Shown in pieces: positions 1 through 38,433 of a stretch of 38,433 nt of DNA. Each line of letters starts with the position of its first letter. The stretch's first letter is position 1. The DNA lies in the NCBI GenBank assembly GCA_020725525.1, contig DYEX01000092.1, forward strand, positions 1 through 38,433, written 5' to 3'. This DNA is from Desulfovirgula sp. GTDB lineage: Bacteria; Bacillota; Desulfotomaculia; Desulfotomaculales; Desulfovirgulaceae. Under the pieces are notes generated by a model. It had not been told where the DNA came from and did not search any database. It saw only the letters and a program-made list of their open reading frames with translations. The translations under genes and the position numbers were made by a program.

Positions 1-24
1 CCCACTATTTGGCGAATATTTAGC

Positions 25-84
25 ATGAGACCTCACACTCCTTTAGCTTGATTTTTGGTGTTTTTTGGGCGCGCGAGGTCTCAT
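25..84. repeat. Inverted repeat, possible IS-end remnant
   Basis: ATGAGACCTC at 25-34 is matched by its exact reverse complement GAGGTCTCAT at 75-84. The same 12-mer ATGAGACCTCAC recurs at 38345-38356. The bases leading into the 75-84 arm (a GTGTTTTTT tract, then a GCGCGC stretch) resemble the reverse complement of the bases beside the right-hand copy. This suggests ends of one mobile element family at both edges of the window. No transposase can be read in the left copy. Confidence 0.4.
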
Positions 85-159
85 TTCTTTTTCAGGGGGC
101 TGATCCCCTTCTGGTGCCTACTGAAATTTTACACGGCCTTTGGCCTGCCGCTAATCGGC

Positions 160-330
160 CGGTCAGGTTGCGAAAAACAGCCCGAAATTTGCCGGGAAGC
201 CCGGGAAGAACACTATGACTTAATTGTGATGGGGTGCTGCGGCTTTGGGGAAACCTGCGGTTATCTGATGGGCAGGGTGAGCAACCGGGTGGTCCGCCAT
301 GCTCCCTGCCCGGTTCTCATTGTACGCTAA
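160..330 (+). pseudogene. Universal stress protein (UspA family), C-terminal fragment
   Basis: The last ~50 codons read as the C-terminal part of a UspA-family ATP-binding domain: the YDLIVMGCCGFG strand-loop, then GRVSNRVVRHAPCPVLIVR, which is the usual end of the family. Full-length members are about 140 residues and begin with a conserved beta strand and an ATP-binding aspartate; neither is present. The reading frame stays open upstream to about position 55 but encodes low-complexity sequence next to the 25-84 inverted repeat. I infer that an insertion or deletion removed the 5' two-thirds of the gene. No convincing start codon or ribosome binding site is seen, so the fragment is probably not expressed as a functional protein. 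Confidence 0.7.
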
Positions 331-387
331 GAGAAGAGTCTTGTTTTTCTGGCACAAGTATACTACAATCTTTGTTGGGAGTTACGC

Positions 388-420
388 TCCCGGCGGCAAG
401 CCGCCGGGAACTTTCTTTTT
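388..420 (+). terminator. Rho-independent terminator
   Basis: TCCCGGCGG (388-396) pairs perfectly with CCGCCGGGA (401-409) around a CAAG loop and is followed by a T-rich tract (CTTTCTTTTT). It lies between the usp remnant and purL. Confidence 0.7.
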
Positions 421-453
421 CCTGAAGTCTCCATCCAGGAGGTGGCAATACAG

Positions 454-3327
454 GTGTCTATTGTTGAGATCAGGGTCACCAACCGTCCTTATCTGCCCGA
501 CCCGGCAGGAGAGGAAGTTCTTTACGAAATAAAGCATGCCCTGGGCATAAATGCGGTCCAAAAGGTGCGTACGGCCAAGGTTTACCGTTTCGAGGGCATC
601 GATGAATTACAGGCCAGACTGCTAGCCGAAAAACTGCTGGCCGAGGACGTTTTCCAAAATTACACCATCAATGCCCCCATCATTACAGACGCACAGGTGG
701 TAGTGGAAGTGGCCTATAAACCAGGGGTGATGAACCCCGAGGCCGCCTCATTGATGAAGGCTGCGAAAGACCTGGGTATTGGCGGCCTGGTGGCCGCCGA
801 TTCCAGCCGGGAATATGGTTTTTATGGTCCCGACATCAGCTCCCGGGACATTGAAATAATCCTGGACCGGCTGCTGGTCAATGCCACCGTGGAACGGGTG
901 GTTAAAGAAAAACCCGTTACCCTGCTCATCTGGGGCCAGCCGGGCCGGACCGAAATCATTCCCCTGCGCGGTATGAGCGACGCAGAACTAATGGAATTAA
1001 GCCGTGATAAACTCTTCCTCAACCTGGAGGAAATGCATGCCATTCAGCATTATTTTAGAACTATCGGTAGGGATCCGACAGATTGTGAAATAGAAACCCT
1101 GGCCCAAACCTGGTCCGAACACTGCGGCCATAAAACTTTTAAGGCACGCCTCCTGGTTAACGGCAGGGAAAAGGAACCCCTTTTAAAGCGTCTGCAGGAG
1201 GCTACCGCCGCAGTCAACCACCCCCTGGTGCTTTCTGCTTTTGTGGATAACTCGGGGGTAATGGAGTTTTATGACGGCTGGGCCGTCTGCGGAAAGGTGG
1301 AAACCCATAACTCCCCTTCGGCCATTGAGCCCTACGGGGGAGCCATGACGGGCAGCGGGGGAGTATTCAGGGATATCATGGGCACGGGGCAGGGGGCCCG
1401 GGTTATCGCTTCTACAGATATGTTCTGCTTCGCGCCACCGGATACCCCCCGGGAAGATATTCCTCCCGGTTGCCTGCACCCCCACTACTTGCTGCGCCGG
1501 GTGGTGGCCGGAGTGCGGGACTACGGCAACCGTATGGGTATCCCCACCAATAACGGTTCGGTTCACTTCCACCGCGACTTCCGGGCCAAGCCCTCTGTAA
1601 TCGTGGGGGCATACGGACTGTTGCCGGTGGAACGCTGCCGGAAAGGCCAGCCCCAACCGGGAGATCTGGCTGTGGTTATAGGCGGAAGGACGGGTCGGGA
1701 CGGCATCCACGGAGCTACCTTTTCCAGCGGGGAAATGACCCACCGGACCAACGAGGTTAATGCCAGTGCCGTGCAGATCGGCCATCCCATTGAAGAAAAG
1801 CGCGTGGCCGATGCCGTACTGGCAGCCGGTGAAGCCGGTTTAATCCGGGCCATCACCGATTGTGGAGCCGGGGGATTTGCCTCCGCCCTGGGAGAAATGG
1901 GGGAAAAGACCGGTGTCAGGGTGTGGCTGGAGAGAGTGCCATTAAAATACCAGGGCCTGAAACCCTGGGAAATATGGCTTTCAGAAAGCCAGGAACGCAT
2001 GGTTATCGCCGTATCCCCGGAAAACCTGGAACGGTTGCTGGAGATTTGCCGGGGGCTGAATGTGGAAGCTACCGTGCTGGCGGAATTTACTTCTGACCGG
2101 CGGTTAGTGGTGACCTACGAAAAAGAAACCATTTGCGATCTGGATATGGAATTTCTCCACCACGGTCTGCCTAAACGGGTCCTCACCGCCCGCTGGCAAC
2201 AGCCGGCGCTGGCAGACCCCCATCTGTCAATGCCGGAGAACTGGGAAGAAACCTACTGCCAGGTGATGGGCCACCTGAATGTATGCTCTAAGGAACCTAT
2301 TGTGCGTATGTACGACCACGGAGTACAGGGTTCCTGCGCTCTGGCGCCTTTTGGGGGGGTGGGGCAAGACGGGCCCAATGACGCGGTGGTACTTACTCCG
2401 CTTCTGGGTTCTTCCGCTGCCGTGGTCATCAGCCATGGGCTGAACCCCGTTTTAAATCGAATAGATTCGTATTACGGTAGTCTGTGGGCGGCTACGGAAG
2501 CGGTTTCCAATGCTGTGGCGGTAGGGGCGAACCCGAAAGAACTGGTACTCATCGACAACTTCATCTGGCCCTTCCCCGATGAGGAGTCCCTGGGAGCCCT
2601 GGATCGGGCCGTAGATGCCTGTGTGGATTTTGTGCGGGCCACCGGAATGCCCTTTATTTCCGGGAAGGACAGCCTTTCCAGCACTTACCGGGGCGATGGG
2701 GGAGAAGTGATTAAAATTCCACCGGTACTTTGCGTTTCGGTTTTTGGCCGCCTGCCCGACGTAAAGCGTACCGTTTCGGCGGATTTTAAGGGGGCTGGCA
2801 ATTTAATTGTACTGGTGGGCCAGCGTGTTCTTGCGGAAATGGCCGGCTCGGTTTATTTTGATTTGGCCGGCTATCTGGGGAGAAACCTTCCCCGGATTAA
2901 TTTAAAAGTGGTCACCCAGGTGTGGGAAGGTATCCACCGGGCCATTAAAGAGGAACGAGTTCTGGCCTGTCACGACATTAGCGAAGGGGGGCTGGCTGCT
3001 GCGCTGGCCGAAATGTGCTTTGGGGGGAATGTGGGAGCCCGGATCTCCATCCCTGCCGGTGAACGCCCGGATTATTTCCTGTTTAACGAAACTGCTGGTT
3101 GCTTCCTGGTTGAAATGGCCCCTACAGAGAAACCGGAGAAAGTTTTTGCCGGCCTAAAACATATGGTGCTGGGTCAGACCACTGAAAATCTGGCGGTGGT
3201 GGTAGAGCAAGAGGGACACCGGCTTTGCAGTGTTCCCCTGGCCGACCTGAAAAAGGCCTGGCAGGAACCCATGGCCCGGGTTTTTGGCACCCTTGATGCC
3301 GTTCAGGGGCGGGAGGTGGGATCATGA
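454..3327 (+). CDS. purL: Phosphoribosylformylglycinamidine synthase, PurS-PurL fusion
   Basis: Synthetase part of FGAM synthase, step 4 of purine synthesis: ATP-dependent conversion of FGAR to FGAM using ammonia delivered by PurQ. Residues ~1-80 resemble the small PurS subunit (the LPDPAGEE start and the EKLLAEDVFQNY end), normally a separate ~85-residue protein in Bacillus-type systems. The synthetase follows, with TWSEHCGHKTF near residue 220, GKVETHNSP near 280 and SGKDSLSS near 735. At ~957 residues it is longer than B. subtilis PurL (~740) and lacks the glutaminase domain of E. coli PurL. GTG at 454 is preferred because AGGAGG at 437-442 sits 11 bases before it; a GTG at 442 overlaps that site. 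The stop overlaps the purQ start by 4 bases, implying coupled translation. Confidence 0.93.
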   Translation: MSIVEIRVTNRPYLPDPAGEEVLYEIKHALGINAVQKVRTAKVYRFEGIDELQARLLAEKLLAEDVFQNYTINAPIITDAQVVVEVAYKPGVMNPEAASLMKAAKDLGIGGLVAADSSREYGFYGPDISSRDIEIILDRLLVNATVERVVKEKPVTLLIWGQPGRTEIIPLRGMSDAELMELSRDKLFLNLEEMHAIQHYFRTIGRDPTDCEIETLAQTWSEHCGHKTFKARLLVNGREKEPLLKRLQEATAAVNHPLVLSAFVDNSGVMEFYDGWAVCGKVETHNSPSAIEPYGGAMTGSGGVFRDIMGTGQGARVIASTDMFCFAPPDTPREDIPPGCLHPHYLLRRVVAGVRDYGNRMGIPTNNGSVHFHRDFRAKPSVIVGAYGLLPVERCRKGQPQPGDLAVVIGGRTGRDGIHGATFSSGEMTHRTNEVNASAVQIGHPIEEKRVADAVLAAGEAGLIRAITDCGAGGFASALGEMGEKTGVRVWLERVPLKYQGLKPWEIWLSESQERMVIAVSPENLERLLEICRGLNVEATVLAEFTSDRRLVVTYEKETICDLDMEFLHHGLPKRVLTARWQQPALADPHLSMPENWEETYCQVMGHLNVCSKEPIVRMYDHGVQGSCALAPFGGVGQDGPNDAVVLTPLLGSSAAVVISHGLNPVLNRIDSYYGSLWAATEAVSNAVAVGANPKELVLIDNFIWPFPDEESLGALDRAVDACVDFVRATGMPFISGKDSLSSTYRGDGGEVIKIPPVLCVSVFGRLPDVKRTVSADFKGAGNLIVLVGQRVLAEMAGSVYFDLAGYLGRNLPRINLKVVTQVWEGIHRAIKEERVLACHDISEGGLAAALAEMCFGGNVGARISIPAGERPDYFLFNETAGCFLVEMAPTEKPEKVFAGLKHMVLGQTTENLAVVVEQEGHRLCSVPLADLKKAWQEPMARVFGTLDAVQGREVGS

Positions 3328-4103
3328 AAAAACCGCAGGTTTGTGTTTTGCGTACCGACGGCACCAACTGTGACCGGGAAACCAGTTATGCCTTTGAGCA
3401 GGCAGGGGGAGAACCCCATCTGGTGCACGTCAACCAGCTGCGCAGCGGAGAGCAAAAGCTAACCGGCTACCATATCCTGGTTATTCCCGGAGGCTTTTCC
3501 TATGGCGATGATGTACACTCGGGCAAAATATTGGCCGTGGAACTGACCTCTTTCCTTCAGGAGCAGTTACAGGAATTTGTGGATAGCGGTAAGCCGGTGC
3601 TGGGTATTTGCAACGGTTTTCAGGTGCTCGTCCGTACCGGACTGTTGCCTTCAGCTAAAATGGGAGAAATCAAAACTACCCTGATGCACAACGACAGCGG
3701 CCGCTTTGAATGCCGCTGGGTTTACCTGCGAGTGGAAGACACCCGTTGTATTTTTACACGGGGTCTGGCCGGCCGGGTATTGCATTTACAGGCTGCTCAC
3801 GGAGAAGGCAAGTTTTATACCGATACCAGTACTCTGGCCGACATCGAAGCGGGCAAACAGGTGGTTTTCCGTTACGCTACCAGTAACGGTGAACCCACGG
3901 GCATTTATCCCCATAATCCCAATGGCTCCCTCGCCGCCATTGCCGGTATTTGCGATCCCAGCGGCCGGGTGCTGGGGTTAATGCCCCACCCGGAACGTTT
4001 CGTGAACCGTACGCAACACCCCAACTGGCGGCGGCAGCTTTTTGACGAACCCCACGGCCTGGCCATTTTCCGCAATGCGGTGGCTTATGCCAGAGAGATG
4101 TGA
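3324..4103 (+). CDS. purQ: FGAM synthase glutaminase subunit PurQ
   Basis: Class I glutamine amidotransferase that hydrolyses glutamine and passes ammonia to PurL. The nucleophile elbow LGICNGF places the catalytic cysteine near residue 96, and MPHPERF near residue 220 supplies the His-Glu pair. At 259 residues it is longer than B. subtilis PurQ (~227) and more like the archaeal/long type. The start ATG overlaps the purL stop (ATGA), so the two subunits are probably made in balanced amounts. The rest of the pur pathway is not in this window. Confidence 0.95.
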   Translation: MKKPQVCVLRTDGTNCDRETSYAFEQAGGEPHLVHVNQLRSGEQKLTGYHILVIPGGFSYGDDVHSGKILAVELTSFLQEQLQEFVDSGKPVLGICNGFQVLVRTGLLPSAKMGEIKTTLMHNDSGRFECRWVYLRVEDTRCIFTRGLAGRVLHLQAAHGEGKFYTDTSTLADIEAGKQVVFRYATSNGEPTGIYPHNPNGSLAAIAGICDPSGRVLGLMPHPERFVNRTQHPNWRRQLFDEPHGLAIFRNAVAYAREM

Positions 4104-4123
4104 AAAAAGGAGAAGTCGAAAGG

Positions 4124-4579
4124 ATGAACATTCGCAAGGCCAGGATTACCGATATGGAAGCAGTGTACAGGTTAATCAATTATTACGCGGAACAGGGCCT
4201 GATGCTGGCCCGCCCCCGCTCCGCCCTTTATGAGGCCGTGAGGGAATTTACCGTAGCCGAAGAACAAGGGCAGATAGTGGGGGCCGGATCCCTGCATATT
4301 ATCTGGGACGACCTGGCGGAAATACGGGCCCTGGCGGTAGACCCCCGCTACACCCGCCGGGGCATCGGGTGCCGGCTGGTGCAATCCTTTCTGGAGGAAG
4401 CCCGGGAACTGGGCCTTCCCCGGGTCTTTGCCCTAACTTACCAGGCAGGCTTTTTCATTAAATGTGGTTTCCAGCTCATCCCCAAGGAAAAGCTGCCCCA
4501 AAAGGTGTGGAAGGAATGCATCAACTGTCCCAAGTTCCCGAACTGTGAAGAGGAGGCAGTGATCATCGAGTTGGGTTAG
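4124..4579 (+). CDS. argA: GNAT N-acetyltransferase, ArgA (N-acetylglutamate synthase) type
   Basis: A 151-residue single-domain GNAT protein. It has the acetyl-CoA-binding signature region (IRALAVDPRYTRRGIG, then RLVQSFLEEARELG) and ends with a cysteine-containing tail (CINCPKFPNC) typical of clostridial short ArgA-type proteins. These are thought to acetylate glutamate as the first step of arginine synthesis; substrate is inferred from family resemblance only. ATG at 4124 is chosen because an AAAGGAG site lies about 11 bases upstream. A GTG at 4100 overlapping the purQ end is possible but would place the ribosome site inside the coding region. It follows purQ closely and is probably cotranscribed with it, with no evident pathway link. 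Confidence 0.8.
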   Translation: MNIRKARITDMEAVYRLINYYAEQGLMLARPRSALYEAVREFTVAEEQGQIVGAGSLHIIWDDLAEIRALAVDPRYTRRGIGCRLVQSFLEEARELGLPRVFALTYQAGFFIKCGFQLIPKEKLPQKVWKECINCPKFPNCEEEAVIIELG

Positions 4580-4584
4580 TAAAA

Positions 4585-4661
4585 GGCATTACCAGTGCAC
4601 ATACTATACTGAAAACTTTCTACTGGAGGTAGTTTTCCACGAGTGTATAACCGGTAATGCC
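4585..4661. other. Nested inverted-repeat element
   Basis: The outer arms GGCATTACC (4585-4593) and GGTAATGCC (4653-4661) are perfect complements. Inside them TATAC (4605-4609) pairs with GTATA (4645-4649), and GAAAACT (4611-4617) pairs with AGTTTTC (4631-4637) around a loop containing TGGAGG. There is no T tract after it, so it is not a standard terminator. It may be a structured RNA, an operator or a small mobile remnant. The rest of the 4580-4819 gap shows nothing recognisable. Confidence 0.45.
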
Positions 4662-4819
4662 AAAATGCTGGCGGATAGAAACCAAACCGCACAAATTCTG
4701 TCCCGGTTATGACCACGGCCTGATCCTGGAATCTATCCTAATGCTAAAGATAACAACTTTTAATAGTTAACCGGTAGGGGAATGGAAAAAAAGGCAGAAG
4801 TATAGTCACAGGAGGTGTT

Positions 4820-4852
4820 ATGCCTGGTTTAGCCATCCCGGAACAGTCGTGA
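4820..4852 (+). CDS. Possible 10-codon leader peptide before the DsrE-like gene
   Basis: ATG at 4820 follows a strong site (AGGAGG, 4810-4815) with good spacing. It opens a 10-codon frame (MPGLAIPEQS) that stops at TGA 4850-4852. That stop overlaps the GTG at 4849-4851 that opens the following gene, whose own start has no good ribosome site. This arrangement fits translational coupling through re-initiation. No family can be assigned to the peptide. Confidence 0.35.
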   Translation: MPGLAIPEQS

Positions 4853-5220
4853 GTAAATCCACCGGCAAAACCAGGCCTTTAAATATGAAAGCGCTTTTTC
4901 ATGTTAACGAACCGGACCGCTGGCCACGGGTGTTGTTGAACATCAATAACTTTTTGCGCGATGTTGGCTCCGGTAACGCCAGCATCGAAGTGGTGGCTAA
5001 CGGTGCCGGCGTGCTGGCCTACAGCCAGGGCAAGCAGGACTTGATCAAGCAGATGGAGAAATTGCACGGGCAGGGAGTCGTTTTTGCCGCCTGCCGTAAC
5101 GCCTTGAACATGCACAACATCAGTGAGGAGAACCTGCCCTTCTTTGTTACCGTGGTGCCGGCAGGGATCACCGAAATAGTGCAAAAACAAGCGGCAGGAT
5201 ATGCTTACATCAAGCCCTGA
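4849..5220 (+). CDS. DsrE/DsrF-like family protein
   Basis: A small (111-123 residue) protein of the DsrE/DsrF-like alpha/beta fold. It opens with the strand KALFHVN, has the helix LLNINNFLRDVG, the strand IEVVANGAGV, a single cysteine in VVFAACRNAL, and ends with a VPAGITEIVQKQ segment followed by AYIKP, as in many uncharacterised members. Some family members relay sulfur through the conserved cysteine; whether this one does is unknown. GTG 4849 overlaps the stop of a short upstream frame. The natural protein start by comparison would be ATG 4885 (MKALFHVNE), but neither start has a good ribosome site, so the N-terminus is uncertain by 12 residues. Confidence 0.75.
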   Translation: MSKSTGKTRPLNMKALFHVNEPDRWPRVLLNINNFLRDVGSGNASIEVVANGAGVLAYSQGKQDLIKQMEKLHGQGVVFAACRNALNMHNISEENLPFFVTVVPAGITEIVQKQAAGYAYIKP

Positions 5221-5264
5221 TCTTTTCCCGCGGCTTGACAGTACCCAAACTTGAGGAGAGAAAA

Positions 5265-6107
5265 ATGAAAGACCTGCGCATTGCCCTGGTCCAAATGCAA
5301 GTAACCATTGGTGACGTAAAAAAGAACCGGCAAAAAATGGTTGCCTTCGTGGAGGAAGCGGCCAGCAGGAAGGTAGAGATCATCTGCTTTCCAGAACTAT
5401 GCGTGCCGGGGTACAACCGGGAACGGGCCCGGGACTTCGCCGAACCCGTTCCCGGGGAAAGCACAACCCAAATCAGCCAGCTGGCCCGCTCTTTTAACAT
5501 GGTCATTCTGGCCGGGCTGGCCGAAACCTCCGGCAGTGAGAAACCCTACATCACCCAGGTGGTAGCGTACCCCAACGGCCGGATAGACAAATACCGCAAA
5601 ACCCATCTGGGAAAGAGCGAAAGGCCATATTTTACCCCTGGTGAACAGTTACCGGTTTTCGAGATGGAAAAGGCCCGGTTTGGAGTGGAAATCTGCTGGG
5701 ATTTGCATTTCCCCGAGGTGACCACCGTGCTTTCTTTGCAGGGAGCAGAAATTATTTTTGCCCCCCATGCTTCCCCCACTATTGTGGGGGATAGGAGGGA
5801 TATCTGGCTCAAGTACCTCTCTGCCCGTGCCTACGACAATAGTGTGTTTATAGCTGCCTGCAACCTGGTGGGACCGGCCGGGGAAAACCAGGAATTCTGT
5901 GGAGGGGCCCTGGTTATTGATCCCAAGGGCAATGTTATCGCTGAAGACTTTCAGGGAAAGGAGGGATTGCTGGTAGTTGACCTGGATTCCCGGCTCATCA
6001 ATACCATACGCCACAATGAAGCTACCACCATGCGCCATAGCTTTTACCTGCAGTCCAGAAGGCCAGAGCTTTACCAGTTGCTGGTAAATCCCGTATTGAA
6101 AAAATAA
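5265..6107 (+). CDS. Carbon-nitrogen hydrolase (nitrilase superfamily)
   Basis: A 280-residue amidase-type enzyme of the nitrilase superfamily, probably cytoplasmic. The Glu-Lys-Cys triad is visible: Glu44 in CFPELCVPGY, Lys112 in YRKTHL and Cys144 in GVEICWDLHFPE. These proteins hydrolyse linear amides, carbamoyl amides or nitriles; N-carbamoylputrescine amidase and omega-amidase are close in length and motif, but the substrate cannot be chosen from sequence. ATG 5265 is preceded by GAGGAG with good spacing. A GTG 30 bases upstream is less likely. The gene is followed by a strong terminator and is convergent with the next gene. Confidence 0.85.
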   Translation: MKDLRIALVQMQVTIGDVKKNRQKMVAFVEEAASRKVEIICFPELCVPGYNRERARDFAEPVPGESTTQISQLARSFNMVILAGLAETSGSEKPYITQVVAYPNGRIDKYRKTHLGKSERPYFTPGEQLPVFEMEKARFGVEICWDLHFPEVTTVLSLQGAEIIFAPHASPTIVGDRRDIWLKYLSARAYDNSVFIAACNLVGPAGENQEFCGGALVIDPKGNVIAEDFQGKEGLLVVDLDSRLINTIRHNEATTMRHSFYLQSRRPELYQLLVNPVLKK

Positions 6108-6131
6108 CCCCGGAAGATTATCCGGGGTTTT
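6106..6131. terminator. Bidirectional rho-independent terminator
   Basis: AACCCCGGA (6106-6114) pairs with TCCGGGGTT (6121-6129). T-rich bases follow on both strands, as suits two convergent genes. Confidence 0.85.
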
Positions 6132-6144
6132 GGTCCATTAGCCT

Positions 6145-6915
6145 TTAGCCCTTACGAACAGCCTGTTGCTTTTTGGCCTCCTGAAGAATCTCATCCTTGA
6201 TTTTCAGGGCATCTCCCATAACCATACCAAAGTGCAACCATTTAAACCCAAACTGCAATAACTCCAGGTCATCGGTTTTCATTCGTTCCACGACTTCCGG
6301 ATCGACCTCAAAAATATCCAGGAATCTGCTTTCAAAGACAAACCGTCTGAACTTGTCCAGATCATAGCAGGCCATATAATACATCTCAACAATGCGAGGG
6401 TTAGCAACCTTTTCCGCCAGCACCCGGGGGCTGTTGGAGAGAAGCTTGAAGATGGCCTCAACCTCTTCATAGACGAATAATCCTTGCTCTCTGAGATAAT
6501 CTTCTACATGCAATTCTTGAGGTTCCTCCAGCCCCCGGCAGCGGGATGGGTCAGTTAAAATAGTGAACTGGTCATATTCGGAACACTTGTCCAGGGGGAA
6601 CATGCGACAGGCCCAGGGACGATCCGCATAGATCTGACATCCCTGTGGGGTAACAAAGGGACACTTTCGGTCATGCTCCTCATCCATTTTCAGCAACACC
6701 ACGGGTAATCCGCTTCCTTCCCCGATCAGGGATATCGTGTAGCGATTCAAAAATTCCCCCGAAGAAAGCCCCAGCCTCTTGCGCATACGCAGGACATCAA
6801 AAGGAGAAAGATAAATGTTTACATCCCGGCAACAGTGGGTAAAGCAGGAAAGCCCGGGGTGACAGGAAAAATGGAACTTACTGTCACTGCTCAACACGGG
6901 TTTTTCATTAGCCAT
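6145..6915 (-). CDS. YkgJ-family cysteine-cluster protein
   Basis: A 256-residue protein with the CxxCxxxxCC-type N-terminal cluster (CHPGLSCFTHCC near residues 18-30) and a second set, CPFVTPQGC...CRMFP. This is the pattern of the YkgJ/zinc- or iron-chelating family (formerly UPF0153). The biochemical role of the family is not established; metal binding is inferred from the cysteines. The C-terminal half, rich in charged helices, is not recognised. ATG 6915 is chosen because a GAGGGG site precedes it; a TTG 21 bases further upstream would include that site. It stands alone, convergent with the nitrilase gene. Confidence 0.75.
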   Translation of the reverse strand: MANEKPVLSSDSKFHFSCHPGLSCFTHCCRDVNIYLSPFDVLRMRKRLGLSSGEFLNRYTISLIGEGSGLPVVLLKMDEEHDRKCPFVTPQGCQIYADRPWACRMFPLDKCSEYDQFTILTDPSRCRGLEEPQELHVEDYLREQGLFVYEEVEAIFKLLSNSPRVLAEKVANPRIVEMYYMACYDLDKFRRFVFESRFLDIFEVDPEVVERMKTDDLELLQFGFKWLHFGMVMGDALKIKDEILQEAKKQQAVRKG

Positions 6916-7085
6916 AATTTTATCCCCTCTTCCCAATAGTTAATTAGAAAATCAGTACTTTTACAATCCTCTTTCCCAGGAAGCGGTGGCCCGCCTCATA
7001 GCGCTGGCCTGTCCTGTTTAAACTACCTCATTATAACCCTTTTTTCTCCGAGATAGCAAGCCAATCTTTACTGCCAAAAATACGG

Positions 7086-7119
7086 GGGACAGGCACATTA
7101 GTGAAAACGCACCCGTCCC
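7086..7119 (-). terminator. Terminator of the nuoEF-like operon
   Basis: On the minus strand GGGACGGGTGC pairs (with G-U wobbles) with GTGCCTGTCCC and is followed by a TTTTT tract, a few bases after the nuoF-like stop codon. The stem resembles the GGGAC-type hairpins often repeated in these genomes. The gap 6937-7085 shows nothing else. Confidence 0.65.
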
Positions 7120-7123
7120 TTTC

Positions 7124-8993
7124 TCAGGCGGTATAAATAGCTGCTTGGGGGCAGCGGGCCAAACAGGCTCCGCATTTTAAACATTTCTGCCGGTCGATAA
7201 AATAGGGCTGACCTTTCTTTTCCCCAATGATGGCTTCAGCCACACATTCCCGGGCACATAAACCGCAGGCTATGCATTTTTCCTCATCTAGTACATAGTC
7301 CAGCAGTGCCCGGCAAACTCCGGCGGGACAGCGTTTATCCCTGATGTGGGCTTCATATTCATCCCGGAAGTATTTCAAAGTAGAAAGCACAGGGTTGGGT
7401 GCAGTCTGACCCAGACCGCATAAAGAGGCATCCATAACCTCCCGGGATAGTTCTTCCAGCTCATCCAGATCGTCCATTTCTCCTTTACCCTCAGTAATCC
7501 GTTCCAGAATTTCCAGCATACGCTTGGTTCCCACTCTACAGGGAGTGCATTGACCGCACGATTCATCCAGGCTAAATTGCAAGTAAAATTTGGCAATATC
7601 TACAATACAATCGGTTTCGTCCAGGACGATCATGCCCCCGGAACCCATCATGGAACCCAATTGTTTTAAGGATTCGTAGTCAATGGGCGTATCCAGGTAA
7701 CGTTCCGGTATACATCCCCCGGAAGGACCGCCGGTTTGCACCGCCTTGAATTGCCTTCCCCCGGGAATACCACCACCGATGTCAAAAATTATCGTGCGCA
7801 AAGTGGTGCCCATGGGGACATCGATTAAGCCCGTATTCATGATCTTCCCCGCCAGGGAAAAGACCTTGGTTCCCCGGCTGTTTTCCGTACCGAGGGAGGC
7901 AAACCAGGCGGGCCCTTCGCGAATGATCACCGGCACATTGGCGTAGGTTTCCACGTTATTCAGCAGGGTGGGTTTACCCCACAGACCGCACTGGGCGGGG
8001 TAGGGGGGGCGGGGGTGGGGTTCGCCTCGCTGACCAACGGCCGAACGCAAAAGGGCGGTCTCCTCGCCGCAGACAAAGGCTCCGGCACCCAGGCGCAGGT
8101 CGATATCAAAGCTTAAAATTGGTGTTTAAGATGTGCCGGCCCAGTAAGCCATATTCCCGGGCCTGGGCAATGGCACGCTCCAGCCGGTCCACAGCAATGG
8201 GATACTCTGCGCGTACGTAAATATAACCTTCCCGGGCTCCAATAGCATAGCCAGCAATGGCCATAGCTTCCAGCACACTTTGAGGGTCTCCCTCGAGAAT
8301 GCTTCGGTCCATAAATGCCCCGGGATCTCCCTCATCCGCATTACATACTACATATTTTACCGGTCCCTCGGCGGCTGCGGCTAGTTCCCATTTTCTGCCG
8401 GTAGGGAAGCCAGCTCCACTCCGCCCCCGTAAACCTGACTGCTTGATGGCTTCCACCACCTGGGCTGGCTTCCAGTTGAGCAAGACATCGGCCAGGGCAA
8501 AATAGCCGTCGCAGGCTATGTACTCGGTAATATCCTCGGGATTAATCAAACCGCAATTGCGCAGGGCTACCCGGTGCTGGGCACGGAAAAACTGGATATC
8601 TGAAAGACGTTTTTTTCTTTCCCCGGAAACCGGCTCCATATAGAGGAGGCGTTCCACTACCTGACCTTCCAGCAGATGTTTTTCTACTATTTCGGAAATA
8701 TCCTCTTTTTTAACCAAGCAATAAAGGGTTTGTCTGGGGTAAATTACCACCAGAGGGCCCATTTTGCAAAAACCAAAACATCCCGTCTTGATTACCCGGG
8801 CCCTGGCCTTCTTTGACTGAACCTGTTTGGCCAGCTCCTCCCTGACCTGATGGCTGGCCGAGGATGTGCACCCCGTACCGGTACACACCAGCACCTGCCA
8901 CCCAACGACAGCCCCGGGTTTTTCCCTGCGGGCGTTAATGTCCGGGAGCCGTTTTTTCTGGATATCGATCAGGTCGTTCAGCCGGTTGATCAC
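7124..8993 (-). CDS. NuoF/HndC-like NADH-binding iron-sulfur flavoprotein, +1 frameshift
   Basis: NADH- and FMN-binding subunit of the NuoF/HndC/HydB family. Order: a thioredoxin-like [2Fe-2S] domain (CTGTGC...GCFGFC), an NAD/FMN domain ([14 protein letters not shown], then [14 protein letters not shown]), the N3-type cluster ([12 protein letters not shown]), and a C-terminal ferredoxin domain with two CxxCxxC sets. The frame breaks at 8106-8111, where CTT is followed by TGA. A +1 shift there restores [16 protein letters not shown] with no gained or lost residue compared with family members. This may be a sequencing error, a mutation or a CUU-UGA programmed shift. GTG 8993 is preferred because AAAGGTG sits 8 bases upstream; it overlaps the end of the nuoE-like gene. 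No hydrogenase or formate dehydrogenase catalytic subunit follows. Confidence 0.85.
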
Positions 8994-9489
8994 CGGCAAT
9001 CACCTTTCTGCGCCGGTACGTCCGCAGCAGCCTGGCCACATCCTGGCGTCGAAATTTACCGTATACTTCATCCTCAACCGTTAGCACGGGGGCCAACCCA
9101 CAGGCACCCAGACAGCGGGTACTCTTTACGGTAAACAAGCCGTCAGCAGAGGTATCTCCCTCCTGTAAACCCAGTTGGCGTCTGGATTCTTCGAGAATAC
9201 CCTGGGCACCCTGAACATAACAGGCTGTTCCCAGACAGACATTGATGCCGTATTTTCCCCGGGGTTCGGTATGAAAAAGCGCGTAAAAAGTAACCACCCC
9301 GTTTACCTCACTCACGGGTATGTCCAGTTTTCCGGCAATATAGGTTTGCACTTCCTCCGGCAGATAGCCAAAAATGTCCTGTGCCTCTTTAAGAATGCGG
9401 ATCAACTGCCCTTCCTGCTGGCCGTAGCGTTCAATTACCTCGTCCAGCTGCCGGTACTTTTCGTCCAAATCCTTTTCCCCGCCGGCCAC
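8935..9489 (-). CDS. NuoE/HndA-like [2Fe-2S] subunit
   Basis: A 184-residue thioredoxin-like ferredoxin subunit (complex I 24-kDa family). The four cluster cysteines lie in CLGTAC and, about 35 residues later, in CLGAC. The N-terminal helical domain (LIRILKEAQDIFGYLPEEV) is typical. It partners with the NuoF-like subunit in NAD(P)H-linked hydrogenases and formate dehydrogenases and in complex I. GTG 9489 has AGGAGG 8 bases upstream; GTG 9498 lies too close to that site. The C-terminal tail extends ~20 residues past the usual end and overlaps the next gene. First gene of a two-gene operon divergent from the membrane protein at 9615. Confidence 0.9.
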   Translation of the reverse strand: MAGGEKDLDEKYRQLDEVIERYGQQEGQLIRILKEAQDIFGYLPEEVQTYIAGKLDIPVSEVNGVVTFYALFHTEPRGKYGINVCLGTACYVQGAQGILEESRRQLGLQEGDTSADGLFTVKSTRCLGACGLAPVLTVEDEVYGKFRRQDVARLLRTYRRRKVIAGDQPAERPDRYPEKTAPGH

Positions 9490-9614
9490 GGCTTTCACCT
9501 CCTAAAGAGTAGTTTGCCGTGGGAAGAATTAATAAATTCACCCTTTAAAGGAATCAATAATACAAAAAATGGTAATCATACAGGGTAAACAAAAAGGTAA
9601 GGAGGATGAATTGA

Positions 9615-10622
9615 GTGCAACTGTTAAAACTTCCCCGCCGGGCCTTGAATCTTGCCTATCAGTCCTGGAAAAAACGGCGCCAGCGGGGTGAACTTTTGCG
9701 TTACTACATCAAACCAAAGGAAGACAGCCGTAACCAGATTGCCCGCTGGCTGGATTTCTACGGTACACTTTTGATATTGTGGGTGTTAAGTTTGATCTTT
9801 TTGGCCACCCTCTGGCCCGGCAAGATAGCTTTAGCCGTTTCCCTGGTTCTTGTTGGTGGCACAGGCCTATTGGCCGCAAAGCTCCAAAAGAAAAGGTACG
9901 AAAGGGAAATTCTTTACCGCAAACTCCGCTTTCTGGGTGAACAGTACCGGGAGAAACTAAAGCAGTTAAAGACCGCTGCCGAACTGGCTTCTTTTTTGTG
10001 GCCGATCCTGCAAAGCCTGCTCCAGTTTGAACAGGTGCGGCCAAAGGGCAGAAAAATGAGTAAAACAGCGGAGCAACCAACAGGAATTATCCGGGCAATT
10101 TACCGGAAGACGCCGGTAATCATAGGGTTTATACCGATCGACCAGAACCCAGTGGGGGTAGTTGCAGTACATAATCTGGTCAAGACGATGAAAAAAGAAG
10201 GCTATCACTATGCTCTCTTAATTACCCCCGGTGAATTTGCTACTGATACCAGGCGGCTGGCAGCTTCCCTGCGCAGGCAATATCACATCGCCCTGGTGGC
10301 CGAAAAGGAGTTATTGTACCTTGTGGCCCAGGCGCAAAAAATCAGGGAATCCAGTGATCAGGTGGCTCCGGGAAAAACTTTTTCCCTGCCGTTCCTGTCT
10401 ACCTTGAAGCATACGGCCCTTGATTATAAGAAGGGACGCTCTTATCTTGCCGCTGGAGCATTCTTAATAGCCTTCCATTTCCTTTTAGGGACCAACCATC
10501 CGGTGGGAAAAGTCTATCTCATCCTGGCTGCCGTCAACCTCGCGCTGGCCGTGCTGTGTCTGGTTTTCGGAGACAGGGAAACGACACCGCCAGATCTTCT
10601 CGATCTCCAGCCCCAAACGTAA
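9615..10622 (+). CDS. Membrane protein with degenerate nuclease-like central domain
   Basis: A 335-residue protein I do not recognise as a named gene. Two hydrophobic segments lie near residues 45-90 and two more near 278-322, with a basic N-terminus (KKRRQRGE) and a charged helical stretch between. The soluble middle (about 165-245) has a strand-helix pattern ending ALLITPGEFATDTRRLAASL...HIALVAEKELLYLV. This resembles the last part of Mrr-type restriction-endonuclease-like domains, but the usual D...(Q/E)xK catalytic residues are not evident, so nuclease activity should not be assumed. GTG 9615 has GGAGG 9 bases upstream. Transcribed divergently from the nuoE/F-like pair and followed by its own terminator. 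Confidence 0.55.
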   Translation: MQLLKLPRRALNLAYQSWKKRRQRGELLRYYIKPKEDSRNQIARWLDFYGTLLILWVLSLIFLATLWPGKIALAVSLVLVGGTGLLAAKLQKKRYEREILYRKLRFLGEQYREKLKQLKTAAELASFLWPILQSLLQFEQVRPKGRKMSKTAEQPTGIIRAIYRKTPVIIGFIPIDQNPVGVVAVHNLVKTMKKEGYHYALLITPGEFATDTRRLAASLRRQYHIALVAEKELLYLVAQAQKIRESSDQVAPGKTFSLPFLSTLKHTALDYKKGRSYLAAGAFLIAFHFLLGTNHPVGKVYLILAAVNLALAVLCLVFGDRETTPPDLLDLQPQT

Positions 10623-10651
10623 CATCCATCCACTTTTATTTAGTCAAATTG

Positions 10652-10677
10652 GGGATCACCGTCAGGTGGTCCCTTTG
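10652..10677 (+). terminator. Rho-independent terminator
   Basis: GGGATCACC (10652-10660) pairs with GGTGGTCCC (10665-10673), with one G-U wobble, followed by TTTGAT. It separates the membrane protein from the germination permease. Confidence 0.55.
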
Positions 10678-10747
10678 ATCTGATTCGATGGTACATATAA
10701 AAAATGTAAATGACTAACAATAAGATATGACCCACTGAGGTGTTGTT

Positions 10748-11842
10748 ATGCATGATCGGGCGAAGATTTCAGGTTTGCAAGTAGTATATTTGTTGATCAA
10801 TGTAGTAGGTGCTACAGCCCTGGTCTTTTTACCCGGAGTTACCGCGGCCATAGCCGGAAGGGATGACTGGGTTGCCCCGGTACTGGCTACTCTGCCCGGG
10901 TTTTACGTCATCCTGGTGATCACTGCCCTGGGCCGGTGTTTTCCCGATCAGACCATTGTGCAGTACATCGAAACCCTGTTGGGCCCCTGGCTGGGAAGGA
11001 TTATCGCTTTTTTGTACGTTCTGTTTTTTCTACACATTAACGGCGTCATTTTACGGGAATTCGGCGAGCTGGTAGCTGCAACCATTATGCCCCAAACTCC
11101 CCAGGTAGTTTTTGCCATTTTAATGGTTGCCGTATGCACCTATGGCTTATACCAGGGGTTAGAGGTGGTCGCCAGGGTCATGGAACTGGCTTACCCAGTA
11201 ATGCTCACACTTTTCGTATTAATAATAATTCTGGTATCCGGGCAGATGAAACTGGTTAACCTGTTCCCCTTACTGGAACACGGTTTTAAAACGGTGATCC
11301 GGGCCAGCCTGAATCCCATTGCCTGGCGGGGTGAGGTATTCCTGCTGGGTATGCTCTTTCCCTACCTGGCCAGGCCGGACCTGGCCCGGCGCAACGGTTT
11401 CATTGCTGTAGCGGCCATCGGGTTAATCCTCACTATAAATGCCCTGTCCTGTAACGCCGTCTTTGGTGTTACCACCGGAAGGTTGAATTTCGCCACCTTC
11501 GAACTGGTGCGGTTGGCCGGCTTTGGTCCCTTTCTCAGCCGCCTGGATGCTGTATGGCTGGTAATCTGGATCGTGGGCATCTTCGGGAAAGTAGCGCTGT
11601 TTCATTTTGCTACGGTAATGGGCACTGCCCAGTTGTTCAAACTCAAAGACCATAGGCCGGTTATCGTTCCCCTGAGTATACTGCTTATTGATCTGTCCTT
11701 AAGTCAATTTGAAAATTTAACAAAGTTGCTTGCCTTTATTACCGGTCCCTGGGTTCCTTACGCCTATCTATTCGAAATGGGTTTTCCTACTCTTTTGCTG
11801 CTGATCGCTTTCCTGAGAAGAAAAACCCGTACTCAAACGTAG
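10748..11842 (+). CDS. GerAB-family spore germination permease
   Basis: A 364-residue inner-membrane protein of the GerAB/amino acid-polyamine-organocation superfamily, the integral-membrane B subunit of germinant receptors in the spore inner membrane. About ten hydrophobic segments are visible. The N-terminal pattern (KISGLQVVYLLINVVGATALVFLPG) and the central MKLVNLFPLLEHG (compare LKPVLP in the family) are characteristic. Normally it lies between gerAA and gerAC; here neither neighbour is present, so it is an orphan B subunit. ATG 10748 is preceded by GAGGTG. It implies a spore-forming host. Confidence 0.85.
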   Translation: MHDRAKISGLQVVYLLINVVGATALVFLPGVTAAIAGRDDWVAPVLATLPGFYVILVITALGRCFPDQTIVQYIETLLGPWLGRIIAFLYVLFFLHINGVILREFGELVAATIMPQTPQVVFAILMVAVCTYGLYQGLEVVARVMELAYPVMLTLFVLIIILVSGQMKLVNLFPLLEHGFKTVIRASLNPIAWRGEVFLLGMLFPYLARPDLARRNGFIAVAAIGLILTINALSCNAVFGVTTGRLNFATFELVRLAGFGPFLSRLDAVWLVIWIVGIFGKVALFHFATVMGTAQLFKLKDHRPVIVPLSILLIDLSLSQFENLTKLLAFITGPWVPYAYLFEMGFPTLLLLIAFLRRKTRTQT

Positions 11843-11888
11843 CCAGCCATTGTGTCGCTGTTGTATCATGGATAGCATTTTTCAACCT

Positions 11889-11929
11889 CAAAAAAAGACA
11901 ATCCAGTCAGGTAAAAGTACCCCGACTGG
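11889..11929 (-). terminator. Minus-strand terminator beside the truncated tRNA-Sec copy
   Basis: CCAGTC (11903-11908) pairs with GACTGG (11924-11929), with an inner GTA/TAC pair, and on the minus strand it is followed by a run of seven T. It lies just downstream of the partial tRNA-Sec copy and is probably the terminator that served tRNA-Sec before the island inserted. Confidence 0.6.
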
Positions 11930-11949
11930 AACAAGCCAAATCAGGTGAT

Positions 11950-12015
11950 TGGCGGGAGTGTGTGAGAATCGAACTCACCCGGGACGGGATTGCCACCCCA
12001 CAGCTGGTTTTGAAG
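11950..12015 (-). repeat. Partial duplicate of tRNA-Sec (3' part), likely attachment site
   Basis: Sixty-six bases match the 3' part of the intact tRNA-Sec gene (13715-13780) with one mismatch (A for G at the GCC(A/G)CCCC position). The copy includes the encoded CCA end, T arm, variable arm and anticodon, then diverges abruptly. Direct repeats of a tRNA 3' end on the 3' side of an intact tRNA gene are the usual mark of site-specific integration. No integrase is visible between them. Confidence 0.8.
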
Positions 12016-12016
12016 T

Positions 12017-12556
12017 TCAGCCGCATATGTTCGTTGGCACCCGCCAGCATCTGCAAGCATTGAAAAATAAGACTTTCTCCCTTCCAGCACCCGCTTCAAA
12101 ATCGCCAACGTCTAACTCGATGTTGGATTTCTTGTTGTTAAGGAAAGTATACTTTTTGGGGGCTCTTATGGGGGTACCCAATGAGCCCATATTATGGTAA
12201 TATTTTTGGTAGTTTTTTAAACACCTGTTCATCAAGCTATTCTGGACACGGCTGTCTTTCCAGTGGTAAACAGGGCGCAGGTCCAGACTGGATTTCATTT
12301 CCCGGAAGGCCCGCTCTACACGTCAGAGGTCTTTATAGGCCAGGGCCACTTCTTCGGTACTGAGTTGGGAGTTGGTGCGCAGGACGTACTTGCCGTCATA
12401 CCAGGCTTCTTCTTTCAGGGCTTCCTGGTCTATACCGACCACGGTGTCTCTGTTGAGCAATAGATACCGGCGGTAACCACGGTTGCCCACCAGCGACTTG
12501 ATTCCGCCGTTTTTAAGCTGTTCTTCCAGCTTCCGGCACATTTGCAAGCCGCCCAA
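12017..12556 (-). pseudogene. IS1634-like DDE transposase remnant
   Basis: One minus-strand frame gives the C-terminal part of an IS4/IS1634-type transposase: NRGYRRYLLL...YDGKYVLRTN, then YKDL, a TGA stop at 12323-12325, then RVERAFREMKSSLDLRPVYHWKDSRV. The TGA replaces the tryptophan expected in the YxxLWxVE motif, and the frame after the motif no longer resembles the family. The N-terminal half, with the first two catalytic aspartates, is missing. The gene is dead. The family name is assigned from motif memory and is moderately secure. Confidence 0.75.
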
Positions 12557-12612
12557 CTTGGGCGGCTTGAGCTTTGAAGGAAGAGGGAGGTTGCTATCCC
12601 GGGGTCTCTAGA

Positions 12613-13011
12613 TTAGGGGTCTATTTGCACGGGGTCAATTTCAATAGCACAAATACGGTCTATGGGAATTATGATTTTCCTCATGATCTGTTTATCAACG
12701 AGCTTGCCGCCGCTGAATACCTTCATGAAAAGGCAATCGCCATGGGCCGGAAGCAGGACGGCAAAATTCTTGATAAAGAACAATTTGGACCCGTTTATGA
12801 CTTTTTTGCAACAATCGCCGCACTCGAACTCAATGCCAATTTTTTTGTCTACTTTTTTGTCCCCGTCTTTTTTGTCCTCGTCTTTTTTGTCCCCGTCGAG
12901 TTGCAACTCGTTAATGGCGAACTCCAGTTCTTCCAATACCGGGTCCTTTTTTTCAGGTAAACCCTCTTTAATCTTGTCAAAAATTGTATTTGCGTTAACC
13001 TCTTGAGACAT
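12613..13011 (-). CDS. Hypothetical protein with Lys/Asp-rich repeat linker
   Basis: A 132-residue protein of unknown function. It has an N-terminal acidic helix, then a linker of repeated DKK(D/E/V) units encoded by a 15-base tandem repeat at about 12843-12898, then a compact C-terminal part containing CGDCCKK and several beta-like stretches (LFFIKNFAVLLP, RKIIIPIDRICAIEI). ATG 13011 has a good AAGGAG site 8 bases upstream. Its A+T content is clearly higher than that of the chromosome-like genes around it, which together with its place between the tRNA-Sec repeats suggests acquisition by transfer. The CxxCC cluster could bind metal, which is only an inference. Confidence 0.55.
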   Translation of the reverse strand: MSQEVNANTIFDKIKEGLPEKKDPVLEELEFAINELQLDGDKKDEDKKDGDKKVDKKIGIEFECGDCCKKVINGSKLFFIKNFAVLLPAHGDCLFMKVFSGGKLVDKQIMRKIIIPIDRICAIEIDPVQIDP

Positions 13012-13125
13012 GTGGATCACTCCTTTTTAATCTTTGATAATATAATATGGGTTTATATGGAAAAGGTTCTATTTTAAGCTAAACAATTAAGCTAGAATTT
13101 TATTTATGAAGGGTGCTAGTTGTAG

Positions 13126-13419
13126 AACTATGATGTTGGTGCCCCCAACTGTTGCGACACCGGACGCTGCCTGAAGGATCTGGCCGGCCGGGAAGATTAC
13201 AAGCCCTGCGTCCACGCCGGGCAAAACGCCATCTGCCTGTGTGCCAAGCGGGGGCCGGCCGTGGCCAGCGGCACCCTGTACGTGAACGCCGGCCCGTGCC
13301 TGACGTGCGCAAAGCTGATTGTCTCCTGCGCCTTATCCCGGGTGGTGCGCCGGGACGGGCATACGGACGAGGGGATCGAGTTCCTAAAACGGCATGGGGT
13401 GAGGGTAGATGTGTGGTAG
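13126..13419 (+). pseudogene. dCMP/cytidine deaminase-family fragment
   Basis: About 95 codons of a ComEB/dCMP-deaminase-like zinc enzyme. The frame has CVHAGQNAICLCAKRG (the HAE motif is altered to HAG) and GPCLTCAKLIVSCALSRVV (the PCxxC zinc motif), and ends RVDVW. A stop at 13123-13125 closes the frame upstream, so the N-terminal third is lost. Substitution of the catalytic glutamate by glycine implies that it could not deaminate even if expressed. It is G+C-rich, unlike the hypothetical gene beside it, so the island is a mosaic. No start or ribosome site fits. Confidence 0.75.
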
Positions 13420-13425
13420 TGAGTA

Positions 13426-13454
13426 ATCCCCGGGCTCCGGCCCGGGGATTTTTA
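13426..13454 (+). terminator. Rho-independent terminator
   Basis: ATCCCCGGG (13426-13434) pairs perfectly with CCCGGGGAT (13441-13449), followed by TTTTTAAA, just after the deaminase remnant. Confidence 0.85.
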
Positions 13455-13492
13455 AATTCTTTAGCCTTCCTCAAGAGGAACTTTGGTGTTTA

Positions 13493-13512
13493 ACTTGACA
13501 AATTTGTCAAGT
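13493..13512. promoter_or_regulatory. Perfect 20-bp palindrome, possible operator
   Basis: ACTTGACAAA is followed directly by its exact reverse complement TTTGTCAAGT. It lies between two terminators in a stretch with no gene. No T tract follows, so it looks more like a dimeric protein-binding site than a terminator. Confidence 0.4.
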
Positions 13513-13520
13513 ATGAGTGG

Positions 13521-13555
13521 CCCCCGGGGGAGTGACCCCGGGGGTTTTGGTTTTT
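13521..13555 (+). terminator. Rho-independent terminator
   Basis: CCCCCGGGG (13521-13529) pairs with CCCCGGGGG (13536-13544), followed by TTTTGGTTTTT. With the terminator at 13426 and the 13493 palindrome, it fills the gene-free stretch 13420-13670; the only other thing seen there is one copy of ATACTGTCGAGG at 13579-13590. Confidence 0.8.
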
Positions 13556-13669
13556 CACTCACAACCCGTGACTAATAGATACTGTCGAGGGTAATTGATA
13601 TATAATGGATGCTCATAGCCATATTAACTATGTGATGTTGGAAATTTTGTTGGCAAAACCGCCTGTTGG

Positions 13670-13708
13670 CAAAAATAAGTCAAGGCCCCCGATCCTCGGA
13701 AGCCTTGA
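13670..13708 (-). terminator. Terminator of tRNA-Sec
   Basis: On the minus strand TCAAGGC pairs with GCCTTGA (arms 13702-13708 and 13680-13686), followed by CTTATTTTT, a few bases after the tRNA-Sec CCA end. Confidence 0.7.
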
Positions 13709-13714
13709 TTTTAC

Positions 13715-13812
13715 TGGCGGGAGTGTGTGAGAATCGAACTCACCCGGGACGGGATTGCCGCCCCACAGCTGGTTTTGAAGACCAGGAGGGCCACCAGGCC
13801 CCATCCACTCCC
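13715..13812 (-). tRNA. selC: tRNA-Sec (UCA anticodon)
   Basis: A 98-base tRNA with encoded CCA. The long acceptor stem (GGGAGTG with CACTCCC), the extra-long variable arm (GGGCGGCAATCCCGTCCC region) and the anticodon loop CTTCAAA with anticodon TCA identify selenocysteine tRNA, which decodes UGA when SelA, SelB and a SECIS hairpin are present. Its 3' part is duplicated at 11950-12015, marking it as an integration target. A candidate selenoprotein gene lies at 31293-31607. No selA, selB or selD is in the window. Confidence 0.95.
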
Positions 13813-13827
13813 TTAAATCCAACTCGT

Positions 13828-13833
13828 ATTATA
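13828..13833 (-). promoter_or_regulatory. -10 element of the tRNA-Sec promoter
   Basis: A perfect TATAAT on the minus strand lies 15 bases before the mature 5' end. No clear -35 hexamer is seen. Confidence 0.55.
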
Positions 13834-14030
13834 ACATGAAGGCTGTATACAGGCAATCAAAAAACAAACCCTTCTCCATCCACTGCCATTGATTTTAAGG
13901 GAAAAATATAATACCCTAATTAGAGAGTTGTCCGGTAGCTGGTTTTAGCAGGATTTTACCAGTTACCCGTGGAATAATATGAAAAGCCGGGGTTTGACTT
14001 GGTTACGGGCAGGTGAGCTTTTAGGAAAAG

Positions 14031-14993
14031 ATGCTGGAGTTGTTTGAGGAAATTAAAGATGAATTGGCCATCGTAGAACGGGAATTGCAAGCCACCTTGC
14101 AAACCCCGGATCCTTTTCTCACCGAAACCTCTACCCATCTTTTAAAAGCAGGGGGAAAGCGCCTGCGCCCCGCCTTTAGCTTGTTAGGAGGTAAGTGCGC
14201 CAATTTTCACCTGGAGCGGGTCCTACCCCTAGCGGTAGCTTTAGAACTCATCCATATGGCTACCCTGGTTCACGATGACGTGGTGGACGCGGCCATGACC
14301 CGTCGCGGTGTACCAACCATTAAGGCCCGCTGGGGGAACCGGATTTCTACCCATATAGGAGACTACCTGTTTGCCCAATCTCTGATTCTTATTGCCAGTT
14401 ATGATGAACCCCTGATACCCCGGGTGCTGGCCAATACCAGCGTAAAAATGTGCGAAGGAGAAATCCAGCAAATATCCGGCTCCTTTGATACCGGGCAAAC
14501 GGTGAAGGATTATTTTTATCGCATTAACCGCAAAACCGCCCTGCTCATTGCCGCCAGCTGCCAGTTAGGAGCTGTAGCCTGCGGTGCTTCAAAGGAAATA
14601 CATTTTGCTTTACGTCGGTACGGGCACAACATCGGCATGGCCTTTCAAATAACCGACGACATCCTGGACCTGGTGGCTGAGCAACGCCAGCTGGGCAAAC
14701 CGGTGGGCAGCGACTTGCGCCAGGGCATTATTACCCTGCCGGTCATTTACGCCCTGGAGCACAGCCCCCAGCGGGAACGTTTGAGGACATTGATTTTATC
14801 CCGGGAGAAGGATGAGGAACAGGTCCAGGAAGCAATAGCCCTCATCCGGCATTGTGGGGGAATTGAACATTCCATTCAAATTGCCGAAAAATATGTCTGG
14901 AAGGCCAAAGTAGCCTTAAGGAATCTACCCGACCGCCCGGCCAAGAGTATTTTAGCAGCTATTGCAGATTTTGTAAGCATCAGAAAATTCTAG
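14031..14993 (+). CDS. Polyprenyl diphosphate synthase (heptaprenyl type)
   Basis: A 320-residue all-helical trans-prenyltransferase that condenses isopentenyl diphosphate onto allylic diphosphates, probably making the side chain of menaquinone. The first Asp-rich motif DDVVD is at residues 82-86 and the second, DDILD, starts near residue 209. LLKAGGKRLRP near residue 37 is the conserved IPP-binding segment. The chain-length class (HepT/IspB-like) is inferred from overall resemblance, not decided. ATG 14031 follows AGGA with short spacing. It is followed after 17 bases by the siroheme gene, so it may head the heme operon; linkage of quinone and heme synthesis would suit a respiratory anaerobe. 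Confidence 0.87.
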   Translation: MLELFEEIKDELAIVERELQATLQTPDPFLTETSTHLLKAGGKRLRPAFSLLGGKCANFHLERVLPLAVALELIHMATLVHDDVVDAAMTRRGVPTIKARWGNRISTHIGDYLFAQSLILIASYDEPLIPRVLANTSVKMCEGEIQQISGSFDTGQTVKDYFYRINRKTALLIAASCQLGAVACGASKEIHFALRRYGHNIGMAFQITDDILDLVAEQRQLGKPVGSDLRQGIITLPVIYALEHSPQRERLRTLILSREKDEEQVQEAIALIRHCGGIEHSIQIAEKYVWKAKVALRNLPDRPAKSILAAIADFVSIRKF

Positions 14994-15010
14994 ATAAGGG
15001 ACTGAAGCTA

Positions 15011-15658
15011 TTGCCCAAATGTTACCCTGTTTCGTTAATTTTATCCCAGCGTCCGTGCCTGGTAGTGGGCGGCGGCAGTATCGCGGAGCGTAAGGTATTA
15101 TCCCTCCTGGCCTGTGAGGCTAAGGTAAAGGTGGTCAGTCCGGCCCTTACCCCGGTCTTGCAGGAACTGGTAAAAAAGGGGCAAATTAGCTATCGACAGG
15201 GGGAATACGAAACATCTGACCTTACAGGTGTCTTTCTGGTAATTGCCGCCACCGATCAGGACGAGATCAATCGCCGGGTAGCCGCAGAGGCAATGAACCG
15301 AAATGTGCTGGTAAACGTGGTGGATGATCCACCCCGCGGGAATTTCTATGTCCCGGCAGTGGTCCGGCGAGGTTCCCTGCAAATCGCCATTTCTACTGAT
15401 GGTAAAAGCCCTCTTCTGGCCCGGAAGATTAAAGAAGAATTGGAAGAACGTTATGGGCCTGAGTACGGCCCGGTGGTCGATTTACTGGGAGAAATACGCC
15501 ACGATATTTTGGAACACACTCCCGACTCCCGGAAAAGACGGGACCTGCTAACGTCAATCCTGGATGATCAGGTTCTGCAGCTGTTAGCCAGGGGAGAACT
15601 CAAGCAAGCAAAGGAGCGGGTAATTAATGCTTATCATCGCGGTCGGAGTCAACCATAG
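15011..15658 (+). CDS. Precorrin-2 dehydrogenase / sirohydrochlorin ferrochelatase-type protein
   Basis: A 215-residue member of the CysG N-terminal/MET8/SirC family. It oxidises precorrin-2 with NAD+ to sirohydrochlorin and in some members also inserts iron to give siroheme. Visible are the Rossmann start [13 protein letters not shown], then FLVIAATD and [32 protein letters not shown] (written here as landmarks for residues ~98-130), and a helical C-terminal domain. No separate ferrochelatase (SirB/CbiK) lies in the operon, so this protein may do both steps. TTG 15011 is the only suitable start and has a weak AAGGGA site. The end overlaps hemA by 32 bases. Confidence 0.88.
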
Positions 15659-16952
15659 AACAGCGCCGGTGGAAATACGGGAACGGCTTTCCTTCTCGGA
15701 ACATTCCCTGGAAGTATCTTTGGCCCGGTTAAATAGTTATCCGGCTATTGAGGGGAGTGTTATTCTATCTACCTGCAACCGGACGGAAATTTACGCCGCC
15801 ACGCGGGAACTGGACGAGGGGTTAAATGCCATTTGGGATTTCCTCTCCCGGAAATCGGGGGTGGATATTTCCGAAATTAAAAACTGTACCTATGCCCATA
15901 CCCTCTATGATACCATCCGCCACCTGTTCCGGGTAGCAGCCGGTTTGGATTCCATGATCCTGGGAGAAACCCAAATTCTAGGTCAGGTGCGCCGTGCCTA
16001 TCAGCTGGCGTGTCAGTACGGGGCAACCAACCGGGTGCTGAATACCCTGTTCCAGCAGGCCATCACCGTGGGCAAACGGGTGCGCACGGAAACGGGTATC
16101 GATCAGAACGCCGTATCCATCAGCTATGCCGCCGTGGAGCTGGCCAAACAAAAATTCAAGGACCTCTCCGGACGCTCGGTGTTAGTTATTGGCGCAGGCA
16201 AGATGAGCGAGTTGACCGCCCGCCACCTGGTAGCCAACGGTGTATCGGGAGTAATTGTTTCCAACCGCTCCTACCAGAGGGCTATCAACCTGGCCGCCCA
16301 GTTTAATGGCCGGGCAGTAAAATTCGATCAACTTTACCACTATATCGAAGAAGCGGACATTATCATCAGCTGTACCGCGGCCTCCCACTATGTGGTGCGT
16401 GTTCATGATGTGGCGGAAGCCATCGCCCGCCGGCAGGGCCGGGAGTTGATGATCATCGACATTGCGGTACCCCGGGACATTGACCCGGCGGTGGGCCAGT
16501 TGCCGGGAGTAACCCTTTATGATATAGATGATCTGCAACAGGTGGTCGATCACAACCTGGCCCAGCGCAAAAAGGCCGCCGTGGCGGCAGAAAGCATCAT
16601 TGAAGAAGAACTGGATCAGTTTATGCAATGGTTGAGTATGCAGTTTGTCGTGCCCACCATTGCAGCTTTAAAGCAACGGGGAGAAGAAATCAAACAAAAG
16701 GAATTGCGCCGGGCACTCAACCGGCTGGGGGACATTTCCGAACATGATCGCAAGGTGGTCAGTTCCCTGGCCAACTCCATTGTTAATCAGCTGTTACACG
16801 TCCCGGTAACCCAGCTGAAGGCCTATGCCCTTACCCCCGAGGGTCACCTGTATATGAAAGTATTACAAAATCTTTTTAAACTGGAGATTCCAGGGGAACA
16901 ATCCCAGGCCGGCAAAAAGCCTGTTCAGGGTAACCTGGCCACCGGTAGATAA
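15627..16952 (+). CDS. hemA: Glutamyl-tRNA reductase
   Basis: First enzyme of the C5 route to tetrapyrroles: NADPH-dependent reduction of glutamyl-tRNA(Glu) to glutamate-1-semialdehyde. It opens with [15 protein letters not shown]; Cys50 in [10 protein letters not shown] is the catalytic nucleophile. The NADPH domain starts near [15 protein letters not shown] and the C-terminal dimerisation helix is complete. Length 441 residues, normal for the family. ATG 15627 lies inside the end of the upstream gene, about 11 bases after AAGGAG. The product is taken up by HemL, encoded at the end of the same operon. Confidence 0.96.
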
Positions 16953-17045
16953 GATTAAAATCCCGCTGAAGAGGGTAAGCTGGTGGCAGCAGTGCCCGAC
17001 TACCTGACTACGAGAGCGGGCCTTATATTTATGGAGGCAAAATTG

Positions 17046-18044
17046 ATGAAGCAAGAAATTATTATCGGTACCCGGGACAGTCAGCTGGCCATGTGGCAGG
17101 CCCGGTGGGTATTAGAACAACTGCAAACGCTATACCCCCAGAAAAAGTTTGTCCTGCGTGGTATGAAAACCCGGGGAGATCACATCCTGGACGTAGCCCT
17201 GGCTAAAATAGGGGATAAGGGCTTATTTACTAAAGAACTGGAAGTGGCTCTGGCCGCACACGAAATTGACCTGGCGGTTCACAGTATGAAAGACCTTCCC
17301 ACCCAGTTGCCCGAAGGTCTAATCATCGGAGCATTTTGCCCGCGTGAGCATCCGGGAGATGTATTGATTTCCCGCTCAGGTCTTACCCTGGAAAAACTAC
17401 CGGCAGGTGCCCGCATTGGTACCAGCAGTTTGCGACGGACTGCTCAGTTGTTACATTACAGGCCTGATTTCAACATTACCACCATCCGTGGAAATCTGAC
17501 CACCCGGCTGCGCAAGTTGGAGGAATTAAATCTGGATGCCCTGATCCTGGCCTATGCCGGAATACATCGCCTGGGGCAGGATGTACGCATTACCCAGCAT
17601 ATTTCCTTTGACATCTGCCTGCCGGCGGTAGGCCAGGGGGCCATTGGGATTGAAATCCGGGCGGACGATCCGGAGATCCAGCAGTTAATTCGTCCCCTGG
17701 ATGACCCTCATTCCCGGGCGACAATTACCGCTGAAAGAGCCCTGATGCGCAAACTGGAAGGTGGCTGCCAGGTACCCATTGGCGCCCTGGGCCGGATAAA
17801 GAATAACCAGTTGCTCCTGGAAGGGGTGGTAGCCAGTCTCGATGGCCGCCAGCTGGTTCGGGACAGGATTTCCGGTCCACCAGAGAGGGCAGAACAGTTG
17901 GGGGAAGAGCTGGCTGGCAAGTTAATAAAACTGGGAGCCGGGGAAATCTTAAAGACGGCAAGACGGGAGTTTGATCTGGATGAAAAAGGGAACTGTTTAT
18001 CTGGTGGGAGCAGGTCCCGGGGATCCGGGACTGATTACTGTTAA
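17046..18044 (+). CDS. hemC: Porphobilinogen deaminase (hydroxymethylbilane synthase)
   Basis: Polymerises four porphobilinogens into hydroxymethylbilane on a dipyrromethane cofactor. GTRDSQLAMWQ opens the protein, KDLPTQLPEGL and RRTAQLLHYRPD are the substrate-binding segments, and Cys241 in EGGCQVPIGA carries the cofactor. ATG 17046 has GGAGG 8 bases upstream; earlier starts (GTG 16983, ATG 17031) lack a good site. At 332 residues it runs ~20 residues past the usual end because its stop lies 65 bases inside the next gene. That tail (Gly/Ser/Arg-rich) is probably not functional. Confidence 0.95.
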   Translation: MKQEIIIGTRDSQLAMWQARWVLEQLQTLYPQKKFVLRGMKTRGDHILDVALAKIGDKGLFTKELEVALAAHEIDLAVHSMKDLPTQLPEGLIIGAFCPREHPGDVLISRSGLTLEKLPAGARIGTSSLRRTAQLLHYRPDFNITTIRGNLTTRLRKLEELNLDALILAYAGIHRLGQDVRITQHISFDICLPAVGQGAIGIEIRADDPEIQQLIRPLDDPHSRATITAERALMRKLEGGCQVPIGALGRIKNNQLLLEGVVASLDGRQLVRDRISGPPERAEQLGEELAGKLIKLGAGEILKTARREFDLDEKGNCLSGGSRSRGSGTDYC

Positions 18045-19515
18045 GGGTCTAGCCTGTATCCAAGAGGCCGATGTGGTCGTTTACGACCGCCTGGTCAGTC
18101 CCAAACTGCTGTCCCATGTTGCTCCCGAGGCAGAACTGATCTATGTGGGTAAAAGCCCAGCTGGCCATGCCATGACCCAGGAAGAAATCAACCGACTGCT
18201 GGTGGAAAGGGCCGGCAGGGGACAGGTGGTGGTACGTCTCAAAGGAGGCGATCCCTTTGTCTTCGGCCGGGGCGGGGAAGAGGCCGAAGTTTTGGTCCAA
18301 GCCAGTATCCCCTTTGAAGTGGTGCCGGGAATTACCTCGGCCATTGCCGTGCCGGCTTACGCGGGCATTCCGGTTACCCACCGGGATTGTACTTCCACAC
18401 TGGCGATCATCACCGGCAATGAGGATCCCTGTAAGGAAGGCTCCCGCATCCGCTGGGAAAAGCTGGCCACCGCAGTAGACACCCTGGTTTTTCTCATGGG
18501 CATGACCAACCTGGAATCTATTGTCAGCCAGCTCATCCAACACGGCCGTGATCCCAAAACACCGGTGGCGGTAATCCGCTGGGGTACCCGGCCGGAGCAG
18601 AAAACCCTGGTAGGTACCTTAGAAAACATCGTCTCCCGGGCACGGGAAGCTGGCCTGACCAATCCAGCCGTGATTATCGTGGGCGAAGTGGTATCCCTGC
18701 GGAACAAGCTGTCCTGGTTTGAGAAAAAGCCTCTTTTCGGCAAGCGGGTCCTGGTTACCCGGAGCCGGGAACAGGCCAGTCAGTTATCCCGGGCCATTGA
18801 AGAACTGGGAGGCGAAGCGGTGGAGTTTCCCACCATCCGCATAGTGGAGCCGGAAAGCTACGCACCCATGGACACAGCCATTGCCCGGCTGGATTCCTAT
18901 CGCTGGATTATTTTTACCAGTGTCAATGGAGTTCGTTTCTTTTTCTCCCGTTTACTGCAACAGGGCAAAGATGTCCGGGATCTCAAGGGGGCAAATCTCT
19001 GTGCCATCGGGCCGAAAACTAAAGAAGCCCTGGAAAGGTACGCTCTGAAAGTTACTTACGTACCCGATGAATACCGGGCAGAACAAATCATGGCCGGTTT
19101 AAAGGACCAGATCAAACCAGGCGACCGCATCCTCTTACCCCGGGCAGATATTGCCCGGAAAGTGTTAGCCGAGCTACTTTCCGATTTGGGTGCGCTGGTA
19201 GAAGAAGTGGTGGCTTACCGCACCACCCCTGCTGGGGAGAACATTGAGCTGGTACGACAAATGCTGGCCGAAGGAAAGATCCACATTATTACTTTTACCA
19301 GCTCGTCAACCGTACGCAATTTTGTTGGACTGCTGAAGGAACACCAGCTACCCCGGTTATTACAAGGAGTGATGGTGGCCTGTATCGGCCCGGTCACTGC
19401 CCGCACCGCCCGGGAACTGGGCCTGCCCGTACACGTACAGGCCCGCCACTATACCATTGAAGGCTTGATCGAGGCCATTTTGGAAGCAGTCCAGGGAAGG
19501 GGTCAAGATGATTAG
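17980..19515 (+). CDS. cobA-hemD: Uroporphyrinogen-III C-methyltransferase / uroporphyrinogen-III synthase fusion
   Basis: A two-domain protein of 511 residues. Residues ~1-245 are the SAM-dependent SUMT (CobA), with VYLVGAGPGDPGL, VRLKGGDPFVFGRGGEE and VVPGITSA, which methylates uroporphyrinogen III at C2 and C7 to precorrin-2. Residues ~250-511 are HemD, which cyclises hydroxymethylbilane with inversion of ring D; VLVTRSREQASQLS and TFTSSSTVRNF are its landmarks. The fusion is common in Firmicutes and ties uroporphyrinogen III formation to siroheme synthesis. ATG 17980 overlaps hemC; GGGAG lies ~10 bases upstream. The stop overlaps ahbC. Confidence 0.95.
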   Translation: MKKGTVYLVGAGPGDPGLITVKGLACIQEADVVVYDRLVSPKLLSHVAPEAELIYVGKSPAGHAMTQEEINRLLVERAGRGQVVVRLKGGDPFVFGRGGEEAEVLVQASIPFEVVPGITSAIAVPAYAGIPVTHRDCTSTLAIITGNEDPCKEGSRIRWEKLATAVDTLVFLMGMTNLESIVSQLIQHGRDPKTPVAVIRWGTRPEQKTLVGTLENIVSRAREAGLTNPAVIIVGEVVSLRNKLSWFEKKPLFGKRVLVTRSREQASQLSRAIEELGGEAVEFPTIRIVEPESYAPMDTAIARLDSYRWIIFTSVNGVRFFFSRLLQQGKDVRDLKGANLCAIGPKTKEALERYALKVTYVPDEYRAEQIMAGLKDQIKPGDRILLPRADIARKVLAELLSDLGALVEEVVAYRTTPAGENIELVRQMLAEGKIHIITFTSSSTVRNFVGLLKEHQLPRLLQGVMVACIGPVTARTARELGLPVHVQARHYTIEGLIEAILEAVQGRGQDD

Positions 19516-20683
19516 CATCAGCAAATTGCTCCTGGAAACCGCGAATTTTGGTGATCAACTGCGTTATAGCCCTTCCTCCCGTAATCAGATCCACGGAGTG
19601 GCGGCAGGTCAGGGCCCGGTCGTGGTATGGAACATAACCCGCGCCTGCAACCTGCGCTGCATCCACTGTTACGCCAGTGCGGTTAATCAGAGACACCCCG
19701 GGGAGCTGTCCACTGCCGAGGGCAAAAAATTTATTGACGACCTGGCCGCCTTCAAAGTACCAGTACTGTTATTTTCCGGCGGCGAACCCCTGATGCGCCA
19801 GGACTTTTTTGAATTGGCGGAGTATGCCACCAGCCGGGGCATCCGCACCACCGTTTCCACCAACGGCACCCTGATTACCCATGCCGTGGCCCGTCGTTTA
19901 AAAGAGATTGGCGTGGGATACGTGGGCATCAGTCTGGACGGTATCAGGGAAATTAACGACCAATTCCGGGGCCGGCCGGGAGCTTTTCAATCCGCCCTGG
20001 AGGGCATCCGCAACTGTCTGGCGGTAGGGCAGCGGGTGGGACTTCGCTTTACCATCAACCGGTACAATTTTAACCAGGTGGAAGCCATCTTTGAACTCAT
20101 TGAAAAGGAAAACATTCCCCGGGTATGTTTTTACCATCTGGTTTACAGCGGCAGGGGACGGGAGATGTTAAAAGATGTCCTTACCCACCAGGAATCCCGG
20201 GCCGTCCTGGACCTGATCATGGAAAAGACCCTCTATTTTCACCGCCGGGGTCTGACCAAAGAGATCTTAACGGTGGATAACCATGCCGATGGGGTTTATG
20301 TATATTTGAAATTACGGGAACGGGATTCCCAAAGAGCAGAGCGGGTTTATGAGCTACTTTTGCAAAACGGGGGCAACCGTTCCGGCATTGCCATTGCTGC
20401 CGTGGACTGGGAAGGAAATGTCCACCCGGACCAGTTTACTCCCCAGTACACCTTCGGCAATGTGCGGGAAAAAAGCTTTGGTGAAATCTGGACGGATCTT
20501 TCCCAACCCATTCTGGCCGGGCTAAAAAACCGCCGGCCCTTTTTAAAGGGACGCTGTGCCCGCTGTCGCTGGCTGGAAATTTGCAACGGCAATTTCCGCA
20601 GCCGGGCGGAAGCAGTATATGACGATTTCTGGGCACCCGATCCCGCCTGCTATTTGACGGATGAGGAAATCGGCATCGCTTAA
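19508..20683 (+). CDS. ahbC: AhbC, radical SAM 12,18-didecarboxysiroheme deacetylase
   Basis: A radical-SAM/SPASM-type enzyme of 391 residues. Cys47, Cys51 and Cys54 in CNLRCIHC bind the SAM-cleaving [4Fe-4S] cluster. LLFSGGEPLMR is the SAM-binding GGE motif. The C-terminal CARCRWLEIC motif and the final CYLTDEE supply auxiliary-cluster cysteines. In the alternative heme pathway AhbC removes the acetate groups of didecarboxysiroheme to give Fe-coproporphyrin III. The assignment rests on family resemblance plus position beside ahbD, ahbA and ahbB. ATG 19508 overlaps the end of cobA-hemD by 8 bases. Confidence 0.9.
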   Translation: MISISKLLLETANFGDQLRYSPSSRNQIHGVAAGQGPVVVWNITRACNLRCIHCYASAVNQRHPGELSTAEGKKFIDDLAAFKVPVLLFSGGEPLMRQDFFELAEYATSRGIRTTVSTNGTLITHAVARRLKEIGVGYVGISLDGIREINDQFRGRPGAFQSALEGIRNCLAVGQRVGLRFTINRYNFNQVEAIFELIEKENIPRVCFYHLVYSGRGREMLKDVLTHQESRAVLDLIMEKTLYFHRRGLTKEILTVDNHADGVYVYLKLRERDSQRAERVYELLLQNGGNRSGIAIAAVDWEGNVHPDQFTPQYTFGNVREKSFGEIWTDLSQPILAGLKNRRPFLKGRCARCRWLEICNGNFRSRAEAVYDDFWAPDPACYLTDEEIGIA

Positions 20684-20701
20684 CATATGGAGGTGCGTTT
20701 G

Positions 20702-21679
20702 GTGACCTTTCCCATAACCCGTCCCCGCCGGCTGCGGGTGAATGAAAACATCCGCCGTCTGGTTCGGGAAACCTACCTGATGGTAGACGACCTTATCTAC
20801 CCGCTGTTTGTCACCCACGGCCAGGGAGTCCAAAAAACCGTGGAAGCCATGCCTGGGGTGTATAACTTTTCCGTTGATATGCTTCTGGAAGAGGTAGCTC
20901 AGGTGGTGGAACTGGGCATTCCCGGGATTCTCCTTTTCGGCATTCCTCATGCCAAGGATGAAATGGGTCTTGAAGCCTATGACGATGAGGGAATTGTGCA
21001 GCAGGCCGTGCGGGCTATCAAGCGGGAGTTCCCTGAACTGGTAGTCATTACCGATGTCTGTCTTTGCGAATACACCAGCCACGGCCACTGCGGGGTAGTG
21101 GACCGGGGACGCATCTTAAATGACCCGACCCTTGAGCTGCTGACCCGCACGGCCCTTTCTCATGCCCGGGCGGGGGCCGATATGGTAGCTCCTTCCGATA
21201 TGATGGACGGCCGGGTAGCGGCCATCCGCCGCGCTTTGGACGAAGCCGGGTTCCAGGATGTATCCATCATGGCCTACGCGGCCAAGTACGCTTCTGCCTT
21301 TTACGGCCCTTTCCGGGAAGCTGCCGGGTCGGCACCTCAGTTTGGCGACCGCCGCTCCTACCAGATGGATCCCCCCAATGCCCGGGAGGCGCTGCGGGAA
21401 ATCGCCCTGGATATTGAAGAAGGGGCAGACATCGTTATGGTTAAGCCTGCCCTGGCCTACCTGGATATTGTCCGGCGGGTGCGGGATGCCTTCAACTACC
21501 CGGTAGCAGTTTATAACGTTAGTGGTGAATATGCTATGGTTAAAGCCGCTTCCTTACGCGGCTGGATTGACGAACGCCGGGTTGTCCTGGAAACCCTCAC
21601 CGGAATGAAACGGGCAGGAGCCGATATTATTATTACTTACCACGCGAAGGATGTGGTCCGCTGGTTGCGGGAAGGTTAG
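20702..21679 (+). CDS. hemB: Delta-aminolevulinic acid dehydratase (porphobilinogen synthase)
   Basis: Condenses two 5-aminolevulinates to porphobilinogen. The zinc-type cysteine motif is present in [14 protein letters not shown], so it is probably a Zn-dependent form. Schiff-base lysines lie in [14 protein letters not shown] and [14 protein letters not shown] 20702 is chosen because GGAGGT lies 8 bases upstream; ATG 20687 overlaps that site. Length ~325 residues, normal. It sits between the two radical-SAM genes, 18 bases after ahbC. Confidence 0.96.
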
Positions 21680-21700
21680 TTTTTGAGAGGGTGTTCAACC

Positions 21701-22720
21701 GTGCTGGTTTCCTGGAATACTACCAACGCCTGTAATCTGACCTGCCGGCATTGCTACCGGGACGCCGGCGCCAGGTTGGAAGAAGAATTAAACACTTCCG
21801 AAGCTGCTAATCTAATTGATGAAATTGCCCGGGCCGGGTTTAAAATTATGATTTTCAGCGGGGGTGAACCCCTTCTACGGCCCGATATATATGAGCTGGT
21901 AGGGTATGCGGCCCGTAAAGGCCTGCGCCCGGTTTTTGGTACCAATGGTACATTAATTACCGGCAGTGTCGCCGAAAAATTAAAGCAAGCCGGGACGCTG
22001 GCCATGGGCATCAGCCTGGACAGCACCGAACCGGAACAGCACGATCGTTTCCGGGGCGTTCCGGGAGCCTGGCAGGCAGCCGTGGAGGGCATGGTGGCCT
22101 GCCGGAAAGCGGGTTTGCCCTTTCAAATTCATACCACGGTAGTGGAATGGAACTATGAACAGGTAGAGGCATTAACAGACCTGGCCGTGCGCATGGGAGC
22201 GGTGGCCCATCATGTGTTTTTCCTGGTACCCACCGGTCGTGCAGTAAATATCGAAGAGGAATCCTTAAGGGCCGAACAATACGAACGCCTGCTGTACCGC
22301 TTGATGAAAAAGCAAAGGGAAGTGCCCATTGAAGTGAAACCCACCTGTGCCCCCCAGTTTATGCGCATTGCCGCCCAGATGGGCTTAAAGCTGCGTTTCC
22401 AAAAGGGGTGCCTGGCTGGCACGGGTTACTGTATCGTCAGCCCCAAAGGCGACGTCCAGCCCTGCGCCTATTTAGACATTCCCGCGGGTAATGTGCGAGA
22501 GAAACCTTTCAGCCTGATCTGGCGGGATAACCCGGTATTCCAGCGGTTGCGTACTGGCGAGTACAGCGGAGACTGTGGGACCTGCCACTACCGGAATATT
22601 TGCGGTGGCTGCCGGGCACGGGCCTACTTCTACTATGGGGATTATATGGCCGAGGAACCCTGGTGCCTGTACCGGAAAGGCAAAACAGTACAGCGGGGGA
22701 ATAATCATGACTCTGGATAG
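21701..22720 (+). CDS. ahbD: AhbD, radical SAM heme synthase
   Basis: Radical-SAM/SPASM protein of 339 residues. Cys11, Cys15 and Cys18 in CNLTCRHC bind the SAM cluster and IMIFSGGEPLLRPD is the SAM-binding motif. A C-terminal auxiliary cluster is seen in CGTCHYRNICGGCRA. In the Ahb pathway AhbD oxidatively decarboxylates the two propionates of Fe-coproporphyrin III to vinyl groups, giving heme b. Telling AhbD from AhbC is based on resemblance and operon context. GTG 21701 has GAGGG 7 bases upstream; a TTG at 21683 lies in front of that site. The stop overlaps ahbA by 14 bases. Confidence 0.88.
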   Translation: MLVSWNTTNACNLTCRHCYRDAGARLEEELNTSEAANLIDEIARAGFKIMIFSGGEPLLRPDIYELVGYAARKGLRPVFGTNGTLITGSVAEKLKQAGTLAMGISLDSTEPEQHDRFRGVPGAWQAAVEGMVACRKAGLPFQIHTTVVEWNYEQVEALTDLAVRMGAVAHHVFFLVPTGRAVNIEEESLRAEQYERLLYRLMKKQREVPIEVKPTCAPQFMRIAAQMGLKLRFQKGCLAGTGYCIVSPKGDVQPCAYLDIPAGNVREKPFSLIWRDNPVFQRLRTGEYSGDCGTCHYRNICGGCRARAYFYYGDYMAEEPWCLYRKGKTVQRGNNHDSG

Positions 22721-23177
22721 TCTGGATAAACAGTTGTTGAATTTAATCCAAAGCCATCTACCCATCGTCCCGGAACCCTACCGGAAGCTGGCCGAAACCC
22801 TGGGCACCACTGAAGAGGATATCCTGGCCCGGTTAAAACGTTTGATTGAGAGTGGGGTCATCCGAAGGCTGGGGGCCATTTTTGACTCCCGCCAGGTAGG
22901 TTACAGCGGCACCCTCTGTGCTCTGAAGGTACCAGCAGAGAGAATTAAAGAGGTGGCTGCCGTTATCAACAGTTTCCCAGGAGTAACCCACAATTATTTA
23001 CGGGATCACCCTTATAACATGTGGTTTACTTTGCTGGTGGAATCCCCGGCCAGGTTGGAAGCCACCTTAGAAGAAATTAAAAAGCGCACCGGTATAGAGG
23101 ATATACTGCATCTCCCGGCCTCCAGAATTTTTAAGATCCGGGTGAACTTCGACCTGGGGGAGGATGAAAATGCTTAG
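22707..23177 (+). CDS. ahbA: AhbA, siroheme decarboxylase alpha subunit
   Basis: A 156-residue protein of the Lrp/AsnC-like fold. The N-terminal winged helix (LDKQLLNLIQSHLP...VIRRLGAIFDSRQVGYSGTL) is followed by a ligand domain with VTHNYLRDHPYNMWFTL, where siroheme-decarboxylase members carry the substrate-contacting His/Tyr residues. With AhbB it forms the decarboxylase that removes C12 and C18 acetate carboxyls of siroheme. It could be mistaken for a transcription regulator; its place between ahbD and ahbB favours the enzyme. GGGGG lies ~7 bases before ATG 22707. Confidence 0.9.
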   Translation: MTLDSLDKQLLNLIQSHLPIVPEPYRKLAETLGTTEEDILARLKRLIESGVIRRLGAIFDSRQVGYSGTLCALKVPAERIKEVAAVINSFPGVTHNYLRDHPYNMWFTLLVESPARLEATLEEIKKRTGIEDILHLPASRIFKIRVNFDLGEDENA

Positions 23178-23646
23178 CCAGCTGGATAAAGAAATTATCC
23201 GGGCCCTGCAGGAAGGTCTTCCCCTGGTTAGCCGACCTTTTCTGGCCCTGGCGGAAAAACTTGGTATCACTGAGGATGAATTGCTGGCCAAGGTCCAGGA
23301 TTTTGCCGAGCGGGGGGTTATCCGGCGCTTTGGCGCGGCAGTACGCCATCAGGATCTGGGTTTTGTCTCCAATGCCATGGTGGTCTGGCAGGTGCCGGAG
23401 GAACGCATCGAGGAAGTGGGCCGGCTGATGGCCACCTTTGACGAGGTTTCCCACTGTTATCAGCGTCCCGCTCGCCCACCGGACTGGCCATACAACCTGT
23501 TCACCGTTGTTCACGGGCAGACACCGGAAGATTGCCGGGAGATTGCCGCCCGGCTCTCCCGGGCCAGTGGCATTGCCAGCTACCGCCTGCTATTTAGTGT
23601 AGCCGAATTGAAGAAGAGCAGTATGAAATACTTTGTGGAGAAATGA
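23170..23646 (+). CDS. ahbB: AhbB, siroheme decarboxylase beta subunit
   Basis: A 158-residue paralogue of AhbA with the same layout: [14 protein letters not shown] at the N-terminus, [16 protein letters not shown], and the AhbB-type segment [17 protein letters not shown]. It forms the siroheme decarboxylase heterodimer with AhbA. ATG 23170 has GGAGG about 8 bases upstream; ATG 23164 is too near that site. It overlaps ahbA by 8 bases, supporting equimolar synthesis. Confidence 0.9.
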
Positions 23647-23656
23647 GGGTGGTATT

Positions 23657-24949
23657 TTGCCTTACGACAAGTCCAAGGAGCTATTCGTTCTAGCCCGCCG
23701 CTACATACCCGGAGGCGTAAACAGCCCGGTAAGGGCTTTTAAAGCCGTGGGGGGGCAGCCCCTTTTCATTGCCCGGGGTCAGGGAGCGCTGATCTATGAC
23801 GTCGACGGCAATGAATACATAGACTATGTGGGTTCCTGGGGACCGCTTATCCTGGGCCACCGGCACCCGGAGGTAATGGCAGCTCTACAGGAATGCCTGG
23901 AAATAGGGACCAGCTTTGGCGCTCCCACGGAACTGGAAATCGAGCTGGCCAAAGCCATTGTGGAAGCACTTCCGGCAGTAGAAATGGTGCGCCTGGTGAA
24001 CTCGGGCACGGAAGCAACCATGAGTGCACTGCGATTGGCCCGGGGGTATACGGGGCGGAATAAAATTGTCAAGTTCGAGGGCTGCTACCACGGCCACGCC
24101 GACTTTTTGTTAATTCATGCCGGTTCCGGAGCCCTCACCCTGGGGGTGCCCAGCAGTCCCGGTGTGCCGGCCAGCACGGCGGCTAATACCATTGTGGCCC
24201 CCTACAATGACCTGGACAGTTTAGAAAAAATCTTTGCCCAGGAGGGAGAAGATATTGCCGCCGTGATTGTAGAACCGGTGGCCGGCAATATGGGTGTAGT
24301 GCCGCCCAGGGAAGGATTTTTAGAGGGTTTAAGGGAAATTACCCGCCGTTACGGAACATTATTGATCTTTGACGAAGTGATCACTGGCTTCAGGCTGTCC
24401 TACGGCGGTGCCCAGGCTCTTTACGGTATTGATCCCGATCTGACCTGTCTGGGCAAAATCATCGGCGGCGGCTTGCCGGTGGGAGCCTACGGTGGAAAGC
24501 GTCATATTATGGAACAGGTGGCTCCGGAAGGGCCAGTTTACCAGGCTGGCACCCTCTCAGGTAATCCCCTGGCCGTAACTGCGGGCCTGGCCACCTTAAG
24601 GGTACTAAAACGGCCCGGCATTTACGAAGAATTGGAGCGCAAGTCCGCTCTTTTGGCCCGGGGACTGACCGAAGCTGCCCGGGGAGCAGGACTTACGCTT
24701 GCCTTTAACCGGGTTGGTTCTATGCTCTGCACTTTCTTTACCGGCACACCGGTGGTGGATTACGCTACGGCCTGCACGGCCAATACCCGCCGCTTTGCCG
24801 CCTTCTTCCAGACTATGCTGGAACAAGGGATTTACCTCGCTCCATCCCAATTCGAAGCTACATTTGTTAGTCTGGCCCATACCGACGAACAAATCCAGCG
24901 GACAGTGGAAGCTGCCCGGAAGGCCTTTGCCGCAGCCAGCAAGATATAA
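23657..24949 (+). CDS. hemL: Glutamate-1-semialdehyde 2,1-aminomutase
   Basis: PLP enzyme that converts glutamate-1-semialdehyde (from HemA) to 5-aminolevulinate. [11 protein letters not shown] at the start, [17 protein letters not shown] for phosphate binding, and FDEVITGFR followed by [17 protein letters not shown] with the PLP lysine are all intact. Length 430 residues, normal. TTG 23657 is preferred because GAGGGT is 6 bases upstream. A GTG at 23633 overlaps ahbB and would add eight residues that do not resemble the family. Last gene of the heme operon, followed by a terminator. Confidence 0.96.
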
Positions 24950-24993
24950 TCACAGGTTTGGAGGAAGAGGGCGAATTTAGGTTCGCAACCATT

Positions 24994-25028
24994 CCCCGAG
25001 GAGAAACTTCTTTTCGGGGCTTTTCTTT
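24994..25028 (+). terminator. Terminator of the heme operon
   Basis: CCCCGA (24994-24999) pairs with TCGGGG (25014-25019), with an inner GAGAA/TTCTT-type pairing, followed by CTTTTCTTT. Confidence 0.85.
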
Positions 25029-25048
25029 GCTCTTCGGCAAAAAGTCAT

Positions 25049-25077
25049 TTGACAGACAGGGGAACAAATGATATAAA
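25049..25077 (+). promoter_or_regulatory. Sigma-A promoter of rex
   Basis: TTGACA (25049-25054), a 17-base spacer and TATAAA (25072-25077) form a near-consensus promoter about 100 bases before rex. A sequence TGTGAATTTTATAAC just downstream weakly resembles Rex half-sites, which would allow autoregulation; that is speculative. Confidence 0.75.
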
Positions 25078-25107
25078 ATACCTAGCATGTGAATTTTATA
25101 ACTTAAA

Positions 25108-25145
25108 CCGGTCTTTTACCGGGGCCGGGAAGAGGCCCCTTATTT
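25108..25145 (+). promoter_or_regulatory. Leader hairpins before rex
   Basis: CCGGT (25108-25112) pairs with ACCGG (25118-25122), and GGGGCC (25121-25126) pairs with GGCCCC (25134-25139), followed by TTATTTG. The two stems share bases 25121-25122, so they compete partly. This looks like a weak attenuator. Confidence 0.4.
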
Positions 25146-25178
25146 GTATAGAATCAAAGAGAAGAAGGAGGCGATTTG

Positions 25179-25820
25179 ATGAAGACCCTGCGCGTTCCCG
25201 AAGCCACAGTAACCAGGCTATCGATATACTCCCGGTATCTGGAACGGCTGGATCGCAACGGAGTAACCACTGTCTCCTCCGGGGAAATCGCCGAAGGGGT
25301 AGGAGTAAGCCCGGCTCAGGTGCGCAAGGATCTGGCATACTTTGGCGAGTTTGGCACCCGGGGGGTTGGTTATAACGTTAAAGATTTAATGCGTTACACT
25401 AAAAAGATTCTGGGGTTGGACCATAACTGGCCGTTAATTCTGGTAGGTGCCGGCAATCTAGGTTATGCTCTATGCACATACAAGGGATTTAACAGCCGGG
25501 GTTTTAAAATTGTAGGTGTCTTCGACAACGACCTGACCAAAATAGGTAAGAAAATTGCCGAGTTGGAAGTGCTGCCCATGGAAAAGATGCCCGAGGTAAT
25601 TCAAGAACACAAAGCTCGCATCGGTATTATTGCCGTACCTCCCCGGGCGGCTCAGGAAGTGGCAGATATTATGGTTAAAAACGGCCTGGAGGCTATCTTA
25701 AACTTTGCTCCGGTAGCCTTGAACCTGCCAGAAGGGATTGAGATCCGCAACGTGGACCTCTCGGTAAAACTGGAAATACTCACCTTCAACCTGGGCTTCA
25801 AGTCCGCCCAGCGCCTATAA
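25179..25820 (+). CDS. rex: Redox-sensing transcriptional repressor Rex
   Basis: A homodimeric repressor whose DNA binding is released by NADH, controlling fermentative and anaerobic respiratory genes. The N-terminal winged helix is clear ([27 protein letters not shown]), and the Rossmann domain has [16 protein letters not shown] and [12 protein letters not shown]. It ends with the usual domain-swap helix ([10 protein letters not shown]). Length 213 residues, normal. ATG 25179 has AAGGAGG 7 bases upstream. It has its own promoter and terminator. Confidence 0.96.
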
Positions 25821-25829
25821 ATACAGTGA

Positions 25830-25855
25830 AAGGCCGTGGCATCCACGGCCTTTTC
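25830..25855 (+). terminator. Terminator of rex
   Basis: AAGGCCGTGG (25830-25839) pairs perfectly with CCACGGCCTT (25843-25852), followed by TTTTCT. Confidence 0.9.
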
Positions 25856-25863
25856 TAAAGTGG

Positions 25864-26343
25864 GTGAAAGGTTTGACCTGGTATATCGGCGTAATTGGCG
25901 GAGCAGAATGTACAGAGGTAGAAAGGAACCTGGCAGAGGAAGTGGGCCGGGAAATTGCCCGGCGAGGAGCCATATTAATTTGCGGCGGCCGGGGCGGGGT
26001 TATGGAAGCTGCCTCCCGGGGTGCCCGCCAGGCCGGGGGGGTGGTGGTCGGTATTCTTCCGGGCCGCCATCGTGGGGAAGGCAATCCCTATTTAACGGTG
26101 GCCCTGCCCACCGGATTGGGAGATGCCCGCAATGCCATTATTGCTTGTGCCGCCGATGCCCTCATTGCTATCGGTGGAGGTTACGGCACCCTTTCAGAAA
26201 TTGGTCTGGCTTTAAAAATGAGTAAACCGGTAATCGGCCTGGGCACCTGGAAATTGGAGCGCCCTGGCCTGTCCGGTGGCATACGCCCAGCTACCAGTGC
26301 CCGGGAAGCAGTGGAGCTGGCTCTGCTTTTAATTTCTACTTGA
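25864..26343 (+). CDS. LOG-family protein (TIGR00725 type)
   Basis: A 159-residue Rossmann-like protein of the LOG/lysine-decarboxylase-like superfamily. The motifs [31 protein letters not shown] and [17 protein letters not shown] match the TIGR00725 branch, in which the PGGxGTxxE motif of LOG phosphoribohydrolases is replaced by GGGYGTLSE. Nucleotide binding or hydrolysis of nucleoside monophosphates is possible, but the substrate is unknown. GTG 25864 or TTG 25873 could be the start; neither has a good ribosome site, as the rex terminator lies immediately upstream. Probably cotranscribed with the YjbQ-family gene 10 bases downstream. Confidence 0.8.
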
Positions 26344-26353
26344 AAGGGGAATC

Positions 26354-26755
26354 ATGATGATCCATACTCTAACCGTTAACACCACAGCCCGCTCCCAGCT
26401 TGTGGATATTACTTCTCAAGTAAGGAAAATCGTTCAGGCGGAAAAAATCACCGAAGGATGCTGCCACCTCTTTGTACCCCATACCACGGCCGGTATTACC
26501 ATTAACGAGCACGCCGACCCGTCAGTTGCCTATGATATACTCTCCGAACTGGACAGGCTGGTACCGCGGGAGGGAAACTACCGGCACCTGGAAGGTAACG
26601 CCGACGCCCATATCAAGGCCAGCCTGGTGGGCTCATCCCTGACCGTGCTGGTGACCGGCGGCCAGCTGGTCCTGGGCACCTGGCAGGGGATTTTCTTATG
26701 TGAATTCGACGGTCCCCGGCAGCGCAAAGTGCTGGTAAAGGTAGTGCCGGATTAA
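26354..26755 (+). CDS. YjbQ-family (UPF0047) protein
   Basis: A 133-residue beta-barrel-like protein of the YjbQ/UPF0047 family. The signature [16 protein letters not shown] is at residues ~45-60, then [14 protein letters not shown] and the end [19 protein letters not shown]. Family members have been linked to weak thiamine phosphate synthase activity; the physiological role is unclear. ATG 26354 or 26357 follows AAGGGG. It lies end-on to the MoxR gene. Confidence 0.88.
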
Positions 26756-26771
26756 TTGTTGGCGGTAATAT

Positions 26772-27767
26772 CTAGAAGTTAAAGCGGGACAGATCGACGG
26801 CAGTCTGCTCCGCTTCTGTTTCTTCACCTGCCGCCGCCTCATGGGGGAGGATAACCTCAGCGGCAGGGGTACCGTCCCCCTCCCCGGCTTCCGGTAACAA
26901 ATCCTCTAGCTTAGCCATCACTTTTTCTACATCCTCCTGGTATTTAAGCAAGACATTCAGGGCATCAGCCACGACCCGGGGATTCAGTTGTCTGGCTTCC
27001 AGCAGCAACATGGTACGGGCAAAGTCCAGGGTTTCGGCAATACTGGGGCTTTTTTTCAGGGGTAAACGGCGCAAATTGTGGACAAAATCAACTACTTGAG
27101 CGGCCAACCGCCCATCGATTCCGGGGACCTTTAAAGCAACAATGGCCCGCTCTTGCTCGGCAGTGGGATAGGGGATATACAGGTGCAAGCAGCGCCTTTT
27201 TAAGGCATCACTGAACTCCCGGCTGCTGTTGCTGGTGAGCAGGGTAAAGGGAATATGCCTGGCCCGTATGGTACCCAGTTCGGGAATGGAGACCTGAAAC
27301 TCGGAAAGGGCCTCCAAAAGAAAGCTTTCCAGTTCCTCGTCACTTTTGTCCAGTTCATCGACCAAAAGGACCACCGGCTTTTCGGACAAAAAAGCTTTTA
27401 ACAGCGGCCGGGCCAGTAAAAATTCCGGTGTATAAATATCCTGCCGCAGTTCATCCCAGTCATACTTATTACTGGCGGTAACCTGGATGTAAAGTAGTTG
27501 CTTTTGATAATTCCACTCATAAAGAGCCTTGGCTTCATCCAGTCCAGGATAACATTGCAGGCGCACCAGCGGGGTATTTAATGCTCCGGCCAGAGCCTGG
27601 GCCAGAGCTGTCTTACCTACCCCGGCCGGCCCCTCTACCAGCAGCGGTTTGCCCAGGTGGGCGGCCAGGAAAATGGTGGTGGCTACAGTACGGTTACACA
27701 AATACTGCTGTCGCAAAAGGCCATCGGCTACACTTTGCGTACTGCGGAACAGGGATTGCGTATTCAT
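26772..27767 (-). CDS. MoxR-family AAA+ ATPase
   Basis: A 331-residue AAA+ ATPase. Walker A is GPAGVGKTAL (near residue 47), Walker B is VVLLVDELDK, the sensor region is PFTLLTSNSSREFSDALKRRC, and the lid domain follows. The C-terminus is an acidic tail. MoxR ATPases work with VWA-domain proteins as chaperones that insert metals or cofactors or activate partner enzymes; a VWA gene lies on the opposite strand at 28993. ATG 27767 has GGAGGT 6 bases upstream; an upstream TTG-type start is less likely. No obvious metalloenzyme client is adjacent. Confidence 0.88.
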   Translation of the reverse strand: MNTQSLFRSTQSVADGLLRQQYLCNRTVATTIFLAAHLGKPLLVEGPAGVGKTALAQALAGALNTPLVRLQCYPGLDEAKALYEWNYQKQLLYIQVTASNKYDWDELRQDIYTPEFLLARPLLKAFLSEKPVVLLVDELDKSDEELESFLLEALSEFQVSIPELGTIRARHIPFTLLTSNSSREFSDALKRRCLHLYIPYPTAEQERAIVALKVPGIDGRLAAQVVDFVHNLRRLPLKKSPSIAETLDFARTMLLLEARQLNPRVVADALNVLLKYQEDVEKVMAKLEDLLPEAGEGDGTPAAEVILPHEAAAGEETEAEQTAVDLSRFNF

Positions 27768-27898
27768 TTGCGTACCTCCATAGAAGCACCGGGTAAATTC
27801 GCCTTGACGAAACATGTTTTTAAAAACAAAATGAAGGTGAAGTGGCCATTTAAAGAAGATATAAATGGCTAAAATATTTTAAGACGGTGGCTAATAAC

Positions 27899-28969
27899 AT
27901 GCGGATTGAAATTCTCACCCGCAACATGGACAAAAAACCTGCATTACTCACTTTTCTGGCCGAAAAACCGGGCCTTTACGCACGGGGCAACGAAATTATG
28001 GTGGACGGTTTGCAAGTGATCGTGGGGCAAAACTATATTTATATTACCACCGCACACTGGGAATGGGGAGAGAAGATAGTCCCCCTGCTTTTTTCCATTG
28101 TACCCCATGCTTACTCTTCCTCTTACTTCGAACCGGTGACCGATCAAAAAATTCTGGTTACCGCCACAGCCCGGCCGCTACCGGAAATTATCGAAAAGCT
28201 GACCTTGCTGGAACATCTTGATCTGGAAGCACTAGAGCTGGCCGGGCAATTCCAGGTGCAGTGGCAATCCCGGGACGTGGCGGTTAACTGCCCGGTTTCC
28301 CTGATGGTACAGGGAGGGGTGGCCACGGCAAAGATTAAATTCATTACCCACTTCCGGGACGCGGAATACCATTGCCGGCAGCTCTTAAATCAGATTTCCC
28401 TCGCGCAAGTACTGCGGGTATTCACTCCGGAAGTAACCACACCCCGGGAGGAGCCGATGGTCGATGACCTGGCTATAGCGGCCCAGAAAATTGTAGCGCC
28501 AGAATGCTGTGCAGATTTTTTAAACCAATTTCAGGGCCAGACCCTTTATTTAGCGCAACATGATGCCCTGCGGGCCTGTTTTAACCCCACCGGCCATCTC
28601 ACTTTTCGCCAGGTTGCACAAAAAATAGAAGCAGAGCTTTACCTGGATAAGCCGGAAGTGCTGACCCCGGAACTTCACAGGCAGTTGACCGTAATGCTAG
28701 GTTTCACCGAGTTAACCCTGCACAGGATAATTGATAAAATCACCCTGCCCCCCCACATCTTAATTAATACCCTGGGATTTGCTAAAGACCTCCAGTTTCA
28801 CCTTTTTACCCGCCCGGGAACCTTTCTGGCCAGGTATAACATCAAAGAACGGCGGATGACCATAAGTGCTACGGTTAACCTGACCGAGGAAGTGGCACCC
28901 GAACGGGTGGCCCAGTTATACCAGGCCATTGAACGCTTTACTGAGCGGGTACTGCAAAGTATACGGTAA
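27899..28969 (+). CDS. Hypothetical protein between moxR and VWA genes
   Basis: A 356-residue soluble protein with no family I recognise. The N-terminal part is beta-rich (MRIEILTRN, VDGLQVIVGQNYIYITT) and the rest mixes helices with strands, ending in helix LYQAIERFTERVLQSI. There are no transmembrane segments or cysteine clusters (one CC at ~ECCADF). ATG 27899 has GGTGG about 9 bases upstream; GTG 27887 is an alternative. It is divergent from moxR and 23 bases before the VWA gene, so the three may act together. Confidence 0.6.
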   Translation: MRIEILTRNMDKKPALLTFLAEKPGLYARGNEIMVDGLQVIVGQNYIYITTAHWEWGEKIVPLLFSIVPHAYSSSYFEPVTDQKILVTATARPLPEIIEKLTLLEHLDLEALELAGQFQVQWQSRDVAVNCPVSLMVQGGVATAKIKFITHFRDAEYHCRQLLNQISLAQVLRVFTPEVTTPREEPMVDDLAIAAQKIVAPECCADFLNQFQGQTLYLAQHDALRACFNPTGHLTFRQVAQKIEAELYLDKPEVLTPELHRQLTVMLGFTELTLHRIIDKITLPPHILINTLGFAKDLQFHLFTRPGTFLARYNIKERRMTISATVNLTEEVAPERVAQLYQAIERFTERVLQSIR

Positions 28970-28992
28970 AAGGGGGGCAAGGCCACAAAAAC

Positions 28993-30513
28993 ATGGTTGA
29001 GCATCTCATAGCCTTCGTCCACTTACTAAGGCAGGCCGGCGTACCTGTTTCCACGGGGGAAACACTGGATCTTTTGCAGGCACTGTCCCTTCTCGAACCC
29101 ACCCGGGAGAACCTGCTCCTGGCCATGAAAGCCACTTTAATTAAGGAAACCGGCCAGGAAAGGATCCTTGAAAAACTATTTCATCTATACTGGACGACAC
29201 TTAAACAACGAGTAAAAAATCCGGAACAGCCAGTGCCAGGACCGGTAATCCCTGTTCCCCCTCCCCGCCTTTCCCGGGAAGAATTTGCCGCCCGACTGGC
29301 GCAAATGAAAGCATGGCTGCGGCAGGCCTTGGATAGGGAAAATAATCTACCGGCAGGCGGCGGGGAACCGGGAGGGGAGGGAAGCAGCAGGGGACACGGT
29401 TCCGGACAGGGGAAAAGGGAAAGGCAGTTTCACCATGATAGTATTATGCCTTTTTCAGGGGCAGCACGGCAGATGATCATGGTCATTGAAAAAGGTGTTC
29501 AAGAAGAGTTGGCCGCTCTGGCCCGGGAGGTCGTATTGGCCCTGCCCCCGCCTGGTGAAGACAACCGGGAAGATCCCGAGCAAACGCTCAACCAGCTTAA
29601 AGCGCACCTGGACTGGGCACGGGCAATCGATTGGCTGGAACGTTCCCCCATTAGTGGGGCAGAAAAACTGCGCCGGCAGGAAAACCTGCTCCGCCTGGAA
29701 CGCCTGCTCAGGTTGAACATAGATGAACTGCGTTGTCAAAGGCAACCGGAAAAGGAACTGTTGGCTATAGCCCGGCGGGACAACCTGGCCAACCGATCCT
29801 TTGCCGAGCTGAACCCGGAACAGGTGATAGAAGTAAAACGGCAAATAGCCCGCCTGGGGCGGCGTCTGGCTACCCGTGCGGGCTACCGGCGTACTCTTGC
29901 ACCCGGCGGGGCGGTAGACATAAGGCACACCGTACGTCTGGCAGCCACTACCGGAGGGGTACCCATGATCCTCCGTCATCAGGTACGCCAGCCAACACGC
30001 CCGGAGGTGGTGGTGCTCTGCGATCTTTCCGGTTCGGTGGCTCCCTACAGCCAGTTCATGCTGCTTCTGGTCCACGCCATGCAGAATAAATTCCGTACGG
30101 TGCGCTCTTTTGCTTTTGTGGATGCCATAGCCGAGGTCACTACCCAACTAAAGGAACTGGACCTTGAACAGGCCGTACGGAACATTCAACGGCAAACAGG
30201 CATCTGGCAGACAGGTTTTTCCGACTATGGTGCGGTTTGGCGCCAGTTTTTTCAGGAACACCTGCATGTGCTGCACAGGAGAGCCACCCTTATTGTCCTG
30301 GGGGATGCCCGAAATAACTACAAACCCTCCGGAGAAGAGTATTTCCAGGAGATTTGCCGCCATGCCCGGCAGGTCATCTGGTTAAACCCGGCCCCGCAGG
30401 AAAGCTGGAACCGGGAAGACAGCATAATGCACCTGTACACACCCCACTGCCGGTACGTTTTTGAATGTCGCAACCTCGCCCAGCTAACCCGGATTGCCCG
30501 GCAGATTTTTTGA
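28993..30513 (+). CDS. CoxE-like VWA-domain protein
   Basis: A 506-residue protein with an N-terminal helical region (HLLRQAGVPVSTGETLDLLQAL), a Pro/Gly-rich linker near residues 75-155, and a C-terminal von Willebrand factor A domain. The MIDAS motif is DLSGS near residue 343 (CDLSGSVAPYSQF), with TGFSDYGAVW and VLGDARNNY as the second and third MIDAS segments. CoxE-type proteins pair with MoxR ATPases, as in CO dehydrogenase maturation. The partner ATPase is probably the one at 26772-27767. The nearest ribosome site (AAGGGGGG) is ~15 bases before ATG 28993, so the start is slightly uncertain. Confidence 0.85.
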   Translation: MVEHLIAFVHLLRQAGVPVSTGETLDLLQALSLLEPTRENLLLAMKATLIKETGQERILEKLFHLYWTTLKQRVKNPEQPVPGPVIPVPPPRLSREEFAARLAQMKAWLRQALDRENNLPAGGGEPGGEGSSRGHGSGQGKRERQFHHDSIMPFSGAARQMIMVIEKGVQEELAALAREVVLALPPPGEDNREDPEQTLNQLKAHLDWARAIDWLERSPISGAEKLRRQENLLRLERLLRLNIDELRCQRQPEKELLAIARRDNLANRSFAELNPEQVIEVKRQIARLGRRLATRAGYRRTLAPGGAVDIRHTVRLAATTGGVPMILRHQVRQPTRPEVVVLCDLSGSVAPYSQFMLLLVHAMQNKFRTVRSFAFVDAIAEVTTQLKELDLEQAVRNIQRQTGIWQTGFSDYGAVWRQFFQEHLHVLHRRATLIVLGDARNNYKPSGEEYFQEICRHARQVIWLNPAPQESWNREDSIMHLYTPHCRYVFECRNLAQLTRIARQIF

Positions 30514-30601
30514 CTTTTAGAAAGGTCTTGACACCTGCCAATGTTTTTCTTATAGTAGTTCTTGCTAGAAATGAGCCAAAGGGCAAATTAAAAATCCCCC
30601 C

Positions 30602-30630
30602 TTGTCAGGTATCTCCGAATATGTTATAAT
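30602..30630 (+). promoter_or_regulatory. Promoter of tRNA-Leu
   Basis: TTGTCA (30602-30607), a 17-base spacer and TATAAT (30625-30630) lie 20 bases before the tRNA 5' end. Confidence 0.8.
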
Positions 30631-30650
30631 AAATCTTGTCAGTAGGATGT

Positions 30651-30737
30651 GCGGCAGTGGCGGAATTGGCAGACGCGCAAGATTCAGGTTCTTGTGGGCG
30701 TACGCCCGTGGGGGTTCAAGTCCCTTCTGCCGCACCA
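30651..30737 (+). tRNA. tRNA-Leu (CAG)
   Basis: 87 bases with encoded CCA. The acceptor stem is GCGGCAG/CTGCCGC, the anticodon stem CAAGA/TCTTG holds loop TTCAGGT (anticodon CAG), and the class II variable arm TGGGCGTACGCCCGT is characteristic of tRNA-Leu. Confidence 0.95.
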
Positions 30738-30743
30738 AAGCCA

Positions 30744-30790
30744 GTAAAATCAAGGCCTGTAGGATTTTACTCCTGCGGGCCTTTTACTTT
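30744..30790 (+). terminator. tRNA-Leu terminator with alternative stems
   Basis: AAGGCC...GTAGGA (30752-30764) pairs with TCCTGC...GGGCCTT (30771-30783), followed by TTACTTTTT. An alternative stem GTAAAATC (30744-30751)/GATTTTAC (30763-30770) would exclude it. Confidence 0.65.
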
Positions 30791-30870
30791 TTCGTTTCAG
30801 TTACGCAGGCACAGTGCAGGATTTTAAGTTCTAAATGAAGAAAAAAATACCCGGAAAGGAGGAGCTACCC

Positions 30871-31203
30871 ATGGAGCGATTTCGCAAGTATATGGGTAAG
30901 GATATTAACCTGGAAAATATTAAAAATTCCAACCGGCTTAGTGCTTTTGGAATTACATGTACTTATTTGCCAGATCCACCATGTGAATTTGACGAGTTTG
31001 AATTCAGTACCGATTTTAATGGGCAGGACAATATTGTAATTACGGTAGCAATAGAATTAGGGAAGATTCAAAGGATCATGTTTAGTGTGGCCGATAAGAG
31101 AGATCCAGAGGTGACCAGGAGTTTGACTGAGTCCCAGGTAGCGGAACTTCTATTAAAGAAGGGCGATCAACTGGTCGAGTTTTTTGCATACATTACCCAA
31201 TGA
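30871..31203 (+). CDS. Hypothetical protein, 110 residues
   Basis: A small acidic soluble protein that I do not recognise. It has a beta-rich centre (FEFSTDFNGQDNIVITVAIELGKIQRIMFSVAD) and a C-terminal helix (VAELLLKKGDQLVEFFAYI). ATG 30871 has AAGGAGGAG about 9 bases upstream and is much better supported than the ATG at 30835. It lies between tRNA-Leu and the candidate selenoprotein gene and could share its transcript, but a functional link is not shown. Its codon use is more A+T-rich than that of the heme genes. Confidence 0.6.
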   Translation: MERFRKYMGKDINLENIKNSNRLSAFGITCTYLPDPPCEFDEFEFSTDFNGQDNIVITVAIELGKIQRIMFSVADKRDPEVTRSLTESQVAELLLKKGDQLVEFFAYITQ

Positions 31204-31292
31204 TTATACTCCCCATACTTCCATGTTGCCTTCTCCCATAAGCGCTTGGGACTTTTATTTACCATCCCTGTAAAAATCGGGAGGGTTATTGT

Positions 31293-31607
31293 ATGCCGGT
31301 TAGAGTGGAGGTTCTTGGAAATGTTCCGGCTAATGAATGGGGGCGTCCCGGATGAGCACCAGGAGGATGCGCGTTCGGTGAACGCGATCTCTCCTTTGGG
31401 TACCGGTTACTGGAGGGATTGCTGGAAAGGCTCTATGGCCACAGCGTGGAGCTGACCTATCACTATGCTGGTGATGTAGCCCCTGGAGAATTACCGGTAG
31501 TGCTGATTGATGGGATGATAGTAGTCAGGGGCGGGATTTCGCCCGTCCCAGTGGTGAAATGCCTGGATGGAATGGGTGTACCTCGAAAACCTGCTGACAG
31601 GAATTAG
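31293..31607 (+). CDS. Candidate selenoprotein, thioredoxin-fold-like, Sec at codon 21
   Basis: A 104-residue protein if TGA at 31353-31355 is read as selenocysteine. Before it the frame gives MPVRVEVLGNVPANEWGRPG, a first beta strand and loop. After it comes APGGCAFGER, a long helix (FGYRLLEGLLERLYG), a strand (SVELTYHYA), LPVVLIDGMIVVRGG with the cis-proline-like LP before a strand, and helix VVKCLDGMGV. This beta-alpha-beta-beta-alpha order fits the thioredoxin fold, with a UxxxxC pair (U21, C26). ATG 31293 has a CGGGAGGG site 8 bases upstream. The frame on both sides of the TGA is coherent and uninterrupted to TAG 31607. A SECIS-like hairpin follows the TGA and tRNA-Sec is in the same window. 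The family is not identified; a redox role is inferred. Confidence 0.78.
31359..31400 (+). promoter_or_regulatory. Bacterial SECIS-like hairpin
   Basis: CGCGTTC (31370-31376) pairs perfectly with GAACGCG (31380-31386) around a GGT loop. A lower stem AGGAG (31361-31365) pairs with CTCCT (31391-31395). The loop starts 22 bases after the TGA, within the distance known for SelB-binding SECIS elements, and has the expected guanines in the apical loop. It lies wholly inside the coding sequence, as bacterial SECIS elements do. Confidence 0.75.
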
Positions 31608-32080
31608 TCGTTTTTTTTTTTTTTGTATAATGTCCTTCTTCTGGCAATATTGCTTCAGAATCGTAACACTGTCGAGATCCTAAATACTGTCGAGGTTCAA
31701 ACCTGGCAGATTTGTTGTCCCTGATCGGGGTATTCTGCAAGCAGGGATCAAGACCTCGCTCCCCCCTTTCTAATAGCTATTGTTAAATTATAAAAGTTAG
31801 AAAGTACGGATAATTTTAATTTTTTTATTTTTAAGCAGGGATTGGGGCTATAATGCTGAATTACTGTAATTATTAAGAATAGTTATACTATGCCTGCGGT
31901 ATTCTCATAGCACAAGCACCTCAATATCTAGCAAGGAAATTGCAAGGTAGCGCCAGAAGAAAGCCAGGGAAGAAAAGGTGTAAATCCGGTAAAATGATGC
32001 CGGTGCAAAAAGGTAAGAGGTAAAGGAAAGGGTCCAGGGAGTAGTAAAGGTGGGATTAACAAGAAATCGTATTAAAGGAG
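31608..32080. other. Gene-free A+T-rich region with repeats
   Basis: A run of 14 T (31611-31624) follows the selenoprotein gene and may end its transcript; only a small CCTG/CAGG stem precedes it. ACTGTCGAG occurs at 31668-31676 and again in ATACTGTCGAGG at 31684-31695; the latter 12-mer also occurs at 13579-13590. TATAAT at 31849-31854 could be a -10 for the hdr operon but no -35 is clear. No gene is seen. Confidence 0.45.
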
Positions 32081-32091
32081 TCAGATGCGAG

Positions 32092-32490
32092 ATGGTGGAT
32101 CTATCAGGCAAAACACGCCGGGAATTAGTTGAGCGCATCAAAGAAATAAGCGGGCAAAATCCCAATCTTTGCATGCAATGCGGGACCTGCAGTGCAGGTT
32201 GTACGGGCAGAGAATTCATGGAATTTCTACCCCGACAGGTCATGCGCATGATTCAACTGGGAAACGCCAAAGCATTGAATTGTAAATCCATCTGGGTATG
32301 CAGCACCTGTTTAATTTGTACCGCCCGCTGCCCCCGGGGTATAGATATTGCCCGGTTAATGGAAGCCTTACGGGTAATCAACCTGCGTCAGGGCAGGGAA
32401 GTACTAATTGCGGAAAAAATTCCGGTGGAGTTGCTGACACAAGTTCCCCAGATGGCCTTGACCAGCGGCTTTCGCAAGCTAAGCGCTTAA
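32092..32490 (+). CDS. HdrC-like iron-sulfur protein
   Basis: A 132-residue protein with two [4Fe-4S] motifs, CMQCGTCSAGC near residue 24 and CSTCLICTARCPRG near residue 71, like subunit C of heterodisulfide reductase. It should pass electrons to the HdrB-like protein encoded next. ATG 32092 follows AAAGGAG at a distance of ~11 bases. First gene of a tight four-gene operon with HdrB and fumarate-reductase-like subunits; no HdrA flavoprotein is present, so the electron partner is probably the downstream flavoprotein. Confidence 0.88.
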   Translation: MVDLSGKTRRELVERIKEISGQNPNLCMQCGTCSAGCTGREFMEFLPRQVMRMIQLGNAKALNCKSIWVCSTCLICTARCPRGIDIARLMEALRVINLRQGREVLIAEKIPVELLTQVPQMALTSGFRKLSA

Positions 32491-32504
32491 AAAGGGGGAT
32501 AGGG

Positions 32505-33368
32505 ATGAGGGTTCCATACTTTCCAGGATGTACTCTCCATAGTAAAGCAAAGGGTCTGGATTATTCCACCCGGGCCTCCCTGGCTGCTTTAGGTGTGGAA
32601 TTAACCGAACTGTCCCACTGGACCTGCTGCGGTACAGTTTTTCCCCTGGCCCAGGACAATTACATCGGCATGGTCGCGGCAGCACGCATTTTAGCCAATG
32701 CAGCCAAAGAAGAAGGTGGCAGGCTGGTTACGGTTTGCTCCTTCTGCTATAACGTTTTAAAACGGGTGAATTATGTAATACAAAACAACTCAGAGGCACG
32801 GCAAAAACTAAATGATTATTTGGAAGAAAACTATACCGGAGAAATTCAGCCTGTCCACCCCCTGGAAATTTGTAAGGAGCACGTGGGATTTAATGTAATC
32901 AGGAACAAGGCGGCAAGGAGCCTGAAGGGTCTTAAGGTGGCCTGTTATTATGGTTGCATGCTTGTCCGGCCAGCTGCGGAGATGAATTTCGACGATCCGG
33001 AAAATCCCACCATCATGGAAGGACTGGTTACTGCCCTGGGTGCGGAGGTGGTTGAATACCCCAATAAGATAACCTGTTGTGGTTCCTATCAGGTACTGCA
33101 CGATAACGCTCTGGTGATGCAAAGGGTGGAGGATATACTCAACTCTGCCATTACTAAGGGTGCGGAAGCAATCATCACCAGTTGTCCCCTTTGCCAGTTT
33201 AACCTGGACTGGTTGCAGGAAAAAATACTGCAGAAAAACGCCGGCTTTCGCCAAATTCCCGTGTTATATTTTACCCAACTCTTGGGTTTAGCTCTGGAAC
33301 TTCCCCAGGAAAGCCTTGGACTGGATCAACACTATGTAGATCCCAGGCCCTTATTGGTGGGAGCATAG
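32505..33368 (+). CDS. HdrB-like CCG-domain protein
   Basis: A 287-residue protein with two cysteine-rich CCG domains: FPGCTLHSKAKG...WTCCGTVFP...CSFCYNVLK and CYYGCMLVRP...TCCGSYQV...CPLCQFNLD. In heterodisulfide reductase these hold the non-cubane clusters that split disulfides; related domains occur in TfrB of thiol:fumarate reductase and in other oxidoreductases. Whether a thiol, quinone or other substrate is used here is not known. ATG 32505 has AAGGGGG upstream and is 14 bases after hdrC. Confidence 0.88.
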   Translation: MRVPYFPGCTLHSKAKGLDYSTRASLAALGVELTELSHWTCCGTVFPLAQDNYIGMVAAARILANAAKEEGGRLVTVCSFCYNVLKRVNYVIQNNSEARQKLNDYLEENYTGEIQPVHPLEICKEHVGFNVIRNKAARSLKGLKVACYYGCMLVRPAAEMNFDDPENPTIMEGLVTALGAEVVEYPNKITCCGSYQVLHDNALVMQRVEDILNSAITKGAEAIITSCPLCQFNLDWLQEKILQKNAGFRQIPVLYFTQLLGLALELPQESLGLDQHYVDPRPLLVGA

Positions 33369-33394
33369 ATCTGCCTTGTAAGGAGGAAAGAGTT

Positions 33395-34078
33395 ATGGCT
33401 GAAGAAAGGGAAATGGTAAATATATATATTATGGGTAAACACTATAAGGTTCCCTATGGCCTGACGATTATGAAAGCCATGGAATATGCCGGTTACCGTT
33501 TTATCCGGGGCTGCGGCTGCCGGGGGGGTTTTTGCGGTGCCTGTGGTACCGTTTACCGCAAACCGGGCGATTTTCGGCTGAAAGTAGGCCTGGCCTGTCA
33601 AACCGTGGTAGAAGACGGGATGTATCTCACCCAGATCCCCTTTTACCCGGCCAATAAAGCCACTTATAACCTGGAGGAACTCACTCCCACCCTGGGCACA
33701 TTGCTGCGGTATTATCCTGAATTGACCCGCTGCCTTGGCTGCAATCAGTGCACCAGGATCTGTCCTCAGGAACTATCGGTAATGGACTATATGGCCGCGG
33801 CTCAGCGAGGAGATATCGAAAAGGTGGCCCATATGTCCTTTGACTGCATTATGTGCGGTCTCTGTGCTTCCCGCTGTCCGGCAGAAACCGTCCAATATAA
33901 CGTTGCCATTCTGGCCCGCCGGCTCTACGGTCGCCATATTGCCCCGCGGGCGCAACACCTGGCCAAACGGGTAGAAGAGGTCAAAGCCGGGAAGTTCGAT
34001 GAGGAACTGGACAGGCTGATGAAAATGGACAAAGAGGAATTGCAAAAGTTATACAATGCCCGGGATATTGAACCCTAA
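33395..34078 (+). CDS. Fumarate reductase/succinate dehydrogenase-like iron-sulfur subunit
   Basis: A 227-residue electron-transfer protein. The N-terminal part binds a plant-type [2Fe-2S] cluster (GCGCRGGFCGACGTVY, with a later CQT). The C-terminal part has two [4Fe-4S] motifs, CLGCNQCTRICPQ and CIMCGLCASRCPAE. The N-terminal cysteine pattern is unlike classical SdhB and resembles TfrB-type or other non-quinone iron-sulfur subunits. ATG 33395 has AAGGAGG 9 bases upstream. It presumably links the HdrBC pair to the flavoprotein encoded next. Confidence 0.85.
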   Translation: MAEEREMVNIYIMGKHYKVPYGLTIMKAMEYAGYRFIRGCGCRGGFCGACGTVYRKPGDFRLKVGLACQTVVEDGMYLTQIPFYPANKATYNLEELTPTLGTLLRYYPELTRCLGCNQCTRICPQELSVMDYMAAAQRGDIEKVAHMSFDCIMCGLCASRCPAETVQYNVAILARRLYGRHIAPRAQHLAKRVEEVKAGKFDEELDRLMKMDKEELQKLYNARDIEP

Positions 34079-34094
34079 GGAAGGTGGAATAAAT

Positions 34095-35693
34095 ATGTAT
34101 ACTCAGGAAATGCTGGAAGCAATTAAAATCGTCGAACAAACCAGAGAACGACGCTTAAAGGAAACTTTTCCCCGTTTAAAACCGGAAGAAAAAGAAAATC
34201 TCTTACGCTCCTACCATCCCGACTATAAGCCTGATGCCACCAGGCTGGTGAAAGTAGGCCCGAATGCCGGGGATAAGTTTACCCATGAACATGCCGATCT
34301 GCTGGAAAGCCGGAGTATGCTCGATCCAGACACTTTTTCCCTGGAAAACATAGATTTCGACGTAGATGTGCTGGTTATTGGTGGTGGCGGAGCGGGTACA
34401 TCGGCTGCTCTTTTGGCCCAGGAAGCCGGAGCCAGCGTACTGATTGCCACCAAGCTGCGCCACGGCGATGCCAACACCATGATGGCTGAAGGGGGCATTC
34501 AGGCTGCAGATAAAGAAAACGACTCCCCGGCCATTCACTACCTGGACGTCATGGGGGGCGGAGGTTTTTATAATATTCCGGAACTGGTGGCCGCTTTAGT
34601 GAAAGACGCTCCCCTGTGCATCCAGTGGCTGGAAAGCCTGGGTTGCATGTTCAGCAAATTCCCCGACGGTACCATGCATACCATTCATGGCGGAGGCACC
34701 TCCCGCAAGCGTATGCATTTTGCCCACGACTACTCGGGGGCGGAAATTATGCGCACCTTGCGGGATGAAGCCCGCAACCGGGGTATTCCCGTCATAGAGT
34801 TTTCCCCTGCCGTGGAACTAATTATGGATGAATATGGGCAATGTGCCGGGGCAGTACTCTATAATTTAGAAACCGAACAGTACCTGGTGGTCAGGGCCAA
34901 AACCGTGATTATTGCCACCGGTGGTTCTGGTCGCCTGCATATTGGCGGTTTCCCCACCACAAACCATTACGGTGCTACGGCCGACGGCATTGTCATGGCC
35001 TACCGGGCCGGCGCAAGGTTGATTTACCTTGATGCCACTCAGTTTCACCCTACCGGCGTGGCTTTCCCGGAACAAATTGTAGGGCAGCTGGTAACTGAAA
35101 AAGTACGAGGTCTCGGTGCTCAACTGGTTAATGTCGAAGGTGAACAATTTATCTACCCGTTAGAAACCAGGGATGCGGTTTCTTCAGCGATCATCCGGGA
35201 ATGTAAAGAGCGCCAGAAAGGAATCACCACGCCCAGTGGCATGCAGGGAGTATGGCTTGACTCACCCATGATCGATATCATCCACGGTAAAGGCACGGTG
35301 GAAAGGGAGTTGCCGGCCATGTTCCGCCAGTACAAGCGCTTTAATATTAATATGGCCGAGCAACCCATCCTGGTTTACCCGACTCTGCACTATCAAAATG
35401 GCGGCATTTTGATCAACGACCGGGCAGAAACAAGCATTCCCAATCTTTACGTTGCCGGGGAAGCATCAGGGGGAGTACACGGGCGGAACCGGCTTATGGG
35501 CAACTCCCTGCTGGATATTATCGTCTTCGGACGCCGGGCCGGGATGAATGCCGCTGAAAGAGCAAAGAGTGTAAAGTTGGGCAGGCTTACCCTTGATCAC
35601 GTTAAACGCTATCATGAAGAACTAAAGAAAGAGGGCCTTGGCCAGAAAGTTGCCCCGATTTTACTGCCGGATTACCGGGGGAAAATTAGTTAA
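34095..35693 (+). CDS. Fumarate reductase/succinate dehydrogenase-like flavoprotein
   Basis: A 532-residue flavoprotein of the FrdA/SdhA/TfrA family. The FAD-binding start VLVIGGGGAGTSAALLAQEAG is at residue ~91 (preceded by an unusual ~85-residue N-terminal extension), and the substrate-domain landmarks are HFAHDY-like RKRMHFAHDYSG, FHPTG in TQFHPTGVAF, and the final GEASGGVHGRNRLMGNSLLD, with the catalytic Arg. No membrane anchor gene follows, so the complex is probably soluble. ATG 34095 has AAGGTGG upstream. Fumarate reduction or succinate oxidation is inferred from the family, not shown. Confidence 0.88.
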   Translation: MYTQEMLEAIKIVEQTRERRLKETFPRLKPEEKENLLRSYHPDYKPDATRLVKVGPNAGDKFTHEHADLLESRSMLDPDTFSLENIDFDVDVLVIGGGGAGTSAALLAQEAGASVLIATKLRHGDANTMMAEGGIQAADKENDSPAIHYLDVMGGGGFYNIPELVAALVKDAPLCIQWLESLGCMFSKFPDGTMHTIHGGGTSRKRMHFAHDYSGAEIMRTLRDEARNRGIPVIEFSPAVELIMDEYGQCAGAVLYNLETEQYLVVRAKTVIIATGGSGRLHIGGFPTTNHYGATADGIVMAYRAGARLIYLDATQFHPTGVAFPEQIVGQLVTEKVRGLGAQLVNVEGEQFIYPLETRDAVSSAIIRECKERQKGITTPSGMQGVWLDSPMIDIIHGKGTVERELPAMFRQYKRFNINMAEQPILVYPTLHYQNGGILINDRAETSIPNLYVAGEASGGVHGRNRLMGNSLLDIIVFGRRAGMNAAERAKSVKLGRLTLDHVKRYHEELKKEGLGQKVAPILLPDYRGKIS

Positions 35694-35718
35694 TTACCGG
35701 TAGTATATTTGACACAGT

Positions 35719-35760
35719 AAAAAGGCCTTTTGGGTGAATACCCGAAAGCCTTTTTCTTTT
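35719..35760 (+). terminator. Terminator of the hdr-frd operon
   Basis: AAAAAGGC (35719-35726) pairs with GCCTTTTT (35748-35755), with inner GGGT/ACCC, followed by CTTTT. It may also serve the convergent gene at 35779. Confidence 0.85.
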
Positions 35761-35778
35761 ACAATCCCTTTTTCTTTT

Positions 35779-36030
35779 TCAGAACAGCCTGGTTAACTCC
35801 CGGGATGGATCCATTTCCTGCTGTACCTGCTGGAGGATGTCCCCAACCCGGGCGTTTAATTGTCGCAGCTGGCTGAATTGCTGTGCCAGATGGGGCTGGG
35901 TTGCGGCCAGCTGGCTGAGCATAACGCCCATCTCATAGGCCGCTTTTTGGGCTTCCCGCACACGAAAAGACATTTGCTGTCTCTGCATGCCGGGATTAGG
36001 GCGGTTTTGCAAAAAGTCAAACCAGGTCAT
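35779..36030 (-). CDS. Small helical hypothetical protein
   Basis: An 83-residue glutamine- and alanine-rich protein predicted to be mostly helical (QQMSFRVREAQKAAYEMGVMLSQLAATQPHLAQQFSQLRQ is a long amphipathic stretch spanning about residues 18-56), probably a coiled coil. No family is recognised. ATG 36030 has AAGGAGG 8 bases upstream, so it is likely a real gene. It is convergent with the flavoprotein gene and divergent from rtcB. Confidence 0.65.
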   Translation of the reverse strand: MTWFDFLQNRPNPGMQRQQMSFRVREAQKAAYEMGVMLSQLAATQPHLAQQFSQLRQLNARVGDILQQVQQEMDPSRELTRLF

Positions 36031-36162
36031 AGCTAAAACCTCCTTGCATTTTACCTCTTCGCGGAACGGACAAGAGCCTCCCCTTCTCAAGTATGTGCAA
36101 TCAAACGAGATCTATCCTGAAAAAGAATTCCTGAAAACGTTTCTGGCTTTTTATGGCAACCC

Positions 36163-36172
36163 GTGGTATAAT
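36163..36172 (+). promoter_or_regulatory. Extended -10 promoter of rtcB
   Basis: TATAAT at 36167-36172 is preceded by TG as in extended -10 promoters. No good -35 is seen. Transcription from here favours the TTG start at 36201. Confidence 0.5.
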
Positions 36173-36200
36173 ATGTTTTGTCGTTGGTGAGGTGAGGATA

Positions 36201-37355
36201 TTGAAGGTAATTACTACCGAAAGGCTACCCATTAAAATTTGGGCCCGGGAGGTGGAAGAAGGCGCTCTGGAACAGGCCCGGCACCTGGCCAATCACCCGT
36301 ATGCCCGTCACCACATTGCCCTCATGCCCGATGTCCACCAGGGCTACGGCATGCCCATCGGGGGGGTGCTGGCTACGGAAGGGGTGATCATTCCTAACGC
36401 CGTAGGGGTGGACGTGGGCTGCGGGGTACGGGCAGTGAGAACAAATCAGACGGTGGAAGCTGTACGGCCCCGTTTAAGGGATATCCTAAACCAGATCCAG
36501 CGGGCCATTCCCACCGGCTTTAACCATCATAAAAAACCTCAAAGCAGCCCCCTTTTTCACCGTGCCCCGGATGTACCGGTAATCCGGGAAGAACTGGAAA
36601 ACGCCAGGTACCAGCTGGGTACGCTAGGCGGCGGAAATCACTTTATCGAAATTCAAAGGGACGACCAGGATTATGTATGGATCATGTTGCATTCCGGTTC
36701 CCGGAACTTTGGCAAAAAAGTGGCCGATTATTATAACCGCCTGGCCATAAACTTAAATGAGAGGTATGGTTCCCTCGTACCCCGGGAATGGCAACTGGCT
36801 TATTTGCCTTTAGATACCCAGGAAGGGCAAAATTACCTGGTAGCCATGCAATATTGCCTGGAATTTGCCCGGGAAAACCGCGCCCAGATGATGAGAGTGA
36901 TCCTCGAAATCTGCCATTCCCTGCTGCCTGATTTTGCCTGCGGAGAGGAACTGGACGTACATCATAATTACGCCTCCCTGGAAAAGCACTTTGGCCAGCA
37001 GGTGATGGTACACCGCAAGGGGGCGGTAAGGGCGGTAGGAGAGGTAATAGTACCCGGGTCTATGGGAAGCCCCTCTTACATCTGCCGCGGCCTGTCCAAC
37101 CCCCAAAGTTTTGCCAGTTGTTCCCATGGAGCAGGGCGGGTAATGGGTCGCAATGAAGCCCGCCGGCGCATACCTGTGGAAACAGTGATTAAAGAAATGC
37201 AGGCCCTGGGTGTTGAGCTATTTAAGGCCAAAAAGGGCGACCTGGCGGAAGAGTGCCGCCAGGCATATAAGGACATTGATCAGGTAATGGAAGACCAGAG
37301 GGACCTGGTAGAGATCAAGATCAGGTTGCAGCCCCTGGGCGTGGTCAAGGGCTGA
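36201..37355 (+). CDS. rtcB: RtcB-family RNA-splicing ligase
   Basis: A 384-residue GTP- and Mn-dependent ligase that joins 3'-phosphate or 2',3'-cyclic phosphate RNA ends to 5'-OH ends. Metal ligands are visible in GVDVGCGVRA (Cys), GGGNHFIE, HSGSRNFGKKVADYY and HHNYASLE, and the guanylated histidine is in CSHGAGR. The length matches the shorter bacterial branch (about 380-400 residues) rather than E. coli RtcB (~408) with inserts. TTG 36201 follows GAGGTGAGG; an ATG at 36153 lies upstream of the likely transcription start. No archease or RtcA neighbour. Confidence 0.92.
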   Translation: MKVITTERLPIKIWAREVEEGALEQARHLANHPYARHHIALMPDVHQGYGMPIGGVLATEGVIIPNAVGVDVGCGVRAVRTNQTVEAVRPRLRDILNQIQRAIPTGFNHHKKPQSSPLFHRAPDVPVIREELENARYQLGTLGGGNHFIEIQRDDQDYVWIMLHSGSRNFGKKVADYYNRLAINLNERYGSLVPREWQLAYLPLDTQEGQNYLVAMQYCLEFARENRAQMMRVILEICHSLLPDFACGEELDVHHNYASLEKHFGQQVMVHRKGAVRAVGEVIVPGSMGSPSYICRGLSNPQSFASCSHGAGRVMGRNEARRRIPVETVIKEMQALGVELFKAKKGDLAEECRQAYKDIDQVMEDQRDLVEIKIRLQPLGVVKG

Positions 37356-37411
37356 AAACAGCAGTTCCCTCAATTATCCAGGGTCCACATATTGCCCGCC
37401 AAAAGTAAAAG

Positions 37412-37445
37412 AGCTTCAGACCCCAGAGTCTGAAGCTTATTTCCT
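37412..37445. terminator. Terminator between rtcB and ferredoxin genes
   Basis: AGCTTCAGAC (37412-37421) pairs with GTCTGAAGCT (37428-37437). On the minus strand it is followed by CTTTTACTTTT; on the plus strand by TATTTCCTT. Confidence 0.75.
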
Positions 37446-37459
37446 TATACTCGGTGCTA

Positions 37460-37669
37460 TTAGGGATTGGGCACTCTACTTATTGCCCCTGCCGGGCAGG
37501 CACGATAACAACGACCGCAGCGGGTGCAGTTATCCAGGTTAATATTGTAGTGTACCGTATCGTCAATATAAATGCCGCCATCCCGACATTCTAATTCACA
37601 CGCCGCACAGGACATACAAAGCTCCTGGTTAATCTGGTAGTTGAACTTAAACTTCTTGGGTGCAGCCAA
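37460..37669 (-). CDS. 2[4Fe-4S] ferredoxin
   Basis: A 69-residue ferredoxin with two cluster motifs, CMSCAACELEC...  and CTRCGRCYRACPAG. The first motif is CxxCxxCxxxC and the second is the canonical CxxCxxCxxxCP. A cytoplasmic low-potential electron carrier. TTG 37669 is the start, with an AAAAGGGGGG site 6 bases upstream. It stands alone, convergent with rtcB. Electron partners cannot be told from the context. Confidence 0.85.
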   Translation of the reverse strand: MAAPKKFKFNYQINQELCMSCAACELECRDGGIYIDDTVHYNINLDNCTRCGRCYRACPAGAISRVPNP

Positions 37670-37805
37670 GAAAATCCCCCCTTTTATAAAACATGGTTAA
37701 ATACCCATTCTACAATCCGGGAAAAATTCCTGCCAAGTTTTTTAAAATAAATTACATTTAGACAAGGTAAAATAGTAACAAAAGGCTTAAAAAGGAGGGG
37801 TAATT

Positions 37806-37955
37806 TTGAACAGAAGACGTATTCAAGGGGTAGTCCGTCGTTACCGCATACCCGGCACCACCAGCACGGGTTATAGACCCGTATGGGATATGGGCGGCGC
37901 GGCCGAAAACAAAAAAAGATCACGCCTGGTTGGCGTTAACAGGCCCAGTACTTAA
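37806..37955 (+). CDS. Small basic protein, 49 residues
   Basis: An unrecognised 49-codon frame starting at TTG 37806. It has a strong AAAAAGGAGGGG ribosome site about 5 bases upstream. The product is Arg/Lys-rich (MNRRRIQGVVRRYRIPG at the start, KKRSR later) with no membrane segment. The strong ribosome site and the isolation of the frame argue for a real small gene. It could bind nucleic acid; that is a guess. A hairpin AGCCC/GGGCT at 37992-38014 may end the transcript. Confidence 0.5.
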   Translation: MNRRRIQGVVRRYRIPGTTSTGYRPVWDMGGAAENKKRSRLVGVNRPST

Positions 37956-37964
37956 GGAGAACAA

Positions 37965-37988
37965 ATGTTGGAGTATTTCATTCGCTAA
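37965..37988 (+). CDS. Seven-codon frame with good ribosome site
   Basis: ATG 37965 follows AAGGAG at normal spacing and opens MLEYFIR followed by TAA. It lies 9 bases after the 49-codon gene. It may be a real micro-ORF or chance. Confidence 0.2.
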   Translation: MLEYFIR

Positions 37989-38023
37989 ATAAGCCCGTAG
38001 GTTTTCCAGGGGCTACTTTCTAC

Positions 38024-38064
38024 ATAAAAAAATAAGGCGGGTTTCAGCTTACTCGCTGAAACCC
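38024..38064 (-). terminator. Terminator of the tRNA-Pro/tRNA-Lys operon
   Basis: GGGTTTCAGC (38039-38048) pairs perfectly with GCTGAAACCC (38055-38064) around TTACTC; on the minus strand it is followed by a TTATTTTTTT tract. Confidence 0.85.
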
Positions 38065-38080
38065 TTAACACATCTAACTC

Positions 38081-38156
38081 TGGTGGGCCATGAGGGAATC
38101 GAACCCCCAACCTGACGATTAAGAGTCGCCTGCTCTACCAGTTGAGCTAATGGCCC
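38081..38156 (-). tRNA. tRNA-Lys (CUU)
   Basis: 76 bases with encoded ACCA. Acceptor stem GGGCCAT/ATGGCCC, D arm GCTC/GAGC, anticodon stem GGCGA/TCGTC with loop CTCTTAA (anticodon CTT), T loop TTCGATT. Confidence 0.93.
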
Positions 38157-38234
38157 TGGTCGGGATGGAGGGATTTGAACCCCCGGCCTCTTGCTCCCAA
38201 GGCAAGCGCGCTAGCCAAACTGCGCCACATCCCG
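38157..38234 (-). tRNA. tRNA-Pro (UGG)
   Basis: 78 bases with encoded ACCA, directly abutting tRNA-Lys. Acceptor stem CGGGATG/CATCCCG, D arm GCGC/GCGC, anticodon stem CTTGC/GCAAG with loop CTTGGGA (anticodon TGG), T loop TTCAAAT. Confidence 0.95.
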
Positions 38235-38251
38235 CTACTAATACAAGCTTA

Positions 38252-38280
38252 ATTATAACCTCACCTGCTGCCGTCGTCAA
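38252..38280 (-). promoter_or_regulatory. Promoter of the tRNA-Pro/tRNA-Lys operon
   Basis: On the minus strand TTGACG (38280-38275), a 17-base spacer and TATAAT (38257-38252) lie 17 bases before tRNA-Pro. Confidence 0.85.
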
Positions 38281-38342
38281 GGGTACAGGGATCAAAAGTC
38301 CGTGTCAAGATCTAGTAGGTATCTCTACAAAAAATTTTCCCG

Positions 38343-38433
38343 TTATGAGACCTCACCGCTCAAAAACACTAGCTTCAAGGCAGCGGCCTTGACATCCACC
38401 CCGCAGGTGGTCAGACAAACCCACCGACGGGGC
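38343..38433 (-). other. Possible 3' end of a mobile-element gene, cut by the window edge
   Basis: A minus-strand frame enters from the window edge and ends at TAA 38343-38345. Its 29 codons (ending VDVKAAALKLVFLSGEVS) show no stop, and the last codons overlap the ATGAGACCTCAC repeat (38345-38356) that is also found at 25-36. It could be the end of a transposase gene with its terminal repeat, but the family cannot be named from so little sequence. Confidence 0.3.

Follow-up and report, generated by a model that had tools for sequence, protein, structure and literature searches.

In enzymes of the thioredoxin fold the active site is found in the loop that links strand 1 to helix 1, and proteins of the YuzD type carry a CxxC motif. 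The 2026 catalogue of bacterial selenoproteins holds 119 families or subfamilies (Table 1, PMC13188914), and its entry nearest to the protein considered here is the pair Sec.1 and Sec.2 of Brachyspira, which belong to PF13192 ('redox-active disulfide protein 2'; PMC5330540, PMC13188914). As described in the available part of PMC5330540, these are small thioredoxin-like proteins with Sec that were missed or truncated in annotation and that have a bacterial SECIS (bSECIS) element after the TGA; they differ from the present protein in that their Sec lies in an extension at the 5' end of the thioredoxin domain, in a CxU or UxC motif, and in that a Cys-containing third copy is found there. The SelW-like entry of the catalogue is given with the motif CxxU (PMC13188914, available part).

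The window, i.e. the whole stretch of DNA analysed (38 433 nt; contig DYEX01000092.1 of the Desulfovirgula sp. assembly GCA_020725525.1, handled here as contig C59 of genome G000), contains on its forward strand a putative selenoprotein gene at 31293-31607. The frame begins with an ATG at 31293, ends with a TAG at 31605-31607 and gives 104 residues when the TGA at codon 21 (31353-31355) is read as Sec; homologues carry the same TGA. A sequence-only reading of the window had proposed one gene here, with a good ribosome site and a coherent continuation beyond the in-frame TGA, and both details hold up: the ribosome-binding site GGGAGGG (31279-31285, plus strand) lies 7 nt before the ATG and is kept in the homologous loci L002, L003 and L004, and the TGA stands inside a single 104-residue frame. 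The UxxxxC pair (U21 and C26, the latter encoded at 31368-31370) and the stretch LPVVLIDG, in which Pro68 (31494-31496) occupies a cis-Pro-like position by conservation and by the secondary structure of the models, could likewise be read in the sequence as described. The six-frame list of ORFs of at least 80 aa (standard code) has no sense ORF at 31293-31607, which makes plausible the accompanying remark that usual gene calling would give two short fragments or nothing at this place. No Pfam or NCBIfam family matched the protein at E values up to 10, and a PADLOC scan of it returned nothing.

A protein search of 100 related genomes gave matches in 25 of them (the window's own included), and 22 of the 26 matches listed contained exactly one in-frame TGA. 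With a profile, matches were obtained in 40 of the 113 genomes of the class; among the 32 matches at E ≤1.3e-7, 31 contained exactly one TGA and one contained none. Thirty of these 32 best matches, including the window protein, are of the window's kind, come from one bacterial class and were read in detail as group 1 (the weak matches L023, L024 and L025 were left out). G000 shares its genus with genomes G005 and G002; neither search gave a match in G002 or in G007, of the same family. A scan of genome contigs yielded a sole close relative, from Desulfofundulus thermosubterraneus (72 % identity).

At the column of codon 21, TGA was found in 29 of the 30 group 1 members, Ser in one (L021) and Cys in none. 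The sequence-only reading had named homologues with neither Cys nor Sec at residue 21 as evidence against a selenoprotein, and L021 is the single such case. L021 and the Sec-containing L026 are neighbouring copies in G077:C128; L021 has no Cys or Sec anywhere and a branch longer than those of its neighbours, and looks like an inactive natural paralogue of L026. The 29 Sec members share the motif PGUxPxGC and variants of it. Twenty of them have the U-x4-C arrangement, one has U-x5-C, four have an adjacent Cys (C-U), one has its sole Cys six residues before the U, and three (L018, L020 and L022) have Sec but no Cys at all. With the TGA present in all but one member and the position of the partner Cys varying to this extent, Sec is more constant in group 1 than its partner.

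Other groups in the class and in the phylum carry Sec in a loop that aligns with the group 1 loop, in motifs that include GGUGCGSGxxGCGPAKTM, GWEGURxPG and FGSRxxDxCxxGGUGP, among others, and Cys forms such as CSCGCCG occur among them. The relationship between group 1 (alignment A5) and group 2 (A3, an alignment of seven members) was evident by profile (hhalign 97 %, E 4.6e-11). Two further alignments were used, one representing the superfamily (A2, without L004, L008, L009, L022 and L088), in which Pro68 is at least 90 % conserved, and a narrower one of 21 members (A1, without L008 and L009, which are near copies of L007). The relatives in groups 2 and 3 (GGUGCGSGxxGCG and FGSRxxDxCxxGGUGP, respectively) have Sec in the same loop by alignment and are spread across the phylum; they differ from group 1 in their Cys/Gly-rich loop, in the intermixing of Sec and Cys forms and in falling elsewhere in the tree.

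In an unrooted tree of 75 rows, which are part of the superfamily matches and provide few columns and 14 open forks, group 1 made up one side of a branch (96/82) present in 98 % of 200 bootstrap trees, and Sec and Cys forms intermixed outside it (L145 was dropped, its stretch holding a stop or a second TGA). Cys forms, found in other groups of the superfamily, are absent from all 30 group 1 members. Ten relatives scanned singly reached no Pfam or NCBIfam cut-off, the highest score against DUF1462 being 23.3 bits (gathering score 25), and the best NCBIfam E-values of A1 and A3 members were 0.0045 and 0.046, respectively. On these alignments, group 1 appears to be a clade without Cys forms inside a wider DUF1462-like superfamily. 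Many further small TGA-containing relatives were seen across the phylum (L130, L131, L134, L138, L142, L145, L161 and others), with loops such as CYGU, CxxxxU and UGCG; when scanned, they matched no NCBIfam model above its cut-off, and some of these groups may deserve a selenoprotein family of their own.

AlphaFold models of the window protein built from two alignments had mean pLDDT values of 87.6 and 88.3 and gave the order E3-9, H30-51, E52-58, E69-72, E75-79, H84-94. Both place Sec21 and Cys26 between strand 1 and helix 1, in a loop that is the least certain part of the models (block means 62 and 60), and Pro68 just before strand 3. The predicted models have the layout of the thioredoxin fold (strand-helix-strand followed by strand-strand-helix, Sec after strand 1, Pro before strand 3) and support a fold of the thioredoxin type in which Sec occupies the active loop. 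The thioredoxin-like beta-alpha-beta-beta-alpha domain that had been proposed agrees with them in fold type, the models having one strand more than was written.

Matches to solved structures were weak. The best in both Foldseek searches was 1xg8 (E 7.4e-3 and 6.7e-3; TM about 0.5, rmsd over 7), which we take to be a DUF1462/YuzD protein (SA0798 or SA0789 in the tables), and no match in either search reached E 0.001. The first search placed ArsD-type chains at ranks 2-5 and SelW at rank 6; in the second, ArsD-type chains stood at ranks 2, 4, 5 and 6 and SelW at rank 15, and rank 3 went to an export-gate protein, one of several unrelated proteins of this kind among the top matches there. By VIA, SelW-type chains headed the list (Z 7.5, rmsd 2.3-2.8 over 73-79 aligned residues), tied within Z 1 with thioredoxins, and 1xg8 had Z 7.1 (81 residues, rmsd 3.0); a best Z of 7.5 is middling and may indicate no more than a common arrangement. 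In profile comparison, A2, which represents the superfamily, matched 1xg8 at E 0.0014, and the narrower A1 at only E 0.074.

Of the described families, DUF1462 is the best match both by fold (Foldseek) and by superfamily profile, and the position of Cys26 falls on a Cys of 1xg8. The DUF1462 model (PF07315) was matched by two of the 21 A1 members (best E 3.8e-5) and by three of the seven A3 members (best E 2.7e-5), whereas the window protein, which has Sec and the U-x4-C motif, gave no match to it at E up to 10. PF13192 was matched weakly by five of the 21 A1 members (best E 0.0032) and not by the window protein, whose Sec is placed by the models in the strand 1-helix 1 loop and not in an extension as in Sec.1 and Sec.2. 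SelW-like proteins resemble the window protein in fold and are set apart by their motif, since a Cys at U-3 is absent from all 29 Sec members, in which the partner usually stands at U+5. ArsD ranks high by structure, but the window protein has no Pfam or NCBIfam sequence match to it.

In its available text, the catalogue (PMC13188914) has no entry naming DUF1462 or a U-x4-C motif; this comparison was made by name, domain and motif, not by sequence, and entries listed without a motif are not judgeable by motif. Literature searches found no paper pairing a selenoprotein with DUF1462, and the family was not found in the available parts of PMC5330540, PMC12013277, PMC5029168 and PMC2398784, an absence that is no proof of novelty. 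The suggestion of a new or little-described family agrees with these results and with the lack of Pfam and NCBIfam matches. We could not find the family described, and regard it as a new selenoprotein family that is set apart from the catalogue by name, domain and motif; the family is new, and its pattern, that of the small thioredoxin-like selenoproteins, is known.

The best explanation of the locus, to which we assign a probability of about 0.6, is a selenoprotein acting by selenol-based thiol/disulfide or persulfide exchange. The UGA at codon 21 would be decoded as Sec by SelB and tRNA-Sec under the direction of the hairpin, and the product would adopt a fold of the thioredoxin type, in which the loop from strand 1 to helix 1 holds Sec and Pro68 precedes strand 3. 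The selenolate would then attack a disulfide, a persulfide or an oxidised partner, and in most members Cys26 (U-x4-C) would resolve the mixed selenenylsulfide, a task that would fall to the adjacent Cys (C-U) in some and to an external thiol in those without Cys. A simple dithiol mechanism is hard to square with a partner Cys that changes place or is missing, and the Cys-free members call either for an external thiol or for another role, such as metalloid binding or the carrying of sulfur or selenium.

The main alternative takes up this last point. The selenol might bind or carry a metal, a metalloid or a reduced sulfur or selenium species, as ArsD does with arsenite, which we consider possible and distinctly less probable than exchange. 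Such a role would suit the three members that have Sec and no Cys, and it is in keeping with the Cys/Sec-rich loops of the sister groups (e.g. GUGCGSGxxGCG), with the high position of ArsD-type structures in both Foldseek searches and with weak matches of some other superfamily members to ArsD models. The window protein itself, however, matched no ArsD model, no ars gene was among the named recurring neighbours, and one selenol by itself makes a poor multidentate ligand.

Selenol-based exchange, the reading preferred here, depends on decoding of the UGA as Sec, and a SECIS-like hairpin directly after the TGA had been claimed from the sequence. The predicted bacterial SECIS element (31353-31400, plus strand) has a 7-bp upper stem (31370-31376 paired with 31380-31386) and a GGU apical loop (31377-31379) 21 nt after the TGA. 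The 48 nt from the TGA fold with an MFE of -21.4 kcal/mol (z -3.0; matched by 2 of 200 shuffles), and the hairpin fits the bSECIS model as given in section 5 of PMC13188914, which has a loop of 3-9 nt, a stem of 4-16 bp, G in the first two loop positions, a distance of 16-37 nt from the UGA and an MFE of ≤-7.5. Covariation, which also bears out the claim, was measured in an alignment (A4) of 12 members chosen for one stem register, a choice that favours that stem, from the 37 TGA members of group 1 (29) and group 2 (8); L009, identical to L008 there, was left out. Upper-stem cells were paired in 91.7 % of cases against 26-55 % in slid controls, which keep the relatedness of the members. Two-sided changes occurred in six of the seven upper-stem pairs (6 of 500 shuffles did as well) and the covariation score was reached by none of 500 shuffles, which do not keep relatedness; one of the five measures, further pair types, was not above the shuffles (143 of 500).

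Across all 37 TGA members the hairpin signal was more diffuse. A scan by rule at spacings of 16-37 found a fitting hairpin in 36 of the 37 against 26.9 expected in shuffles, with 17 members beating 95 % of their own shuffles and all 37 at -7.5 kcal/mol or lower; a first scan, at spacings of 16-30 and with no energy bound, gave 36 of 37 against 24.5 expected, with 16 below 0.05. Perfect stems were demanded in both scans, and a rule-fitting hairpin is common in shuffles too. Whole-hairpin folding energy differed from that of controls (mean z -0.61 vs -0.03, p 0.027, 37 members) and is on its own a weaker signal than covariation; the hairpin was not recovered in every one of the 37 folds of 48 nt.

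The machinery for Sec is present in the genome. The tRNA-Sec gene that had been placed in the same window was located at 13715-13812 on the minus strand by ARAGORN and by Rfam RF01852 (74.9 bits). A check of the genome for selA, selB and selD had been proposed, and all three were found in G000: selA (636.7 bits) and selB (375.6 bits) lie side by side on contig C102, and the selD match (405.7 bits) has one in-frame TGA inside it. In a sample of 398 genomes of the phylum, 82 had a superfamily match. selA was present in 42 of the 43 genomes with a TGA inside the match, in 28 of the 39 with a match but no TGA in it and in 186 of the 316 with no superfamily member; a TGA was scored if it lay inside the matched stretch, its exact place being read for fetched loci, so that G432 and G147, with the TGA just before the match, fall in the no-TGA row. 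The lone genome with a TGA-containing match and no selA, G279, has selB, as does G432, in which selA was absent at the threshold used. Within the class, selA presence was uninformative as a test, 107 of the 113 genomes having it. Two class genomes with the TGA form had no selA match: G059 (91 % complete) has selB, and G069 (84 % complete) has no selB over the cut-off.

The case for Sec is built from sequence evidence, which leaves some room for programmed readthrough of the stop or for insertion of another amino acid at the UGA; we regard this as very improbable in view of the covariation in the SECIS stem, the Sec machinery of the genome, the near-constant company of selA with TGA-containing matches (42 of 43) and the occurrence in the sister groups of Cys forms alongside those with Sec. 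By these comparisons, the UGA at codon 21 almost certainly encodes Sec.

Beyond the TGA, Ka/Ks ranged from 0.145 to 0.381 in 12 pairs of members, and the frame after the TGA is under purifying selection. The stretch before the TGA, including its strand, is also conserved among the aligned members, none of which starts after the TGA, a form of homologue that had been named as evidence against the proposal. The low Ka/Ks on the far side and the conservation on the near side together argue that the stretch beyond the TGA is very probably read in this frame and joined to the stretch before it in a single protein. A pseudogene or a sequencing error, with two fragments of a dead gene, could appeal to L021 with its Ser and longer branch, and is the least probable alternative of all given the same single TGA in 29 of the 30 members and Ka/Ks <0.4 beyond it in 12 of 12 pairs. 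The initial proposal of one 104-residue gene with TGA read as Sec is thereby supported at the level of sequence comparison, and 31293-31607 very probably represents a real selenoprotein.

Clustering of the neighbouring ORFs at 34 loci revealed no operon partner common to the families. In the window's genus, an upstream ORF of 122 aa recurred in four loci, and downstream HdrC-, HdrB-, FeS- and fumarate-reductase-like genes in four to five. Seven loci of families f7 and f17 (L077, L079, L080, L082, L093, L094 and L095) had an Hsp20 gene (PF00011) downstream in convergent orientation and, after it, other genes in common; some of these loci also had NUDIX-, MinC- and glycogen-synthase-like genes (named by eye) further on. 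As these two patterns are confined to their own lineages, no function was drawn from context. In the window itself, the HdrC-, HdrB-, ferredoxin- and fumarate-reductase-like genes occupy 32050-35693 on the plus strand and are candidates for an unassigned Hdr-linked fumarate reductase/succinate dehydrogenase type, all scoring below the NCBIfam cut-offs of their best matches.

Elsewhere in the window, a 71-nt direct repeat (11950-12020 and 13715-13785; 96 % identical, 1765 bp apart) duplicates a segment of the tRNA-Sec gene that takes in its 3' end, and the pair looks like the attachment sites of an element integrated at this gene. Inside the repeat interval are an ORF of 135 aa (12613-13020, minus strand), which contains a 15-nt repeat and has no NCBIfam match at 1e-5, and a deaminase-like ORF (13126-13419, plus strand; PF00383, E 4.1e-9). 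The latter covers positions 45-99 of the 102 of the deoxycytidylate deaminase zinc-binding model and, since only this C-terminal half was matched, is perhaps a remnant. A HydB/NuoF-like gene (named by eye; 7124-8999, minus strand) is present as two ORFs in different frames, split near 8050-8106; the first frame meets stops beyond the split, which would reflect either a frameshift or an assembly error.

According to the available text of PMC13188914, nearly all selenoproteins have Cys forms among their homologues, and one of the two main routes to finding selenoproteins relies on Cys forms that pair with Sec (section 6); the filter of a newer tool relies on the same pairing (PMC12013277, available part). 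A group with no Cys form among 30 members is hard to see for such an approach, so that the selenoproteomes of these anaerobes may be undercounted, and in many genomes the gene would be found by a profile in which U is permitted. Comparing natural members that have the partner Cys with those that lack it offers a direct test of why Sec is kept. A bolder proposal, to which we give somewhat less than even odds, is that small DUF1462-like selenoproteins make up a large, uncatalogued superfamily in the phylum and that Sec is obligatory in group 1; if this is true, group 1 would perform chemistry that only a lone selenol can do.
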